Positions 1 through 64,000 of a stretch of DNA of 64,000 nt are shown here, piece by piece; positions within the stretch are counted from its first letter, which is position 1; every line of letters starts with the position of its first letter. Location: the NCBI RefSeq assembly GCF_002019705.1, contig NZ_KV917377.1, forward strand, positions 3,383,649 to 3,447,648, written 5' to 3'. The translations under genes were made by a program, and so were the position numbers. The stretch is from Shouchella patagoniensis (GTDB lineage Bacteria; Bacillota; Bacilli; Bacillales; Bacillaceae_D). Below the pieces are notes generated by a model. That model saw only the letters and a list, made by a program, of their open reading frames with translations. It did no database searches and was not told the origin of the DNA.

Positions 1-69
1 CAAATCGCAGCCTTGCTTTTTTGGTATCGATTAAAAAGCAAGGCAATGGTTGAAAATAAGAGGAAGTAG
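1..69 (+). CDS. C-terminal end of an unidentified protein (5' end outside the window)
   Basis: The first frame is open from base 1 to a TAG at 67-69 and encodes 22 residues: a hydrophobic stretch (AALLFWY) followed by a basic tail ending in ENKRK. That pattern is typical of the cytoplasmic end of a membrane transporter, but too little is present to name it. A hairpin around 11-45 (CCTTGCTTTT pairing with AAAAGCAAGG) lies inside this frame and could be chance. The next gene begins about 100 bases further on. Confidence 0.35.
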   Translation, partial: QIAALLFWYRLKSKAMVENKRK

Positions 70-167
70 GTGGCGTAAAGGGTGGGAGAAGATCTTCCAC
101 TCTTTCTGCTAGTTGTTTGCCACAGTTGTGCTATATTTCAGTCTTTGGCGAATGCACGTAATTAGAT

Positions 168-2102
168 ATGATGAACTCAAGGGTGATGCAGATGTTGTCC
201 TCCAGACAAAAGAAAATAGTAGCTAAATTAATGGAAAGCACACAATATGTCACGATTGAATTTTTAGCCAAATGGCTAGATGTTAGCGGAAGGACGATCC
301 GTTATGACTTAGATTCAATTGATGTCAAGATTCGATCTACTGGTGCGCGAGTGAAGCGTATGCCTGGTAAAGGCGTAATGCTTCGAGTCGGTGAAGAGAA
401 CCGCCCACTTCTGTACGAATTAACTGAAGAGAGGCAGTCAAACACGGACAAAGATACCTTGGTATTAATGATGGGGTTGTACGCTGTTATAAAAGGTTCA
501 TTTACAATTCAACAGCTTGCTGATGAATTTTACTTGAGTCGCTCCAGTATTCAAAAGTACTTGCCAGATGTGGAGGAGTGGCTTGATCATTTTGATCTTC
601 AAGTCATGAAGCAAGCATGGAAAGGCCTGCAAGTAATTGGTACAGAACGAAGCTTGCGCTTTGCCCTCTATCAGATGTTGTCCGAAAAGCAGGCTGATTT
701 GGAGCGTGTCCACGAATGGTTAAAGGTGGAACCACTTGAGCAAGAGCTTGTTGAAAGTTGGCTTAGCTCTTGTCAAAAAGATAGAGGCATTCATTATAGC
801 GAAACATCGCTTAAACTGTTGTTTCTTTTCTTATGCTGGTGGAGAGAACAATTTGAAGCCGGGAGGTATGTATTTATACCGAAAGAACATCGTCATAAAA
901 ACCGTTACCACTTAGGTGATGTAAAACGCTTTATTGAAAAAAATGCTGAAGACAACCGTGTGATGATTCATGAATGCGCATTCTTGGATGATTTGTTTGA
1001 TCAGGCAAAAGTGGTTTCTTATCAAAAAGAAGCGGTGAATGGGCGGAATTATCAGCGTGAGATTCAATTTAGCAAGCAGCTACTCGCACAAGTTTCGACT
1101 GTGTTACAAGTTGACCTACAGGCAGATGAGAAGTTATTAAACGATTTAACGTATCATGTGAAAGCTGCCTTTAATCGATTGGCTCAAGGCGTAGAAATTG
1201 ATAATCCTTACACGGAAGAAATTAAAGTTAGGTATCGAGCCATTTATGAAATGGTTTTTCAAATGACAAATGATATGGGCTATCGCTTATTTGCGGCAGA
1301 AGTGGCTTTTATTACGATGCATATTAGTGCTGCGTTTGAACGAAGCCGAAGTCGGAAATTCTTGCCAACGGTTCTTGTTGTTTGTTCGTCTGGTTTAGCC
1401 ACTTCCTCTATTTTAACAACAAAATTAGAACACATTGAACCGGGCTTCCATTTAATTAATGTTGTCAATACGACGGATTTAGAACGTGTCCTGGAAGAAA
1501 GTGGACCGGACTTTGTATTAACGACGCAAGACCTTTCATTAAAACAAATGCATCCAATAAAACTGTTTCGCGTTAGCCCGCTATTAAGTGATGATGATAA
1601 ACGACTGATTCAACATGAAGCGCACAAGATTATTAATCGAAAGCAGCTCGCTGCATTTAATGAACTTTACAAGCAAGCGTCGTTAGTGGAACCGGCTTTG
1701 TTTGATGAAAAAATACACACGGCCAAGACGCACGATTGGCGAGATGCGGTTTCACTTGCCGCTAAACCTCTATTGCAAGCGGGATATATTAAGCAAAGTT
1801 ATGTACAAGAAATGATTATGTCAGTCGAGCGAAACGGCACATACATGGTGTTTTTACCACGAATTGCGTTTGTTCATGCTAGTCAGGACAACGTGATTAA
1901 AGAAGGTATTAGCATGACGGTGCTTGAACAAGAGATTGACTTTGGTGATTTAAATCCTGAACGGGTTGATATTGTCATCGTATTGGCAATAAAAGAAGCG
2001 CATAACCAAGATTTTTTACAGCTATTTCGTTACCTAGAGGATGAAAAATCGAGAGAGACGATCTTAGCAAAATGGAGTGAGAGAAAGGACGCGACGAGAT
2101 GA
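168..2102 (+). CDS. PRD-containing PTS operon activator (BglG/MtlR type)
   Basis: Transcriptional activator of the PTS operon that follows; in this family activity is set by phosphorylation of PRD histidines by HPr and EII proteins. In the 644 residues one sees an N-terminal HTH (about 8-60), a second HTH-like stretch (about 110-135), two PRD domains (about 190-400), an EIIB-like domain with the CSSG motif near residue 406, and a C-terminal EIIA-like domain with a histidine in FVHAS near residue 570. The start is uncertain: an ATG at 192 sits better behind AAGGG than the ATG at 168, and MLSSRQKK is a typical family N-terminus. It overlaps the EIIA gene by 4 bases. The ligand is unknown. Confidence 0.85.
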   Translation: MMNSRVMQMLSSRQKKIVAKLMESTQYVTIEFLAKWLDVSGRTIRYDLDSIDVKIRSTGARVKRMPGKGVMLRVGEENRPLLYELTEERQSNTDKDTLVLMMGLYAVIKGSFTIQQLADEFYLSRSSIQKYLPDVEEWLDHFDLQVMKQAWKGLQVIGTERSLRFALYQMLSEKQADLERVHEWLKVEPLEQELVESWLSSCQKDRGIHYSETSLKLLFLFLCWWREQFEAGRYVFIPKEHRHKNRYHLGDVKRFIEKNAEDNRVMIHECAFLDDLFDQAKVVSYQKEAVNGRNYQREIQFSKQLLAQVSTVLQVDLQADEKLLNDLTYHVKAAFNRLAQGVEIDNPYTEEIKVRYRAIYEMVFQMTNDMGYRLFAAEVAFITMHISAAFERSRSRKFLPTVLVVCSSGLATSSILTTKLEHIEPGFHLINVVNTTDLERVLEESGPDFVLTTQDLSLKQMHPIKLFRVSPLLSDDDKRLIQHEAHKIINRKQLAAFNELYKQASLVEPALFDEKIHTAKTHDWRDAVSLAAKPLLQAGYIKQSYVQEMIMSVERNGTYMVFLPRIAFVHASQDNVIKEGISMTVLEQEIDFGDLNPERVDIVIVLAIKEAHNQDFLQLFRYLEDEKSRETILAKWSERKDATR

Positions 2103-2530
2103 CTGCATGGATAAAAAAAGAACATGTTGCTCTTGGCATTAAAGTGAACAATTGGGAGGAGGCGATTCAAGCTTCTGGAAATTTGCTTCTGGAAACAGGA
2201 GCCGTGACCGAGGATTATATTGAGCAAATGATCGCTTCGGTCAAGGAAAACGGACCTTACATTGTCATTGGACCAGGCATTGCCATGGCCCATGCAAGGC
2301 CTAGTGAAGCCGTGCGTGAGGATGCGATTTCGTTAGCTGTTTTAGAGGAAGCTGTGCCGTTTGGTAGTGAACAAAATGACCCCGTTGATTTAGTGTTTTC
2401 TTTCTCAGCGACAGGGTCAGATTCACATTTAAAAATGATTGAACGTTTGTCACACGTGCTTATTGACGAAGACAAAGTCGAGCAACTTCGGCAAGCGAAG
2501 ACTGTAACGGCAGTACACCAATTAATTTAA
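2099..2530 (+). CDS. PTS sugar transporter subunit IIA (ascorbate/fructose-mannitol fold)
   Basis: Phosphocarrier that takes phosphate from HPr and passes it to EIIB. The 143-residue protein is the usual size for a single EIIA domain, and the active-site histidine is visible at residue 65 in the motif GIAMAHARP. Its start overlaps the activator stop as ATGA, so the two are probably translationally coupled. It resembles the EIIA-like tail of the activator just upstream, as expected for this regulator class. Cytoplasmic. Confidence 0.88.
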   Translation: MTAWIKKEHVALGIKVNNWEEAIQASGNLLLETGAVTEDYIEQMIASVKENGPYIVIGPGIAMAHARPSEAVREDAISLAVLEEAVPFGSEQNDPVDLVFSFSATGSDSHLKMIERLSHVLIDEDKVEQLRQAKTVTAVHQLI

Positions 2531-2541
2531 AAGGAGAGAGT

Positions 2542-2826
2542 ATGATGGCGAAATTAAAAATTATGACAGTATGTGGGTTTGGACTTGGTTCTTCAATGGT
2601 CTTAAAAATGAATTTAGATGGGGTCCTTAAAGAGCTAGGGATTGAAGCGGATGTGTTTACTGGTGATGTTGGATCGGCACAGAGCACACCGGCCGATTAC
2701 ATTTTCACAAGTAAAGAGTTAGGTGAGAAGTTAAGTGAAACTGCTGGGAAACCGGTTATCATCATTAACAGCTTTGTGAATAAAGCAGAAATTAAAGAAA
2801 AAGTAGAAGCGGAACTTCAGGCGTAA
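2542..2826 (+). CDS. PTS sugar transporter subunit IIB (ascorbate/galactitol type)
   Basis: Small cytoplasmic phosphotransfer protein of 94 residues. The active-site cysteine lies at residue 11 in a P-loop-like CGFGLGSSM motif, which is typical of the lactose/ascorbate EIIB fold. The ribosome site GGAGAG is a few bases upstream; the adjacent ATG at 2545 is an equally possible start. It lies 11 bases after EIIA and 37 bases before EIIC, so one operon is likely. Confidence 0.9.
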   Translation: MMAKLKIMTVCGFGLGSSMVLKMNLDGVLKELGIEADVFTGDVGSAQSTPADYIFTSKELGEKLSETAGKPVIIINSFVNKAEIKEKVEAELQA

Positions 2827-2863
2827 GCCTGAATTCCATTCTAATGAAAAAGGGGGCATTACA

Positions 2864-4147
2864 ATGCAAGCTGTGATGAATTTTTTTATTGAAATTATTC
2901 GAGAACCTGCCATTTTTCTAGGATTAATCGCATTAACGGGCTTATTGTTATTGAAAAAAGATTTTTCTTCTGTTGTTGCAGGGACAGCTAAAACCGTGAT
3001 TGGCGTAGTCATACTCACACAAGGGACAAACATTTTAATGAGTTCCATTGCGCCATTAACGGAAGGCTTTAATGTCATGTATAACATCGACAATCCAGAA
3101 GTGGCACCCGCCCTAGGGGCTGATACGATTTTAAGCCAATACGGGACTCAAATCGGAATTGCAATGCTTGCCGCTTTTGTTATTAATTTAATTGTTGCGC
3201 GGTTCACACCAATTAAGCATGTTTTCTTAACAGGACATATGTTGTTCTGGTTTCCGTTTATCTTTGTTGCAGTAGGTGTAGAAAACGGCTTGAGTAACCC
3301 GCAGTTGATTGTATTCGCTTCCGTCATGACGGCGCTTTACATCATCATTGCACCTGCGCTATTGCGTCCGTTTGTTCGTAGAGTAACAGGGTCCGATGAT
3401 TTTATTATCGGTCATCCGACAACAATCCTCTCGCTCATTGCTGGTTGGGTCGGTATGTTGTTTGGGACAAAAGGGAAATCATCTGAAGATATTACGTTTC
3501 CGAAGTCAACAGAATTTTTGCGTGAGATAAGCATTACTTCTTCCATTACGATGTTTTTAGTGTACATCGTTGTTAGCTTCATTATTGGCTTTGATACGGC
3601 TACTGTCGCTTTTGGTGCCGAACAGAACCTCTTTATTTACAGCATTATGCAAGGGATTTTATTTGGAGCTGGCTTGACCGTTCTATTGCTTGGTGTACGA
3701 ATGATGCTTGCAGAAATCATTCCAGCGTTCCAAGGTATTTCACAGAAATGGATTCCAAACGCTGTTCCAGCATTGGATGCACCAATTCTATTCCCGTTTG
3801 CTCCAAATGCGGTTTTAATTGGTTTTATTGTCTCGATGGTGACATCGGTCGCGACGATCTTCCTGACCGGAAGCCTTGGCGTCTTTAGTTTCGTCATTGT
3901 CCCACTAACGATTACGTGCTTCTTTGAAATCGGTACAGCTGCCATCATTGGTAACGGAACAGGTGGTTTAAAAGGGGCGATCGCCGGCTCAGCTGTTGCT
4001 GGGGTAGTGATGATTTTCTTAGTTGGTCTATCCGTTCCAATTCTAAGTGGTACCGCGGCGGACTGGATTGTCATCTTTGGCGGAAATGACTTCTCGCTCT
4101 GGTCCTTTATCGGTGATCTGATCGCAAAACTTTTTCCAGGAGGTTAA
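2864..4147 (+). CDS. PTS ascorbate-type transporter subunit IIC (UlaA/SgaT family)
   Basis: Membrane channel of the PTS system. The 427 residues are very hydrophobic with about ten or more membrane segments and contain features of the UlaA/SgaT family, such as the GHMLFWFPF region and the conserved glycine-rich GNGTGGLKGA stretch near the C-terminus. A ribosome site AAAGGGGG precedes the ATG. Classical Ula operons also carry lactonase, decarboxylase and epimerase genes; none is present here, so ascorbate is not a safe substrate call. Confidence 0.88.
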   Translation: MQAVMNFFIEIIREPAIFLGLIALTGLLLLKKDFSSVVAGTAKTVIGVVILTQGTNILMSSIAPLTEGFNVMYNIDNPEVAPALGADTILSQYGTQIGIAMLAAFVINLIVARFTPIKHVFLTGHMLFWFPFIFVAVGVENGLSNPQLIVFASVMTALYIIIAPALLRPFVRRVTGSDDFIIGHPTTILSLIAGWVGMLFGTKGKSSEDITFPKSTEFLREISITSSITMFLVYIVVSFIIGFDTATVAFGAEQNLFIYSIMQGILFGAGLTVLLLGVRMMLAEIIPAFQGISQKWIPNAVPALDAPILFPFAPNAVLIGFIVSMVTSVATIFLTGSLGVFSFVIVPLTITCFFEIGTAAIIGNGTGGLKGAIAGSAVAGVVMIFLVGLSVPILSGTAADWIVIFGGNDFSLWSFIGDLIAKLFPGG

Positions 4148-4151
4148 CTGA

Positions 4152-4892
4152 ATGTCTTATATGAACAATTATTATCATTCTATTACGGAAGTCCTTACAG
4201 GCATTATGAAGCAGCAGGAGAGCGTTCTTGAGGAAGCAGCTTCGATGATGGAGCAAGCAATTGAGTCTGGTCATTCCCTCTACCTCTTCGGTGCATCGCA
4301 TGCTGGAATTGTAGCAGAAGACGCCTTTTACCGAGCGGGTGGACTAGCGCTTTTTAACCCGTTGTTTAGTCCGGCGCTCATGCTTAATGTAGAGCCGATC
4401 ACGCTAACATCAAAGTTAGAGCGCTTGGAAGGGTTTGGCAAGCTACTACTTGACTCGAAACCGGTACAAACCGGGGATATTTTGTTGATACACTCGGTTT
4501 CGGGACGGAATCCTGTCGCCATTGATTTGGCTCTTGCTGCAAAAGAACAAGGCATGCATGTGATCGCCTTAACCAACTTAACCTATTCCAAGAGTGTTAG
4601 CTCCCGTCATTCTTCAGGCAAGCGATTGTTTGAAGTGAGTGATCTTGTTATCGACAACCTTGGTGAGCCAGGTGATGCTGCCGTTCAGATTCAATCACTC
4701 TCACAGAAAGTCGCACCTACTTCAACAATCGCAGGAAGCTTTGTCATTCATTCAATTGTTCTAAAGCTAATCGAAAAGCTTGAAGCGAAAGGCAAAGAAG
4801 TGCCAGTTTTCCGAAGTGCTAATTTAGATGGTGGCGATGCTTACAATATGGCAATGATGAAGAAGCATAAAAATCAGATTCATTACATGTAA
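4152..4892 (+). CDS. SIS-domain sugar-phosphate-binding protein (UPF0309 type)
   Basis: Probable sugar-phosphate isomerase or binding protein of 246 residues. The SIS (sugar isomerase) fold is shown by the FGASHAG loop near residue 44 and the HSVSGRNP loop near residue 114, followed by a conserved DNLGEPGDA stretch. It starts 4 bases after the EIIC stop and is the last gene of the operon, followed by a terminator. It most likely handles the phosphorylated product of the PTS, perhaps an amino or keto sugar phosphate. Reaction not established. Confidence 0.82.
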   Translation: MSYMNNYYHSITEVLTGIMKQQESVLEEAASMMEQAIESGHSLYLFGASHAGIVAEDAFYRAGGLALFNPLFSPALMLNVEPITLTSKLERLEGFGKLLLDSKPVQTGDILLIHSVSGRNPVAIDLALAAKEQGMHVIALTNLTYSKSVSSRHSSGKRLFEVSDLVIDNLGEPGDAAVQIQSLSQKVAPTSTIAGSFVIHSIVLKLIEKLEAKGKEVPVFRSANLDGGDAYNMAMMKKHKNQIHYM

Positions 4893-4920
4893 AGTAGGCA
4901 AGAACGTACACGGAAAAGAA

Positions 4921-4964
4921 AAAACACGCTCACTAAAGCAGTTGCTTTTTTGAGCGTGTTTTTC
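4921..4964. terminator. Bidirectional intrinsic terminator between convergent units
   Basis: A 13-bp stem (AAAAACACGCTCA pairing with TGAGCGTGTTTTT) with an 18-base loop. It carries T-runs on both strands and separates the PTS operon from the convergent membrane-protein gene. Confidence 0.85.
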
Positions 4965-4994
4965 TTATGAGCTTCCGATTTATTTAAAAGAGAG

Positions 4995-5756
4995 TTATTC
5001 TTCGAACCACCAGTCAACCCGAATGGTGCCGTCTTCTGCTTCAATTCCTCTTACAACAATGTAATACGTTGTATCATCGATAAAGTCGATGCTTCGTACA
5101 CCCTCTTCGTTCTCCTCGTTCATACCTAGATATTGTTTGTTTTCATCATAAGCGGTTAATCCGTGAGCACTACTGTTACCAATCTGATGATCAGCAGTGA
5201 AGTAGACACGGTCGCCTGATCGCCCTTGAACCGGAATTAAATGTTCTCCGTTAAAGGCGTCATAGTGGACTTCAACAAAGTCTTCGCCACGTTCCTCTTG
5301 CCAGTTTTCTTTACTCGTGACGTCAAAAGGAAGCAATAGCAGACAACCAATTGGAATGACAAAAACAAGCAACGAGTAACGTATTGATTTTTTTGCTAAT
5401 GTCGTTCCAAGAAAGAACAACAGTGAAAAAAGTGCGCCAATCGTGCCTGCATACAAGATAAACAAGAGCGGCGGTAGGAAAAATACAAAAGCTAGGTACC
5501 CGAATAGGATATACAAAACCATCTGTTTGTTGCGTGTGAATGGTCGCAAAAATCGACCGATAAAATCGATGAGGAAAGAACTGACGATGCCATAGCCAAA
5601 AAAGGCAACCCATATCCATGGAGATGAAATGAGTTCTTGATATTCATATAAATTAAAGTCAAACATAAAAAAGGTAAAGAGAAAAAGAATCGAAATGGAG
5701 AATCCCGCTCCAACGAGCTTTTCGAATGCTTTTGTTTTAATGGATGTGGTGTTGAT
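4995..5756 (-). CDS. Membrane protein of unknown function, possible AUC start
   Basis: Not recognised. The N-terminal half has several membrane segments and the C-terminal about 120 residues are acidic and probably extracellular, ending in DWWFEE. The first ATG is at 5666 (223 residues), but it has no ribosome site. The frame stays open 30 codons further upstream, adds a further membrane segment, and begins at an ATC (5756-5754) exactly 7 bases after a good GAGGTG. I therefore give the longer form; the true start could be a mutated ATG or the shorter form. Convergent with the PTS operon. Confidence 0.55.
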   Translation of the reverse strand: MNTTSIKTKAFEKLVGAGFSISILFLFTFFMFDFNLYEYQELISSPWIWVAFFGYGIVSSFLIDFIGRFLRPFTRNKQMVLYILFGYLAFVFFLPPLLFILYAGTIGALFSLLFFLGTTLAKKSIRYSLLVFVIPIGCLLLLPFDVTSKENWQEERGEDFVEVHYDAFNGEHLIPVQGRSGDRVYFTADHQIGNSSAHGLTAYDENKQYLGMNEENEEGVRSIDFIDDTTYYIVVRGIEAEDGTIRVDWWFEE

Positions 5757-5835
5757 AAGAAATCACCTCGTAGAAAATGTTCATACAATCAAATCTTGTG
5801 ATGACGTTTAAAAGTATAACAGAGGAGAACGAGTT

Positions 5836-5958
5836 ATGGGGACGCTCTTTTTTAACAAGAGTGATCGCTACTCGGAAGGAAAAGAAGTACTCAGATTGAA
5901 GAGTATGGATAATTGTGCTAATTTTAATGCAATTAAAAAGCAAATATATAGAGATTAA
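5836..5958 (+). CDS. Possible 40-residue small protein
   Basis: ATG preceded by AGAGGAG, 40 codons, stop 14 bases before the next gene on the same strand. It begins MGTLFFNKSDRYSEGKEV and is mostly polar and charged. No family recognised. The position and ribosome site favour translation, but the length gives little statistical support. Confidence 0.3.
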   Translation: MGTLFFNKSDRYSEGKEVLRLKSMDNCANFNAIKKQIYRD

Positions 5959-5972
5959 TAAGGAGTGAGGAG

Positions 5973-6531
5973 ATGGATAAGCATATTCAAAACTTACTTA
6001 CATACGCGCAGGAAAAATGGGGCTTAAGCAATTATCGTCTCCAGCACTATGTAATGAATCAAGAGCTTACTCGTCTAAATGAAACAATTTATACACTGTG
6101 CACTGAGTGGTTTCCACCAGGTAAAGAGACACTAGATGAAGACGGATGCAACCCTGAAGGCACAGCCGTGATTGAGGTAGAAATTCATTCGCGTATGTTT
6201 CGGAGTGTGATTTTTGTTGGAGGGATCACGCATGCGGAGAGTGTGTGTATAAAGGGTGGGTGGTCTATCTGCTGTGACGAAATGGGTGGAAGAAGAAACT
6301 GGATTAACAGCAGATAGACAGTTTATGCTTGAAAAAGAGCAAGTAGGATCTTATTCCTTTAGAAGTTGCATAGACGGGGTTATGACTTCTCCAGCAGGCT
6401 TCATTGATTGTGAGTTCGATCAACAGAATCGCCTCACTTCTTTTTCAAAACACGGCCCATTCCCTGAACTGGATAATCGGAAAAAAGACACGTTCACATT
6501 AACAAATGAAAGCGTTCTATCCACAGGGTAG
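5973..6531 (+). pseudogene. Hypothetical gene broken by a one-base frameshift
   Basis: Two overlapping frames make one protein of about 186 residues. Frame one (from 5973, good ribosome site AGGAGTGAGGAG) loses sense near 6250 after HAESVCIKGG. The next frame continues with LSAVTKWVEEETGL and ends at 6531 after a coherent domain containing CIDGV, SPAGFIDCEFD and KHGPFPE. An extra G in GGTGGGTGG (about 6255-6263) explains the shift. Function unknown. A real mutation and an assembly error in the G-run look the same from here. Confidence 0.6.
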
Positions 6532-6671
6532 GCAGGAACATTCGAAAAGGAAGAGATAAAAGAAGCAGAATATCCACATAATTTAATAATTATAAACAGG
6601 AAGCAGGGGACATCTCCACGTTATGAACAGTGAATTTAGAAGAATGGCCCTTTTTAGTGAGGTTATCCACA
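6517..6671. repeat. Array of DnaA-box-like nonamers (copy 1)
   Basis: Nonamers CTATCCACA (6517), ATATCCACA (6570), TTATAAACA (6590), TTATGAACA (6621) and a perfect TTATCCACA (6663) run in the same orientation. The last four are spaced 20, 31 and 42 bases, roughly two, three and four helical turns. A second array with the same spacing lies at 46089-46242. The consensus TTATNCACA is the bacterial DnaA box; that DnaA binds here is inference. Confidence 0.5.
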
Positions 6672-6904
6672 GGATAGAAGAGACGAATAGGAAATGCTTT
6701 AATAAGTGGGAATGACGTGTATAGAGCAAAAAGAGGATCATGTGAATAATACTGCGCATGTCTTTCTATTTTTGATAGAATTAATTATAAAGTTGAAAGG
6801 TACTGTGTCTTTTTGATAATGCTATTCCAATAATGTTGCTTGTTATAATAGTATCTAAGGAATTCTCATAGAAAACTACAATCTATTTATGTGGGGGGAG
6901 TTAC
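6532..6904. other. Intergenic region without a gene
   Basis: Apart from the DnaA-box-like array and the promoter at 6841-6849, this stretch has no credible open frame on either strand. It is AT-rich. Confidence 0.6.
6841..6849 (+). promoter_or_regulatory. Extended -10 promoter for the ABC pair
   Basis: TGTTATAAT is a perfect extended -10 element about 55 bases before the ATG at 6905. No good -35 is visible at 17 bases, which is common for extended -10 promoters. Confidence 0.45.
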
Positions 6905-7606
6905 ATGCTGGAGATAAATCAGGTTAGTGGGGGCTATCTTTCTCAACAAATTATACGGGATATCTCTTTTAAAATAGAGACTGGGGAAATCGTTGGTTTA
7001 GTCGGTTTGAATGGTGCAGGCAAAAGTACGACTCTTCGCCATCTTACTGGTTCCTTAAAACCGATGAGTGGTAAGGTTTTGATAAACAATCGAGAGTGGT
7101 ACAGCGAAAGAGAAAAACTGTCCCTTATTCCTGATCATCCAAAACTTTATCCGAATTTAACTGTTCGTGAACATTTTGAGTTCTTAAAACTCGTTTATCA
7201 GATCGATCATGATGATGATTTAAATCAATTAATCAAAAGATATTCACTACATGAGCATTTGAATAAATATCCTTACGCATTGTCTAAAGGGACACAGCAA
7301 AAAATTTCAATTATAAGTGCGATGATCACGAACCCCACTTATCTTATAGTAGATGAGCCCTTTATGGGTCTTGATCCTCTAGGATTAAAATGTTTTCTGG
7401 AAGACTTGAACAAACTCAAAGAAAACGGTAAAGGAATCATCCTGTCTACTCACATGCTAAACATCGCAGAGAAATTGTGTGACAGAGTAATCGTTATGCA
7501 TAAAGGCGCCCAGAAGCTTTATAACGAGAGCCCTTATCTTTCAGCAGAGCTGTTCAAAGAAAGAACTTTAGATGAGCTCTTTTTTTCGATGATTGAGGGT
7601 GCATAA
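6905..7606 (+). CDS. ABC transporter ATP-binding protein, EcsA-like
   Basis: ATPase subunit of 233 residues. Walker A is GLNGAGKST (about 34-42), the signature is LSKGTQQ (126-132, a variant of LSGGQ with K in place of G), and Walker B is YLIVDEP (146-152), followed by a switch histidine in STHML. Together with the EcsB-like permease that follows, it resembles the EcsAB exporter of Bacillus, implicated in protein secretion, competence and regulated proteolysis. A ribosome site GGGGGGAG precedes the ATG. The usual ecsA neighbours hit and ecsC are absent, so this may be a paralogue. Confidence 0.82.
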   Translation: MLEINQVSGGYLSQQIIRDISFKIETGEIVGLVGLNGAGKSTTLRHLTGSLKPMSGKVLINNREWYSEREKLSLIPDHPKLYPNLTVREHFEFLKLVYQIDHDDDLNQLIKRYSLHEHLNKYPYALSKGTQQKISIISAMITNPTYLIVDEPFMGLDPLGLKCFLEDLNKLKENGKGIILSTHMLNIAEKLCDRVIVMHKGAQKLYNESPYLSAELFKERTLDELFFSMIEGA

Positions 7607-7607
7607 T

Positions 7608-8696
7608 ATGAAAGAACTGTTTCTAAAACGGTTTTATGAATCTATGAAAAGGAATAAAAACGTTCTTATTAAACTGTGTGGACATAGCGGGGTGTATGCG
7701 CTAATACCCTTTTTAATGTTCGCTATATATATGGTTATCCATTTTTTGGACAGTGAACAACTTCGATCCGTGCACCAATCGCTCATCTTAACTGCGCTCT
7801 TTGTATTTTTCGTGCTTAATAAAGGAATCATTAGTTTTATTAGTGAGTATGATGAGATTTATCTAGCGCCTAAAGTAAATAAGATGAGTGGCTATTTTAT
7901 GTATTGTTTGATTTATAACTTGTGTATTCAAGTGATAAAGGTGACGTTATTCTTTTTCTTTTTAATGCAAGTAATTTCAATCGATCTAAGCGGAACGTTG
8001 TCTTTATTCGTGTTTATTCAGCTGATTGGTATACTGCATATTTTGTATTTGACTTTAATTGTTAGTTTAAGTTCAAAAAGGCCATTCTTCTTCTTGGTCT
8101 TTGAACAAATTGGTATGGCAGCATTGGTTGTCCTATTGTTAGAAGAATCAATCTTATTTGGTGTTGCGATAATGATCGCCATCATCGGTGGAGGGATATT
8201 CTATAGTAAAAATGTCATTTTTCCTATCTATTCATGGCAAAAATTTAGACAATCGGAAGAGCGTGCCAAGAGATTATCAACGATCTTTTTAAGTAGCTTC
8301 ATGAACGTCGAATCGAGTCAGTTGACCTATAAAAACATGTTACCGTTAATCTTCTTCAGAAAGACAGGAAATCCAGTCGTATATTTACTATCACGATCAA
8401 CGGTAAGAGGAACAGAAAATAGTAGAAACTTTATGAGAGTCATTTTAGTAGCGGTAGTCTTAATTGTGTATATTAAAAATGTCATCCTTCTTCTTCCTTT
8501 TATAGCTATAATCGTTTATTTTAATACGTATCAATTTATTCAAGGTGCAGACTTAAGAAGAGAGATCGTCCCTCCTTATTACCCAATTACGGATGAATTG
8601 ATAAAAGGTGCAAGAAGTCATCTTAAGAAAAGAGCTATCTATCTACAATTAACGATCTTTTTGTTGTTTTTCTTTATACAGAGAGTGTTTTTATAA
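7608..8696 (+). CDS. ABC transporter permease, EcsB-like
   Basis: Integral membrane protein of 362 residues with several hydrophobic segments, including paired helices near the middle and a C-terminal IFLLFFFIQRVFL segment. It begins one base after the ATPase stop; I prefer the ATG at 7608 (ribosome site GAGGGTG) over the upstream TTG at 7593. Length and layout fit the EcsB family. Substrate unknown. Confidence 0.75.
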   Translation: MKELFLKRFYESMKRNKNVLIKLCGHSGVYALIPFLMFAIYMVIHFLDSEQLRSVHQSLILTALFVFFVLNKGIISFISEYDEIYLAPKVNKMSGYFMYCLIYNLCIQVIKVTLFFFFLMQVISIDLSGTLSLFVFIQLIGILHILYLTLIVSLSSKRPFFFLVFEQIGMAALVVLLLEESILFGVAIMIAIIGGGIFYSKNVIFPIYSWQKFRQSEERAKRLSTIFLSSFMNVESSQLTYKNMLPLIFFRKTGNPVVYLLSRSTVRGTENSRNFMRVILVAVVLIVYIKNVILLLPFIAIIVYFNTYQFIQGADLRREIVPPYYPITDELIKGARSHLKKRAIYLQLTIFLLFFFIQRVFL

Positions 8697-8870
8697 AATG
8701 ATCATTTGATGGAAGGTGATGGGGAGCAAGACTTTGCCAGTTTATCCTCGCTCCCGTCATCCGCTTCGCTTTTCGTGGCCCATCCACGTTATCTCCCAAA
8801 GAAGTTTACATGCATGACTTCCGTTAGTTGTCCTATAATGCATTAAGACATGTGAGATAAGAGATTAAAT
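8697..8870. other. Short intergenic with a possible terminator hairpin
   Basis: GGGAGC and GCTCCC near 8721-8755 can pair and may end the EcsAB-like transcript, but there is no clear T-run. No gene seen. Confidence 0.3.
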
Positions 8871-8911
8871 AAAAAACGACACAGATTCGATTCGAATTTG
8901 TCTCGTTTTTT
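8871..8911. terminator. Bidirectional intrinsic terminator
   Basis: AAAAAACGAC and a matching GTCTCGTTTTTT arm flank a partly palindromic loop (ATTCGATTCGAAT). Its T-run on the minus strand follows the thioredoxin-like gene. Confidence 0.6.
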
Positions 8912-8921
8912 CTACCGAAGA

Positions 8922-9239
8922 TTACTTTGAAAGTCTACGTAGATCGTCTTCTAACTTCGCCACTTGAATAAAACGGCTTTCTCTTATTTCCTCGCGTTTC
9001 CCTTTTAAAACGATGATTGTTGGGACGGTAAATACGAGAAACTTCCCCGCAATTTCTTTTACTTCAGTAGCATCAACTTTCGCTAGAGGGATGGATGTTT
9101 GTTCGAATAGAGGTTGGACTTGTGGCCACAGTCCATGACAAACGCTACAATTCTCCTGATAAATATAGATTGCTTTTGTTGTGTGACTTGCTAAAAAAGT
9201 TTCCAGTTCATCTAGCGAATGGACAAGTAACGGGTCCAC
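8922..9239 (-). CDS. Thioredoxin-like protein
   Basis: Thiol-disulfide protein of 105 residues, the length of a single thioredoxin domain. The redox motif is C31-S-V-C34 in ENCSVCHG rather than the WCGPC of housekeeping TrxA, and the cis-proline is in VFTVPTII near residue 73. There is no signal peptide, so it should be cytoplasmic. It starts 17 bases after the MFS gene stop on the same strand and is probably co-transcribed with it. Related to YtpP/YbdE-type thioredoxin-like proteins; partner unknown. Confidence 0.8.
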   Translation of the reverse strand: MDPLLVHSLDELETFLASHTTKAIYIYQENCSVCHGLWPQVQPLFEQTSIPLAKVDATEVKEIAGKFLVFTVPTIIVLKGKREEIRESRFIQVAKLEDDLRRLSK

Positions 9240-9256
9240 TATTAATCACCCTTCAA

Positions 9257-10480
9257 TTACGTTGTTTTTTGGGACGGTTGAAATACTTTCTGATCTTTGC
9301 CTGCAACAAGTCCAAATACGGAAATGCATAAAGAAACAATCATTAACAGAGCGAGTGGAGCGGACCACCCCTGCGTCCATTCTGCTACAGAGCCAAGCAG
9401 AATCGGACCAAGAGCCGCGATCATATAGCCAACTGATTGAGCCATCCCAGATAATTGTGAGGATTCGGCCACCGTATTTGTACGTAAGACAAAAAACATC
9501 ATTGCTAAACTAAAGGTCGTTCCTGCACCGATGCCAGCTAGGATAAGGAAAAGAACAATGGCACTTGACGAAGTGAAGGAGACACCTAGCAACCCAAAGA
9601 AAAAGAGAAGACCGGATAGAAACGCAATGAAGCATTGACTCTGCATTTTGGCAGCTATAATAGGAACAATAAACGTAGCCGGAATTAACCCAACTTGATA
9701 AATGGCCATTAACCAACCCGCTTCATGTTCATCAAACCCTTTTGATATCAATATATCAGGAAGCCAGGTAAACAAGCTATACGGAATGAATGATTGAAAT
9801 CCCATAAACAGTGTTACGGCCCAGGCTATTTTAGATTTGTATAGAGGTGTAGAAGAGTGGTTTTTCACTTTTCCAGGAACCTTTTTATTGGATGATCGAA
9901 TTTCCGGTAATCGTAAAATCAATATGACAACGGCAATCATTGAAAACAGTGCCCAGATTTGCATGGAATTACGCCAAGAAAAGATGTCGAGTGAAGCAAT
10001 CGGGACAGAAACGCCTGATGCGAGTGCGCCAAAGACATTCATCGATACAGAATAAAGACCTGTCATCACACCTACACGAAATGGAAAGCTTAATTTTATT
10101 AATCCAGGCATTAGTACGTTCCCGACGGCAATACTTAATCCGAGCAGGATTGTTCCGGTTAGCAACATGGAGGTGCCGCCAAGGGAACGAAAAATGATGC
10201 CAACCGATAAAACAATCATCGCAAGTAGCAGCATAATCTCCATCCCCATTTTTCTAGATATGCCGGGGATAAATGGAGAGAATAGACCAAATGCTAGTAA
10301 TGGAAGTGTATTAACGAAACCGACGATAGTATTCGATACACCTAAGTCTTCACGAATAAATGGAATAAGCGGTCCAACCGACGTAATCGGTGAACGTAAT
10401 GTAGCCGCGATAACGAGAATGGAAAGAAATAATAAAATTGTATAATACCGTTGTTTGGTGCGTTGAGGAAACTCTTCCAT
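9257..10480 (-). CDS. MFS transporter, CynX/NimT (YycB-like) family
   Basis: Twelve-segment secondary transporter of 407 residues. The N-terminal stretch RSPITSVGPLIPFI and the following GLSIAVGNVLMPGLIK segment are characteristic of the CynX/NimT branch, which includes cyanate-type and 2-nitroimidazole transporters. The substrate is not predictable from sequence. The ATG follows a good ribosome site (AAAGGAG on the minus strand) and the gene is probably the first of a two-gene unit with the thioredoxin-like gene. Confidence 0.82.
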   Translation of the reverse strand: MEEFPQRTKQRYYTILLFLSILVIAATLRSPITSVGPLIPFIREDLGVSNTIVGFVNTLPLLAFGLFSPFIPGISRKMGMEIMLLLAMIVLSVGIIFRSLGGTSMLLTGTILLGLSIAVGNVLMPGLIKLSFPFRVGVMTGLYSVSMNVFGALASGVSVPIASLDIFSWRNSMQIWALFSMIAVVILILRLPEIRSSNKKVPGKVKNHSSTPLYKSKIAWAVTLFMGFQSFIPYSLFTWLPDILISKGFDEHEAGWLMAIYQVGLIPATFIVPIIAAKMQSQCFIAFLSGLLFFFGLLGVSFTSSSAIVLFLILAGIGAGTTFSLAMMFFVLRTNTVAESSQLSGMAQSVGYMIAALGPILLGSVAEWTQGWSAPLALLMIVSLCISVFGLVAGKDQKVFQPSQKTT

Positions 10481-10791
10481 ATATGAACTCCTTTATGAGC
10501 TTGAAAAGCATTTGTAGTGGAACACGAATTAATGCGATCTAAGTATCTTATCATGTTGATCCTCAATAATATAGGAGTAATGGATACGATAGATGAAGGA
10601 AGGTAATTTTTGGGTCTTTGTACGAAGTCTTTGAATACAATTGAGTTGGAATGAATAGAAATTTTTATTCCATAATTTTCGCTATTTTACTAATTGAGCC
10701 GAAACTTTACGTAGGAAAAAACGTATACAACTACTATTAAACTTTTTTTGGAGATCGTTAAGAATAGGGTGATTAGAGGGGAGTGAAAGAG
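10481..10791. other. Divergent intergenic region
   Basis: Promoter space between the CynX-like gene (minus) and the next plus-strand gene. No open frame or strong repeat seen. Confidence 0.4.
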
Positions 10792-11064
10792 GTGGCGAAT
10801 AATGTGAAAAAGAAAAAAAGACATGATGGGGTGTAATGGTTATATACAATCGGGAATTGGCTCTTCATGCGATCATGTTTATTCCTCGGACTATTCGATC
10901 AATTTTTACATCTTAATGATTTAGTGATCATTGGAGGAAGTATGTTGCTTGGAATTGGAATAGGGTTATTCATGGATAATGTCGCTGCGGGTACATTGGC
11001 AGGAATCGGAGTAGGGTTAAGAGAGGCAGTTTATTCAAAAGTGAATAAAGAAGAGAACGATTGA
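10792..11064 (+). pseudogene. Small glycine-rich membrane protein interrupted by an in-frame TAA
   Basis: A GTG at 10792 behind a good GAGGGGAG ribosome site opens a lysine-rich start (VANNVKKKKRHDGV), meets TAA at 10834-10836, and the same frame then runs on to 11064. The downstream part has a hydrophobic glycine-zipper segment (IIGGSMLLGIGIGLF). A shorter product from the ATG at 10867 (65 residues) has no ribosome site. The simplest reading is a gene with a nonsense mutation. Family not recognised. Confidence 0.45.
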
Positions 11065-11208
11065 GTATTTTATCGCGCCAGATCATTGCAGTTTCTGGTG
11101 TTTTTATTATTTTAAGATTCAAAAGAGACGGGAATACCTGTACGCTAATTCGATAAGAAATGTATTTTTTGTTAATTATTGTTTGTTAAAAAGGCGGGAC
11201 CGATAGTG

Positions 11209-11999
11209 ATGAATTTACCAACTAGAATCGGGACAGATGTTGACGGCTTTATTATAAATAAAACGGCGAAAGAAAATGTACAAGACGAATTTAAAGCGGT
11301 TTTAGAAGCCGCAAAAGAATTATTATTTGATATGTTTGGAGAAAAGCTAAATAGTCTATACGTTTATGGCAGTATCGGAAGAGGAGAAGCGGTTGTAAAT
11401 AAATCTGATTTAGAATTAACAGTTATTGTTAAATCTCCAACTACTTTAATTGAGAAAGAAGAACTCAACAAAAAAACGGCAGAGCTCCTAAAAGAACATA
11501 ACGAAATCATTAAAATAGATTATGATATTGGAGAACGTACAGAAGCGTTAACTCATGAAAATTTTCACGAGTGGGGATTTTGGTTACGTCATATGTGTGC
11601 GTGTATTTACGGGGAAGATCTAGCAACTAATTTCCCGAAAATGAAGCCAAATGAAAAAATAAGTCGTGCATTAAATGGAGATCTGCATTCATCAATTGAC
11701 GATTATCTACACGAACTTACTCATAAAAATGTTTCTGAAATAAAGAAACATACGATGTTAAAAAGGATGATAAGAGGAGCGTACTTGACGATAAATGTTA
11801 AAGATGAAAGTTGGTCTACAAAGCTACAGGAGAATGTAACCATACTTCAGTCATACTTCCCAGATGAAAAGGTGTTCCACCCAAGACCTTAAAGGCTTTG
11901 CAAGAGCCTGTTCCAAATCGAGAGCTTATCTCTGTGCTTGAATTTTATAAGTTGTGGTTAAAGAATAATGAAACCGTAGGACAAGATAGGTCAGATTAA
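11209..11999 (+). pseudogene. Nucleotidyltransferase-domain protein with a 3' frameshift
   Basis: The frame has the polymerase-beta-type nucleotidyltransferase motif YGSIGRGEA followed by SDLEL, as in aminoglycoside adenylyltransferases and kanamycin nucleotidyltransferase-like proteins. The first frame stops at 11892 after FHPRP. The -1 frame continues without a stop through KTLKALQEPVPNRELI to a TAA at 11997-11999, restoring a C-terminus of about 39 residues; one missing C in a CCC run explains it. The start at 11209 follows AAAGGCGGG. Whether the truncated form is active is unknown; drug modification is only one possibility. Confidence 0.6.
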
Positions 12000-12078
12000 G
12001 CTTCAATACTACTTTAATGTGCTATTAAAATCGTACCTCAAAAGGTAGTTTATTTTCTTAAAAGGGGAATTTTAAGTG

Positions 12079-13350
12079 ATGAAACCAAGTATCCATGTCA
12101 CACCTTTACAATCTAATTTTGATGAGGAGATAGATATCGTTATACGTGGATGTAACCCTGGCGATGAGGTAACGTTAAAAGCATCTTTATTTGATGATCG
12201 TAACGAATTATTTATGTCAGAGGCGACATTTAAGGTGAGTCAGAATAGGGAAGTAGACCTTGCTAAGGAAGCGCCAATTACAGGGACGTATACAGGCGTG
12301 GATCCAAATGGTATCTTCTGGTCAGCCATACATAAAAAGAAGAAATACGATGACTATTTTTTGAAATCAAATACAAATGAATTAAAGGTATTGCTTCAAT
12401 TATACATAGAGAATAATGTTATGGATGAAGTTCAAATCAATCGGTTCTTTTATCAAGAACAGGTAAAGTGCACTCGGATTCATGAAAAGAACACGGTTGG
12501 TATGTTATACCAACCAAAAGTAAGTGGTAATTATCCTAATGTTGTATTGTTGGCAGGCTCCGATGGGGGGCAGCTTGGTCCTGCCGCTTCTTTATTAGCC
12601 TCAAAAGGGTATACGGTATTTGACCTTGCTTATTTTAATCAAGACGGTGTACCAAATCATTTAGAAAATATTCCGTTGGAGTACTTTTATCAATCGATTC
12701 AACTACTAAAGAAGCATACAAATAATGATAAAAAGGTGACTCTTATTGGGTATTCAAGGGGAGCTGAACTCGCACTTTTATTAGCATCAGAGTATGACGA
12801 ATTCTGTGCAGTTATTGCTGGGGCTCCTGGTGCTTACATAACGTCTGGTTTAAAAAATTCGATTTATGCACCAATTCCTTCTTGGACACTTAATGACGAG
12901 GCTAAACCTTATCTCAAATTTCAACATCGTCCTCGTAATATGTTTCCTCTTCTTAAGCAATGGATCTTAAGAAGACCTGCGTCTTTTTTTGGTATTTGGG
13001 AGGATAGTTTAAAGAAGTTAGATGAATTGGAAGAGAAAAGAATTAAAGTAGAACAAATCAAAGCGCCTGTATTACTCTTGTCTGGAGATAGAGATCAGAT
13101 ATGGCCCGCTTCCGAGTTTGTGAATGTTATTCAAGCGAATTTAACTGATGCAGAACATATACAATATAAAGAAGGCGGTCATTTTATCGCTTTTCCATAT
13201 GCATTGCCCCATTTGCCTTCTAACAACTACGAGCATGTGGGTGGAGGTATGATTATGGATAGTGGGGGAACAAAAAAAGCAAACGCTGCTGCGGCTAAAG
13301 ATTCATGGCCTCTTATCTGTAAATTTATTAAAAAACACACACAATCATAA
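12079..13350 (+). CDS. Acyl-CoA thioesterase/BAAT-family hydrolase
   Basis: 423-residue protein with an N-terminal beta-rich domain (about 1-130) and a C-terminal alpha/beta-hydrolase domain, the layout of acyl-CoA thioesterase and bile-acid-CoA:amino acid N-acyltransferase proteins. The nucleophile elbow is GYSRGA (serine nucleophile), an acid is likely in LSGDRDQIW and the catalytic histidine in GGHFIAFP. The C-terminal domain ends with the conserved GGxxxANAAAAKDSW pattern of this family. The bacterial substrates are unclear. Probably monocistronic, with a terminator just after it. Confidence 0.8.
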   Translation: MKPSIHVTPLQSNFDEEIDIVIRGCNPGDEVTLKASLFDDRNELFMSEATFKVSQNREVDLAKEAPITGTYTGVDPNGIFWSAIHKKKKYDDYFLKSNTNELKVLLQLYIENNVMDEVQINRFFYQEQVKCTRIHEKNTVGMLYQPKVSGNYPNVVLLAGSDGGQLGPAASLLASKGYTVFDLAYFNQDGVPNHLENIPLEYFYQSIQLLKKHTNNDKKVTLIGYSRGAELALLLASEYDEFCAVIAGAPGAYITSGLKNSIYAPIPSWTLNDEAKPYLKFQHRPRNMFPLLKQWILRRPASFFGIWEDSLKKLDELEEKRIKVEQIKAPVLLLSGDRDQIWPASEFVNVIQANLTDAEHIQYKEGGHFIAFPYALPHLPSNNYEHVGGGMIMDSGGTKKANAAAAKDSWPLICKFIKKHTQS

Positions 13351-13361
13351 TGGGAAAAATG

Positions 13362-13392
13362 AAAAAGGAACCTCAATAAAGGGGTTCCTTTT
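13362..13392. terminator. Bidirectional terminator between convergent genes
   Basis: AAAAAGGAACC pairs with GGTTCCTTTT around a short loop; it serves the hydrolase gene (plus) and fosX (minus). Confidence 0.75.
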
Positions 13393-13404
13393 CGCTATTT
13401 TATT

Positions 13405-13821
13405 TTAGTTATCAGTAGATAACATATTGTATGACACCAATCTTTGTTCCAAAGTGCCTGTATGTAATTCAAATAAGTTATTATCATAATCATAGAAGTA
13501 TAAAGAATAACCTTCGCCTTCAACCCTTTCTCGAGGAGGCTTTATATCTAAGTTAAATTCATTTATTTTATGTAAGTAATAATCAACATCTTTATCATCA
13601 ATCTTAAAAGCAACATGGTGATACGTTCTGTTAACAATTGTTTTATTCTCCATAACAGCAATCCATTGCCCGCCTATAATAAAAAAACGTTCTCTTGAAA
13701 GAGAAAATTGTTTTTCACCACTGTGGTACACTTCTTGCGCATTGAATAACCCTTTAAAAAGTTCTGTTGTTTTATCTAAATCTTTAACAACAAACGTGAT
13801 ATGACTAACACCTTCAATCAT
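13405..13821 (-). CDS. fosX: FosX-type fosfomycin epoxide hydrolase
   Basis: Vicinal-oxygen-chelate (glyoxalase-fold) enzyme that in the Listeria FosX family opens the fosfomycin epoxide with water using Mn2+. The 138 residues carry the family metal ligands at the expected numbers: His7 (VSHITF), His69 (TYHHVAF) and Glu118 (NLFELH), and the general base Glu44 (SLSRERFF) that separates hydrolytic FosX from the thiol transferases FosA/FosB. The RVEGEG and YFYDYDNNLFELHTGTLEQR stretches also match as I remember them. Single gene on the minus strand. Confidence 0.87.
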   Translation of the reverse strand: MIEGVSHITFVVKDLDKTTELFKGLFNAQEVYHSGEKQFSLSRERFFIIGGQWIAVMENKTIVNRTYHHVAFKIDDKDVDYYLHKINEFNLDIKPPRERVEGEGYSLYFYDYDNNLFELHTGTLEQRLVSYNMLSTDN

Positions 13822-14048
13822 AGAACATACCTCCTAGTTCAATTCGTGATTCAACGTTCTTTAGATACATACTACCTTAATTTTAGCGTCTGTGAAAATC
13901 ATGCCATCAGTTCGAGACAACGATAGGAACCCGGCTATTGCTTTTCCGTATTGGGAAACATAGCGATCCAGGCATAAAATTTATAATATATGATATAGTC
14001 GAAGTAATGAGTCAATGACCAAATCAAGTGGCAAGGTAGGTGATAAAA

Positions 14049-15134
14049 GTGCAAGTGAAGATAGCGTCAGAAGAAGTAGGCTCTAAGATAGTTGAGTGGT
14101 ATAGTTGCATTATCTCTGCTTCGTATGAAGAAGCGAAGGTCATTAAAAAAGAAGTAACACAATTACTAAGGCATATGGAGGAAGACGATAAAGTATTGGC
14201 GTACTATTCCCTTGTCGACTTCCGACATAATCTGTTTATTGACAAGTCAAACAAGGGTCATCATATAGTTGGAGATCTTTCCTTTATTGAAACGGATGTT
14301 GATAGGTACTTAAAATATCTCTATTACTTTATTGGGGGTCAATATGAATACACCCAAGAGAGGTACCGATCGGCTGTTAAAATGTTTCGTAAGGCAGAAA
14401 GGCTACTCGAGTATGTAAATGATGAAGCCGAAGAATCGGAATTTTATATGTACATAGGTGTAGCCTATTATCGGCTCAATCAATACCTATTTGCCACTTC
14501 CTATTTAGAACAGGCTGAAACCATATTTAACAGGTTAAACTACCATGAGAGAGCACTGAATTGTAAACAAGTACTTGGTGCAATTTTTTCAGAATTACAT
14601 CAATATGAAAAAGGGGATAACCTTCTTACTGAAGCCTTGGAAGAGTCTACGTATCCGGTAACAACTGGAATTATCTTACGTGCCTTAGCTTTAAGTAAAA
14701 TTAGACAAACAAACTATGAAGAAGCTGTTTTCTTTTTTGAAAGTGCACTAAAGATTAAAGAACACAGAGAATTCTATAACGGAGCTAAAACGCTAACAGA
14801 CCTTTCTCATACGCTTTTCAAACTAGGTCGTTACGAGTCCGCTAAAGTGATTTTTAAAAAAGCTAAAGTGAATGTGTGGTGCTTTAACAATAGTGAGTTT
14901 AAAGCAAGGTGTAAATATATAGAAGGTCTATATCTCATGTCCGATCATCATTTAATTAAAGAGGCATTAGAGGATTTAAGTCGTTTAGGAATGTATTATG
15001 AAGTATGTGAGTTGGCAGAAGAAATGATTGAAATATCAGAGAACGCAAAGGATGTTGAAAACGCTTTAGGTTATTACAGAATTGCATATAAAGGGAAGTT
15101 AGACCAAAATTTGATAGGAGATGATCAAGTATGA
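14049..15134 (+). CDS. Rap-family response regulator aspartate phosphatase
   Basis: Tetratricopeptide-repeat protein of 361 residues. The N-terminal three-helix bundle (VGSKIVEWY, then HMEEDDKVLAYYSLVDFRH) is the Rap effector domain that, in B. subtilis, binds Spo0F or ComA, and the remainder is TPR repeats (A-x-x-Y and E-x-A patterns) that bind the Phr peptide. No N-terminal DNA-binding HTH is present. I chose GTG at 14049 because AGGTAGGTGAT lies just before it; the GTG at 14040 overlaps that site. Its stop overlaps the Phr gene as ATGA. Confidence 0.9.
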   Translation: MQVKIASEEVGSKIVEWYSCIISASYEEAKVIKKEVTQLLRHMEEDDKVLAYYSLVDFRHNLFIDKSNKGHHIVGDLSFIETDVDRYLKYLYYFIGGQYEYTQERYRSAVKMFRKAERLLEYVNDEAEESEFYMYIGVAYYRLNQYLFATSYLEQAETIFNRLNYHERALNCKQVLGAIFSELHQYEKGDNLLTEALEESTYPVTTGIILRALALSKIRQTNYEEAVFFFESALKIKEHREFYNGAKTLTDLSHTLFKLGRYESAKVIFKKAKVNVWCFNNSEFKARCKYIEGLYLMSDHHLIKEALEDLSRLGMYYEVCELAEEMIEISENAKDVENALGYYRIAYKGKLDQNLIGDDQV

Positions 15135-15250
15135 AAAAAATGATATTCTCGTTTATTGCCGTTTTACTTTTATCCGTAACACCTTTCTCTACAAATGCAA
15201 TTGACGAATCCGTCATTGGCACTCAAGGAAAAACGGATATTGCAGGCTAA
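15131..15250 (+). CDS. Phr signalling-peptide precursor
   Basis: 39-residue pre-peptide: KK start, hydrophobic core (IFSFIAVLLLSV), likely signal-peptidase site after TNA (residue 23), then a 16-residue secreted part ending QGKTDIAG. It overlaps the rap stop codon by 4 bases (ATGA), the standard Rap-Phr arrangement. The C-terminal heptapeptide GKTDIAG resembles the NprX signal SKPDIVG of the B. cereus group more than the usual pentapeptides (family knowledge); the mature form is inferred. A terminator follows. Confidence 0.85.
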   Translation: MKKMIFSFIAVLLLSVTPFSTNAIDESVIGTQGKTDIAG

Positions 15251-15268
15251 GTATAAGTGAACTTTTTT

Positions 15269-15304
15269 CCTGTCTCAAAGCATTCCTTTGAGGCAGGTTT
15301 TTTT
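15269..15304 (+). terminator. Intrinsic terminator of the rap-phr unit
   Basis: CCTGTCTCAAAG pairs with CTTTGAGGCAGG around a five-base loop, followed by a run of seven T. Confidence 0.9.
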
Positions 15305-15619
15305 AAAATTTATAAGCTTGTACGGTGAATGGAGAAGGAATTCGTTATTAAGTCTCGGATGTGATACATAGTCTAAATATAGAGGGACAGTTTTTTTATT
15401 GTATACCACCTGCTTTTTTTAGAAATCTAATGTTTCGTTTGCGAATTAGCTAGCAGAAAGGAATACACATCTACGTCATAAAGAGAATGTGTATAATTTC
15501 TTAGGTTTCTACGAGGTTAGTTCTTATTTTCTATGGTTGCAAGTTGGGTTAATAATAAAAATGAAACTTTTTTTGTATCTGACAGTATATGTAGAGACAT
15601 TTTTTAAGGAGGATGAGGA
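15305..15619. other. Intergenic region without a gene
   Basis: AT-rich spacer between the rap-phr terminator and the next gene. No coding frame, repeat or clear structure seen. Confidence 0.4.
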
Positions 15620-15916
15620 ATGGAATGGGACATGGTTTTAATCGCCATAAGCATTGCGGCTGCTGGATATTTTATTGGTGATGGACTAAAAAACTTTAAA
15701 AATCCAGATGCGAAAAATCTAATGGATAAACTAGATGAAGGTGACGAGCACGAATTAATTAAAGAAAATGATGTGCATTATTTTATGGGGATATCAAAAG
15801 ACGATGCAAGAAATCTAGTTCAAGATCATTCAGATATTCCTCACGTGATCATTAACAATAAAGTGTATTTTCCAAAAAATAAATTGCGGAAATGGTTAAT
15901 CGAGCTAGGAGAGTGA
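15620..15916 (+). CDS. Small membrane-anchored HTH_17-like protein
   Basis: 98 residues. One N-terminal membrane segment (MVLIAISIAAAGYFIG) is followed by an acidic linker and a C-terminal excisionase/MerR-like winged HTH (ISKDDARNLVQDH, then KVYFPKNKLRKWL). The match to HTH_17 proteins is by pattern, from the helix-turn-helix followed by the beta-wing VYFPKNKL. It may be a membrane-tethered DNA- or protein-binding factor. Good ribosome site AAGGAGGATGAGG. Function unknown. Confidence 0.65.
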   Translation: MEWDMVLIAISIAAAGYFIGDGLKNFKNPDAKNLMDKLDEGDEHELIKENDVHYFMGISKDDARNLVQDHSDIPHVIINNKVYFPKNKLRKWLIELGE

Positions 15917-15949
15917 CACAACAGAACAGAGATTTAAACGGAAGTATGA

Positions 15950-16078
15950 GAGACTTTAACGTTTGAAGAACTTAATGAAATAGCAAAAGACATACTGAAG
16001 AAAGAGCAACCTATGCGTGAAAGTGGTGCTCTTTTATTTTTGTGTGAACTAGGCAAATTCATCATGAATAACGAGTGA
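15950..16078 (+). pseudogene. Remnant or frameshifted small gene
   Basis: A 42-codon open frame with protein-like composition (LTFEELNEIAKDILKKEQ, then GALLFLCELGKFIMNNE) follows an in-frame TGA. It has no start codon of its own near the front, whereas an ATG at 15946 lies in another frame, so a single-base frameshift near 15950 would join them. The AAAGAGCA/TGCTCTTT hairpin at 16001-16035 lies inside this frame. No family recognised. Confidence 0.35.
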
Positions 16079-16380
16079 GATGATAAATGAAGCTAGTTAG
16101 ATCGTGCTTTTCTCTTATAAGTAATCTTAATACTTTAACGATAGAGAAAATAGTTATGGAAACAAGGATCGCTGAATAAACAACCGCAAAAAGGACCTCT
16201 ATCTATCACCCTCCTATATTTAAAATGTCTTCATTATTTAAAAAATAAGAATCATCTATAACTAGGTTAAGTTACAATAGAGTCAATCTCCTCGTTTTAC
16301 AGGAGTGAACGTCTTCAAAGGACTCTATTTGATTCTGTCGAATGATATAGAGAAGAATGCATAATAAATCGGAGGTTCTT
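16079..16380. other. Intergenic region without a gene
   Basis: No convincing open frame, terminator or repeat. Probably carries the promoter of the YjbR-like gene. Confidence 0.4.
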
Positions 16381-16797
16381 ATGGATGAACTTGAATTAAT
16401 ACAAAAGAGAATGAAGGCTTTCGAAAAACACGGAAATTCTTTAGTGGGAGCGAAAGTGTATTATCGTGGAGACTGGGACGCGTATTACTTTGATATCGCT
16501 GGAAAGCAATTCGGGATAATGAGCCCTAAACCGAGTAAAGAAGCGTTAATCACTTTAAAAAATCTTCCTGAAAAAAATGAAGAATTAAGAGAAATGTACG
16601 AAGATGTGATCCCTGGTTATTATGCAAATAAAAACCACTGGAATTCAATCATGCTCCATACGTCAGAGCTTAGTGATGAGGAAATTCAATTATTCATTAC
16701 GGTATCTTACGAATTAGTATTGAAAAAATTCCCCCTAAAGGAGCGTAAGCGAATTAGCGAGTTAAGTACCGTTTCGGGTGAAAATGAGGACAACTAA
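16381..16797 (+). CDS. MmcQ/YjbR-family protein
   Basis: 138-residue cytoplasmic protein of the MmcQ/YjbR fold (often labelled DNA-binding, though function is unproven). Recognisable stretches are KVYYRGDWDAYYFDIAGKQFG, the KNHWNSIML segment with the conserved HW, and DEEIQLFITVSYELV. The start at 16381 is fixed by a GGAGG ribosome site; the ATG at 16357 has none. The next gene begins 31 bases later. Confidence 0.78.
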   Translation: MDELELIQKRMKAFEKHGNSLVGAKVYYRGDWDAYYFDIAGKQFGIMSPKPSKEALITLKNLPEKNEELREMYEDVIPGYYANKNHWNSIMLHTSELSDEEIQLFITVSYELVLKKFPLKERKRISELSTVSGENEDN

Positions 16798-16828
16798 CTT
16801 GGTAAGAGGAAGAAATGAGGAGCGGGAT

Positions 16829-17332
16829 ATGAATCATCTGAAATTTAATGAATTTATAAGAATAGCTAAAAAACTAAATGAGCATCATATCATTCCTTTA
16901 TTAATGGGTTCTGTTGGTTTAGAAGTCGTTACTGGTGTAAGTTGGGACGCCAAAGATTTAGATATTCATGTTCCGGGTGACAAAAGAGGTTGGGACGTGC
17001 CACCTGATCGATCAATCGATAACTGGAATGACATTGTAACCATCATGAATGCAATGGAATATCACTTAATTGATTTGCATGAACATGAATTTAAGAAAAA
17101 TGGGTCATCAGTTGAGTTTGGTATTATTGATACGCTACCAAGCTTCGCAGGCGTACAACTAGAAGATTTAGAAATGCATCAAAAGGGAGACGTAAACTAT
17201 TACTTGCTAGATCCAGAGCAATACTTATGTGTTTACGAGGCTTCCATGAAGGATAGTTATCGAGCAGAGAAGAACAATCATAAAGATCTTAAAAAAATAG
17301 AATACTTGAGAAGCATGAGTAGACATGCTTAA
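16829..17332 (+). CDS. Nucleotidyltransferase-like protein
   Basis: 167-residue protein with GSVGLEVVTG followed by AKDLDIHVPGD, the GS...DxD pattern of nucleotidyltransferase-fold proteins; the closing YYLLDPEQYL segment also occurs in such proteins. Similar proteins are sometimes mislabelled phosphoribosylanthranilate isomerase. The ATG at 16829 follows AGGAGCGGG; the longer frame from 16778 overlaps the previous gene. Activity not predictable; an RNA- or drug-modifying role would be speculation. Confidence 0.55.
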   Translation: MNHLKFNEFIRIAKKLNEHHIIPLLMGSVGLEVVTGVSWDAKDLDIHVPGDKRGWDVPPDRSIDNWNDIVTIMNAMEYHLIDLHEHEFKKNGSSVEFGIIDTLPSFAGVQLEDLEMHQKGDVNYYLLDPEQYLCVYEASMKDSYRAEKNNHKDLKKIEYLRSMSRHA

Positions 17333-17411
17333 GGTTTTTGTACGTACGGAATGTTTTATGGGAGGAAGATTTTAAAAATGAAGTAAGTAATAGAGCAAAA
17401 GGAGAGATTTC

Positions 17412-18272
17412 ATGTGGCAACAGACGTTTGTTGGAACGGATAGGGGCAAGTTTGAAATCTTTACTAGGGGGGATGGCGAACCACTATGTTTAACACACTT
17501 GTATAGTGAATTTAATGAATTAGGTGCGTATTTTGCTGATGAATTTACGAACTCCTTTAAGGTGATCTTAGTAAACTTAAGAGGAGTGGGGAGTCCATGT
17601 AGAGTGGAAGGTATGGACTCTTTAAGCATGGAACAATCGGTTTATGATTTAGAAGCGCTACGAAAAGCATTAGGTTATAAAAAATGGGCTTTTGCTGGTC
17701 ATTCTACTGGTGGTATGTTGGGGTTAAAATATGCGATATTGGCACCGGAATTTTTAACAAAAATCATGGTTGGTGGAGCGGCAGCATCAAATAAATATAT
17801 GGAACATCCAGGTAGTATGTACTGTCCTCAATCTCCATTAAATAAGAGAATGAAAGAAATCCTAACTACCTTAAGGGCGTCAAAAGATAGAGATGAACGA
17901 ATAAAGGTTAATGTTGAGTGGTCGAATATGTCTCTATACTTTCCAGAAAAAAGGGATGTGTACTTTAAGAAACCAAGTAGCGGAAAGGTTGTATCGGAGA
18001 GATTAGATTACTCATACAATGAATTGCCAAATTACGACTTAACAAGTGATCTACTTAATGTAGACGTACCTACTTTTGTGTATTGTGGAATTCATGATGC
18101 TCAATGCCCTTATGAATTTTCGGAAGAGATCCATTCATTATTAAAAAATTCTCGTTTTTTTAAGTATCAGTATAGCAATCATTTTCCTTTTATCGAGGAA
18201 AAAGAAGAATTTAATTTAATGGTACGTAAGTTTAAAGATGTCTGTGCGAATGAGTGGTTATCAAAAGGTTAA
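17412..18272 (+). CDS. Alpha/beta hydrolase
   Basis: 286 residues with the classical hydrolase core: nucleophile elbow GHSTGG (serine near residue 98), an acidic residue in YCGIHDAQCP, and a histidine in SNHFPFIEE. The LRGVGSP segment corresponds to the oxyanion-side strand of proline-iminopeptidase-like and haloperoxidase-like hydrolases. No signal peptide. Ribosome site AAAGGAGAG. Substrate unknown; it resembles the hydrolase at 29149 in overall type. Confidence 0.8.
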   Translation: MWQQTFVGTDRGKFEIFTRGDGEPLCLTHLYSEFNELGAYFADEFTNSFKVILVNLRGVGSPCRVEGMDSLSMEQSVYDLEALRKALGYKKWAFAGHSTGGMLGLKYAILAPEFLTKIMVGGAAASNKYMEHPGSMYCPQSPLNKRMKEILTTLRASKDRDERIKVNVEWSNMSLYFPEKRDVYFKKPSSGKVVSERLDYSYNELPNYDLTSDLLNVDVPTFVYCGIHDAQCPYEFSEEIHSLLKNSRFFKYQYSNHFPFIEEKEEFNLMVRKFKDVCANEWLSKG

Positions 18273-18329
18273 ACTAACAAAAGAGATTCTCATTTCATTA
18301 ACAGACTATTTTGGTTAATGAGTGGGAAT

Positions 18330-18361
18330 AAAAACAGACCCCTTAGCGGAGTCTGTTTTTA
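18330..18361. terminator. Bidirectional terminator between convergent genes
   Basis: AAAAACAGAC and GTCTGTTTTT arms surround an inner CC/GG stem, ending both the hydrolase gene and the minus-strand membrane protein gene. Confidence 0.85.
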
Positions 18362-18916
18362 ATTTTTTTGTAGCGCATAGGCGTGCTCAATGTAGGGACG
18401 GGCAACTTCTTGAACATCTTCTAACGCCATCGGCAACAATCGTTTTGGGATATTAAAAGGGGATAAGAGGCCAGGCGTGGATTTATTTAAGTATAGAATG
18501 AACCGTTTTGGAAAAGGCTGTCTACGTATAACGGCGTCCACATCATGGAGCTCTATTCCGAGATAGACTTGACCAGCATAGTGATAGATTGGTAAAGACC
18601 TAATTTCATCCCAATGCACCAGGCCAGCGCCAACCACGGATGCGTTATCATAGATTCCATTCTCATCAATACGTAGCGATGGCTTTGGGGAAATCATCCT
18701 GTAGACTGCATAAACGAAACAAAAACCAAAAAAGAGTATACTCGCATAACCAATGATGGCGAGTAGTGTATTATACGAAGCATCATGTTCGGGTCCCGTC
18801 AATGAAAGCAAGTTAAATCCCATTACTACAAATACAAGTGCTCCAAAAGCAAGTAAAGCCATCGTTCTTTTTGGTGGGAAGACAACAATTGGTTTTGAAA
18901 GCTGGTCTTTCATCAT
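18359..18916 (-). CDS. STM3941-family membrane protein
   Basis: 185 residues. Two N-terminal membrane segments (TMALLAFGALVFVVMGF and IIGYASILFFGFCFVYAVY) are followed by a cytoplasmic PH-like domain (SLRIDENGIYDNASVVGAGLVHW, the pattern in which this family begins its soluble part). Length and layout match STM3941-family proteins, whose function is unknown. The gene begins with two adjacent ATG codons; either could be used. Confidence 0.7.
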   Translation of the reverse strand: MMKDQLSKPIVVFPPKRTMALLAFGALVFVVMGFNLLSLTGPEHDASYNTLLAIIGYASILFFGFCFVYAVYRMISPKPSLRIDENGIYDNASVVGAGLVHWDEIRSLPIYHYAGQVYLGIELHDVDAVIRRQPFPKRFILYLNKSTPGLLSPFNIPKRLLPMALEDVQEVARPYIEHAYALQKN

Positions 18917-19082
18917 AGTCCCTACTTTCTGAAAATCTAATTATGATATTTAAAAATTGTATAAGAAGTCATGCTAGATCACAACAAGTATCTCAATTGG
19001 AAGCTTTTTACTGACCCCAATAATATATGATATCCTAAAACGTATAAATGATTATATATAAACGTTTTGTATTGGAGGATGT

Positions 19083-19250
19083 ATGTCTCAAAAAAGAGTG
19101 AATGTAAGGAAAGCGATTAGAAAAGAGAAGGTTATTGCGATCTTTATTATGATCTTTTTGGTGAGTGTTTTTATCATCAGAGTGATCGAAGCGCCAGAAA
19201 ATCGTCAGAATAACCCAATCGCTGATTTTATTTCGGATAAAATCCCTTAA
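19083..19250 (+). CDS. 55-residue single-span membrane protein
   Basis: Short gene with a strong TTGGAGG ribosome site. A basic N-terminus (SQKRVNVRKAIRKEKV) precedes one membrane segment (IAIFIMIFLVSVFIIRV), then a short polar tail. The frame is on the strand opposite a longer meaningless frame. Function unknown; the pattern fits a small membrane-regulator peptide. Confidence 0.55.
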   Translation: MSQKRVNVRKAIRKEKVIAIFIMIFLVSVFIIRVIEAPENRQNNPIADFISDKIP

Positions 19251-19467
19251 AGTGTATGATAAAAAGGATGCGCGAGGAAACGAATAACGTATTAGAAGAT
19301 CTTTTCTCTTTTGTTGATACTTGACTACTACCAATATTCGGCTAAATAGCCACACATATCGTACAGTGAAAAGCGTGTAAAGTTATTCTAGTATAGAAAA
19401 CTCTTTACCGTATCTAGTAAACTATTTAAGATAGAAAGGAAAAGATATACTGATATGGAGGATGACA

Positions 19468-20472
19468 ATGAAAAAAATGAATGTTCTATCGGCTATTGCC
19501 TTTAGTAGTGTGATGCTAGTGGCATGTGGATCGAATGATGACGAGTCAAACGAGTCTGAAGCGCTTCCAGAAGAAGTGGAAAAACAACCTGAAAATGATT
19601 TAATGGATGATCAGGCTAGCGGGGAAATAGCGTTAGAACATGTAAATCACTTAGTTTTTGAGATTGGTCAAAGGGTTGCTGCTTCCGAAGAGGAACATCT
19701 AGCTGGTCAATATGTAAAAGTGCAATTTGAACAATTGGATTTAGATACGGATGTACAAGACTTTACCTATACGTTAGATGAGGACGATGAGTCATTTGAG
19801 TCGGAGAATATCGTTGGGTACAAACAAGGTGATTCTAATGAACAAATCATCGTAGGAGCTCATTATGACTCTGTATCTGAAGGGTTAGGTGCGGATGACA
19901 ATGCCTCTGGAGTTGGGGTGATGTTAGAAGCTGCCGAACGGTTGCAAGACAGTCAAACACCGTATTCCATCGTTTTTGTTGGGTTCGGGGCTGAAGAAGT
20001 TGGGCTACAAGGCTCAAGTCACTATGTGAATGAAATGGCAGATGAGGAGATTGATCATACGGTTGGCATGATTAACCTTGATAGTTTAATCGCTGGGGAT
20101 AAAATGTATGTTCATGGAAGTGAAGGTGAAGACGGTTTTATCCGTGACCTAGCATTAGAGATAGCAGGTGAACTTGAGCTAGATCTCGAAGTGAACTCTG
20201 GCTCCAACCCTGATTACCCAGAGGGCACAACGGGCGATTGGAGTGACCACGCTCCGTTTAATCAAGCCGGAATGCCTTACGCTTATTTTGAAGCGACAAA
20301 CTGGGACATCGCTGAATTGGATGGATATACGCAAACGGAAGAACACGGTAGTATTTGGCATACAGAAAATGATACATTAGATGCGATTGAAGAGAGATTT
20401 CCTGGTCGAGTTGAAGAACGTCTGTCTACTTTTAGCACCTTGTTAACAGAAGTATTAAAGTCTCTTGACTAA
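19468..20472 (+). CDS. Secreted lipoprotein M28-family aminopeptidase
   Basis: Extracellular zinc metallopeptidase of 334 residues. A lipoprotein signal ends at LVAC (Cys20), followed by an acidic linker. The M28 metal ligands are visible in order: His in GAHYDS, Asp in ADDNASG, the Glu pair in FGAEEVG, Asp in NLDSL and His in WHTENDTLD. The very acidic composition fits an alkaliphile cell-surface enzyme. Start at 19468, 7 bases after GGAG; the ATG at 19462 is too close. Likely releases amino-terminal residues from peptides. Confidence 0.9.
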   Translation: MKKMNVLSAIAFSSVMLVACGSNDDESNESEALPEEVEKQPENDLMDDQASGEIALEHVNHLVFEIGQRVAASEEEHLAGQYVKVQFEQLDLDTDVQDFTYTLDEDDESFESENIVGYKQGDSNEQIIVGAHYDSVSEGLGADDNASGVGVMLEAAERLQDSQTPYSIVFVGFGAEEVGLQGSSHYVNEMADEEIDHTVGMINLDSLIAGDKMYVHGSEGEDGFIRDLALEIAGELELDLEVNSGSNPDYPEGTTGDWSDHAPFNQAGMPYAYFEATNWDIAELDGYTQTEEHGSIWHTENDTLDAIEERFPGRVEERLSTFSTLLTEVLKSLD

Positions 20473-20498
20473 GTAAGAATGATTTAAGAGTGAGTGAA

Positions 20499-20544
20499 GC
20501 CTGTCGACAATTTTCATTTTATTAAGTTGGACGACAGGTTTTTT
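20499..20544 (+). terminator. Intrinsic terminator after the M28 gene
   Basis: GCCTGTCG pairs with CGACAGG, with a run of six T after it; the loop is long. Confidence 0.7.
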
Positions 20545-20642
20545 GCTCGGTTTTTGAAAGAGCGATTATACTTGATGCCGTGAGTATTTTTTAATAAGTT
20601 TAGTCTATTTTTTGGTAAGATAAGTGGGGGAAGGGAGACAAC

Positions 20643-21161
20643 ATGGAATTAATCATCAAAAGTCCGCTGAAACCACTCTTATTTAAGCAATCGATACACG
20701 TTCAAGGTGAGGTTAGTGGGTATTTAGCGGCGAAGAATCCGTTAAAAATAGCGATAGGAAGACATTCGTATAAAAGTACATATAGGAATGCAACAATCTC
20801 TCTAGAAGAACAGAAGACACAGAATAAAAAAAGAAATTGGATCATTCGAGTATCCAATGAAACTGCCGGAGTCATGGTGATGTCATCTGGTACGAGTGAT
20901 ACGTTAAAACACAATCTTACCTCCTATCACGTCACATTTAAAGATAAAAACTATCACGTGAACAAGCCCTTCATGCAATTGGGAGCAGAAGAGTCTTTCT
21001 TATATGATGAACAGGGCGTATTGCTGGCTCAAATAAGTTCTTCTTATTCGAAAAAGCCACGGTTTAAAAAAATCATTAAAATCCATAATGGAAAAGAGTT
21101 TATTGAAGAAGAAATTGCTTTTTTTATTGTTACTTTAAATACGACTCTATTTGTCTCGTAA
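20643..21161 (+). CDS. Tubby-like/LURP-type domain protein (tentative)
   Basis: 172 residues, basic, predicted all-beta, no signal peptide or membrane segment. Alternating beta patterns and the late IAFFIVTLNTTLF segment suggest a tubby/LURP-one-like barrel, as in bacterial YxjI relatives; this is a fold guess, not a motif match. Ribosome site GGGGGAAGGGAG. No neighbour on the same strand hints at a role. Confidence 0.4.
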   Translation: MELIIKSPLKPLLFKQSIHVQGEVSGYLAAKNPLKIAIGRHSYKSTYRNATISLEEQKTQNKKRNWIIRVSNETAGVMVMSSGTSDTLKHNLTSYHVTFKDKNYHVNKPFMQLGAEESFLYDEQGVLLAQISSSYSKKPRFKKIIKIHNGKEFIEEEIAFFIVTLNTTLFVS

Positions 21162-21162
21162 T

Positions 21163-21200
21163 AAAAAGACACTTCTTCATTAAAACGGGAATGTCTTTTT
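21163..21200 (+). terminator. Intrinsic terminator
   Basis: AAAAAGACA pairs with TGTCTTTTT around a loop of about 20 bases, directly after the stop of the previous gene. Confidence 0.7.
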
Positions 21201-21337
21201 CGCATGTATGGAAAGTTTAACCTAAGGCCATGGGCGAACACTGGACGGAAGCTTCGCTATACTTTGGTATAACAAGGGGTGTAAGCTTTTAAGTGACTGT
21301 TTGCGAAACGTGTATAGCGATTATCCCTTTTTTGAAA

Positions 21338-21529
21338 TCAAGTATTTGGAATAAGGGTATCAAATTCCTCGATAACATCTTTAAACTCTTGGTCAGATAA
21401 TGAGTTTAAGTGTTCAGCCAACCCCATCACATCGTTTGCTTGTTTCTCAAAAACTAAATTTGTTATACGAGTCACTTTATTAGCCACTGAATTGATGTAA
21501 GTGGGCCGTACCTTATTTTTCTTTTTCAT
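21338..21529 (-). CDS. Small charged protein, paralogue of the one at 50866-51090
   Basis: 63 residues, no membrane segment. It aligns along most of its length with the 74-residue protein at 50866-51090 (shared pattern: RITNLVFEKQAND against CVTNQIYERKRAND, then LNSLSDQEFK against VSSLSPQERK). I chose the ATG at 21529 behind AAAAAGGTGGT. An 11-codon frame starting ATGGCC at 21561 overlaps this start as ATGA, and the same arrangement is found at the paralogue. Function unknown. Confidence 0.6.
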   Translation of the reverse strand: MKKKNKVRPTYINSVANKVTRITNLVFEKQANDVMGLAEHLNSLSDQEFKDVIEEFDTLIPNT

Positions 21530-21703
21530 GTGACCGACCACCTTTTTAATAGAGTGGCCATTTCAAAGATTTATATACATTTTTACAGAATAGATTTATA
21601 GGATAGGAGGGATCAATGGAGGTAGGGCTTAGCGGAGGGGTAGTAACCCCTGATTTATTGTTGCGCTTTAAAAAGAATTACTTTATAAACGGGACACGAG
21701 AAT

Positions 21704-21735
21704 AAAAAAACAAGCCCCTTAGGAGCTCGTTTTAA
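21704..21735 (-). terminator. Intrinsic terminator of the lipoprotein gene
   Basis: On the minus strand ACGAGCTCC and GGGGCTTGT form an imperfect stem followed by a T-run. Confidence 0.65.
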
Positions 21736-21746
21736 TAAAAAAATAC

Positions 21747-22193
21747 CTATTCAATCAATTGATTAAAGTCATCTAACAGGTTTGTGTATTTTTCCACATT
21801 GTCCAGAATACCTGATTCATTAAGGAGTTCTGTGTTAAATTCACCATCTTCCATTCCAGACAAGTACATATCAATTCCTTGTTCAAACGATTCATTGTAA
21901 GCAAGTGCTTCGTTATGAACATCTTCCAACAGTTCTGGAGGGGTTAACTCATTAAAGGTGTCGATGTTCGTCTTCATCGTGGTTAGTGATTCTTCTAATT
22001 GAACTCGTGCCTCTTTATCCGTTATCGCTGTTTCGGCAAGTGTTGGAATGTCACTTGCGAATTGCTGGACGTCTGTCACATAGTCAGTTGCAGCTGGAAC
22101 GTAATCTAGTCCATTTGAAATCTCATCTAAGGCAGAACAGCCTGTAGTTATTAATACAAACGGGAAAAGCAAAGCAATGACCGTTTTCTTCAT
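21747..22193 (-). CDS. DUF6376-type lipoprotein
   Basis: 148-residue predicted lipoprotein: signal MKKTVIALLFPFVLITTGC with the lipidated cysteine at 19. The rest is acidic and largely helical with no membrane span, matching the Bacillaceae DUF6376 lipoproteins in length and in the DYVTDVQQFASDIPTLAE segment. It should sit on the outer face of the membrane. Function unknown. Confidence 0.7.
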   Translation of the reverse strand: MKKTVIALLFPFVLITTGCSALDEISNGLDYVPAATDYVTDVQQFASDIPTLAETAITDKEARVQLEESLTTMKTNIDTFNELTPPELLEDVHNEALAYNESFEQGIDMYLSGMEDGEFNTELLNESGILDNVEKYTNLLDDFNQLIE

Positions 22194-22353
22194 TAAATTC
22201 GCTCCTTTAGTGTTTTAACCATTTTATTATACCTGTTTTTTCTCCTAGTCAACTAGAGGTAGGAGGGTATTATTGACCGGTTACAATGATTATAAAGTGT
22301 AACCACCAGCACTATGTTTTACTCTTATTTGTTCGATAAATCTAAATAAATGT

Positions 22354-22382
22354 TTTACTTACGTTGGATAATGGGATATGAT
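22354..22382 (+). promoter_or_regulatory. Sigma-A-type promoter of the T-box transcript
   Basis: TTTACT (22354-22359), 17 bases, TATGAT (22377-22382). The start site would be near 22389, just upstream of the T-box stem I. Confidence 0.5.
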
Positions 22383-22388
22383 AATGAG

Positions 22389-22695
22389 CAATTCTATATA
22401 AAAGGCAATGAAGAGAAGAGTAGACATTTGAACGATCTAACAGAGACCTCCGGTAGCTGAAAAGGAGGGTGAGAGAAAATGTTGAACCAAGGCTCGGAGC
22501 TGTGCACCGGATTTATGTGATTCATAAGGATGGCGCAACGGGTTCTCCCGTTATAGAGATAGAGTATCGCAGGCGTTTGTGGCCATGCCGTACTTGATGA
22601 GGCTTCTTTAGCAATAAAGAGGCAAAATGGGGTGGCACCGCGACGTAATCTCGCCCCCAAAACAAATTTGTTTTGGGGGTGAGATTTTTTTATTT
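22389..22695 (+). promoter_or_regulatory. T-box leader (tRNA-sensing antiterminator) ahead of an MFS exporter
   Basis: All T-box parts are readable: the stem I base with AGAGTAG, the AGAGA motif, an apical loop of the GGTAGCTGAAAA type between CCTCC and GGAGG, the GTGAGAGA segment, the T-box core GGGTGGCACCGCG at 22630-22642, and a terminator stem (CTCGCCCCC/GGGGGTGAG, 22650-22683) followed by a T-run. The UGGC bulge predicts a tRNA with discriminator G. After the GAA of the presumed specifier loop the bases read CCA or, one base later, CAA. With a G discriminator, glutamine (CAA) fits better than proline, but the specifier is not settled. Confidence 0.93.
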
Positions 22696-22730
22696 GGTTT
22701 TGCATGATCAAATGAAAAGGAGTGGTGTGA

Positions 22731-23954
22731 ATGTCTAGCTGGAGAAATCCGTTATTGCTATTAACTGGGATAGGCGTTTCAAATATCGGCGGATGGGTTT
22801 ACTTAATTGCACTCAATTTAATTGTATTGAATGAAACGGGTTCCCCCCTTGCGGTTGCGTTGCTTTATAGTCTAAGTCCAATTGCGACAATTTGTTCAAA
22901 TGTTTGGGCTGGTAGTTTTATTGACCGTGTGAATACGAGGAAATTAATGATTTGGTTGGATCTGTTTCGAGCATGTGGAATTGCGCTTATTCCGTTTCTC
23001 CCCTCTCTTGTTTTCGTGTATATAATTGCATTTATCATAAATATGGGGAGTGCCATCTTCCAACCGACCGCAATGGTGTATATGACAAGGTTAATTCCAA
23101 AAGAAGATCGGCAACGGTTTAATGCGCTGCGCAGCTTCATTCATTCGTGTGGGACTTTAATTGGCCCTTCGATCGCGGGCATTCTCTTTTGGTTGGGAAC
23201 CCCTTACACTGCAATTCATTTAAATGCATTCGCTCTCTTCATCTCTGCCTTTATTATTCAGCTTTTACCCAATGTAGATGTAATGAAAAAGGAAGCAATC
23301 GGTCAAAATTTAACTTGGGAGATCATAAAAAATGATTTTAAGATGGTTAAGCGCTTTAGTAAAACATCTTCCTATGTAGTAAAGATCTATCTTTTGTTTT
23401 GTGGCATGACGGTTTTTATGACCGCAATTGATTCGCTTGAATCCCCGTTTGCCAAAAAGGTTCTTTTATTAGAAGATGCTCATTACGGTTTTCTATTAAG
23501 TCTATTTGGAATAGGGATCATTCTCGGTTCGGTCATTAATTCCGTATTTACGAAGCGACTTGCGGTTTGGTTTTTAATTGGTATCGGAACCCCATTTATA
23601 GCCGTAGGTTATCTTGTTTTTTATAGTGCACAAAGTTTTTATAGCGCTGTTCTGGGCGTATTCTTAATTGGCTTTGCGATTACGTTCGCAAATACAGGTT
23701 TTTTAACGTTTTATCAAAATCATGTACCTGTTCAAATGATGGGTCGGTTTGGCAGTATGTTTGGGGTTGTTGAAGCAGTCCTAATCGTAGGACTCACAGG
23801 TTTATTAGGTGTTGCCGCAGAATTTACATCAATTAGACTAGTGGGATTCATTGGTTCTGGCGGCTTTCTCTTGCTAGGGATCTTGGCATACTTTCTAGTT
23901 ACACGAAAGAAAAGGCAAGGGTATTTTATGGAGAAGGGATTGATAGATAAGTAA
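22731..23954 (+). CDS. MFS efflux transporter under T-box control
   Basis: 407-residue, twelve-segment MFS protein. The start (NPLLLLTGIGVSNIGGWVYLIALNLIVL) and the AGSFIDRVNTRKLM motif-A loop place it in the MFS_3/macrolide-efflux/EntS-like branch of exporters, not among amino-acid importers. Ribosome site AAAGGAGTGG after the T-box terminator. Expression should rise when the cognate tRNA is uncharged. What it exports is unknown; a synthetase inhibitor or amino-acid analogue would make sense of the control. Confidence 0.85.
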   Translation: MSSWRNPLLLLTGIGVSNIGGWVYLIALNLIVLNETGSPLAVALLYSLSPIATICSNVWAGSFIDRVNTRKLMIWLDLFRACGIALIPFLPSLVFVYIIAFIINMGSAIFQPTAMVYMTRLIPKEDRQRFNALRSFIHSCGTLIGPSIAGILFWLGTPYTAIHLNAFALFISAFIIQLLPNVDVMKKEAIGQNLTWEIIKNDFKMVKRFSKTSSYVVKIYLLFCGMTVFMTAIDSLESPFAKKVLLLEDAHYGFLLSLFGIGIILGSVINSVFTKRLAVWFLIGIGTPFIAVGYLVFYSAQSFYSAVLGVFLIGFAITFANTGFLTFYQNHVPVQMMGRFGSMFGVVEAVLIVGLTGLLGVAAEFTSIRLVGFIGSGGFLLLGILAYFLVTRKKRQGYFMEKGLIDK

Positions 23955-23977
23955 AAGAGCGAAATTTGCTCTTCTTA
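23953..23977 (+). terminator. Weak terminator after the MFS gene
   Basis: AAGAGC pairs with GCTCTT around a short loop; the T-run that follows is poor. Confidence 0.4.
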
Positions 23978-24033
23978 TCTCTAAGTATTTTTTGACCGTA
24001 AAGTTGCGTTAAGTGTTAGAGGAAATCCAAATT

Positions 24034-24138
24034 GATCCAGGCGCTATTATGAATTTCCAGAATTAGAGAGAAATCAAGCCTATCGCTTTGAATTCAAAGG
24101 GCAGCAGATAACTATCTCCTTACATTTTATTAACTAGT
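24034..24138 (+). pseudogene. Possible 3' remnant of a lost gene
   Basis: A 34-codon open frame with protein-like sequence (RYYEFPELERNQAYRFEF, then ISLHFIN) follows an in-frame TGA and has no start codon. It looks like the C-terminal end of a decayed gene. The rest of 23977-24228 holds nothing recognisable. Confidence 0.25.
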
Positions 24139-24228
24139 TAGTAGAAGTTAGGAAGTGTAAAGTTAAGATATTTCAGATAATATATAGGTGTTGAGAGTAT
24201 ATGAGTGCTGAAGGGTGGAAATGAAGAG

Positions 24229-24969
24229 ATGAATGAAAAGGACTTCTACAATAAAGTAGGTCAAGTAAATGGTTGGGATTTTAGTCAAGTACAAGTTACA
24301 ACTGAAGCTGTTGCGTGGAATTTTTATGAAGAAGTACTTAAGAGAGGTAGAAGCTCTGATATTCTATTAGACATTGGTACAGGCGGAGGCGAAAACTTAC
24401 TGAACATCGCCTCTTCCTTTCATTCTTTAGTTGGAATTGATGTTTCGAGTGGCATGATGGAAACAGCAAGAGCTAATCTTAATCATTCAAACGTGTCTAA
24501 TGTCAGCTTGACACAAATGTCGTCTGAAAAATTAACGTTTCCAACCGAATCTTTTGATCTCATTACAAGTTGTCACGCACCATTCAGTGCAAGAGAAGTC
24601 GTAAATGTATTGAAAAAAGGGGGGCTTTTCTTAACGCAGCAAGTAAGTGAATTTGATAAACTTAATCTTAAAGCGGCTTTTGGTCGTGGACAATCGTTTG
24701 GTGAGAAGGAAGGGTCATTAAAAGAAAGATACATAAATGAGTTGGAAGAAGCGGGATTCTCTGATGTTCAATCAACTGAATACAACGCAACGGAATACTA
24801 TCATAGGCCAGAAGATCTTATTTTCTTATTAACACATACTCCGATTATTCCTGAATTTGGTGAAAGGGAAAATGATTTTGACATTCTTAGTGCATTTATT
24901 CAAGAAAATAAAACTGAAATAGGTATTAGAACAAACGCTAAGAGGTTTATGATTGTAGCGCAAAAGTAA
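24229..24969 (+). CDS. SAM-dependent methyltransferase
   Basis: 246-residue class I methyltransferase. Motif I is LLDIGTGGGEN, followed by the acidic residue in VGIDVSSGM, and motif post-I/IV lies in FDLITSCHAPF. The substrate-binding part is short. ATG at 24229 follows GGGTGGAAATGAAGAG; upstream in-frame codons lack a ribosome site. No operon partner identifies the substrate. Cytoplasmic. Confidence 0.8.
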   Translation: MNEKDFYNKVGQVNGWDFSQVQVTTEAVAWNFYEEVLKRGRSSDILLDIGTGGGENLLNIASSFHSLVGIDVSSGMMETARANLNHSNVSNVSLTQMSSEKLTFPTESFDLITSCHAPFSAREVVNVLKKGGLFLTQQVSEFDKLNLKAAFGRGQSFGEKEGSLKERYINELEEAGFSDVQSTEYNATEYYHRPEDLIFLLTHTPIIPEFGERENDFDILSAFIQENKTEIGIRTNAKRFMIVAQK

Positions 24970-25056
24970 TGAATCAGGTTTTTCCTTTGATAAAGATGGA
25001 GATTTTGATTGGGTGGTTTGTTTATCTTTTAAAACAAAGTTGAAATGGGGGTAGGT

Positions 25057-26130
25057 ATGAAAAGGATAATGGTTGTAGGAGCATCGGGGGTTTTAGGGAA
25101 ATTCATTTGTCATGAAGTACTACGGTTATTTAATTTAGAAATACAGCTCATTATTACGGATTATGATAAGGAACGAGGAAAGCGACTGGCGGATGGTTTT
25201 GATCGTCAAGTGCAGTTTTGTCATTTTTTTCTGGGTGATAATGAAAGGCTAAATCAAGTATTAGCAGATGTGGATGGAGTAGTAATTGCCTTAAAACAAG
25301 AAAAACCTTTGATACAAAAAGCGTGTATTGAGCAAGGGGTTTTATGTGTGGATGTGACACCATTCTACGAGTTTGTCGATAAGGTAAGTAATTTAAATGA
25401 GGAAGCAGAAGAAGCAGGGAGTGGCTCTGTAGTAATGACTGGCTTTTTTCCAGGTTTATCTGCTTTAATGGTTAAAAAAGCGATTGAACCTTTCAGTAAA
25501 GTAACCGAAATTCATATTGGCTTATTACAAAATGTAAATGCGAACGTTGGAACTTCTGGAATTAAGGATATGCTAAAGATTATCTCAGAGCCCGTTATGA
25601 TGGAGCGAACGCGTATGCGGGGCTTTCAAATGAAACGAAAAATGGAGTTTCAGAGTTTAAAAAATGCCACAGAAGTGAGACTGATTGAGCATTCAGAGAA
25701 AAAAATAATCGTGCAAAAGCTAGGTCTCGATGCTGACAGTGTACATTACTGGACGTCTTGGAATAAACGTCGTTTTAACCTGTTCATCACCTTACTAATA
25801 AAATCGAAATTGATTTCTTATATTCCTATGATTGATGGAAAGGTTCTCAGTAAAGTAGTGAAGCATAACCCCAAGAAAACGGAAAGGGCCTATTTAACAG
25901 TAGAAGTAAAAGGGATAGTCAGCGGAACAGAACAAGTTCAATCAGTACGCTTATCTACTGAATCTGATTATCGAACTACCGCAATGGTTGCGGCCGCTCT
26001 ATTAAAAATCGCATTGCAGAAAGGTGTAGTCGGTGTCGTGTGTCCGTTTGAAATGGCCAGTCTAGATGAGGTTTTAAAAGAGATCAATAGCAAAGACATT
26101 GTCATAGAAGAACAGCCAACTATTTCCTAG
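25057..26130 (+). CDS. Saccharopine dehydrogenase-like NAD(P)-binding protein
   Basis: 357 residues. The N-terminal Rossmann fold begins with VVGASGVLGKFIC and is followed by the strand-loop pattern of saccharopine dehydrogenase-like reductases (TDYDKERGKRLA, then DGVVIALKQ). A middle domain contains the GFFPGLSALMVKKA stretch typical of this superfamily. GTG/ATG starts upstream lack spacing; ATG at 25057 follows GGGGGTAGG. Substrate unknown; true lysine-pathway enzymes are better conserved, so a different role is likely. Confidence 0.68.
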   Translation: MKRIMVVGASGVLGKFICHEVLRLFNLEIQLIITDYDKERGKRLADGFDRQVQFCHFFLGDNERLNQVLADVDGVVIALKQEKPLIQKACIEQGVLCVDVTPFYEFVDKVSNLNEEAEEAGSGSVVMTGFFPGLSALMVKKAIEPFSKVTEIHIGLLQNVNANVGTSGIKDMLKIISEPVMMERTRMRGFQMKRKMEFQSLKNATEVRLIEHSEKKIIVQKLGLDADSVHYWTSWNKRRFNLFITLLIKSKLISYIPMIDGKVLSKVVKHNPKKTERAYLTVEVKGIVSGTEQVQSVRLSTESDYRTTAMVAAALLKIALQKGVVGVVCPFEMASLDEVLKEINSKDIVIEEQPTIS

Positions 26131-26180
26131 CCTTTTCTAGTTAATTAGAAAATCATCTGCATAACTGTGCATAAAATATA

Positions 26181-26532
26181 GGGTCGACTGGCTGTTGTTC
26201 TGAATATCATTTTAAAAGAATGTTTTCTTTCCTTGCAGGGATAACGTTATCCGAATACATCCGCCGTAGACGCCTAAGTATGGCTGCCTTAGAACTCAAT
26301 CAATCCAGCATAAAAGTAATTGATGTCGCGAAAAAATATGGTTATAATTCTCCGGATTCATTTACTCGTGCTTTTCTACATTTACATGGTGTCACACCAT
26401 CAGAGGCAGGAAAGCATGGGCAGGCATTAAAAGTATATCTGTTCAACTTCTTCCTCCTACCTACTCACGGAAGGGTCAACGTGTGTAGAACCAGAAATAT
26501 GGATTCCGGTTAATCGCATCACAAAAGATTAA
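26181..26532 (+). pseudogene. AraC/GyrI-type regulator with internal deletion
   Basis: Remnant of an AraC regulator with a GyrI-like effector domain. The second HTH half is intact ([20 protein letters not shown], then [28 protein letters not shown]), but there is no start and the first HTH is missing. After about residue 95 the frame degrades, and in another frame the typical last residues of the effector domain appear ([14 protein letters not shown], ending at a TAA at 26530-26532). A large internal deletion plus 5' loss explains this. Not functional. Confidence 0.65.
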
Positions 26533-26552
26533 ATATAAAGTTACTAGAGTAT

Positions 26553-26585
26553 GGGGATACGCTACCACACGTATCCCCCTTTTTC
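26553..26585. terminator. Terminator between convergent remnants and small gene
   Basis: GGGGATACG pairs with CGTATCCCC and is followed by six T on the plus strand and an A-run on the other side, so it can work in both directions. Confidence 0.7.
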
Positions 26586-26594
26586 TAGTTCAAA

Positions 26595-26771
26595 TTAATG
26601 TGCAATCATTTCGCGAGCTATCTGATCGGCATCAAGGTCTATTGGATAGTATGTGGGCCAATTCGTCACTTCTTCCAGCAATGCCTCCCGATCATCTCCC
26701 CAATAAAGATGAAAATGATGGGATTTAGTAGGGAAGATGCTGTGGTCACTAAACTGAATGTAAGTTGGCAT
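26595..26771 (-). CDS. 58-residue hypothetical protein
   Basis: Small minus-strand gene starting MPTYIQFSDHSIFPT behind a GAGG ribosome site and ending IAREMIAH. It is rich in aromatic and histidine residues (KSHHFHLYW) and acidic toward the end, with a balanced globular composition. The frame on the other strand is meaningless. No family recognised. Confidence 0.5.
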   Translation of the reverse strand: MPTYIQFSDHSIFPTKSHHFHLYWGDDREALLEEVTNWPTYYPIDLDADQIAREMIAH

Positions 26772-26897
26772 GTTATCTGATTCCTCGATCTGTTTGAAGA
26801 TGTAGCGAACGAATTAATAGAGAAGATTAGTTGAATGAAACGATAAATCGGGACATACCTTAACAATAAAAACCACTTATATTGTTAGGAGACTGCT

Positions 26898-27362
26898 ATG
26901 GATTTCGTTCATTATGTGACTGTATTTTTATTGAGTTTTTGCCCATTCATTGAAATCTTTGTTGGTATACCAGTTGGAATTGTCTTGTTTCAATTAGATC
27001 CAAAAGGAGTTGCTCTTATAGCGTTTATTAGTAACGCTACGAGTATTATTTTCCTACAGTACTTAATTTTCCGTTATAAAGACAGTCGGATTTTAAGACC
27101 AATTACACAAGTGAATCCTGAAAATCGAGCAATAAAACTGATTCATAAAGTTGTAGAGAGATTTGGTGTATTTATTGCTGCCTTAATTATTCCTTTTATG
27201 ATTAGTGGACATGTTGGCATTGCCATGCATTCTATTCTTGGTGTATCCAAACAAAAGTTGCTACACAGTTTGCTCATAAGCATTGCAATTTGGACGTTCT
27301 TATTAATTTACTTGAGTCAACTAATACCGGGGTTTTTGTTACAGGTAGGGGGACGTTCTTAA
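26898..27362 (+). CDS. Small multi-drug export-like membrane protein (PF06695 type)
   Basis: 154-residue protein with four or five membrane segments. The start SFCPFIEIFVGIPVGI and the later FGVFIAALIIPFMISGHVG match the family named small multi-drug export protein. Transport activity of this family is poorly documented. Ribosome site TAGGAG. Single gene followed by the PadR unit after about 130 bases. Confidence 0.65.
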   Translation: MDFVHYVTVFLLSFCPFIEIFVGIPVGIVLFQLDPKGVALIAFISNATSIIFLQYLIFRYKDSRILRPITQVNPENRAIKLIHKVVERFGVFIAALIIPFMISGHVGIAMHSILGVSKQKLLHSLLISIAIWTFLLIYLSQLIPGFLLQVGGRS

Positions 27363-27495
27363 AGGATACTAGGAAGAGAAAAGCAGGTTGGTTCCTGATT
27401 TGTATCGCTCTCAAGTCAGGGACGTTTGCATGTTAACTGTTCCATTCACTACAGCTGACGGGTGTGCCTCGTAGTGAGAAAACCGATAGGGGATA

Positions 27496-27840
27496 TTGGA
27501 AAATAGCTCAGATGATAAGTGGATTTTGCAAATGAAAAAAGGTGTGTATGAGTTAGCAATTCTATTATTAATAAATAGACAAGACATGTATGGATATGAA
27601 ATAAATAAAGAGTTAAATGAAATTCAATTATTTCGTTTAGCTGAAGGATCGATTTACCCAATTTTGAAGAGATTAGTGAATAAAAATTGGATTGTTTCAT
27701 ATGCAGTTGAGTCTGAAGATGGGCCAACGAGAAAATATTATAAAATAACAGAGGAAGGATTTAAAATAGCCAGAAAACGAACGGAGGAATACCAAGCCCT
27801 TTTTAATACGGTGGATCAATTGAAAGGAGAGTTGTTATGA
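27496..27840 (+). CDS. PadR-family transcriptional regulator
   Basis: 114-residue winged-HTH repressor. The PadR pattern is clear: KKGVYELAILLLINR, YGYEINKEL, EGSIYPILKRL and GPTRKYYKITEEG. I favour the TTG at 27496 behind GGGGA because the residues before MKKGVYEL (DDKWILQ) match the usual family N-terminus; ATG at 27532 has no ribosome site. The stop overlaps the next gene as ATGA, the usual PadR plus HAAS-protein pair. Confidence 0.85.
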   Translation: MENSSDDKWILQMKKGVYELAILLLINRQDMYGYEINKELNEIQLFRLAEGSIYPILKRLVNKNWIVSYAVESEDGPTRKYYKITEEGFKIARKRTEEYQALFNTVDQLKGELL

Positions 27841-28475
27841 CTAGCCATTATACGTCAGTTGAAGCATATGTAAAGCAACTAGAAGACCAGTTAAGTCGGA
27901 AATTACCAAAGTCGGAGCGGAAGTCACAGTTACTAGAAATTGAAAATCATTTAGAGTCATCTATAAGTGAACGTGAACATTTGACTGAGTCAAGAAGAGA
28001 AGCCGTTCAAGCCGTGTTATCTGAGTTTATTTCTCCTGTTGAATTGGCTAAACAAATAAACTCAGAAAATACAGCAATTCAAGAAACGACATTTGAAACA
28101 GATGATATTGGCTTTAAGGCTGGAACCGGCTTTCTTTTCACTGGGTTTGGGTTGCTTGCTGTATCTGTTTTCTACGGTGAATTAAAATGGGAGTTACTAA
28201 TGGTAGGTACGCTAAGTATTATCGGAGTTTTACTAGTCCTATCACTGTCGTCCATAAAATGGAATGGAGAAAGGATCGACTTCCTAAAGTCAATTGGAAA
28301 ACAAATTCAATTTATCGTTGTTCCAATTGGTGGGGCAGCTTTCATCATTAGAAGCCTAATTGATGGAACCGTCAATTACAGAGCGTTTCTATATATGATA
28401 GGTTATTTGCTAGTAGCTCTATGTGTTTTCTTGTTTCTTAAAAAGTTATATCATTTGAAGAACGTTTATAGATAA
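27837..28475 (+). CDS. HAAS-domain membrane protein paired with PadR
   Basis: 212 residues. The N-terminal about 80 residues are helical and charged (VEAYVKQLEDQL, then LLEIENHLESSI) as in HAAS/DUF1700 signalling domains, followed by four membrane segments. Translationally coupled to padR by ATGA. In this family the membrane protein is the usual target or co-sensor of the PadR regulator; its signal is unknown. Confidence 0.72.
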   Translation: MTSHYTSVEAYVKQLEDQLSRKLPKSERKSQLLEIENHLESSISEREHLTESRREAVQAVLSEFISPVELAKQINSENTAIQETTFETDDIGFKAGTGFLFTGFGLLAVSVFYGELKWELLMVGTLSIIGVLLVLSLSSIKWNGERIDFLKSIGKQIQFIVVPIGGAAFIIRSLIDGTVNYRAFLYMIGYLLVALCVFLFLKKLYHLKNVYR

Positions 28476-28519
28476 AGTATGTTTAAACAAACATAACATG
28501 TTCTTTAGGAGGAAACTAG

Positions 28520-28891
28520 ATGGAGGAGTTTACGGACTTTTTGGTTAAGGTTGATAATCCTGATCATCGGGAGCGCATGAAAGAAGTATTGACTTGGGTA
28601 TTGACGCAGTTTCCGAATTTAAAGCCAAAAATTGCTTGGAATCAGCCGATGTTTACCGACCATGACACCTTTATCATTGGCTTTAGTATAGCGAAACAAC
28701 ACATGGCTGTTGCTCCAGAGAGGGTAGTCATCGAGCAGTTTTCTAAGGAAATTGTAGAAGCTGGTTATGATCACACAAAGGAATTGATCCGTATTAAGTG
28801 GAAACATGAGGTGGATTACTCGTTACTTGAGAAGCTCATCGCTACTAATATATTGGATAAGGAAGATTGTACGACTTTCTGGCGGCAATAG
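28520..28891 (+). CDS. DUF1801/YdhG-like iron chaperone
   Basis: 123-residue protein of the DUF1801 family. The pattern LKPKIAWNQPMFTDHDTFIIGFSIAKQHMAVAPE is characteristic; in B. subtilis the homologue YdhG (Fra) is a frataxin-like iron chaperone for cluster and haem assembly. Orthology to Fra rather than another DUF1801 member is inferred. Ribosome site TTAGGAGG. Single gene. Confidence 0.72.
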   Translation: MEEFTDFLVKVDNPDHRERMKEVLTWVLTQFPNLKPKIAWNQPMFTDHDTFIIGFSIAKQHMAVAPERVVIEQFSKEIVEAGYDHTKELIRIKWKHEVDYSLLEKLIATNILDKEDCTTFWRQ

Positions 28892-29043
28892 AAAAATTAG
28901 TTATGTTAGAGATTCTTAGATCTGGGCAACGAACATGTTAAAAGTTGCAAAGGTGTAAAGCACAACTTGTAGCTAATAATTACTGATTCAATTGATTACT
29001 CGGAAGAAAAAGACCCTCTGAACTAAAAAAACATAAAAAAAGT

Positions 29044-29081
29044 AAAGACATTTCCTCGTGATGTGGGAATGTCTTTTTTTT
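29044..29081 (+). terminator. Intrinsic terminator
   Basis: AAAGACATTTCC pairs with GGAATGTCTTT, followed by eight T. It lies about 150 bases after the DUF1801 gene. Confidence 0.8.
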
Positions 29082-29148
29082 GTGGAACTTTTTACAATAA
29101 TCAACGTAGTTAGATTATACGATCGGAGTTGTGGGAGGATATGCGTAC

Positions 29149-30135
29149 ATGTCTAAACTAATTGAATCTAAGGAAAAACGAAATCAATCGGGTACAACAA
29201 TTTTAAAAGAATATGTGGAAATTAACGGTGTGAAGCAAGGACTGATTATAGAGACGAAAAGGAATGATTTACCTGTTTTACTTGTCTTACATGGAGGCCC
29301 AGGTTATCCTCTTTATCCAATTATGAAAGCAAATAAGGTGGAACTCCATCAGTTGTTTACGGTCTGTTATTGGGATCAAAGAGGTACAGGGATGTCCTAT
29401 TTGTCAGATGAAAATAAAAGTAGCTTAACTTTGGAACAGTTAATTAGCGATACGGTTGAAGTGAGTAACTATGTAGCAAATAAATTCTCAAAAGAAAAAA
29501 TCTACTTGATGGGTCACTCATGGGGGACATTTTTAGGCAGTCTAACAGCGAGCACTCATCCCGATTTGTATCATGCCTATCTAGGCGTTGGTCATGTAGG
29601 CTCAGCAAAAGGGACAGAAGAAGAATCCTATCAATTTATTTTAGAGCAAGCGAAAGAAGCGGGAAATCAGAAGTGGGTTTCTGAAATTGAAAAAGTCGGT
29701 TTCGATGAGCAGTATTATAAGAATCAAGAATACAACTTGATTAGGGGGAAATATACAAATAAGTTCGGCGGGGGATTTTTACGAAAAGGCTATTCCAATT
29801 ATCAAGGATTAAAAGATGTGTTTACAACGAGAATATATACGTTGAAAGAAAGAGCCAATGTATTTAGGGGCAGCATCGCGTCTTACCAAGTATTAGGAGA
29901 AGTTCTGGCCACAACTGATTTAGTGGATGAAATAAAGGAATTTACAATTCCCGTGTATATCTTCCAAGGAAAACATGATCGCCTTACGTCGCATCGTCAA
30001 GCTCTTCGTTTTTATAATGAAATTACGGCTCCTAAAAAGAACTTTTTCTCATTTGATCACTCTTCGCACGCGCCATTTATTGAAGAAAAAGAAGTCTTTT
30101 TCTCACTACTAAAAAAAGAAGTACTTGGAATGTGA
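29149..30135 (+). CDS. Alpha/beta hydrolase, proline iminopeptidase-like (S33)
   Basis: 328 residues. Motifs are the oxyanion HGGPG near residue 55, CYWDQRGTG, nucleophile elbow GHSWGT and a C-terminal DHSSHAPFIEE histidine, all typical of the S33 prolyl-aminopeptidase-like branch. ATG at 29149 lies 11 bases after GGGAGG. No signal peptide. The true substrate could be a peptide or an ester/lactone. Confidence 0.82.
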   Translation: MSKLIESKEKRNQSGTTILKEYVEINGVKQGLIIETKRNDLPVLLVLHGGPGYPLYPIMKANKVELHQLFTVCYWDQRGTGMSYLSDENKSSLTLEQLISDTVEVSNYVANKFSKEKIYLMGHSWGTFLGSLTASTHPDLYHAYLGVGHVGSAKGTEEESYQFILEQAKEAGNQKWVSEIEKVGFDEQYYKNQEYNLIRGKYTNKFGGGFLRKGYSNYQGLKDVFTTRIYTLKERANVFRGSIASYQVLGEVLATTDLVDEIKEFTIPVYIFQGKHDRLTSHRQALRFYNEITAPKKNFFSFDHSSHAPFIEEKEVFFSLLKKEVLGM

Positions 30136-30242
30136 GGAAAAGTTTCATTGATAAGTTATCTAACGAGTGAGTGCGCTTGTCATTGAAGCGTCTCTTTTTT
30201 TATTTTTTGAGTAGAAAAGGAGATTAAGAATTCATCTGGATA

Positions 30243-30283
30243 AAGACCCTTAAACATGTTTATTAACTATGTTTAAGGGTCTT
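30243..30283. other. Perfect 15-bp inverted repeat
   Basis: AAGACCCTTAAACAT and its exact complement flank an 11-base loop. Only a weak T-run follows (AACATTTTA). It may terminate the hydrolase transcript or protect the mRNA end. Confidence 0.5.
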
Positions 30284-30351
30284 AACATTTTATTGATTCT
30301 TTATAATAAAGAGGAACAGAAATTATGCGATCGTAGATAGGGGACTAATGA

Positions 30352-30795
30352 ATGAAACTTCATCTGACAAACGAACCGAGTAAGAAGGATAAACAATTCA
30401 TAGAAGAGGCACTTTACTCATTTAATTTAGATCATTTGCCACAAGATTTAAGAGGGAGGTACGAAGAAATTAGCTTGTTTCTTAAAGATGAACAAGGTGT
30501 TGTTCATGGAGGAATTCTTGGTGAAATTTGTTGGAATTGGCTTGAAATCGAATACCTTATCCTGGATGCAGACGTAAGAAAAGAAGGGTATGGAAGTCAA
30601 TTATTAATGGAGATCGAAAAAATCGCTATAGCAAAAAAATGCGATTTTATTAAAGTAGATACGTTGAGCTTCCAAGCGCTTGATTTCTACAAAAAACATG
30701 GCTATCACGTTTTTGGCAGTATTGATAATGTAGGAAGAGAGTTTGAACATTATTATTTGAAAAAGAATTTAGTTACAAGCACAAAGCAATCATAA
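30352..30795 (+). CDS. GNAT-family N-acetyltransferase
   Basis: 147-residue acetyl-CoA-dependent transferase. The acetyl-CoA loop is visible in VRKEGYGSQLL (R/Q-x-x-G-x-G/A type) and the C-terminal motif in ALDFYKKHGYHVFG. It resembles the YhhY/YobR-like small GNAT proteins. Monocistronic, with a strong hairpin 50 bases after the stop. Acceptor unknown. Confidence 0.82.
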   Translation: MKLHLTNEPSKKDKQFIEEALYSFNLDHLPQDLRGRYEEISLFLKDEQGVVHGGILGEICWNWLEIEYLILDADVRKEGYGSQLLMEIEKIAIAKKCDFIKVDTLSFQALDFYKKHGYHVFGSIDNVGREFEHYYLKKNLVTSTKQS

Positions 30796-30846
30796 TGTTT
30801 GATGCATCTTTAACTGAAGGCAGTTAATCTGTAAGCAAGGATATGA

Positions 30847-30877
30847 GAAGTGGACGTTCCATGAGTAACGTCCACTT
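30847..30877. terminator. Hairpin terminator between convergent genes
   Basis: GAAGTGGACGTT pairs with AACGTCCACTTC around a seven-base loop; T-runs are short, so efficiency is uncertain. Confidence 0.6.
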
Positions 30878-30943
30878 CGTTTATCTTTGAATCCTTTGTT
30901 CGATATGCAAATCGTTTTATTTTTGAGGCGTACGTATTGTTGT

Positions 30944-32041
30944 TTAACTTGTGAAAAACTTCTCAGTATAAAAGGGTTGTGCATCATCGTTAAAGTCAAC
31001 GCCTACGCCTAAGTTTCTGAAGTCTTCATGGAGAATGCTTTCTCTATGCCCTAACGAGTTCATGAGTCCTTCATGAGCGAAGATACTGCTCATCTGCCCA
31101 AATGCTAGATTTTCACCAGCCGTTGTAAAACGAATATTGTCTTCTTGTAGGCGATCAAAAGGAGACTGTCCTTCTAAGTTCGTATGGTTAAAATAGTTGT
31201 GGTCAGCCATATCTGTGCTATGTTTTCTTGCTGTTTCTCTTACAGCATCATCCCATTCTAGAATGGGCAACTCGTGTTGAACACGCGCTGCATTAGTTAA
31301 ATCAAATAGTTGATACTCGAAGCCTTCTTTTAATTCTTGACTTGGTTCTGCATAAAGTGAGTTTTTGTTTTGTTCAAGATCCTGGTCAATGATTTGAATT
31401 GCAGTCACAGTGGTATCTTGGTGTTCATCGTAAAAAATGGTCACATAACTATTATCTAGTTGAAATAAGTCGTGCTCTTGATCATCATTCATTTGATAAG
31501 AAGTGAGACCCTTTTGAATTGCACTAGCCGGTTCTCCTAGTTGATTGCGAACATGTTGTTGCTCACTACCGTGGGTTATTTCTGTTGGAGAGGCAATGAG
31601 ATCTTGATTCGTATAGAGACCTTTGACTACGTGCTCGTCATCATAGGCGACCATCACGAAATGATGATAGTCTTTGTGGTACGTATACCAATCGACATTG
31701 TATTCGTTCTCTGAACTGCGCACTTCTTCGCCTAATTCTTCTTCAACGAATTCTCTAGAATCCCCTAATTCAATGCTATGAATAGAGAATAGTTGCTCAT
31801 CTGGTTCCGTTAATGAAGGTGGTTCAACCTCGGTCCATTCGTTTGCATCATTACGAATGAAATCCCCAAATAAAGAATCAAGGAAATCGTCAAATGAACT
31901 AAACGAGAGATCAGTTGAATCACTCCATGAACGGATGGAATCAACTGAAGAGGCAACGGCATTTTTCGCTGGATTAATCCACGCTTCTCTTGTGCTATAT
32001 GCAATCACTGCGATCACCGCTAAAATAAGGAATCGTTTCAT
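30944..32041 (-). CDS. Membrane-anchored CAP/SCP-domain protein (YlbC/YkwD type)
   Basis: 365 residues. An N-terminal anchor or signal (LILAVIAVIAYSTREAW) is followed by a CAP-associated domain (about 85-225; SIELGDSREFVEEELGE) and a C-terminal SCP/CAP domain (about 235-365) with LTNAARVQHELPILEW, the histidines of ARKHSTDMADHNYFNHTN, GENLAFG and the closing GHRESILHEDFRNLGVGV. This architecture is that of B. subtilis YlbC. Extracytoplasmic; role unknown, possibly spore or wall related. Confidence 0.85.
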   Translation of the reverse strand: MKRFLILAVIAVIAYSTREAWINPAKNAVASSVDSIRSWSDSTDLSFSSFDDFLDSLFGDFIRNDANEWTEVEPPSLTEPDEQLFSIHSIELGDSREFVEEELGEEVRSSENEYNVDWYTYHKDYHHFVMVAYDDEHVVKGLYTNQDLIASPTEITHGSEQQHVRNQLGEPASAIQKGLTSYQMNDDQEHDLFQLDNSYVTIFYDEHQDTTVTAIQIIDQDLEQNKNSLYAEPSQELKEGFEYQLFDLTNAARVQHELPILEWDDAVRETARKHSTDMADHNYFNHTNLEGQSPFDRLQEDNIRFTTAGENLAFGQMSSIFAHEGLMNSLGHRESILHEDFRNLGVGVDFNDDAQPFYTEKFFTS

Positions 32042-32303
32042 ATACTCACCTCTTTTTATGAAAACGTCTATTGTTGTTACGAACGTTTTACTTTACTAGT
32101 ATAGGTTCTTGCTTCTTATTATACGTATCGATAGAATGGTAAAGTCAAATAAAGGCTTGTAAAAAATGATGGGAAAATGCGACTATCATAGACAGGCGTT
32201 AAATAAACTACTATGAACCTCTTATAATGATTGACGAATTTTAGTGAGGTCAAACGTTGATGGGGAAGAACCTACAACCCTTATAGAATGCAGGTCTTAT
32301 TTG
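32042..32303. other. Intergenic region
   Basis: Upstream region of the CAP protein gene and downstream of the SDR gene. No open frame or strong structure seen. Confidence 0.3.
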
Positions 32304-33760
32304 TTATGAGCGAGAACTTAATGGGAGTTGTTTCGAGTCTTTGTCTTTCGCAAGACGGAGCAAGTGCTTTTTAAACAAGTACATGACCCATATATGCACG
32401 TTTGCTTGGGTAAGGGTATAAATGAGCCAAGGGAGTGATGGTCGGTATTCATGGATAGCGATTAAGCATTCTTGTGAGTTAGGGATTTGTCTAAATTCCA
32501 AACGACCTCTACCAGGTGCATCATTTATTTTTGTAAACAGTCCACCAGTTATATAGAAAAGAGAACGCTGATTTGTGCTTCTTTCTTCTGAATACGTTAG
32601 CTCAAGTAGTGTCTTGCCGAGAAGGTAAATACGTGCATTGTACTCAGCGTCTGTCGTCGTTTTAATAAGAGGACGACCTATATCAGAAAGCCATTTCGTG
32701 TAATAATCAGCTGCCCATTTTGCATCTTTCCCTTCTGGGAGAAAAACACGTTGTACCGAGCGGACATCAGAGATTGTCGCGGGAGTTGCTTTTTTTCTTT
32801 TTTCTTCTTAGGTTTTGATGATTCTTGTTCATCATCTTCAAGTGCTGACTTAGCAGCTTCTTTAAATGGAATACACCCATAACTTAATTCATCATCCATT
32901 TGTTCTGGATTCGCAACCATTGGGTGAACCAGACTTTCAATGAGCGGGTAGACCATTTCTTTTGGTGTTCCTGTTGTAACACTAACCCAAAGGCGAGATA
33001 AATTCACGGTCATAAAAGGAACATTAACAAGTCTGCGTTTCTTACCCATGACCTCGGCTGTATCAATCATCATTTCGCGATACGTCATCACATCAGGTCC
33101 ACCAACGTCAATCGTTTTTCCAGATAGACGTTTACTACCAATGCTTCCTTTTAAGGTATGGAGGACATCTGCTAAAGCAATGGGATGCGTTTTTTGCCTA
33201 GTCCATTTCGGTAAGAGCATCATTGGTAGACGTTTGACGAGCTTCTTCAGGATTGGAAACGAAGATCCTTTAGGACCAACAATGAGACCTGCACGTACAA
33301 TTGTTACAGGAATACCGTATGCCCCTAAAACAGCCTCCACTTCTTTACGGCTTTTTAAATGCCTAGAGAGTTCTTCTGTATCGTTTGGAATGATGCCGCT
33401 TAAGTAAATAATTTGTTTTACACCATTTTTTTTCGCTGCCTGGGCAAAGTTATCAGCAAGAATGAGATCCATGTCCTCAAACTTTGCTTGTGTTAGTTTA
33501 GCGGAAGGAATCATGGAATGAACTAAATACACAGCGTAATCTGCACCTTCAAGACCTTTCTCTGCATCTGCCAGTGAGAATAAGTCTACTGAACGCCATG
33601 TCACGTTTTCCGTATTTTTTTGCTGATCCCCACTACGTGATAGCGCAATAATACTCGCTTGTCTTTGTAGTTTCTTTAAGAGGTTACTGCCGATATACCC
33701 TGTTGCTCCGGTAAGGGCAATCGTCGGTTTGTCTCCATTTTCCTGTTCAAATGAATTCAT
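32304..33760 (-). CDS. Extended SDR-type NAD(P)-binding protein with a -1 frame change at a slippery run
   Basis: The first frame encodes an atypical SDR with TGATGYIGSNLL (about 18-29), LVHSM, and the KSRKEVEAVL and GPKGSSF segments of YwnB/YtfG-like NAD-binding proteins. At 32789-32803 it enters two A-runs and the frame loses homology-like sense, ending at 32678. The -1 frame continues for about 160 residues (ATPATISDVRSVQRVFLP, then GRGRLEFRQIPN) to TAA at 32304. The junction is the heptamer A AAA AAG in the right phase. Full length about 485 residues. Either programmed frameshift, slippage or an indel. Confidence 0.65.
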
Positions 33761-33983
33761 CTCTCCACTCCTACATCTTGTCTTTACTCATTCATACCCA
33801 AAAGGAAGCCGTGTATAACAAAAACTCACATAACCAGTGAAGCACTACATAAATCGAATACAGTGTGCCTTAAGTTCGTATAAAACGCACTTACTCTAGT
33901 TCATTACAAGCCGAAAAGCGCATCCCAGAACAATCGGAACGCGCCTCTCCTAATTATCGTTTCTTACTCTAAATGAATAAGCA

Positions 33984-34976
33984 TTAATAAACTTGAGTAA
34001 CTTCGTAACCTTTCTCTTCAAGTTCAGTTGGGATGCTTGGATCAATTGCTACATGAGCGGTACCGACAAAGACAAAATAAGTTTGCCCGCTGTCTTCTTG
34101 TAAAATCTCGTCGAGCTTATTTGCCATCTCAATATTGCGGTTATCATTCATCTCAATCCAATATTCTTCATTCACACCAGCTTCTTCAATGTCAGTGGTC
34201 ATTGCTTGAATCGCATCCATGTCCCCATCAAGCCAACCTTGTGCAAGTGCTTCAAGTTCAGCTGGTGACTCTTCAAAATGTTGAACTGCATTTTCTAATG
34301 TCTGTACTTGAGTTTCCATTGAAAAATTAGAAAGCATGTCAAATTGCTGTTCAGCACTTTCTAAATCAACGATTTCTTTTCCGTCCTCTACTGCTCTTTC
34401 AAGGAAATAAAGATCAACTGCTTGTTGTGAATCCACGTTGCTTTCTGCTGTGGCTAGCTCGAGCAGAAGCGTTTCCATATACCACGGTTGAAATTCGTTC
34501 ATCATCTCAATACTAATCCCTTGAGGTTCTAAAATAGAAGCAAGCTCCTCGTAGGTTTCCTCGGAAAGCACCTCATCAAGGGTCGTATCATCATTAAACA
34601 TTGCATATTCCAACATTTCTTCTTGGGATATGTCAAAATCAAGCAAATTGAATTCCGGCAAAACAACATCAGCGCTCTCGAAAGCTTCTTCAATCATTGG
34701 ATCAAGTGGGTAGAAATCGTCATTTCCTAAATGCACCGTCCCTTGTAAATACATTTCTGTATCACCGTGCTCAACTTTCCATAAGAATCCACCGTTGCCT
34801 TCACCACTTGCAACCTCTTCATCTTCATCATTTGTGTTCGTTTCCCCGTTGTCTTCAGATTCCTCTTGGGGTTGATCGTTGTTTTCTTCTCCAGCGTCTT
34901 GATTATCATCGGTGTTGCATGCCACTAACAGACTAGCGACAAGAAGTGGAGATAGTGATAATGCGATCTTTTTCAT
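33984..34976 (-). CDS. TraB/GumN-family lipoprotein
   Basis: 330 residues. Lipoprotein signal ending LVAC (Cys20), then about 40 residues of Asp/Glu/Asn-rich linker, then a TraB/GumN domain with GTVHLG near residue 80 and the closing VGTAHVA motif; both histidines are conserved and are thought to bind metal in Tiki/TraB-type proteases. Start at 34976 because AGGAGGG abuts the ATG at 34982. Anchored outside the cell; substrate unknown. Confidence 0.85.
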   Translation of the reverse strand: MKKIALSLSPLLVASLLVACNTDDNQDAGEENNDQPQEESEDNGETNTNDEDEEVASGEGNGGFLWKVEHGDTEMYLQGTVHLGNDDFYPLDPMIEEAFESADVVLPEFNLLDFDISQEEMLEYAMFNDDTTLDEVLSEETYEELASILEPQGISIEMMNEFQPWYMETLLLELATAESNVDSQQAVDLYFLERAVEDGKEIVDLESAEQQFDMLSNFSMETQVQTLENAVQHFEESPAELEALAQGWLDGDMDAIQAMTTDIEEAGVNEEYWIEMNDNRNIEMANKLDEILQEDSGQTYFVFVGTAHVAIDPSIPTELEEKGYEVTQVY

Positions 34977-35098
34977 GGCCATCCCTCCTGATGTATGTTT
35001 TCTTAATTATCGTACTATGTATTTGATCGTGTAGTAAAGCGATACCAAAATAATACAGCCAATACCGATCTTAGTCTGGTATCATCACTTGTAATTGA

Positions 35099-35401
35099 TT
35101 ATTGATATCTTCTAGATACGATAAATTGAACGAAGGTTAACAAGAACATAGCTATTCCTAAGATCCCTACTAAAAGAAGATTGTAAATGCCGTTTATTGA
35201 GTAATCTATGAAAACAGCGATAAGCAAAACAACAACTAAAATATAATAGCTGATCTTTGAACTCTGCTCAGTTATTTTTTTGCCTAATTCTTCATTTTGT
35301 AAAATTCCATCTTTTTCTTTTTCGCCTCCCCATGTAATCGCAGAAAAGAATGAAAGGATTACATAGCCATTTGTCGAAAAGGTCCAGTGAAAACAAGATC
35401 G
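35099..35401 (-). pseudogene. Small membrane protein without a visible start codon
   Basis: A 100-codon minus-strand frame encodes GYVILSFFSAITWGGEKEKDG, a charged linker, and two membrane segments (ISYYILVVVLLIAVF and NLLLVGILGIAMFLLTF), ending SRRYQ. The frame is bounded upstream by TGA and offers no ATG, GTG or TTG before the membrane segments. A lost start or a frameshift near 35400 is the likely cause. Family not recognised. Confidence 0.4.
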
Positions 35402-35699
35402 TCACCAAACCTTTTCTAAGAAAATGGAAAGGTGATGTGGTTCTCAATTTGCGGGTACTCCCGCCATACAGATGCTTTTCACAGGCGACGGAGTTTACGC
35501 GTATGCCGTCCGCTTGTTGCAGATTATTAGACGTATTTTGTCCACGGTCTCAAAAAAAGCAATAGAGAAGAACGATAGGATTAGTTTGCGTATTACACTA
35601 ATTGAGTGGAAGGGGGGATACGATTTTTTTATATGAACGAATGAACAAATTCTTGTTTATATGGGAGTAATGAAGAGTAATCATAGAGGAGGGGATTAA
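35402..35699. other. Intergenic region
   Basis: A 71-codon plus-strand frame ending at 35565 has a composition unlike protein and overlaps the remnant described before it. Nothing else supported; it should contain the promoter for the SRPBCC gene. Confidence 0.3.
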
Positions 35700-36179
35700 A
35701 TGGTAGATGCATATACCAACAAAAGAATTGATACTGCTTCAAGAGTCATTGGGGCGTCAGCACAAGTAATTTATCAAGCAATGTTGAATCCAGAAGCGCT
35801 CGTTTTATGGCTTCCGCCGGAAGGAATGTCTGGTTATATCGATACATTTGATGTAAGGGAAGGCGGTATTTATAGAATGACTCTTATCTATGAAGGGGAT
35901 GAAGAGATACAGGGTAAAACCTCAGAAAATAGAGATGTCACTGAAGGAGAATTTTTGGAGCTAATTCCAGATAAACGAATTGTTAAAACCGTTCATTTTC
36001 ATTCAGAGGACACACAGTTCACTGGTGAGATGATTCAAAAATGGCTATTAGAATCTCATCCAGAAGGCACAAAAGTGACTGTCATTTGTGAGAATGTTCC
36101 TGAAGGGATACGAAAAGAAGATCATGACGTTGGTTTACAATCCACGTTGGAGAACCTGGCAACATTTACTGAATGTTAA
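35700..36179 (+). CDS. SRPBCC (START/AHSA1-like) domain protein
   Basis: 159-residue single-domain protein. The pattern RVIGASAQVIYQAMLNPEAL, then LWLPPEGMSG and the later TKVTVICENVPEGI fits the AHSA1-type SRPBCC fold, a hydrophobic ligand-binding barrel. Good ribosome site GAGGAGGGG. No co-transcribed partner to suggest a ligand; monocistronic. Confidence 0.78.
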   Translation: MVDAYTNKRIDTASRVIGASAQVIYQAMLNPEALVLWLPPEGMSGYIDTFDVREGGIYRMTLIYEGDEEIQGKTSENRDVTEGEFLELIPDKRIVKTVHFHSEDTQFTGEMIQKWLLESHPEGTKVTVICENVPEGIRKEDHDVGLQSTLENLATFTEC

Positions 36180-36364
36180 ACATCTATTGCAGAACAAATA
36201 ACTGTATGCTTTGGAGATTGAGTTACGGTTATCAGAGGGTTGTGTGAATCGGGACTTATGGTCCTGAATCCGAGTACAACGATCACTTCTTTTAATGAGC
36301 TTGCCTTACGTGTAATATAAATAGGGACAAGTAACCAGAAGCATTGGCAAAGGAGCGAGTAACA

Positions 36365-36814
36365 ATGACCATTAGAGAAGCTAAGGTGGAAGAAGTAGAT
36401 CAAATAATTGATATATGGTATCGAAGTTCAGTGAAAGCCCATCAATTTATTGAAAGCACCTATTGGGAATCTCAAAAAAATGCAATGAAAGAAAAGTATC
36501 TTCCTATGTCTGAAACATATGTTGTCAGCCTTCAACATAACATGGTTGGTTTTCTTTCAATGGTAGAAGACTATATGGCTGCTCTGTTCATTGATGAGTC
36601 ATTTCAAGGTGAGGGATATGGAAAAGAGTTTGTTCGTTTTATAAAAGGCTGCAGGGAGAAAATAACGCTTAAAGTGTATAAAAAGAATAGTAAAGCTGTT
36701 CAATTCTATAAAAACCACGGCTTTGTTGTGGTCGATGAGTTTGTTGATCAGAATACATTGGAGCAAGAATATTTGATGGAATGGGTCAAATGTGACGAGG
36801 AAGAAGCCGGGTAA
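36365..36814 (+). CDS. GNAT-family N-acetyltransferase (YjaB-like)
   Basis: 149 residues. Acetyl-CoA loop in FQGEGYGKEFV and the C-terminal NSKAVQFYKNHGFVV are the GNAT hallmarks; the start MTIREAKVEEVDQIIDIWYRSS resembles YjaB-type acetyltransferases. ATG at 36365 follows AAAGGAGCG; the longer frame from 36344 has no ribosome site. Acceptor unknown. Confidence 0.82.
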   Translation: MTIREAKVEEVDQIIDIWYRSSVKAHQFIESTYWESQKNAMKEKYLPMSETYVVSLQHNMVGFLSMVEDYMAALFIDESFQGEGYGKEFVRFIKGCREKITLKVYKKNSKAVQFYKNHGFVVVDEFVDQNTLEQEYLMEWVKCDEEEAG

Positions 36815-36882
36815 ATAGAAGATTGATGGAGTAGAAAACGTGCTATATAATAAACAACTAATTACTAGGAGGATTGTTAAAG

Positions 36883-36927
36883 ATGATTTCAGGAAGATTA
36901 CGTAACGTAGCTTTGAACAATAGGTAA
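36883..36927 (+). CDS. Leader peptide of the ABC-F gene
   Basis: Fourteen codons (MISGRLRNVALNNR) with a strong AGGAGG ribosome site, 248 bases before the ABC-F start. Antibiotic-inducible ABC-F and Erm genes of Firmicutes use such peptides, where drug-stalled ribosomes change the leader fold. The role here is inferred from position. Confidence 0.6.
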   Translation: MISGRLRNVALNNR

Positions 36928-37027
36928 CTTCATATGTTCAAAGGCTCTGTTTTCATAAGCAGAGTAAACGGGAGTAGTCTGCACATTTTTTAATGATCCT
37001 CTACGGAAGTGAATAAGTATAAACCGG

Positions 37028-37136
37028 GAGAAAGGCAGAGAGGACTGTCTTTCTTTTTATGATGGATAGAAAGATCGATTTTTTCCTATTCTTTCGTTTA
37101 CTCAACCCACAGACAGGAGCCTGTCTGTGGGTTTTT
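37028..37136 (+). promoter_or_regulatory. Transcription attenuator of the ABC-F gene
   Basis: A 12-bp perfect terminator stem (CCCACAGACAGG with CCTGTCTGTGGG, 37106-37131) and T-run end just 38 bases before the coding start. Upstream, GGACTGTCT near 37050 can pair with the AGACAG of the terminator arm and form a competing hairpin, and GAGAAAG/CTTTCT around 37028-37060 can form another. This is the layout of VmlR/Vga-type attenuators. Confidence 0.65.
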
Positions 37137-37174
37137 ATGATTACACGCCTTTCATTAAAAGGACGTGTAAACGA

Positions 37175-38638
37175 ATGGAACAACTAACGTTAGAACTAAA
37201 AGACATTAAGGTCTCGTTTTTAGACAAAGTGGTATTAAATATAAAAAGCTTATCGGTTTATCAATTTGATCGAATTGGGATTGTTGGAAAGAATGGTGAA
37301 GGGAAAAGTACGTTGTTAAAAGTGATGAAAGGAGAAATTCAACCGATTAAAGGGAAGGTTAATCAGAAAGTTGAACTTGGGTATTTCAAACAAGTTGATT
37401 CCCCTTCGAGTCAAGAAGCTGATTATAAAGTGCTTAGTCAACTATCAGTACCTGACCATTATATTAGTGAGCTAAGTGGGGGTGAACAGACGAAGTTAAA
37501 ATTGGCTCAAGTGTTTTCTCATTACTACGAAGGTCTGCTTCTTGATGAACCGACAACCCACCTTGATGCGGACGGAGTTGATTTTTTGATTAAGGAGTTA
37601 ACGTACTACTATGGTTCTTTAATCGTTGTAAGTCATGACCGCTATCTACTTGATCAGGTGGTGACAAAAATATGGGAAGTAGAGCGCGGAAAGGTGACTG
37701 AGTACACGGGGAATTATTCTGACTATGTGGAACAGAAAGAGCTAGAGAAAAAGCAGCACTTGAAGAAGTACCAGAAGTACGAAAAAGATAGAAGTCGATT
37801 GCTTGCTGCTGCGGGAGAAAAAATGAAAAAAGCAGAGAAAGTGACTCTAGCAAATGCGTCAATGTCTAAAAAAGAAACAAAAACCCCGGCCAATCGGATG
37901 TTTATGACGAAATCAAAAGACACAAGTCAGAAAGCCATTCAACGGTCTGCAAAGGCATTGGAACAAAGAGCAAATCAATTAGAAGATGTAGAAGCTCCTG
38001 AAGCAGAAAAAGTGATTCGTTTTCAACAACCCACTACACTGCAAATGCATAACAAGTTTCCTGTTATGGGAGAGCATGTGCATCTTACAGTTGGTAAAAA
38101 GACTCTATTAGAAGAGGCGAGCTTTCAATTTCCTCTTGGCAAAACAATTGCCATAAAAGGGAATAACGGTTCAGGGAAATCAACATTGCTGAAGCATATT
38201 GTTGAGCAAGGTGATGGAATTGTGTTATCTCCAAAAGTGGTTTTTGGTTCGTATTGTCAACATGATTATCAATTCCAACGAGGAAAGACCGTAATAGGGT
38301 TTATGAAAGAGCAAAGTGAATATCAGGAAAGTAGAATTCGCTCTGTTCTTCATGCGATGGCGTTTACAGGAAATGATTTAATAAAAGATGTAAGTGAATT
38401 GAGTGGGGGTGAAGCGATCAGACTTACTCTCTGCCAGCTTTTTCTAGGTAGTTACAATGTGCTTATACTTGATGAACCAACCAATTTTCTTGATTTACAC
38501 AGTATGGCAGCATTAGAATCTTTTCTCTCCGCTTATTTAGGCACTGTCCTACTTGTAAGCCATGACCGAGCTTTCGTTGATCGTGTAGCTGATCATGTCT
38601 ATGAAATTGATAAGAAAGAGATGAAGCAAAGGTATTAA
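37175..38638 (+). CDS. ABC-F ribosomal protection protein (VmlR/Vga/Lsa-like)
   Basis: 487-residue cytoplasmic ATPase with two ABC domains and no membrane part. Domain 1: GKNGEGKST, LSGGEQT, LLLDEPTTHLD; domain 2: GNNGSGKST, LSGGEAI, LILDEPTNFLD. Between them lies a long charged linker (about 190-290; KKQHLKKYQKYEKDRSRLLAAAGEKMKKAEKV), the interdomain segment that reaches the ribosomal peptidyl-transferase centre. Length and linker match resistance ABC-F rather than EttA/Uup. Start at 37175 (AAAGGACG upstream). Expected spectrum lincosamide/streptogramin A/pleuromutilin is family knowledge. Confidence 0.85.
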   Translation: MEQLTLELKDIKVSFLDKVVLNIKSLSVYQFDRIGIVGKNGEGKSTLLKVMKGEIQPIKGKVNQKVELGYFKQVDSPSSQEADYKVLSQLSVPDHYISELSGGEQTKLKLAQVFSHYYEGLLLDEPTTHLDADGVDFLIKELTYYYGSLIVVSHDRYLLDQVVTKIWEVERGKVTEYTGNYSDYVEQKELEKKQHLKKYQKYEKDRSRLLAAAGEKMKKAEKVTLANASMSKKETKTPANRMFMTKSKDTSQKAIQRSAKALEQRANQLEDVEAPEAEKVIRFQQPTTLQMHNKFPVMGEHVHLTVGKKTLLEEASFQFPLGKTIAIKGNNGSGKSTLLKHIVEQGDGIVLSPKVVFGSYCQHDYQFQRGKTVIGFMKEQSEYQESRIRSVLHAMAFTGNDLIKDVSELSGGEAIRLTLCQLFLGSYNVLILDEPTNFLDLHSMAALESFLSAYLGTVLLVSHDRAFVDRVADHVYEIDKKEMKQRY

Positions 38639-38805
38639 TAGCTTCGTTTCCTTGGCGGAATCATTTCGACATGATCAGCAACAAGCACGGGCTGAGAATG
38701 TATTTGTGCTCATAGGGAAAAGAGTATAACGTTAGAAAGAGAGAGAAAGAAATCCGGGGTTTTAATCATTATAAAAGTATATGACAAAGAGAGGAATCAG
38801 TTAAA

Positions 38806-39090
38806 GTGACAAAAGAATTGAGAACGTGTAAAAAAGGTCATACGTATTATAAAAGCTCGGATTGTCCAACTTGTCCTACTTGTAATAAAAAGAATGGACC
38901 GACAAGTGGATTTTTGTCAAAACTTTCAGCACCTGCAAGGAATGCGTTAATTCATGTAGAGGTAACAACCTTGGAGGAATTATCAAGGTATATAGAGAAA
39001 GAAATTTTGAAGCTTCACGGTATTGGTCCTGCTTCATTACCTATTTTTAAACAAGCATTAGCAGAAAAAGGTCTTTCATTTAGAAAATAA
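38806..39090 (+). CDS. Zinc-ribbon plus RNA polymerase alpha-CTD-like HhH protein
   Basis: 94 residues beginning at GTG. The N-terminal third has the cysteine pattern CKKGHTYYKSSDCPTCPTC of a small zinc ribbon. The rest is a helix-hairpin-helix domain like the RpoA C-terminal domain (LSAPARNALIHVEVTTLEELSRY, then LHGIGPASLPIFKQAL). Such proteins are common in Bacillales and annotated as alpha-CTD-containing; whether it touches RNA polymerase or DNA is unknown. Ribosome site GAGAGGA is a little far from the start. Confidence 0.72.
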   Translation: MTKELRTCKKGHTYYKSSDCPTCPTCNKKNGPTSGFLSKLSAPARNALIHVEVTTLEELSRYIEKEILKLHGIGPASLPIFKQALAEKGLSFRK

Positions 39091-39154
39091 TCTTTCATTT
39101 TGTCATTGGTGAGCATTATGTGAAGACGAAGTTAACGGAAGATAATTTGGTTAA

Positions 39155-39604
39155 GTAAACGGAGGCGCTTTTGCGTTTGAACTAGCAATCGAATGTCCTG
39201 TAGTAGGAGCTATCTCCATGTGTGCACCAGTTCAGGGGAAGAGGGAAGATGATTTATACGAGCGAGTTCAAGCATAGAGCCATTCCTATTCCAAGATTGC
39301 TGGAGAAAGAGAAAAACAAATAGATCAGTTAATGAAGATGCTTGCTTTAAGAAGGTTAAAGGAATTTTTAGATCATTTAGGAGAAGAGCTGTCAAAAATT
39401 GATAGGCCGCTGTTAGTCGTGCAAGGCCAATTAGATGATGAGTTGTATCAAGAAAGCGCGACACGTATTTATGAACAAGCAAAGTCAAAGGAAAAACAAC
39501 TGCTCTGGTACAAGGAATCGGGACATATTATTACGTTTGATAAGGAGAAAGATCAGGTACACGAAGATGTTTTCCGCTTTTTAGAAGAGCTAGATTGGGC
39601 TTAA
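39155..39604 (+). pseudogene. Truncated carboxylesterase (Est30-like) with internal stop
   Basis: The frame starts after TAA with VNGGAFAFELAIECPVVGAI, continues through SMCAPVQGKRE and DLYERVQA, meets TAG at 39275-39277, then continues to 39604 with RPLLVVQGQLDDELYQ and WYKESGHIITFDKEKDQVHEDVF. These match the second half of the Bacillus/Geobacillus Est30-type carboxylesterase, with catalytic Asp and His present. The nucleophile serine region is lost. Non-functional. Confidence 0.75.
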
Positions 39605-39674
39605 TATAGCTAAGGTAGAAAACGTACAGTGAGTGAGAGTGTGCGTTTTTTCTTAAAAAGTTCTCTAAGGGCTC

Positions 39675-39703
39675 TTGACAAATAAAGCGCTTTCAATTAT
39701 TGT
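39675..39703 (+). promoter_or_regulatory. Promoter with overlapping cre (CcpA) site for the lacI-type gene
   Basis: TTGACA (39675-39680), 17 bases, TATTGT (39698-39703). The spacer carries AAAGCGCTTT (39684-39693); the minus strand reads TTGAAAGCGCTTTA, close to the catabolite responsive element TGWAARCGYTWNCW. CcpA binding here would repress by occluding polymerase. Confidence 0.65.
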
Positions 39704-39778
39704 ATGAACAACATCGTTTAGAAGATAAACAAAGGTGGTGGCTCATTTTGTAGCTATTAGAACATCTTTTCGCTATAA

Positions 39779-39796
39779 TTGATGATCGATAATCAA
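39779..39796. promoter_or_regulatory. Operator palindrome, copy 1 (LacI-type)
   Basis: TTGATGATCGATAATCAA, an 18-bp near-perfect palindrome centred on ATCGAT. It lies between the promoter and the regulator gene and overlaps a TATAAT. The identical 18 bases recur at 40891-40908. Confidence 0.7.
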
Positions 39797-39830
39797 TTAT
39801 CAAACAATGATTGACGAGAATGGTGATCGT

Positions 39831-40838
39831 ATGAAAGTGACTGCAAAAGCAATTTCAAAAGAGTTAGGTATTTCCATTGCAACAGTCGATCGGGTGTTAA
39901 ACAACCGACCAAACGTAAGCAACAAAATGAGAAATCGTGTTTTGGAAAAGGCTGAAGAACTTGGCTATGTACCAAATCGAATGGCAAGTATGCTTTCAAA
40001 GAAAGTCACATTTACAGTAGCAATTATTTACCGAGAATATCCAGCCTACTTTTGGGAGCAGGTGGAACTTGGAATCGACCAAGCGGGACAGGAACTTCGA
40101 GATTATGGCGTGACTGTACATAAATGGCGACTTCCATGGCATGAGTTTTTCTCAAACCCAGATTCAATCCGTGAGTTAATAAAAAGCGGGACGTATGATG
40201 CGTTTGCGATTGCTGGTGGAGATACTGCTTTGGTTCAATTGCTTGATTCATCTGAAGTTCCTTATTGTACGTTTAATGAAGATGCGTTAAACAGCAATCG
40301 ACAGTTTTATGTTGGATCGGATTATCAGCAGGCGGGAAAACTGGCGGCAGAGTTATTAGCAAAGTTAGTAGTACCTAAAGGGAAAATAGGGGTGCTAGCA
40401 AATGTACCGAAAGAGCAAACGCTTCAAGTAAAAGAGAAATTGACAGGGTTTAAAAAGGGGCTTGAGGAATACGGTTTAACAATTGCAGAGGTCATTTGGG
40501 AAGAGATGCCGTTCAAAGGAAAAGACATCCTTGATAAGCTCCGGCAGTTTGATGGGTTGTATATTGCGACAGCTGAATTAGGGGAAATTGCAGAAGAACT
40601 CTATCGGGGTGGACACAAGCTTCAAGCACTTGTTGGCCACGATATGAATGAAGTGGTTTATAAACATCTCCATTCAAATACGATATCAGCGACGATTACT
40701 CAAGATCCAGTCAGTCAAGGCTATTTGGCTATCAAAAAGCTCTTTGATTTTTTTATCTTAGAAGATCAATCGGCAAATCATACTCATTTGACAAAATTAG
40801 AAGTTGTACTAAAAGGCAACGCGTCATTTTATTTATAA
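39831..40838 (+). CDS. LacI-family transcriptional regulator
   Basis: 335 residues. HTH and hinge are clear: KAISKELGISIATVDRVLNNRPNVSNKMRNRV and GYVPNRMASML; the sensor is a periplasmic-binding-like domain with GSDYQQAGKLAAELL. Within the family the IATVDRVLN and Q-GYLAIKKL features resemble regulators of uronate or inositol-like sugars, but the effector cannot be called. ATG at 39831 chosen because GGTGAT precedes it and the HTH starts at once. Likely self-regulated through the palindrome at 39779 and controlling the operon from 40932. Confidence 0.87.
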   Translation: MKVTAKAISKELGISIATVDRVLNNRPNVSNKMRNRVLEKAEELGYVPNRMASMLSKKVTFTVAIIYREYPAYFWEQVELGIDQAGQELRDYGVTVHKWRLPWHEFFSNPDSIRELIKSGTYDAFAIAGGDTALVQLLDSSEVPYCTFNEDALNSNRQFYVGSDYQQAGKLAAELLAKLVVPKGKIGVLANVPKEQTLQVKEKLTGFKKGLEEYGLTIAEVIWEEMPFKGKDILDKLRQFDGLYIATAELGEIAEELYRGGHKLQALVGHDMNEVVYKHLHSNTISATITQDPVSQGYLAIKKLFDFFILEDQSANHTHLTKLEVVLKGNASFYL

Positions 40839-40890
40839 CAAGAAAAGAGAAACCTCTGTTATAAAGACAGAGTGACTCTTTTGTCGTTTT

Positions 40891-40908
40891 TTGATGATCG
40901 ATAATCAA
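40891..40908. promoter_or_regulatory. Operator palindrome, copy 2, ahead of the sugar operon
   Basis: The same 18 bases as at 39779-39796, 23 bases before the oxidoreductase start. An intervening short hairpin after the lacI stop (ACCTCTGTT/AGACAGAGT region) may be a weak terminator. Confidence 0.7.
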
Positions 40909-40931
40909 TTTTCAGATAATGGGAGGATTCT

Positions 40932-41948
40932 ATGAAAAGAGAAAAAGTGCGTGTGATTCAAGTTGGTGTTGGTGGTTTTGGACAATCATGGCTGGAATTA
41001 ATGGTTGGCTATGAGGAAGTGGAAGTTGTCGCTGCGGTTGATCAATTAGAAGCGAATTTGAAAAATGTTACAGAACTCTATGGTTCTTCGATTAGTACCT
41101 TTACCGATTTAAGTGAAGCGATTAAACAAACGAAAGCTGACATTGTCTTTATTATTACTCCTCCTGTTACTCATGCACCTTTAGCAAAGCAAGCGATTGA
41201 AAACGGGTTACATGTGGTGATGGAAAAACCGTTAACAAATACGATGGCTGAAGCAGAAGATTTGCTTGCTTTTGTTCGTCATCATCACTCAAAAGTAATG
41301 GTAAGTCAAAATTATCGTTGGAACCCGCAAATTCAAACCGTTAAGAAACTTGTTGAGCAAGGGGCAATTGGAGAAATTGAATATGGCGATTATTATTTTA
41401 ACCGGGCGACCCGATTTGGTGGTTGGCGTGACGAATACGAAGATATTCTCTTACAAGACATGGCGATTCATCACTTTGATATTTTGCGCTTTTTGCTTGG
41501 AAAAGAAGTGACTGAGATTAGCGCTCATAGTTTTCGGCCTACATGGAGTTGGTTTAAAGGCATGCCTCATGCGAATGTGGCGCTTTTATTTGATGGAACG
41601 ACCCCAATTAATTACATTGGTCGCTGGGCAGGGAAAGGACGCCAAACGCCGTGGAATGGTGAATTACGTCTTGTTGGTGAGAAAGGGGCAGTGGAACTAA
41701 TTAATGATGAAGTATTTTTCTATAAAGATGAAGAGCAAGAGCCAGAGAAAATTCCTCTCATTGAACAAGCGCTCCCAGACAGATTGTTATCGCTTCAGTC
41801 ATTTATCGAAGCTATCCGACATGATGTAGAACCACCAACTTCGATTGTAGATAATATAAAAAGCCTAGCTGTTACTGATGCCGCCATCAAGGCTGCGAAA
41901 ACGGGAGTAAAACAAACAGTCAAAGGCGCTGAAACAACAACTGGTTGA
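40932..41948 (+). CDS. Gfo/Idh/MocA-family oxidoreductase
   Basis: 338-residue NAD(P)-dependent sugar dehydrogenase. Rossmann motif VGVGGFGQSW (about 10-19), TPPVTHAPLA, the family lysine in VVMEKPLTNT, and the catalytic-domain pattern LLQDMAIHHFDILRFLLG with the conserved D-x-x-x-H. First gene of an operon with an ABC importer and a sugar isomerase, so it probably oxidises or epimerises the imported sugar. Substrate unknown. Ribosome site GGGAGGA. Confidence 0.88.
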   Translation: MKREKVRVIQVGVGGFGQSWLELMVGYEEVEVVAAVDQLEANLKNVTELYGSSISTFTDLSEAIKQTKADIVFIITPPVTHAPLAKQAIENGLHVVMEKPLTNTMAEAEDLLAFVRHHHSKVMVSQNYRWNPQIQTVKKLVEQGAIGEIEYGDYYFNRATRFGGWRDEYEDILLQDMAIHHFDILRFLLGKEVTEISAHSFRPTWSWFKGMPHANVALLFDGTTPINYIGRWAGKGRQTPWNGELRLVGEKGAVELINDEVFFYKDEEQEPEKIPLIEQALPDRLLSLQSFIEAIRHDVEPPTSIVDNIKSLAVTDAAIKAAKTGVKQTVKGAETTTG

Positions 41949-42000
41949 TCAAGCTTAGTAAGCTGCTACTCTGTAAAGACAAATTATGGAGGTTTAAACC

Positions 42001-43224
42001 ATGAGAAAAGCCCTTTTAATGGGATCATTTGCCGTAATCGCTCTAACGATGGGCTGCGCGAACACGACGTCAAGTGAAAAAACGACACTGAGTTGGTGGG
42101 ATACATACGGTAGTAGAGACGGTACTGATGTATCAGTAATCAATGCAATTGAAAAATTTGAGGATGCGAACCCAGACATAGCTATTGAGCGAGTATCAGT
42201 ACCATTTTCTGAAATGCAGCGCAAGTTGTTGTTAGCGATGGTTGGAGGCGAGCTTCCGGATATTATGATTGTCGATAACCCAAATCATCAAGCATTAGCA
42301 GCTGCCGGCGCGTTAGCAGATTTGACCAGTTTTGTTGAGGAATGGGGAGAAGCAGACCTCTATTTCGAAGGGCCTTGGGAGTCAACGATGTACCAAGGTC
42401 GTAACTATGGATTGCCGTTTGGTAGCAATAACTTGGCGTTATTCTATAACGAAGAAGTGCTTGCTGATATTGGAGTAGATCCACCAGAAACATGGGATGA
42501 ACTAATGGAAACGGCAGAAGCGTTAACTGAAACGGACATAAACTACCCACTTTCCGTTGCTGCTGTACAAAGTGAGGAAGGATCTTTTCAATTCTTACCG
42601 TTTTTATGGCAAGCAGGAGGAGATTTAGATCAGTTGCGCAGTGATGAAACGGCGGAAGCATTATCGCTTTGGAAGGATATGATTGACCAAGGCTATATGT
42701 CGCGTGAAGTGCTGACGCTGAATCAACAAGATGTGGCGATGCAGTTTGTGAATGGAAGCACAGCGATGATGGTTAACGGGACATGGCAAGTCGAGCAGTT
42801 ACGTGATTCCCTTGACTTTGATTGGGGTGTTGTTCCTCTACCTGCTAAGGAAGAACAAGCAACTGCGATTGGCGGTGAGAACTTCGCTATTGGCAGCTCG
42901 TCTGACCATATTGAAGAAGCATGGCAAGTCCTTTCGTTTTTACAAGAGGAAGAGGTTTTGCTAGAGATGGTTCAAGCGAAAAACTATTTACCTGCAAGAG
43001 AAGATTTAATTGAGAATCCATATTGGCAAGATGACGAGTATTATCAGGCTTTTGCGACAAGTATGGAGTTCGCTCGCCCCCGTGCTTATGGTGAGCAATA
43101 TCCTGCCATTTCAAATGAAGTCCAAAACATGATCCAAGGAGTCTTAAGTGGATCACAAGAGATGGATGAGGCAATTAATCGTACAGCGACAGAGGTAGAG
43201 GCGTTGTTTGAGTTAAACCAGTAA
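42001..43224 (+). CDS. Carbohydrate ABC transporter substrate-binding lipoprotein
   Basis: 407 residues. Signal ends at MGC (Cys19). The mature part has the family-1 solute-binding pattern: LSWWDTYGSRDG start, LPDIMIVDNPNHQALAAAGAL, GLPFGSNNLALFYNEEVL and ETWDELMETAEAL. Membrane-anchored receptor for a sugar or oligosaccharide, working with the two permeases that follow. No ATPase gene is in the operon; a shared MsmX-type ATPase is presumed. Confidence 0.9.
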   Translation: MRKALLMGSFAVIALTMGCANTTSSEKTTLSWWDTYGSRDGTDVSVINAIEKFEDANPDIAIERVSVPFSEMQRKLLLAMVGGELPDIMIVDNPNHQALAAAGALADLTSFVEEWGEADLYFEGPWESTMYQGRNYGLPFGSNNLALFYNEEVLADIGVDPPETWDELMETAEALTETDINYPLSVAAVQSEEGSFQFLPFLWQAGGDLDQLRSDETAEALSLWKDMIDQGYMSREVLTLNQQDVAMQFVNGSTAMMVNGTWQVEQLRDSLDFDWGVVPLPAKEEQATAIGGENFAIGSSSDHIEEAWQVLSFLQEEEVLLEMVQAKNYLPAREDLIENPYWQDDEYYQAFATSMEFARPRAYGEQYPAISNEVQNMIQGVLSGSQEMDEAINRTATEVEALFELNQ

Positions 43225-43241
43225 AGGAAGGGGTGAGGATC

Positions 43242-44171
43242 ATGCAGCCGAGCAAAGCAGAATGGGGCACGCCGTCAGTTCGACAAAAGAAAAACATTTT
43301 TAAAACATATGGCAATTACTTGTTTGTCTTACCAGGGTTGCTGTTTCTAACCGTATTTATGTTGTTTCCAATTGCATACAATGTGTTTTTAACCTTTAAA
43401 AATGTAACCGTATTCAATATTATGTCCGGTTCTGATTTTATCTGGTTTGACAATTATTTAACCGTATTATCGGATCCGATTTTTTTGTCCTCGATTTGGA
43501 ATTCCATCATATTTACAAGTCTCTGTCTTGTGTTTCAATTTCTAATTGGACTCACTTTGGCCTTGTTCTTTAATCGGAAATTTCCAGGTAGGGGCATCAT
43601 GCGTTCTCTTATTTTAATGGCATGGATGATTCCGCTTGTTATCACAGGAAATTTATTTCAATGGATGTTTGCTGGGGAGTACGGCATTATTAATCATTTC
43701 CTCATGTGGATCGGTTTTATTCAAGAGCCGATTTATTGGGTGTCAAATGAAAATACCGCTCTTTATAGCACCATTATTGCAAATATTTGGATTGGCATTC
43801 CGTTTAACATGGTTATTTTATTGGCGGCACTTCAATCGTTGCCGGTAGAAGTGTATGAAGCAGCACGAGTGGACGGAGCATCTAAGGCAAGACAGTTGTT
43901 TTCGATTACGCTGCCTTTGTTAAAACCGACCTTGTTTATCCTCGTTATGCTTGGGATCATTTATACCTTTAAAGTGTTTGACATTATTTTAATCATGACA
44001 CAAGGTGGACCAGTTTACTCGTCTACAGTTGTTCCTTTTTATGCCTATGAACAAGCTTTCATCCATTACAACTTTAGTATTGGCGCTACGATTACAACCA
44101 TCATGTTGTTTATGTTAATCGTCGTCTCGCTAGTGTACTTGTATTTTGTTAATAAGGAGGAAACAGAATGA
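43242..44171 (+). CDS. Carbohydrate ABC transporter permease (MalF/UgpA type)
   Basis: 309 residues with six membrane segments. The EAA loop that docks on the ATPase is visible as YEAARVDGASKARQLFSITLPLLKP. I use the ATG at 43242, behind GGAAGGGGTGAGG, rather than the GTG at 43233. Overlaps the next permease gene by 4 bases (ATGA). Confidence 0.9.
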   Translation: MQPSKAEWGTPSVRQKKNIFKTYGNYLFVLPGLLFLTVFMLFPIAYNVFLTFKNVTVFNIMSGSDFIWFDNYLTVLSDPIFLSSIWNSIIFTSLCLVFQFLIGLTLALFFNRKFPGRGIMRSLILMAWMIPLVITGNLFQWMFAGEYGIINHFLMWIGFIQEPIYWVSNENTALYSTIIANIWIGIPFNMVILLAALQSLPVEVYEAARVDGASKARQLFSITLPLLKPTLFILVMLGIIYTFKVFDIILIMTQGGPVYSSTVVPFYAYEQAFIHYNFSIGATITTIMLFMLIVVSLVYLYFVNKEETE

Positions 44172-45001
44172 AAAATCGATTTTGGCAGAGCCAATCCGTT
44201 GCAACCGTGATCGCGCTATTCTCAACGATGCTCTTTTTGTTTCCTGTTTATTGGATGTTTACAACATCGATTAAACCGATGTCTTCCATTTTTTCCGTTC
44301 CACCAGAATTGGTTCCATCAAATGTAACCGCAGAGGCGTACACAGAAAATATTCTTAGAAACCCTGATCTACTCGGTTACTTTGGGAATAGCATCATCAT
44401 TGCAGGCGGAACTCTATTATTAACTTTATTGCTTGCCGCACCAATCGCCTATGCTTTGGCAAGGCTTGATATAAAAGGAAAGGGACCGATTATTGGAATC
44501 ATGTTGGTGACTCAGATGTTACCGAGTATTATGTTGGCGTTGCCATTTTTCTTGTTGTTTTCATCGTTAGGGTTATTGAATAGCTTCCCTGCACTAATCT
44601 TGGCAAATACAACCACCGCAATGCCTTTTGCGATACTAGTGCTGCGTCCATTCTTCATGTCGATCCCTAAAGGCTTAGAAGAAGCAGCTGCCATTGATGG
44701 GAGCAATCGATTCTTCACCTTTGTTCGAATCATTTTGCCACTTGCTAAACCTGGTTTACTGACAGTGGGCTTATTTGCTTTCTTGTTTGCTTGGGGTGAC
44801 TTGTTATTTGCGCTCATTTTAACGACAGATGAAAGCATTCGCCCACTAACACTTTATCTGTTTACATTTATCGGTCAATACGGGACAGATTGGAACAGTT
44901 TAATGGCCGTTTCATTTGTTGCGGTCATTCCAATCATTCTCATATTTATTTTCTTCCAAAAGCATATCGTCGAAGGAATTGCATCTGGATCAATGAAATA
45001 A
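44168..45001 (+). CDS. Carbohydrate ABC transporter permease (MalG/UgpE type)
   Basis: 277 residues, six membrane segments, EAA loop EEAAAIDGSNRFFTFVRIILPLAKP. Second half of the membrane channel. Ribosome site AAGGAGG lies inside the end of the preceding gene and the starts and stops overlap, so the two subunits are translationally coupled. The isomerase gene follows after 19 bases. Confidence 0.9.
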   Translation: MKNRFWQSQSVATVIALFSTMLFLFPVYWMFTTSIKPMSSIFSVPPELVPSNVTAEAYTENILRNPDLLGYFGNSIIIAGGTLLLTLLLAAPIAYALARLDIKGKGPIIGIMLVTQMLPSIMLALPFFLLFSSLGLLNSFPALILANTTTAMPFAILVLRPFFMSIPKGLEEAAAIDGSNRFFTFVRIILPLAKPGLLTVGLFAFLFAWGDLLFALILTTDESIRPLTLYLFTFIGQYGTDWNSLMAVSFVAVIPIILIFIFFQKHIVEGIASGSMK

Positions 45002-45020
45002 TAATAGGAGGGTTTTACTA

Positions 45021-45983
45021 ATGAAATTAGGTGTTTTTGCAGTCTTATACGGTAAAAAATCACTCGAAGAGATGCTTGATCATATCCAATCAAAAGGACT
45101 CCATACTGTTGAAATCGGTACCGGAGGTTATATTGGCGACGCCCATTGTAAACCAATGGAATTGCTTCAAGATGAACAGAAACTAAGTGCTTTTAAACAA
45201 ACGTTTGAACAAAGAAACATAACGATTAGCGCTTTAAGTTGTCACGGAAACGGACTTCATCCAAATCCGGATGTTGGTGATGATCATGACAGGGTCTTTG
45301 ATGCTACTGTTGAATTAGCAGCAAAGCTTGGCGTCGATACGGTTGTAACTTTTTCTGGGTGCCCAGGAGAATCAGAGCACTCCAAATACCCGGTATGGAA
45401 CACATGTCCTTGGCCACATGATTTTTCGGAGATGCTAAAGTGGCAGTGGGAAGAAAAAGTGATTCCATATTGGCGTAAGAAAAATGAGCTTCTTAGAAAG
45501 CATGATATACGTGTAGCTATTGAACCACATCCTGGTTTTGTCGTTTACAATAACGAGACAATGCTTCGCTTGCGACAGGAGTGCGGGACTCAAATTGGGG
45601 CGAACTTTGACCCTAGTCATTATTTTTGGCAAGGGATGGATCCAGCAATTTGCATACGTGAGCTAGGAGAAGCCATTTATCACTTTCACGCGAAGGATAC
45701 GAAAGTGGAGCGTATCAATGCTGAGCGCAACGGCGTTCTTGATATGAAACCTTATCAAGATATGGAAAACCGCTCATGGGTTTTTCGAACGGTCGGATAT
45801 GGACATAACGAAGAAGTGTGGCGCGATATAATTAGTGCCTTGCAATTAGTTGGGTACAAAGGAGCTATTAGTATCGAACATGAAGATGGGTTAATGACCA
45901 ATGAAGAAGGTCTTAACAAAGCCATTGCATTCTTAAAAGATTCCATTGTCGAGAATGCGGCTGGAGAAATGTGGTGGGCATAG
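45021..45983 (+). CDS. Sugar phosphate isomerase/epimerase (TIM-barrel, AP endonuclease-2 fold)
   Basis: 320-residue xylose-isomerase-like TIM barrel. Metal-site residues are recognisable: Glu in IAIEPHPGF (read as VAIEPHPG), Asp/His in NFDPSHYFW, His in YHFHAKDTK and Glu in ISIEHED. It closes the operon of oxidoreductase plus importer; such trios interconvert keto and aldo sugars. Substrate unknown. A terminator follows at 46030. Confidence 0.88.
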   Translation: MKLGVFAVLYGKKSLEEMLDHIQSKGLHTVEIGTGGYIGDAHCKPMELLQDEQKLSAFKQTFEQRNITISALSCHGNGLHPNPDVGDDHDRVFDATVELAAKLGVDTVVTFSGCPGESEHSKYPVWNTCPWPHDFSEMLKWQWEEKVIPYWRKKNELLRKHDIRVAIEPHPGFVVYNNETMLRLRQECGTQIGANFDPSHYFWQGMDPAICIRELGEAIYHFHAKDTKVERINAERNGVLDMKPYQDMENRSWVFRTVGYGHNEEVWRDIISALQLVGYKGAISIEHEDGLMTNEEGLNKAIAFLKDSIVENAAGEMWWA

Positions 45984-46029
45984 GCGTTCAGCGTCTATCA
46001 AGTCATTTTGTTTGATTAGATAAGAAGGG

Positions 46030-46062
46030 GACGGACTGCCAACGAGGTAGTCCGTTCTTTTG
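46030..46062 (+). terminator. Terminator of the sugar operon
   Basis: GACGGACT pairs with AGTCCGTTC around a short loop; TTTT follows. Confidence 0.75.
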
Positions 46063-46088
46063 ATTAAAGAGTGATGAGTTATGGCGAT

Positions 46089-46242
46089 TTATACACAAGC
46101 ATACCGGGTACATATTGTTTAAAAAGACCAAACAAACAGAATATCCACATCAATGCTAATTTATAAACAGATAACAGGGGATAAATAAGGTTTATTAACA
46201 GCACTTGAAAGTAGAGAAGGGAACAACGTGGAGTTATCCATA
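46089..46242. repeat. Array of DnaA-box-like nonamers (copy 2)
   Basis: TTATACACA (46089, perfect TTATNCACA), ATATCCACA (46141), TTATAAACA (46161), TTATTAACA (46192) and TTATCCATA (46234), all on the plus strand. The last four have exactly the offsets 0, 20, 51 and 93 seen at 6570-6671, while the spacers differ. It lies between two transcription units and contains no gene. Confidence 0.5.
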
Positions 46243-46293
46243 GATTAAAACATGTGTGTGACAGAAAATGAGCGTGAAAAGGGAGGGTGAGCA

Positions 46294-46473
46294 ATGGAAT
46301 ATAAAGTAATTAGTTTGCCTTATGGGACATCAAAAAAGAACCGAGAAGAAATTGCTCGGATTTTGAACGAGGAAGCTGCAAATGGTTGGACCTTGGATAA
46401 CGTACTTCAACCGCAGCAAATCTTCGGAACGACATACAGTGAACATTCGGCCATATTGAAGAGAAAATCATAA
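46294..46473 (+). CDS. DUF4177-family small protein
   Basis: 59 residues behind an excellent GGGAGGGTGA ribosome site. The DUF4177 pattern is clear: MEYKVISLPYG, ILNEEAANGWTLDNVL and a C-terminal hydrophobic strand. Function of the family is unknown. About 100 bases separate it from dhaK, and co-transcription is possible. Confidence 0.75.
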   Translation: MEYKVISLPYGTSKKNREEIARILNEEAANGWTLDNVLQPQQIFGTTYSEHSAILKRKS

Positions 46474-46572
46474 TGACCAAGGTGGTTGATTAATAGCTTC
46501 GACGTTTAATCCAATTTCGTTTGAGGAATGAGGTAAGGGACAGTCAAAACGTTTGAAGGGGAGAGCCTTTTC

Positions 46573-47565
46573 GTGAAAAAACTGATGAACGATCCTAATC
46601 ACATGGTAAACCAATTTTTAGAAGGTTTAATTGCCGCACATCCGAATTTAATTGAACGTGTGGAAGGTGCGAATATCATTGTTCGAAAAAACATGACGAA
46701 AAATAAAGTTGGCCTTGTTAGTGGTGGAGGAAGCGGACACGAACCGGCACATGCTGGGTATGTCGGTGAAGGGATGCTTGATGCAGCTGTTGCGGGTGAA
46801 GTATTTACATCCCCAGGAGCTGATCAATTTTTAACAGCCATTCAAGCAGCTAATCAAGGAAAAGGCGTCGTATTACTTATTAAAAATTACAACGGTGACG
46901 TAATGAATGCTGAAATGGCACAAGAAATGGCTGATGCGGAAGGAATAGCGGTAGAAATTGTAATTATAAATGATGATGTTTCAGTGGCTAATCCTGACCA
47001 GCGTCGAGGGATTGCGGGTACTGTACTTGTTCATAAAATTGCCGGTGCTGCGGCGGAAGCAGGTTCTTCTTTAACAAACGTTAAAGCGATAGCTGAAAAG
47101 GCGGTTAAGAGGATTCGAAGCATGAGTGTGGCGTTATCTTCTTGTACACTTCCGGTAGCGGGAAAAACGAGTTTTCAACTAAATGAAAATGAAATGGAAG
47201 TTGGCATTGGGATCCATGGCGAACAAGGGATGCACCGTCGTGACGTCATGACGTCGGCTGAAACGGCAGATTTGTTGCTTGGGCATCTATTAAAAGAAGT
47301 GGACGGGAAGGCACCGCTGCTTGTGCTTGTAAATGGCATGGGTAGCACGCCATTACTAGAGCAATATGTTTTTGCAGGAGATGTGAAGCGACTCCTTGAT
47401 GAACAAGGCCGTACAATGAGAACGATGCTTGTAGGCGATTATATGACAAGCCTTGATATGGCTGGTATTTCTTTAACACTGCTCGCGCTTGATGAGGAAC
47501 TAGAAGGCTATATTGCGTCAAAAGCAACGACCATTCAATGGATGGAAGGTGGTTCCAATGAATAA
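46573..47565 (+). CDS. dhaK: Dihydroxyacetone kinase subunit DhaK
   Basis: 330-residue substrate-binding subunit of PEP-dependent dihydroxyacetone kinase, starting with GTG behind GGGGAG. Key stretches: SGGGSGHEPAHAGYVGEGMLDAAVAGEVFTSP, LLIKNYNGDVMNAEMA, and the covalent substrate-binding histidine in GIGIHGEQG. It phosphorylates dihydroxyacetone (possibly related ketoses) with DhaL and DhaM. Overlaps dhaL by 8 bases. Confidence 0.95.
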   Translation: MKKLMNDPNHMVNQFLEGLIAAHPNLIERVEGANIIVRKNMTKNKVGLVSGGGSGHEPAHAGYVGEGMLDAAVAGEVFTSPGADQFLTAIQAANQGKGVVLLIKNYNGDVMNAEMAQEMADAEGIAVEIVIINDDVSVANPDQRRGIAGTVLVHKIAGAAAEAGSSLTNVKAIAEKAVKRIRSMSVALSSCTLPVAGKTSFQLNENEMEVGIGIHGEQGMHRRDVMTSAETADLLLGHLLKEVDGKAPLLVLVNGMGSTPLLEQYVFAGDVKRLLDEQGRTMRTMLVGDYMTSLDMAGISLTLLALDEELEGYIASKATTIQWMEGGSNE

Positions 47566-48160
47566 AGAACAGCTAGACTCTTGGATGAAAAAAACGTATC
47601 AATTGATTCATGAACATAAAGAAGAATTATCGGAACTTGACCAAGTGGTTGGAGATGGGGACCACGGAGTGAATATGGATCGAGGGTTTAAAGCGGTCGT
47701 CGACGGATTAGCTGAATGGGGAGAGGAGTCGGTATCAGCAACACTGCAAAAAATCGGTACGACTCTTGTCTCTAAAGTCGGCGGCGCTTCTGGGCCTTTA
47801 TTCGGTACGGCATTTATGCGTATGAGCATCGCCTTTAAGGAAGACGATCATGCGTGGAGAGATGGATTAGAGAAAGCGACAGATGGCATTGCAAAACGAG
47901 GGAAGGCATCTCCTGGTGATGGAACGCTGCTCGATGTATTTGATCCAGTTGCTAAAAGTGTGGCAGAACACGGAGTTGACTGGTCGGAGATGGAGACTGT
48001 TGCCAAGCAGGGGATGGAGCAAACGAAGGAGTTTGTTGTAAAGCGTGGACGTGGCGCTTTGTTAGAAGAGCGTTCTGTAGGACATCTTGATCCAGGTGCG
48101 GTGTCGAGTTATTACTTGTTTCACGCATTAGCGATTGTTATGAAAGGAGCTGAAACGTAA
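47558..48160 (+). CDS. dhaL: Dihydroxyacetone kinase subunit DhaL
   Basis: 200-residue nucleotide-binding subunit carrying permanently bound ADP, which DhaM re-phosphorylates. The magnesium aspartates are in DQVVGDGDHGVNMDRGF, and GGASGPLFGTAFMR and GDGTLLDVFDP are the usual ADP-site loops. Start at 47558 behind GGAAGGTGG. Translationally coupled to dhaK and dhaM. Confidence 0.95.
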   Translation: MNKEQLDSWMKKTYQLIHEHKEELSELDQVVGDGDHGVNMDRGFKAVVDGLAEWGEESVSATLQKIGTTLVSKVGGASGPLFGTAFMRMSIAFKEDDHAWRDGLEKATDGIAKRGKASPGDGTLLDVFDPVAKSVAEHGVDWSEMETVAKQGMEQTKEFVVKRGRGALLEERSVGHLDPGAVSSYYLFHALAIVMKGAET

Positions 48161-48543
48161 TGGCAAATGTTGCCATTGTTGTTTTGTCCCATGTTGAAGA
48201 ACTAGCAGAAGGAGCCGCACGCTTATTCCGACAAGCAAATTCAGAAGTAGATGTTTATGCGAGTGGCGGTCTTGGGGATGGAGAAATTGGCACGAGCATT
48301 GATCGAATTCACACAGTGCTTGAGGAAATTCCAGAAGAACAAGAAATTCTTATTTTTTATGATATTGGCAGTGCAAAAATGAATGCAGAAATGGTGGTTG
48401 AAATGTTTCCGAATTACTCGATTGCTATTTCTGACGCGCCGCTAATCGAAGCAGGTTATGTTGCAACAATTAGTGCTGGGCTTGGTCTCTCGCTGGAAGA
48501 AGTCAAAGAGAAGGCCGAAGGTGGATATAAAAAAGACCGATAA
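48160..48543 (+). CDS. dhaM: DhaM-type PTS EIIA phosphocarrier for DhaKL
   Basis: 127-residue single mannose-type EIIA domain with the phospho-histidine at residue 11 (VVLSHVEELAEG). Unlike the Enterobacterial protein it has no fused HPr or EI parts, which is usual for Firmicutes; general HPr would supply phosphate. Start ATG overlaps the dhaL stop by one base. A terminator follows. Confidence 0.92.
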   Translation: MANVAIVVLSHVEELAEGAARLFRQANSEVDVYASGGLGDGEIGTSIDRIHTVLEEIPEEQEILIFYDIGSAKMNAEMVVEMFPNYSIAISDAPLIEAGYVATISAGLGLSLEEVKEKAEGGYKKDR

Positions 48544-48552
48544 TCGCAACAT

Positions 48553-48585
48553 AGAACATGAGCTACTTTAGCTCATGTTCTTTTT
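48553..48585 (+). terminator. Terminator of dhaKLM
   Basis: AGAACATGAGCT pairs with AGCTCATGTTCT around five bases, then TTTTT. Confidence 0.9.
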
Positions 48586-48645
48586 GATGACATCGGAAAA
48601 AACTTCTGTAACATGATGAATACATGGAACAAGGAGGAACGAGTG

Positions 48646-48726
48646 ATGGTTAGCATTCGCGATATTGCCAAATAAGCAGGTGTTTCAGTGACATCTGTTT
48701 CATACGCACTTATGATTGAGCATTAG
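48646..48726 (+). pseudogene. HTH fragment of a LacI/DegA-type regulator
   Basis: ATG behind AAGGAGG, reads MVSIRDIAK, then TAA, then AGVSVTSVSYAL: exactly the start of a LacI-family HTH with a stop in the middle, and it ends after a few more codons. The rest of the gene is gone. Nothing else is recognisable up to 48816. Confidence 0.7.
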
Positions 48727-48816
48727 CAAAGCATGAGGCAGAAAAAACATATATCGTTACTGGTAGGGTAGCCATAAAAACTTTGATAGCCCAGAAAGAT
48801 TAAAAAGTGCACTAGC

Positions 48817-49518
48817 CTAGTTCTTTTTTAAATTGAAATGAAAATGACACACGCCTTCTCTTAGGACATATTGGTCATGCTCAACATCAAATTGAGGGTT
48901 GTATCCTTTGGCAATGGAAGGGTCAATCATCTCACAATATAGAATGCCGTACTCATGCATATCGTCTTTTGCCCATTGCTCACCAAATGGGCATCTCGTA
49001 AACGTTTGTTCAATTCGTTCTGGAAAATGAATCGTTTCAAATTCAAATAACTCACTACGTCCCATGTCATAATTGGAAAGGTAATGTTCAATCGTATTTT
49101 CATAACCTAAGTGAGCGGCTCGCTCTGCAATTCCTTTACCACGTGATTCCCCAAATGTCCGAACTCCTTCACGGACTGCATTTTTTCCTGCGTCACCGTA
49201 GCGATCAACAATTTGTTTTGTCACACGAGCAAACAATTGGGCCATCCATGGATAAATGTCTGGTTTTGTTTCTTCAAATTCTTCCACGTGAAAATTTTTT
49301 GGGAGAAAGTCGTGCAAAATATGCTGCTCTTCCCCTTCGGCGCTTGCCTTAGAAGCAATGAGGTATGTGCGCTCGTAACCAAACTCTTGCACACCTGCCG
49401 CAAAAAAGGGCAGTGCTTTCTCACCGAGAGAACGAACAACAGAATGGTGGACATGTGTTAATAACCGAGCTGTTATTTGGTACATAGATAAATGAGGGAG
49501 AGGTTGGGTGGCACACAT
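48817..49518 (-). CDS. L-2-amino-thiazoline-4-carboxylate hydrolase-family protein
   Basis: 233 residues, soluble. The family pattern is seen in the C-terminal half: RTFGESRGKGIAERA, CPFGEQWAKDDMHEYGILYCEMIDPSIAKGYNP and the closing CHFHF; cysteines and histidines there may be catalytic. In Pseudomonas the reference enzyme opens the ring of a cysteine precursor, but many homologues have unknown substrates. Divergent from the next plus-strand gene. Confidence 0.72.
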   Translation of the reverse strand: MCATQPLPHLSMYQITARLLTHVHHSVVRSLGEKALPFFAAGVQEFGYERTYLIASKASAEGEEQHILHDFLPKNFHVEEFEETKPDIYPWMAQLFARVTKQIVDRYGDAGKNAVREGVRTFGESRGKGIAERAAHLGYENTIEHYLSNYDMGRSELFEFETIHFPERIEQTFTRCPFGEQWAKDDMHEYGILYCEMIDPSIAKGYNPQFDVEHDQYVLREGVCHFHFNLKKN

Positions 49519-49747
49519 AATCTGTCCTCCTAAGACGAATAATTGATTTGTTTAAGTGTAACGGTAGTTATTTCGATTGGTCAAGGAGTGAACCAAGAAA
49601 GAGCCGATCGCTCATAAGTAACATTTTTAGTGTTTTTGGAAAAATGAACCTTTTTGCTCCAATTAGCAGTATAGTTTGAGTATGCTTTGATAGCTTTTTG
49701 TTATAAAATCAGTTGAATGTTTTTTATGAAAAGGAGTATGTAAAAGA

Positions 49748-50011
49748 ATGAAAGAAAACTCAAATCGGGGAATTTTAATTGCTATTTTAATCTGCTTAAT
49801 CTTAATTGTGTTTGGAAATAATTCTTCAATGTACGAATACCCTGACTTTCCTCACCAAATTGAAACGTATTCCAACGACGATCAGGTTATTCCATTCGGA
49901 GAGGATAAAATTATTATTCATGAGTCTTGGGGAGAAGTGACTGTTTTAGAATGGAATGAAGAGAATAAGACGTTTGAAATGGTAGAGACTTTTAATTATC
50001 TTGAGGAATAG
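49748..50011 (+). CDS. Small secreted or membrane-anchored protein
   Basis: 87 residues: one N-terminal hydrophobic segment (GILIAILICLILIVFGN) and an acidic extracellular part (FGEDKIIIHESWGEVTVLEW). Good AAAAGGAG ribosome site. It could be a signal-anchor. Function unknown. Confidence 0.55.
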   Translation: MKENSNRGILIAILICLILIVFGNNSSMYEYPDFPHQIETYSNDDQVIPFGEDKIIIHESWGEVTVLEWNEENKTFEMVETFNYLEE

Positions 50012-50078
50012 CATGTGTATCTAGTGGAAGATATACGATTAAATGACAAGAAAGCGAAAGCCATTTGACTTCCGCTCT

Positions 50079-50612
50079 TTATTTGTATTCATTCAGATCG
50101 AAATAAACGGTACTAAAGATCCAGTTTTTGAATGTACGGTAATTGGCTTCACTTAAAAGCTTCGGGTAAGACATAAGTACAAGTGGAACCGGGTTGAGCC
50201 CTTGTGCAAGAGGTGGCTGTGTATAGCCATAGTCGCTTAAGAAAAAGCCGTTTCGTTCATAAAATGCGGCTCTTCTTTTTTCAACTTCACCTTCTAATGG
50301 TTCAATTTCTATTACGATTGGTTTGTCTGTCTGTACAATAAGTGCTTGTACGAGTTTGGAACCAAGCCCTCTGTTCCTGAATTTCCTATTTACTGCAAAA
50401 TGTTCAAGGAATCCGAAGTCAGGAGTTTCCCATACAGCTAAGAACCCCGCCATCTCGCCATTAATCTCATGTATAAAAACGTTGTAGTCTTCACGTAAAA
50501 GCAAGGACAGTTGTTTTTGTCGCGGACGTCGTTCGTCGACAGGGAAACTATCTTCCATTAATTGATAGAAGGGGAGGTATTGATTTTCTACTAATTTTTT
50601 TAACATCTGCAT
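50079..50612 (-). CDS. GNAT-family N-acetyltransferase
   Basis: 177 residues. Acetyl-CoA loop NRKFRNRGLGSKLVQAL, followed by YERNGFFLSDYGY, as in many Firmicute GNAT proteins; the segment DSFPVDERRPRQKQLSLL resembles YoaP/YjdJ-like annotations but no closer assignment is possible. ATG at 50612 lies just after AAGGAG; the ATG six bases further on is an alternative. Confidence 0.78.
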   Translation of the reverse strand: MQMLKKLVENQYLPFYQLMEDSFPVDERRPRQKQLSLLLREDYNVFIHEINGEMAGFLAVWETPDFGFLEHFAVNRKFRNRGLGSKLVQALIVQTDKPIVIEIEPLEGEVEKRRAAFYERNGFFLSDYGYTQPPLAQGLNPVPLVLMSYPKLLSEANYRTFKNWIFSTVYFDLNEYK

Positions 50613-50645
50613 CACCACTCCTTACTATAGTGGTTTAGTAACGAT

Positions 50646-50816
50646 TTGAAAAGATGGTTAGAAACAGACTTGCGTGTACGGTTTTTATTCGTTAAAGGTC
50701 GTTTACAAGGATTTAAAAAAAGACTGCCCTTATTATTGAGTTTCTTAGAAGGTAGTTCAATAAAGAAAGAGTATTTGAGTGGTATGTTGATCATGATCAT
50801 TCGAGGTGGTACGTAA
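50646..50816 (+). CDS. Possible 56-residue basic protein or gene remnant
   Basis: A plus-strand frame (TTG start, no good ribosome site) reads LKRWLETDLRVRFLFVKG, then KKRLPLLLSFLEG and IKKEYLSGMLIMIIRGG. The composition is protein-like while the opposite-strand frame is not. It is open 8 codons further upstream to a TAG. Either a very small gene or a decayed piece of a larger one. Confidence 0.25.
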   Translation: MKRWLETDLRVRFLFVKGRLQGFKKRLPLLLSFLEGSSIKKEYLSGMLIMIIRGGT

Positions 50817-50833
50817 TATACATTAAGAACAAG

Positions 50834-50860
50834 TAAAAAAGCCGTCTGCACGGCTTTTTT
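50834..50860. terminator. Bidirectional terminator
   Basis: AAAAAAGCCGT pairs with ACGGCTTTTTT around a four-base loop; it ends the minus-strand small gene next to it. Confidence 0.85.
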
Positions 50861-50865
50861 ACTGT

Positions 50866-51090
50866 TTAATCGGAAGCTGGCTTCTTTAAAAGGGGTAGAA
50901 GCGCCTCCAGTTCATCAACGACCAGTTTCCGTTCTTGGGGAGAGAGAGAACTTACGTATTCACGAAGTCCCTGCCAATCATTTGCTCGTTTACGTTCGTA
51001 AATTTGATTTGTAACGCAAATGACTTTTTCCCTTCGTACTTCAACGTGTGGATCGTAAAAGACGCGTCGTACCCGGCTTTTATTTTTCAT
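50866..51090 (-). CDS. Small basic protein, paralogue of the one at 21338-21529
   Basis: 74 residues, no membrane segment, basic first half (KNKSRVRRVFYDPHVEVRRE) and acidic helical second half (LSPQERKLVVDELEALLPLL). It aligns with the 63-residue protein at 21338-21529. Its ATG is overlapped as ATGA by an 11-codon frame starting ATGGCC at 51122, in the same register as at the paralogue. Ribosome site AAAAGGGGTGG lies in that leader. Function unknown. Confidence 0.62.
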   Translation of the reverse strand: MKNKSRVRRVFYDPHVEVRREKVICVTNQIYERKRANDWQGLREYVSSLSPQERKLVVDELEALLPLLKKPASD

Positions 51091-51168
51091 TCGACCACCA
51101 CCCCTTTTACTAGGTTGGCCATTTTATCATTTGGTATACCATAATGAATCAAGCAAGATTAAACAACT

Positions 51169-51363
51169 TTATCCTCTACAATAGCTAAGTAACATGAGCA
51201 AGACGAAAATGATGATTATAGTGAACGCTTGTGTGAAGCAGCCACCATGAAGCAAGCTGTCTAATCTACCAGTCTTTGCTTTATTTGTTGATTCACCAAC
51301 CGTTTCTCTTGTTCTTGAATCGAGATCGTGATGGTTTAGGTGTCTTTCTTTCCGTTTATCAAT
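51169..51363 (-). CDS. 64-residue tail-anchored membrane protein with apparent AUU start
   Basis: The frame begins IDKRKERHLNHHDLDSRTRE, is polar for about 45 residues and ends in a single membrane segment (FTIIIIFVLLMLLSYC). A GGAGGT ribosome site (51370-51375) is followed by six bases and then ATT (51363-51361). No ATG, GTG or TTG lies in this frame until the membrane segment. AUU initiation or a mutated ATG are the two options. It lies 78 bases upstream of the small paralogue gene on the same strand. Confidence 0.45.
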   Translation of the reverse strand: MDKRKERHLNHHDLDSRTRETVGESTNKAKTGRLDSLLHGGCFTQAFTIIIIFVLLMLLSYCRG

Positions 51364-51774
51364 AAAGATACCTCCATTGCATGATGTTTAGTAGGATGAT
51401 CTTCTAATAGAGATGATACATGACGCAACGAAAGTAAGTGCGAGTGTTTTTAAGTGATGGAATCTCCAATGGTAACAAAGTCTAATTTAGCTTGTCCAGA
51501 ACCTCGAATGTCTCAAAGAGGTAGCTAGGTTTTAATGACGATTATGGTTTACGAATAATATGCTATAGTTTACTTTTGGGATATGACAGTGGAATTACTT
51601 GGGAGCAGAGCTTCGGTGTAGTGCGAGCAATGATGGAAGAAGGAAACACCTTGAAGGTTTGTTTATTGTTGTATGTAGTGAAGTCTTTAAAAGGAGAAGC
51701 CTTGGTTTAACGATGATATTCTCGACTCTATTCATTTGTGAAACGACCATTGACTGCTAGTCCGTTTTTTAATG
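51364..51774. other. Long intergenic region
   Basis: No gene that I can support. A plus-strand stretch ending at a TAA near 51708 has a few protein-like codons (GYDSGITWEQSFGVVRAMM) but lacks a start, and may be the tail of a decayed gene. Confidence 0.35.
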
Positions 51775-51797
51775 GTGCTCATTTGAGCACTTTTTTT
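51775..51797 (+). terminator. Intrinsic terminator before deoR-type gene
   Basis: GTGCTCA and TGAGCAC arms with a one- to three-base loop, then seven T. Confidence 0.75.
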
Positions 51798-51832
51798 ATG
51801 TTTATAATGTTCAATAATGTTTATTTATGTTC
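51798..51832. promoter_or_regulatory. Tandem GTTY repeats (putative operator) at the deoR-type promoter
   Basis: Four same-strand ATGTTY units start at 51798, 51807, 51817 and 51827 (periods 9, 10, 10). They lie just upstream of a CATAAT -10 near 51843. The same motif with a 10-bp period recurs at the kduD promoter. Confidence 0.55.
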
Positions 51833-51871
51833 GTTTATATGCCATAATACAAGCATAGAGGAGTGATGAAC

Positions 51872-52624
51872 GTGTTATCACAAGAACGGCATGAACGATT
51901 ATTAGCTTATTTAAATGAACATAAAACAGTACGTGTCAAAGAAGCAAGCGAGTTGCTTAGTGTAACTGAAAAAACAATCCGTCTTGATTTCGAAGCGCTT
52001 GAAGGGCGAAAACTACTACGCCGTGTGCATGGTGGAGCGATATTAGAGAATGAGGCGACAAGTTTGTTTCCAATAGAAACGAGGCAGCAAAGTCATGGGG
52101 ATAAAAAGCAGGAAATTGCCCAAAAGGCATTAAGCTTAATCGATAAAAATGAAATTATTTTGTTGGATGGAGGGAGTACGACACTGGCGCTTGCTAAAGA
52201 GCTGGGTTCCTTTCCTGTATCGGTTTTAACGAATGATTTACAGATTGCGTTTGAGTTGTACCCGAAAGAGAAAATTCAGCTCGTTATGTTAGGCGGTACG
52301 CGAATTGGTGATTCATCTGCCTTATACAGTAGGGAGACAACGAAAATGCTTTCTTCCATGTTCGTAAAAAAATTATTTTTGGGGGCGACTGGTGTATCAC
52401 TTACACATGGACTTTCTGTCTTGCAAAGTTATCATGTGGAATGGAAACAAGAAGCGATCGCAAGCGCGGAAGAAACGGTGTTGCTTGCTGATTCAACGAA
52501 GTTCGGACAAGTTGGTTTAATGCCTTTTGCGCAATTGGAAGATGTTCAATATATTGTTTCTGATGATGGAGTTGCTTCTGAATATGTGAACGCATTTGAT
52601 CAGAAAAAAATTGCAATAATTTAG
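51872..52624 (+). CDS. DeoR-family transcriptional regulator of the uronate genes
   Basis: 250 residues. N-terminal DeoR HTH (RHERLLAYLNEHKTVRVKEASELLSVTEKTIRLDFEAL) with the RRVHGGA linker, then the ISOCOT-type sensor domain with ILLDGGSTTLALA and the LADSTKFGQVG phosphate-sugar loop. GTG at 51872 sits 8 bases after GAGGAG; the ATG at 51866 is too close. Its position directly before kduD and the shared GTTY repeats suggest it represses kduD-kduI and itself. Confidence 0.87.
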   Translation: MLSQERHERLLAYLNEHKTVRVKEASELLSVTEKTIRLDFEALEGRKLLRRVHGGAILENEATSLFPIETRQQSHGDKKQEIAQKALSLIDKNEIILLDGGSTTLALAKELGSFPVSVLTNDLQIAFELYPKEKIQLVMLGGTRIGDSSALYSRETTKMLSSMFVKKLFLGATGVSLTHGLSVLQSYHVEWKQEAIASAEETVLLADSTKFGQVGLMPFAQLEDVQYIVSDDGVASEYVNAFDQKKIAII

Positions 52625-52632
52625 AGTAATGA

Positions 52633-52696
52633 TTGCTAAATAAGAAGACTGGTGCTACAATCAAACGTAATCGAACGTAAAAGAACAATAATGAAC
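52633..52696 (+). promoter_or_regulatory. kduD promoter with tandem 10-bp operator repeats
   Basis: TTGCTA (52633-52638), 17 bases, TACAAT (52656-52661). From there on, four units with cores AAAC (52663), GAAC (52673), GAAC (52683) and GAAC (52693) follow at an exact 10-bp period; on the minus strand they read GTTY, as at 51798-51832. The repeats cover the start site, a repressor position. Confidence 0.65.
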
Positions 52697-52711
52697 TTTG
52701 GAGGTAGGATA

Positions 52712-53470
52712 GTGGAAGCAGAGCTTTTTTCTTTACGAGGAAAAACAGCCCTTGTTACAGGAGCAAGCAGAGGGCTGGGGCAAGGGATGGCCGTCGGCTT
52801 GGCGCAAGCAGGAGCAACCGTCATAGGGGCTGGTGTTAGTGAAATGGAGGAAACAAAGCAACTGATTGAAGGAATAAATGGAGAGTTTTTTCATTTCAAG
52901 GCAGATTTAGCGGTTGACGGAGGGGCGAAAGAACTAGCAAAAACCGTTCTAGCAAACTTTGAAAACGTTGACATTTTGGTCAATAATGCAGGAATTATTA
53001 AACGTCAGGAAGCGGAACAATTTAGTGATGAAAGCTTTCGCGAGGTGCTTCAAGTGAACCTCGATTCGCTATTTGCTTTATCTCGCCAAATTGGAAATCA
53101 TATGCTTGAACGTGGCAGCGGCTCGATTATTAATATTGCGTCCATGCTATCTTTTCAAGGTGGTTTACGAGTTCCAGCGTATACGGCGAGCAAACATGCC
53201 GTCGCTGGTCTGACAAAAGCTCTAGGCAATGAGTGGGGTGCAAGAGGTGTGAGAGTGAATGCCATTGCGCCAGGTTATATGGAAACGGATAATACTGAAG
53301 GAATTCGAAACGATGAAGATCGTTTTGCCTATATTAGTTCGCGAATTCCAATGGGCAAATGGGGAACACCTGAAGACTTGGCGGGACCAGTCGTCTTTTT
53401 AGCATCGGAAGCTTCTCGTTATGTGAATGGCCATGTGCTATGTGTTGATGGCGGTTGGATGAGTTCATAA
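52712..53470 (+). CDS. kduD: 2-deoxy-D-gluconate 3-dehydrogenase
   Basis: 252-residue classical SDR that reduces 2,5-diketo-3-deoxygluconate to 2-keto-3-deoxygluconate in pectin catabolism. Cofactor motif TGASRGLGQG (about 16-25), NNAGI, and the catalytic Y157-x-x-x-K161 in PAYTASKHA. The start EAELFSLRGKTALVTG is that of KduD. GTG at 52712 follows GGAGG with good spacing; the longer frame from 52652 runs into the promoter. First gene of kduD-kduI. Confidence 0.92.
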   Translation: MEAELFSLRGKTALVTGASRGLGQGMAVGLAQAGATVIGAGVSEMEETKQLIEGINGEFFHFKADLAVDGGAKELAKTVLANFENVDILVNNAGIIKRQEAEQFSDESFREVLQVNLDSLFALSRQIGNHMLERGSGSIINIASMLSFQGGLRVPAYTASKHAVAGLTKALGNEWGARGVRVNAIAPGYMETDNTEGIRNDEDRFAYISSRIPMGKWGTPEDLAGPVVFLASEASRYVNGHVLCVDGGWMSS

Positions 53471-53491
53471 ATTAAAGGAGGAAAAAGAAAA

Positions 53492-54322
53492 TTGGATATT
53501 CGATATGAAGTGAACCCAGAGGACGGAAAGCGTTATACAACGGAAGAATTGCGAAAAGCATTCCTAATTGAGTCATTATTTCAGAATGGTGAAATTTCGT
53601 TCTGCTACTCACACTATGATCGCCTCGTTATTGGCGGAGCTGTGCCAACAACAAATGCATTAAAACTTGATACTGGTGATGTGTTAAGAACAGAATTTTT
53701 CTTAGAACGCCGTGAGATTGCGATTATTAATATTGGTGGTCAAGGTACGGTTACAGTTAACGGAGAAACGTATACGATGCAAAAACGTGATTGTTTGTAT
53801 GTAGGAAAAGGGAATGAGAATGTGTTGTTTGAATCCACTAATGCAAATGAACCAGCACGCTATTATCTCGTATCTTCTACAGCGCATAAGGAGTATCCGA
53901 CTCGATTGTTGCCAATAGCCGATGCAGAACCAAACCGTCTTGGCTCTGATGCTGAATCAAACAATCGGACGATCTATAAGTATGTGCATGAGGATGGCAT
54001 TCAAAGCTGCCAGTTAATGGTAGGAATGACGTTGCTTGAACCAAACAATATGTGGAATACGATGCCTGCTCATGTTCATGACCGTCGGATGGAAGCGTAT
54101 TTATATTTTGACATGGAACCAAAGTCCCGTGTATTTCATTTCATGGGTCAGCCAAATGAAACGCGTCACCTCATTGTTGGGAATGAGCAGGCTATCATTT
54201 CACCACCTTGGTCGATTCATTCGGGTGTTGGTACAAGCAATTATACGTTCATTTGGGCAATGGCAGGAGAAAACTATACATTTAAAGATATGGACTTTGT
54301 CCCAATGGAAGACTTGAAGTAG
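53492..54322 (+). CDS. kduI: 5-keto-4-deoxyuronate isomerase
   Basis: 276-residue cupin enzyme that converts 4-deoxy-5-keto-uronate, the product of unsaturated galacturonate, to diketodeoxygluconate. The TTG start is fixed by AAAGGAGG. Family stretches: YDRLVIGGAVPT, RREIAIINIGGQGTV, the zinc site TMPAHVHDRRMEAYLYFD (two His and a Glu) and SPPWSIHSGVGT. Twenty-one bases after kduD; terminator follows. Confidence 0.95.
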   Translation: MDIRYEVNPEDGKRYTTEELRKAFLIESLFQNGEISFCYSHYDRLVIGGAVPTTNALKLDTGDVLRTEFFLERREIAIINIGGQGTVTVNGETYTMQKRDCLYVGKGNENVLFESTNANEPARYYLVSSTAHKEYPTRLLPIADAEPNRLGSDAESNNRTIYKYVHEDGIQSCQLMVGMTLLEPNNMWNTMPAHVHDRRMEAYLYFDMEPKSRVFHFMGQPNETRHLIVGNEQAIISPPWSIHSGVGTSNYTFIWAMAGENYTFKDMDFVPMEDLK

Positions 54323-54347
54323 CAAGCGGTTTGAACATAAATCATTT

Positions 54348-54381
54348 AAAACAAGGACTGAGTGGATACAGTCCTTGTTTT
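54348..54381 (+). terminator. Terminator of kduD-kduI
   Basis: AAAACAAGGACTG pairs with CAGTCCTTGTTTT around an eight-base loop. Confidence 0.85.
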
Positions 54382-54808
54382 GATGGTGCGTTTGATACTA
54401 GGTAAGTGATAGGTTTGATAAACGTCAATAACTTTATTTCCCGGATCTAATTGTCCAATTCAGCACAAGTTTTGTGTTTCATGTTGTCGTTTGTAAGAAC
54501 AACTAAGAAATGAATGATTCTGTCAAAACCTCTGTGTAAGATGGCGGTTTTTAAACGTCCCTTTTATGTAGATTCAGAGAATCTTTTTATTGAAGCGCTT
54601 TCAAAATAGAGGTGACAATAATTAGAATAAGATGCTATGATTTGTAAAACGAAACTAGGATAGAACGTCAGCCCATGCCTTATTATTAAAAGTTTAAGAG
54701 TCTACCAAAACACAAGAATTATTTACATCGGTGTATGAGTCAACAGAGGAATTTTTAAAGAGATGGTGAATGTAATCAAGTAGAAATGCCAACAAAGGAG
54801 ATGAAAAA
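54382..54808. other. Upstream region of uxaC without a gene
   Basis: Contains the cre-like site at 54590-54603 and presumably the uxaC promoter. A perfect GTTY array like those at deoR and kduD is not visible. No open frame supported. Confidence 0.4.
54590..54603. promoter_or_regulatory. cre-like catabolite site upstream of uxaC
   Basis: TTGAAGCGCTTTCA; the minus strand TGAAAGCGCTTCAA fits TGWAARCGYTWNCW at 13 of 14 positions. Confidence 0.6.
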
Positions 54809-56221
54809 ATGATTTCAACTGGATATACGTTTATTTCAAATCAATTTATGCTGCATTCAAAAACGGCAGAAAGACTTTATCACGAATTTGCGAAAGACAT
54901 GCCAATAATTGATTACCATTGTCATGTATCGCCTCAAGAAATTGCCACTAATCGAAGCTATGAGAATTTAACGGAACTATGGCTCCATGGAGACCATTAT
55001 AAATGGCGGGCAATGCGAACGATGGGGATTAGTGAAGAGTATATTACTGGCGGAAAAACAGATAAGGAAAAATATATGAAATGGGCAGAAGTGGTGCCAT
55101 ACACGATGGGTAATCCTTTGTACCATTGGACGCACCTTGAGTTGAAGCGCTATTTTCAGATTGATGATTTGTTGAATCCGAAAACGGCTGAAGGTATTTG
55201 GGAGAAGACAAGGGAACAGTTGAAATCAAAGGAATTACGGACTCAAGGAATTATTAGTCAATCGAATGTGGAAGTGATCTGTACGACGGATGATCCGATC
55301 GATTCCCTTGAAGCACACGAGACAATTGCAAATGATGACTCCTTTGCAACAAACGTATACCCTGCTTTTAGACCAGATAAATCTTTGTTTGTGCGTTCAC
55401 CTCAGTATCCGAGTTACATCGAACAGCTTGCAGAAGCAGCTGGAACAACGATTTATACGTGCAATGATTTAGTAGAGGCACTTAAAAATCGAGCAGCGTA
55501 TTTTCATGCAAGAGGCTGTCGCTTATCAGACCACGGATTGGAAACATTGCCATTTTCAAGCTGCAAGGAGAGCGAAGCTGAAGCAATTTTTGCAAAAGCG
55601 CGTATCGGTGAAGAGCTTACTATAGAAGAAGAACGCCAATTCCAAACGTATGTGCTGTTATCTCTTGGAAGAGTGTATCACTCCTTGGGTTGGACGATGC
55701 AGTTTCACCTTGGAGCGCTACGTAACAATAATCTCCGGATGTTAGATCGCCTTGGGCCGGATACAGGGTTTGATTCAATTGGTGATTTTCCTATTGCGCG
55801 TGAATTAAACCAATTTCTAAATGAGCTTGACCGTAATAATGAGCTCCCAAAAACAATTTTATATACGCTAAATCCAATCTACAATGATGTGATCGCATCG
55901 GCAATAGGTAATTTTCAATCAAGTGATGCTGTCGGTAAGATTCAATTTGGTTCTGGCTGGTGGTACAACGATCAAAAGGATGGAATGGAAAAGCAAATGA
56001 AGGATTTAGCGAATATCGGACTGCTTAGCACTTTTGTAGGTATGCTTACCGATTCGCGTAGCTTTCTCTCGTATACAAGGCATGAGTATTTCCGACGTAT
56101 TCTTTGCAATTTAATTGGAAGTTGGGTGGAAGCAGGTGAATTGCCGCCAGATGAAGAATGGCTTGGTAAACTCGTACAAAACATTTGCTATCACAATGCG
56201 AAACATTATTTTCAATTGTAA
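54809..56221 (+). CDS. uxaC: Glucuronate/galacturonate isomerase
   Basis: 470-residue TIM-barrel isomerase that converts D-galacturonate to tagaturonate and D-glucuronate to fructuronate. Family marks: PIIDYHCHVSPQEIA with the metal histidines, HGDHYKWRAMRTMG, CTTDDPIDSLEAH, and GFDSIGDFPIA. AAAGGAG ribosome site. Followed after 12 bases by the uronate dehydrogenase-like gene. Confidence 0.95.
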   Translation: MISTGYTFISNQFMLHSKTAERLYHEFAKDMPIIDYHCHVSPQEIATNRSYENLTELWLHGDHYKWRAMRTMGISEEYITGGKTDKEKYMKWAEVVPYTMGNPLYHWTHLELKRYFQIDDLLNPKTAEGIWEKTREQLKSKELRTQGIISQSNVEVICTTDDPIDSLEAHETIANDDSFATNVYPAFRPDKSLFVRSPQYPSYIEQLAEAAGTTIYTCNDLVEALKNRAAYFHARGCRLSDHGLETLPFSSCKESEAEAIFAKARIGEELTIEEERQFQTYVLLSLGRVYHSLGWTMQFHLGALRNNNLRMLDRLGPDTGFDSIGDFPIARELNQFLNELDRNNELPKTILYTLNPIYNDVIASAIGNFQSSDAVGKIQFGSGWWYNDQKDGMEKQMKDLANIGLLSTFVGMLTDSRSFLSYTRHEYFRRILCNLIGSWVEAGELPPDEEWLGKLVQNICYHNAKHYFQL

Positions 56222-56233
56222 AGGAGGTTTCGT

Positions 56234-56953
56234 GTGAAAAAAGTTGTTTTGCTTGGTGGATCAGGTACTATTGGTTCCGTTTTAGCTAGGGGACTTAAAG
56301 AGCATTATCATGTTGTAATAATGGATATGATTGAACCTTCTTGGAATGGAGATTTTATTCAGGTGGATGCAACAAATTATGAAGATCTGCTTGAAAAGAC
56401 GCCCGGGGATACAGATGTCATCATCAACTTGCTGCGAACGGATACGACAAAAGGCATTGAAGATAAAGAATGCTTTGATAAGCTCACAAGTGTCTTCTTT
56501 CAAGCAAGTTATTATATATTGCTTGTCGCTCGGGAGAAAGGCATTCGTCGTGTTGTTTATGCAAGTAGTAATCATGTGACAGACGCGTACGAAAAAGACG
56601 GTTTCTCGCTATTAGGTCGAGAAATTACAGTTGAAGATGTACCGAAATCAAAGGGGCTTTACGGAGTTTTGAAATTTGCATCTGAACAGCTTGGTGCCTT
56701 GTTTGCTGAAGAAGGAAGTGTGTCGGTTATTAATTTAAGGATTGCTTCTGTTCCACCACTGGAAAAGCGAGTTCTAAATAATGAGCGACTAAAAAGGACG
56801 CTATTGAAAGACGAGGATGCTGTACATCTCGTACGGGGAGCAATTGAAACAGACAAAGCATTTGGTACGTATTACGGGGTATCTGATTGGCCGAATAAGC
56901 CGTGGAGTACATTGAATGCCTATGAAGATCTTGGGTTTCAGGCAAAGCGTTAA
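56234..56953 (+). CDS. Uronate dehydrogenase-like NAD-dependent epimerase/dehydratase
   Basis: 239-residue extended SDR. Motif GGSGTIGSVLARGL, active-site ASSNHVTDAY (the SSNH signature of uronate dehydrogenases), Y-x-x-x-K in YGVLKFASEQ and the ending YYGVSDWPNKPWSTLNAYEDLGF, which matches the uronate dehydrogenase C-terminus. It should oxidise galacturonate or glucuronate to the aldarolactone. Slightly short for the family (about 265). Ribosome site AAAGGAGG. Confidence 0.75.
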   Translation: MKKVVLLGGSGTIGSVLARGLKEHYHVVIMDMIEPSWNGDFIQVDATNYEDLLEKTPGDTDVIINLLRTDTTKGIEDKECFDKLTSVFFQASYYILLVAREKGIRRVVYASSNHVTDAYEKDGFSLLGREITVEDVPKSKGLYGVLKFASEQLGALFAEEGSVSVINLRIASVPPLEKRVLNNERLKRTLLKDEDAVHLVRGAIETDKAFGTYYGVSDWPNKPWSTLNAYEDLGFQAKR

Positions 56954-56963
56954 CCAAATGTAA

Positions 56964-57159
56964 AGAAGCCTGACAATAGTCAGGCTTCAGATTGAAGACA
57001 AACGCTTGCATACAATGTGGCTCACCTAGGTCATATGCTAATGAACCTACGTTATATCTACATCTTAGCACCTAGTCTGACAAGTGTTTTCTTTTCAGCC
57101 TGGGTCGATTATCGACTTTGTCGACCCTCAGGCCTGATAGTAGTCAGGCTTCTTTTTTT
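56964..57159. terminator. Compound structured 3' region with duplicated terminator hairpins
   Basis: GAAGCCTGAC/GTCAGGCTTC forms the first hairpin (56966-56989). After about 120 bases comes a longer hairpin (CCTGGGTCGA/TCGACCCTCAGG, about 57098-57133) and then GCCTGATAGTAGTCAGGC with eight T (57133-57159). The last hairpin repeats the sequence of the first. The T-run works in the plus direction. It may be a double terminator or a structured 3' RNA. Confidence 0.5.
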
Positions 57160-58173
57160 TTAACGCAACCGTGTCGGCCATGAACCAGCCCAGGCGTAGC
57201 CATAACGCCGTTCTTGTTCAACATTCATAATATCGTGATGAATGATACCATCTCTTCCAGAGAAGATTGGGCGATTTGTTCCAATCTCGTAAAAGCGATA
57301 CCATGTTTCTGCACCCTGATCAGAAAAGAAATGGGGTTCAATGCGACGTTCATAGCGCGTATTTGGGACGCGCGCATCTTCCATCCAGGCCCTTGCGGAG
57401 GCAACTGCATCTTGAACGGCAGCCGATTGGTTTGGTTGATCTTCTAGCCATTGGACAATTCCGACGGACTCATCGGTCGCAATGGATGGGTGTTCGTAAA
57501 TTCTGCCTTGCTGCGGGGCAAGTGTAACAGGGTCGTGTTGTTGTCCCCAAGCTGTTTTCGTTCCATTTGCATCAATCTGTGAGTCTAAAATAAAACCAAG
57601 ACCGTCGTCAATAGAATCTTCAATAGCTGAAGCAAGGTTCTCATCAATTAAATCACCATGAAAGGGTTGAATACCTTCTTTCGCATCTTCTAATAATCGC
57701 AAAACGTTAATCATGGCATGATCATTAAATGTCACATAATTTGAATACCAGACGGAACTGGAAGGATCAGAGCCTCGCTGTGGATAGACTTGACGAAAAC
57801 CGCCGCTCGGATATTGCAATTTAAAGAGGAAATCAATTCCACTGTAAACACTCTCTTTATAGCGTAGGTCGCCAGTTTCTTGATAAGCTTCTGCAACAAC
57901 AAGAATTTCAGAGACAGTGGCATCGTTATCAATTGTGCCAAGCTCTTGGCCATTGGAAGTCCAGACGGACCTTGATTCATTCCCATTCCAATCGCGCGTA
58001 TAAATCTCTGGCATATCTTTTGTCCACCCCCCATGCTCCATTTGCCAAGTGAGTAGGTGATCAGCCTCTGTAACGACAGATGCCTTTGCAGTTTGTTCAG
58101 TAGGAGATAAGACAAATAAACTAGACGCAACAAGCAGTGTGGCGAACGATGGTAAGAAGTGAAGCGCTTTCAT
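57160..58173 (-). CDS. Secreted pectate lyase, polysaccharide lyase family 10
   Basis: 338 residues. Signal peptide (ALHFLPSFATLLVASSLFVLSP, cleavage likely after TAKA), then a PL10 catalytic domain seen in MEHGGWTKDMPEIYTRDWNG, GTIDNDATVSEILVVAEAY, GGFRQVYPQRG and YVTFNDHAMINVLRLL. PL10 enzymes cut polygalacturonate at alkaline pH, with Ca2+, leaving unsaturated products that KduI then uses. Start ATG at 58173 with AAAGGAGG. A cre-like TGAAAGCGCTTCAC covers codons 1-5. Downstream of the AraC gene on the same strand. Confidence 0.9.
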   Translation of the reverse strand: MKALHFLPSFATLLVASSLFVLSPTEQTAKASVVTEADHLLTWQMEHGGWTKDMPEIYTRDWNGNESRSVWTSNGQELGTIDNDATVSEILVVAEAYQETGDLRYKESVYSGIDFLFKLQYPSGGFRQVYPQRGSDPSSSVWYSNYVTFNDHAMINVLRLLEDAKEGIQPFHGDLIDENLASAIEDSIDDGLGFILDSQIDANGTKTAWGQQHDPVTLAPQQGRIYEHPSIATDESVGIVQWLEDQPNQSAAVQDAVASARAWMEDARVPNTRYERRIEPHFFSDQGAETWYRFYEIGTNRPIFSGRDGIIHHDIMNVEQERRYGYAWAGSWPTRLR

Positions 58174-58200
58174 TTTTACGGCCTCCTTTGAATGGAATGT

Positions 58201-58216
58201 GTTTAGTTTACCAAAC
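58201..58216. promoter_or_regulatory. Inverted repeat upstream of the pectate lyase gene
   Basis: GTTTAGTTTACCAAAC, an imperfect palindrome with GTTT/AAAC ends, 28 bases before the pectate lyase start. Candidate site for the adjacent AraC protein or the DeoR-type repressor. Confidence 0.35.
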
Positions 58217-58267
58217 AAAAAGTAACCATTTTTGTCTTCATTGCTTTGTTATGTTGCCATTTTTGCG

Positions 58268-59113
58268 CTATTGCTTGTTACGGTATTGAGTAGGAGATAA
58301 ATCAAGGATACGCTTAAAGACGCGATGAAAGTGAGCAGACGATTGGAAACCAACTCTTCTTGCGAGTTGAAAAATGGGTTCATTTGTTCGAACCAATCGC
58401 TTACAAGCTTGTGAGATGCGAACTTCTTGAATATGTTCTGTCAAACCTTGGCCAGTCACTTGTTTAAATATACGACTTGTATAAGCCGGGCTTAGATGAA
58501 CAACGGAAGCGAGCGTGGTTAAGTCCAGTGCTTCATCAAAATGATGCTCAATGTATGCAATTAAATGAGCAACGATTTCGGAAGGTCCAGAGAAAACCGC
58601 AGAGTTCTTGGTTTGAACCGCTTTAAGAGTGTGGTATTGCCGATGTGCTTCAAGCAACAATTGGCATAAGAGCACTTGTTGATATAGTAAGCTTTCTTGT
58701 GAAACAGGGCGATTGTACTCGTTAAAAAGTTGGTTGAACAAGTCGTGAATTTGCTGTTGCTGATGAACTGGAATTTCTAGCAGGCAAAACGCATTTGCAA
58801 ATAGCGGCTTTATCAGTTCAAGCCATTCTTTCGGTAGAGACGTAAGATGAGCATTAACAACAAATCGAGCATGACCCGGACGAGAGGTGGGTCCCATTTT
58901 ATGAATGAGATGAGGTGAAAGGATTAACAGGGTGTGTTGTTTAAGCGGGATAGCTTGACCATTGCAATAAAACACCCGCTCTCCTTCAGCAAGCCAGTGG
59001 AGTTCAATATCACTATGGAGGTGATAGTGACTCATCCCATAAGGAGGAGAACATCGTTTGAGATAATCAACATAAATCGCTTGTTTTCGAATGGAACAGG
59101 TTAGTCTTTGCAT
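58268..59113 (-). CDS. AraC-family transcriptional regulator
   Basis: 281 residues. N-terminal cupin-like sensing domain (HYHLHSDIELHWLAEGERVFYC) and C-terminal double HTH (DLTTLASVVHLSPAYTSRIFKQVTGQGL, then QLARRVGFQSSAHFHRVFKRILDLSPTQYR). ATG at 59113 chosen because AAGGAGC precedes it. Divergent from the YesS-like gene and upstream of the pectate lyase, so it probably activates one or both in response to pectin products. Confidence 0.87.
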   Translation of the reverse strand: MQRLTCSIRKQAIYVDYLKRCSPPYGMSHYHLHSDIELHWLAEGERVFYCNGQAIPLKQHTLLILSPHLIHKMGPTSRPGHARFVVNAHLTSLPKEWLELIKPLFANAFCLLEIPVHQQQQIHDLFNQLFNEYNRPVSQESLLYQQVLLCQLLLEAHRQYHTLKAVQTKNSAVFSGPSEIVAHLIAYIEHHFDEALDLTTLASVVHLSPAYTSRIFKQVTGQGLTEHIQEVRISQACKRLVRTNEPIFQLARRVGFQSSAHFHRVFKRILDLSPTQYRNKQ

Positions 59114-59206
59114 AGATAAGCTCCTTTCAAGAGGAAGAGTCACAGAACTTATATGATCCACTTTATCAGAAAATTGAGCGTTTTCAATAGATGGGAGGAG
59201 AAACGA

Positions 59207-61504
59207 ATGCGCAGTCTTTGGATGAAGTTGCTTGTATATGGAGGGTTGATTGGTACAATTCCGGTTATCATTGTTGGTTTATTCGCTTATTTCCAGTCAA
59301 CGAACCACGCTGAGCAGCGAGTTGCTAATGAGAAGATGGAATTAATGCGACAAGTCAAAGCCAATATTGAACAAGTACTGACAACTGTGCACCATTCTCT
59401 AAATAATACGATTGAATCACCAACTATGGCCGAAGCCATTCGCAAGCCTTTACTTGGCAACGATTTTCAATTGTATCGCAACTTACGTCGAGAACTAAGC
59501 AGGCTTCAATCATTTGATACAAAGGTCGAAGAGACGATCGTTTTAAACAATGAACAAAACTGGATTGTTACAAATCAAGGAATTAGTAGACTTGATGCTC
59601 ATCCCGATGAGGATCGATACATATCGTTTTTTGAGCTTCCTAATAATACAACATGGTTGCTGCTTGAAACCGAATCATTTGAAGAGGCGATTATTCGTCG
59701 CCATTGTCCATATACAATTAGTTTAGTGAAAAAATTGCCGACTAGGTTAAGCGATAAATATGGGTTAGCATTTGCGAATATTCCAATGTGTAGTATAAAA
59801 GAAATGATTCTTAGTGATGAAATTTCTGATGAGTTAATGATTTTAGATGAAAAGAATCAAATTATTGTTCATTCTGATGAGGAAGTGGTAGGAAAATCAT
59901 TTGTAGACTTAGGGTTTTCAGAGCCTGCTTGGACTAATGAAGCTGCTGGACAAACAACGGTTGATCTTGATAATGAGTCGTATGCACTCACTTACACGAC
60001 CTCTAATCTGAATGGATGGAAATATGTATCACTCACATCAATGAATGAATTAATGAGCGAATCGAGGAGCATAGGTTGGTTCACTTTTTATATGGTACTC
60101 TCTATGATTGTATTAACGACATTTGTTGTCTGGGTTTATTCACGCAAACTCTATTCACCCGTTAGAAAGCTTGTCGCCGCGATACATCAGAAGGGAACTG
60201 GTGATGAAAAAAAGCAAAAGCGGACTGAGTTTCAAGTGATTGAAGATCAACTTCATGATTTGTTTTCATCAAAAAAAATGCTGGAACAGGAATTGACGGT
60301 CCATACAAAACAATCTCTAATGCTCTTTTTAATGCGCGTCTATCAAGGGCGTTCATCTACTACTGATAGCCAAGAAAGGCTTCGACTTTATGGGTTGGAT
60401 AAGCGTATAAACGGCTGGGGTATCATGAGCTTATTTGTTATCCATTTGGAGCACCCACGCCATGAGGAAGATCAAGAAGAACGAGAGCTTCGTGCTTTTG
60501 CGCTTAGGAATATCATTGATGATACGGTTCCCGAGGAAAATCGGTTGCCGGCTGTGTGGATCGATGATTTGCTTGTAGTCGTTGTAGGTTTAGATGAGTA
60601 TACAGCAATTACTGATGCGGAAGCAGCTGTTTATCATTGGAGCGAGAATATAAAAGCGTATATGCAAGAGTATATGCAAACGTTAGTAAGTATCGGTATT
60701 AGTGAACCGTTTAAGGCATTTTCTAATTCGAATATCGCTTTTGCGCAAGGGACGGAAGCATTAACGCATCGTTTTAAGTTCAATGAAAATGTCATTATCT
60801 ATTATCGGAGTATCCAAGCTAGAGAAAAAGTTGCTGTTTATCATCATCCCTCACAAACGGAAGAAGAATTGTTGCTGGCCATACGCTTAGCCGATCGAGA
60901 AAAGGCGGAAGAGTTGTTTGAAATATGGCTAAATGCTGTGATGGATAAAGGTCATACGGTAGGAGAGGTTCATGTTTCATTTATGCACTTAATTAGTCGT
61001 ATGCTTCGGTTTTATCATGAAAGTGGTTGGACAAGATCAGATCATATGCACTTGTCAGAAGCAACCCTCTATCAAGAGTGCTTACATCTTCGTAGCCAGG
61101 ATAAGATCAAAGATTGGTTTTCCGAACGGTTATTATATCCGTTATTAGCTATGTTCAAAGAAATTAGCGAATCTCAGTTTCAAGATTTATCTCAAAAAAT
61201 GATTAACTATATTAAAGCAAATGATGACACAGCCATTACACTTGAACAGTGTGCAGCAGACTTACATTACAATGCAAATTATTTAAGTAGTGTATTTAAA
61301 AAAGGAACAGGAATGACATTTAGCGATTACGTGGCCGATCATCGCTTAAAAGAAGCAAAGAAATGGCTCCATGATACAGACATTCCTATTAAACAGATTG
61401 CCGAAAGATTAGGCTATAAAAACTCACAAAATTTTATCCGTTCTTTTAAAAAATCAACTGGTATGACGCCTGGACAATATAGACAAGAAAAAGGGATGGA
61501 GTAG
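59207..61504 (+). CDS. YesS-like membrane-spanning AraC-type regulator
   Basis: 765 residues. N-terminal membrane helix (LLVYGGLIGTIPVIIVGLFAYF), an extracytoplasmic Cache-like sensor (about 35-285), a second membrane helix (FYMVLSMIVLTTFVVWVY), a cytoplasmic linker and a C-terminal AraC HTH (LEQCAADLHYNANYLSSVFKKGTGMTFSDY, then IKQIAERLGYKNSQNFIRSFKKSTGM). This is the layout of B. subtilis YesS, which controls rhamnogalacturonan genes. ATG at 59207 with GGGAGGAG. Confidence 0.87.
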   Translation: MRSLWMKLLVYGGLIGTIPVIIVGLFAYFQSTNHAEQRVANEKMELMRQVKANIEQVLTTVHHSLNNTIESPTMAEAIRKPLLGNDFQLYRNLRRELSRLQSFDTKVEETIVLNNEQNWIVTNQGISRLDAHPDEDRYISFFELPNNTTWLLLETESFEEAIIRRHCPYTISLVKKLPTRLSDKYGLAFANIPMCSIKEMILSDEISDELMILDEKNQIIVHSDEEVVGKSFVDLGFSEPAWTNEAAGQTTVDLDNESYALTYTTSNLNGWKYVSLTSMNELMSESRSIGWFTFYMVLSMIVLTTFVVWVYSRKLYSPVRKLVAAIHQKGTGDEKKQKRTEFQVIEDQLHDLFSSKKMLEQELTVHTKQSLMLFLMRVYQGRSSTTDSQERLRLYGLDKRINGWGIMSLFVIHLEHPRHEEDQEERELRAFALRNIIDDTVPEENRLPAVWIDDLLVVVVGLDEYTAITDAEAAVYHWSENIKAYMQEYMQTLVSIGISEPFKAFSNSNIAFAQGTEALTHRFKFNENVIIYYRSIQAREKVAVYHHPSQTEEELLLAIRLADREKAEELFEIWLNAVMDKGHTVGEVHVSFMHLISRMLRFYHESGWTRSDHMHLSEATLYQECLHLRSQDKIKDWFSERLLYPLLAMFKEISESQFQDLSQKMINYIKANDDTAITLEQCAADLHYNANYLSSVFKKGTGMTFSDYVADHRLKEAKKWLHDTDIPIKQIAERLGYKNSQNFIRSFKKSTGMTPGQYRQEKGME

Positions 61505-61855
61505 CAACAAGTAGGTACAATTTGTATGGGGCTTCTCCTAAAGACAAGGGGGTTAGGTTGTTGACAAAGATAGGCGATGGGGCTACCTGAAACGAAAAAA
61601 AGAAAAATCATCAAATGACACTCGTTTTTAAAAGCTGGCTGACGGTTTCATTTTTGCGAGAAGCGACTTATAAAAAGCTGCTTTTTCTACTTATAACAAG
61701 GATAATCATTTCCTCAGGTCAAACTGAAAACAGCGCCAAATCAATGGTTTATGAGCAAATGATTATATAAGACATGAAATTTTAACGATATAGTTCAATC
61801 AATAGAGATAAACGGAGTGGGACAAAAAATTTTCAAAAATAAGGTGGGGACAAGG
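61505..61855. other. Intergenic region ahead of the importer operon
   Basis: Around 350 bases without a gene. A probable promoter lies late in it, near TATATAAG (61768-61775). Weak hairpins only. Confidence 0.35.
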
Positions 61856-63376
61856 ATGAAGAAATGGAAGCAGTGGCACAAAATAACTGCAATTGGTGTT
61901 GGGTTAGTTGCTTTAACAGGGTGTAATGGAAACGAAAACAATGAAAGCGCTTCCTCTAGTGGTGATGCGATAGATGATGGAAGCCCGGTGGAATTTTCAA
62001 TTATGGCTAACCTGCATACAGCTGAAGTGCCAGATAAGAAAGTTCAAACTTTATTAGAAGAAGCAACAAATACGAAGCTCGATATTCAATGGGTGCCTGA
62101 CAGCAACTATGAAGAACGTCTGAATACAGCATTTGCAACAGGTTCACTGCCTCAAGCTGTTTATATGAAGAACCAGACGACGTATGAACAATTTAAAGAT
62201 GCCATTCGTGATGATCAATTCTGGGAGCTTGGACCTTATCTAGATGAATTTGAAAACTTGAAAAATTTAAAGCCAGAAGTCGTTGAAAATACAATGGTAG
62301 ACGGAAAAATGTATGCCTTGTATCAGGGCAGACCGTTAGCACGTTCAGGACTGATTTATAGAAAAGACTGGGCTGACAATTTAGGCATAGATGCACCTAC
62401 CAATGTAGAGGAATTTATGGAGATGGCGCGCGCGTTCACTGAAGATGATCCAGATGGAAACGGCAAGGATGACACATTTGGCTTAACGGATCGAAATGAC
62501 CTTGTTTATGGTGCGTTTAAATCCGTTGCTTCTTGGTTCGGTACTCCAAATGGATGGGGAGAGCAAGATGGGGAGCTTCTTCCAGAATTTATGTTTGATG
62601 AATACATTGACACACTTGATTACTTAAAAGAGCTTCATGAAAACGGTTATATGAATCAAGACTTTCCGGTAACAAGCAAACCGGATCAACAAGCGCTTCT
62701 GAAAAACGGAACGGCGGGCATGTATGTTGGCTCGATGGGAGATGTTGTTTCTTTATACGCTGATGCGTCTCAAAACAATCCTGACCTTGAATTTGATGTG
62801 CACAACTATGTTGAAGGCCCTGATGGTGAATACAACATTTGGGCGATTCCAGGGTATGGGAACCTTGTTATTTTTCCTAAATCGTCTGTAGAAACAGAAG
62901 AAGAGTTAAAGGGGATTCTCTCTTTTTATAACCAAATGATGGAACCAGACAATGCGAATTTAATTTTCTGGGGAGTTGAAGGCGAACATTACGATGTAGA
63001 AGAGGATCAAGCTGTGGCGATTGAAGACACACAAAAAACAGACCGTGAAGTGAAGCCGTATCAGTCGATCGAGATCGGTGAAGCGGAAACAAACGGCCGT
63101 TATCTTGGTAAGAGTAATTATGAAGCAAAGACAAAAGCAGATGAACTGGAAATCGACAATGAATCATACCTTGTCCATGATCCTACAATTACACTTGATT
63201 CACCTACCATGCAAACCCATGGGGAACGCCTGCAACAAATTATTAATGATGCAACGTACCAATATATCTTAGGTCAGACAGATCTGGAAGGGTTTGAAAA
63301 AGCAATTGAGACATGGAAAACGCAAGGTGGAGAAGATGTAATAAACGAAATTAATGAATCCTACGAACAACAATAA
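61856..63376 (+). CDS. Carbohydrate ABC transporter substrate-binding lipoprotein (LplA/YtcQ type)
   Basis: 506 residues. Lipoprotein signal with LTGC (Cys23), acidic linker, then a large solute-binding domain (NTKLDIQWVPDSNYEERLNTAFATGSLPQAVYMKN, the usual LplA/YtcQ opening). DPDGNGKDDTFGL is the typical EF-hand-like calcium loop. ATG at 61856 behind GGTGGGGACAAGG. In Bacillus such proteins take up pectin oligosaccharides with YteP/YtcP permeases; the substrate is inferred from context. Confidence 0.9.
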   Translation: MKKWKQWHKITAIGVGLVALTGCNGNENNESASSSGDAIDDGSPVEFSIMANLHTAEVPDKKVQTLLEEATNTKLDIQWVPDSNYEERLNTAFATGSLPQAVYMKNQTTYEQFKDAIRDDQFWELGPYLDEFENLKNLKPEVVENTMVDGKMYALYQGRPLARSGLIYRKDWADNLGIDAPTNVEEFMEMARAFTEDDPDGNGKDDTFGLTDRNDLVYGAFKSVASWFGTPNGWGEQDGELLPEFMFDEYIDTLDYLKELHENGYMNQDFPVTSKPDQQALLKNGTAGMYVGSMGDVVSLYADASQNNPDLEFDVHNYVEGPDGEYNIWAIPGYGNLVIFPKSSVETEEELKGILSFYNQMMEPDNANLIFWGVEGEHYDVEEDQAVAIEDTQKTDREVKPYQSIEIGEAETNGRYLGKSNYEAKTKADELEIDNESYLVHDPTITLDSPTMQTHGERLQQIINDATYQYILGQTDLEGFEKAIETWKTQGGEDVINEINESYEQQ

Positions 63377-63392
63377 ATGTCGGATTTAAGTC

Positions 63393-63417
63393 AAGAGCAG
63401 AGCTTCGCTTTGCTCTT
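63393..63417 (+). other. mRNA hairpin between binding-protein and permease genes
   Basis: AAGAGCA pairs with TGCTCTT, with inner AG/CT pairs around a TTCG-type loop, and no T-run. Such hairpins commonly stabilise the binding-protein mRNA relative to the permease genes. Confidence 0.55.
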
Positions 63418-63452
63418 GCTACATACAAATGAAAAGAGAAAAGAGGTGTGGA

Positions 63453-64000
63453 ATGGAGAGTCCATTGACAGTAGGAAAAAAACAGGTGCTGACAAAAGCA
63501 GAACGCCGCAATGAACTATGGAGAAAAATTAAGAAAAACAAATGGATCTATTTAATGATTGCTCCAGGGATTCTGTATTTCTTTGTTTATAAATACATTC
63601 CCATGTACGGACTTATCATTGCATTTCAAGATTATAAACCTTACTTAGGAATTACTGGAAGTGAGTGGGTTGGTTTTGACCATTTCCGACGCTTGTTTGC
63701 GGATCCTGATTTTTGGATGATTTTCCGGAATACGTTAGTCTTATTTGCGCTTCAAGTTTGTATTTCATTTCCTGTTCCTATTATTCTCGCACTCATGTTA
63801 AATGAATTGCGCAACCGAGCGTACCAACGAACAATTCAGACAGTCATCTACATTCCTCACTTTATGTCTTGGGTTGTTATCGTCTCGATCAGTTATGTGA
63901 TGTTGACACTCGATGGAGGAATTATTAACAACATTTTGCGGTCGTTGCAATTTGATCAGATCAATTTCTTACTTAATCCAGATTGGTTCCGCCCAATGTA
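63453..64000 (+). CDS. Carbohydrate ABC transporter permease (LplB/YteP type), cut by the window end
   Basis: At least 182 codons, open to the last base. The N-terminal KKNKWIYLMIAPGILYFFVYKYIPMYGLIIAFQDYKP is the LplB-type start, with the usual GFDHFRRLF segment and the LNELRNRAYQRTIQTVIYIPHFMSWVV stretch. Ribosome site AAAAGAGGTG. It pairs with the binding protein before it; the second permease should lie beyond the window. Confidence 0.9.
   Translation, partial: MESPLTVGKKQVLTKAERRNELWRKIKKNKWIYLMIAPGILYFFVYKYIPMYGLIIAFQDYKPYLGITGSEWVGFDHFRRLFADPDFWMIFRNTLVLFALQVCISFPVPIILALMLNELRNRAYQRTIQTVIYIPHFMSWVVIVSISYVMLTLDGGIINNILRSLQFDQINFLLNPDWFRPM

Follow-up and report, generated by a model that had tools for sequence, protein, structure and literature searches.

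A T-box leader with a CAA (Gln) specifier precedes an exporter-like MFS transporter gene in Shouchella patagoniensis and many of its relatives

T-box leaders (Rfam RF00230) are commonly known as switches that combine a Stem I carrying the specifier, a UGGN bulge, and an antiterminator competing with a terminator. Their known targets are synthetase, biosynthesis or uptake genes, and a transporter under T-box control is classically an uptake system. The leader described here has the same architecture with a specifier of the tRNA-Gln class, whereas its target is an exporter-like gene of the MFS. The TBDB description places Gln specifiers with the two-codon families (PMC7778990). As presented in Wels 2008, one MFS gene of B. 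anthracis lies behind a T-box, is listed under Lys and is read as amino-acid transport; the same article describes decayed T-boxes in relatives, and one of its figure legends has a 'Pro or Gln' colour (PMC2494555). The arrangement resembles that of our locus and differs in the label, Lys there versus Gln here. Another T-box operon with an MFS gene, whose role is given as unknown, is described with thrS and an ArsR regulator (PMC12452182), and it differs from the present locus in its tRNA (Thr) and its arrangement. A further precedent is the T-box before mupirocin-type ileS2, an inducible second synthetase; in the present system the duplicated enzyme is GlnRS, and the target is mostly a transporter. 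Resistance through IleRS2 and the SerRS2/albomycin pair are tabulated together in one source (PMC9437257). A Gln T-box regulon was not found in the open literature searched, and an earlier Gln assignment within the major surveys is possible.

The window analysed was the whole stretch of 64,000 nucleotides from S. patagoniensis (contig NZ_KV917377.1, positions 3,383,649 to 3,447,648). Its sole Rfam match above the family's own gathering score was RF00230 at 22399-22661 on the plus strand, which also carries all features below. The match ran from Stem I to the antiterminator over the full model (1-219 of 219), scored 112.1 bits (gathering score 93; E 5.9e-24) and ended 69 bases before the MFS ORF. 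The initial annotation had proposed a complete T-box with a terminator before this gene, and both parts of that proposal were borne out. The motif AGUA at 22419..22422 aligned to the AGUA of the Rfam consensus, which we take to be the specifier-loop side of Stem I, and the specifier CAA lay at 22488..22490. The T-box core GGGTGGCACCGCG was located at 22630..22642, as originally placed, and within it the UGGC bulge facing the tRNA NCCA end occupied 22633-22636, as read from the sequence and the Rfam alignment. The Rfam consensus structure placed the antiterminator at 22629..22658. The intrinsic terminator with its T tract spanned 22647..22692 as an 18-pair stem in the terminator scan; the segment 22650-22692 folded with -26.7 kcal/mol (z -7.7), and none of 200 shuffles was equally good. 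Because 22650-22658 is common to both hairpins, the antiterminator with its UGGN bulge competes with the terminator. Folded alone, the antiterminator was no better than shuffles (z -0.24), as expected if the tRNA must stabilise it. A possible sigma-70-type promoter (TTTACT, 17 nt, TATGAT; 9/12 consensus matches) was noted at 22354..22382, with weak support since seven promoter-like sites were observed in 22200-24300 versus 5.5 expected. Judged from these elements, the leader would switch transcription of the downstream MFS gene in response to a tRNA.

Which tRNA is read depends on the register of the specifier, which had initially been given as CCA or CAA, with CAA favoured. The covariance fit aligned the stretch GAA-C-CAA-G without insertion and put CAA, a CAR codon for Gln, into the specifier columns in place of CCA. 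The reliability of these columns was assessed in the same genome, which held 19 T-box matches at E <= 0.001, using the alignments of 17 others (L013 not among them) with downstream genes named by eye. The expected codon was obtained in 14 of the 17: Val GUC, Leu CUC twice (ilvB and leuS), Trp UGG, Cys UGC, Tyr UAC, Thr ACC twice, Ser AGC, Ala GCU, Met AUG, Phe UUC and Ile AUC twice. The exceptions were L007 (hisS) with AAC, L016 with a two-base insertion, and L019 (glyQ), which was off by one. In the Rfam register the MFS leader alone read Gln among the 19, of which L013 was not displayed.

The bulge had likewise been taken to imply a tRNA with discriminator G. ARAGORN found three tRNA-Gln genes, all UUG, and all three carried G73, with which the C of UGGC pairs, whereas the Lys, Pro and Glu tRNAs read in this genome carried A73. 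The implication held for tRNA-Gln itself and failed as a general rule, since the valS, leuS and alaS T-boxes of the same genome have UGGC although the Val, Leu and Ala tRNAs read have A73. With L007 taken as Asn, the rule fitted all but these three of the 17 other T-boxes with a recognisable core. The discriminator was therefore dropped as proof of Gln and kept as support.

Several other T-boxes of this genome deserve mention in their own right. The leader before hisS (L007, G000:C1:178091-178315) read AAC (Asn) in the Rfam register and had a UGGC bulge. A thrS-like gene is preceded by two tandem T-boxes separated by 249 bases (L009/L013, G000:C1:1860610-1861080). A further T-box (L017, G000:C1:3659383-3659570) precedes a MupA-like ileS, of which the first 461 residues scored 674.8 bits against MupA, the model cut-off being meant for the whole protein; the genome thus uses a T-box in a resistance-type way elsewhere.

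To describe the distribution of the leader, 164 loci with relatives of the transporter, including overlaps, were gathered, of which 141 were non-redundant and full-length. The T-box core together with GAA-N-CAR-R was present in 103 of the 141, and the codon was CAA in every one. The base before CAA varied (C in 44, G in 28, A in 24 and T in 7), the base after it was G in 93 and A in 10, and the bulge letter was C in 97 and U in 6. The U-type bulges are covered by a G:U wobble, as at the discriminator position of 46% of Trp T-boxes according to TBDB (PMC7778990). As the first pattern required CAR, it was rerun without this requirement and then matched 105 loci, with CAA in 103, GAA in L193 and TCT in L169, the last being a second match at a locus whose first match had CAA. 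In L193 (G753), the MFS T-box (117.1 bits) had GAA (Glu) as its specifier and UGGU as its bulge, and A73 was present in the tRNA-Gln found in that genome. Of the relatives submitted to cmscan, 13 of 14 and all 9 of 9 had a T-box match, the exception being L023.

A FastTree phylogeny of the 141 placed all 103 in one clade of 127 and none among the 14 members of its sister clade, with eight label changes needed versus 33.7 with shuffled labels. The 24 clade members without the label comprised 15 of one family (f196), L023, L136, L165, four with decayed T-boxes and two that nonetheless have a T-box (L125, 76.8 bits, and L193). The f196 relatives, L023 and L136 have no T-box; with the decayed copies, they indicate that the link between T-box and MFS gene is not obligatory. 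Furthermore, the Shouchella copies were scattered over several places of the tree, which suggests that MFS gene and T-box probably travelled between species as one unit.

The leader was also searched independently of the transporter, by a pattern combining core and specifier in 397 genomes of the order. As a result, 105 sites were identified in 104 genomes, and the reversed control pattern gave none. A member of this MFS family followed 102 of the 105 sites, with two copies broken (L260 and L261): in the 42 downstream regions examined (30 + 12 loci), tblastn found the MFS gene in 39, and all 63 remaining sites lay 81-273 bases before an MFS match by coordinates. The other three targets were GlnRS genes in L259 (663.9 bits in TIGR00440) and L262 (with one in-frame stop), and in L249 (G656) a GNAT acetyltransferase ORF (PF00583, 2.4e-16) standing in place of the MFS gene. 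The T-box, its CAA specifier and the members of the regulon were thus computed directly.

Of 338 genomes of the order, 129 had a GlnRS above its cut-off, and ten of these had two. A CAA T-box (105.3-125.7 bits) preceded all ten second copies, whereas no T-box core was found within 1.5 kb upstream of the first-copy glnS in the 30 examined of the 129. The specifier context of the second copies was GAACCAAG in eight and GAAACAAG in two, and the bulge letter was U in eight and C in two; since the tRNA-Gln copies read in these genomes had G73, the U-type bulges would form G:U pairs. Two second copies were damaged, L309/G444 with a stop and L308/G500 partial. With the partial L308 left out, the nine others formed a clade of their own, 68-81% alike and 55-64% alike to first copies, and the glnS2 clade (L301-L310) looks like a spare or resistant synthetase. 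In regions of 5.9-7.5 kb surrounding the ten glnS2 genes, tblastn detected no MFS gene, the lone match being L311, included for its known MFS. Two genomes of one genus carry an additional T-box near glnS2 (L303 213-449 and L308 5438-5674), which lies on the other strand and scores slightly below the gathering threshold.

Finding these cognate genes behind the same leader class is the best evidence for a switch that reads tRNA-Gln, which we regard as almost certain. The neighbouring registers would give Lys (AAG) or Pro (CCA), and a Lys reading draws on the base after CAA, always G or A, which makes AAR equally constant, as well as on the B. anthracis MFS gene placed under Lys in Wels 2008 (PMC2494555). 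The f182 loci (for example L170), which at a guess are the MFS genes of that survey, carry GAAGCAAG, where AAG could also be read. However, a Lys reading gives no reason for the constant C, CCA cannot be read in the 59 of 103 relatives with A, G or T before CAA, the Rfam register was right for 14 of 17 other leaders, Lys and Pro tRNAs have A73, and the gene found behind the same leader is GlnRS. Both registers were rejected on register, base variation, A73 and the GlnRS target, so that a T-box reading another tRNA is very improbable, and the CAA assignment, if right, corrects the Lys-type reading that the neighbouring register invites. We consider it just as improbable that the leader is a decayed, non-functional T-box: copies judged decayed by eye exist among the relatives (L140, L141, L174 and L213), whereas the S. 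patagoniensis copy matches the full model above the gathering score and retains its strong terminator.

The gene behind the tRNA-Gln leader (22731..23954, ATG start) encodes a 407-aa MFS protein that matched MFS_1 (8.1e-30; 104.3 bits versus a cut-off of 33.4) and MFS_3 (4.6e-22; 78.6 versus 27 bits) in Pfam. A terminator-like hairpin with a weak T tail, a hit of the terminator scan, follows directly after the stop codon (23955..23973), and the gene is probably transcribed alone. The protein had been called an MFS_3/EntS-like exporter, of which the MFS_3 membership stood, and its nearest named NCBIfam relatives, all below their cut-offs, were mostly exporters (EntS, Tet, Mef and MdtH). No exporter model reached its cut-off: TIGR00900 (2A0121 H+ antiporter) gave 141 versus 319.6 bits, and the EntS, Mef and Tet efflux models, with cut-offs of 324 to 975, gave 62.7 bits or less. 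The only PDB sequence match was NorA, over about 100 residues (E 2.4e-6). In the AlphaFold model (pLDDT 80.9, pTM 0.80), Foldseek found MdfA nearest, with PepT and other importers also matched, and in VIA-align 2 the importer YegT (Z 36.5) and SotB (Z 36.4) tied. The predicted fold was as near to importers as to exporters and points to neither direction of transport. The motif GPxxxG, which we take to be the core of antiporter motif C, was constant in 127 of 127 members of the T-box clade and likewise constant in the sister group, and the longer pattern G...GP..[AG]G occurred in 68 of the 127 and in none of the 14 outside. The protein thus resembles the drug:H+ antiporters MdfA, NorA, SotB, EntS and Mef in fold, in partial sequence similarity and in GPxxxG, and differs from them in reaching no family cut-off and in sharing 10-17% identity with its structural matches. 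On this sequence evidence, export is rather probable. No conserved gene neighbour that might name the substrate was found, the best family occurring at 4 of 64 loci.

The leader had been proposed to respond to a tRNA left uncharged, as when its synthetase is inhibited. The same T-box class before a second GlnRS in ten genomes is what this proposal predicts. In S. patagoniensis itself, no GlnRS exceeded the cut-off (best 61.7 versus 425.8 bits, at the presumed gltX), and GatB was present with 600.4 bits. B. subtilis 168 is likewise not known to have a GlnRS. In the established indirect pathway, tRNA-Gln is loaded with Glu by GluRS and the product is then amidated. With GatB present and GlnRS absent, the enzyme sensed would probably be GluRS. 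As Glu-charged tRNA-Gln should already look charged to the T-box, its uncharged form would report a failure of GluRS or a lack of glutamate and not glutamine itself.

A model for the locus can be proposed, in which we infer the switching behaviour, the export and an inhibitor as the trigger. With charged tRNA-Gln(UUG), transcription would end at the terminator (22647-22692). Uncharged tRNA-Gln(UUG) would instead bind the leader by pairing its anticodon to CAA and its GCCA end to UGGC, whereupon the antiterminator would form and the MFS gene would be transcribed. The transporter would most likely export a compound that blocks the charging of tRNA-Gln, and in relatives with GlnRS the same T-box class would drive a spare GlnRS that serves the same end. 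That one switch governs a pump in most genomes and elsewhere a divergent, spare GlnRS fits an inducible answer to poisoned charging. We know of no natural inhibitor of tRNA-Gln charging for such soils, and we give a T-box response to poisoned charging roughly an even chance, as we do the explanation as a whole, in which a tRNA-Gln T-box turns on an exporter against a compound blocking that charging.

The main competing explanation, which we consider unlikely, is uptake: uncharged tRNA-Gln would turn on the import of glutamine, glutamate or a precursor through the MFS protein. It agrees with Wels 2008, where T-box-controlled transporters are taken as amino-acid importers (PMC2494555), and with the importers among the fold matches. 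The sequence relatives of the protein, on the other hand, are mainly drug or siderophore exporters; where GlnRS is absent, uncharged tRNA-Gln gauges glutamine poorly; and a second GlnRS under the switch, with the examined first-copy glnS free of a T-box, fits poisoned charging better than hunger. Less probable still is the export of an ordinary metabolite or of a product of the cell itself, for which uncharged tRNA-Gln would signal starvation in general. In favour of such an exporter, the unit is widespread, looks monocistronic and is kept over much of the order, a wide range for resistance to a single drug, yet this explanation accounts neither for the second GlnRS under the same switch nor for the absence of a conserved biosynthetic neighbour.

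Returning to export of a charging inhibitor, we tentatively propose, as the more doubtful part of our reading, that through the tRNA-Gln T-box the cell senses the need for an inducible resistance regulon, spread over this Bacillales-type order and directed against an unknown class of natural inhibitors of tRNA-Gln charging, whose outputs would be mostly the pump, glnS2 in some genomes and perhaps an acetyltransferase in one. If the explanation is true, a large family of annotated 'MFS transporters' would gain a testable trigger, uncharged tRNA-Gln, and the T-box would protect against poisoned charging and not against hunger, through a pump or a spare synthetase that can stand in for each other. 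Inhibitors of GluRS or GlnRS would then await discovery, and the pump family may, if the regulon exists as proposed, serve as a guide to that antibiotic class.
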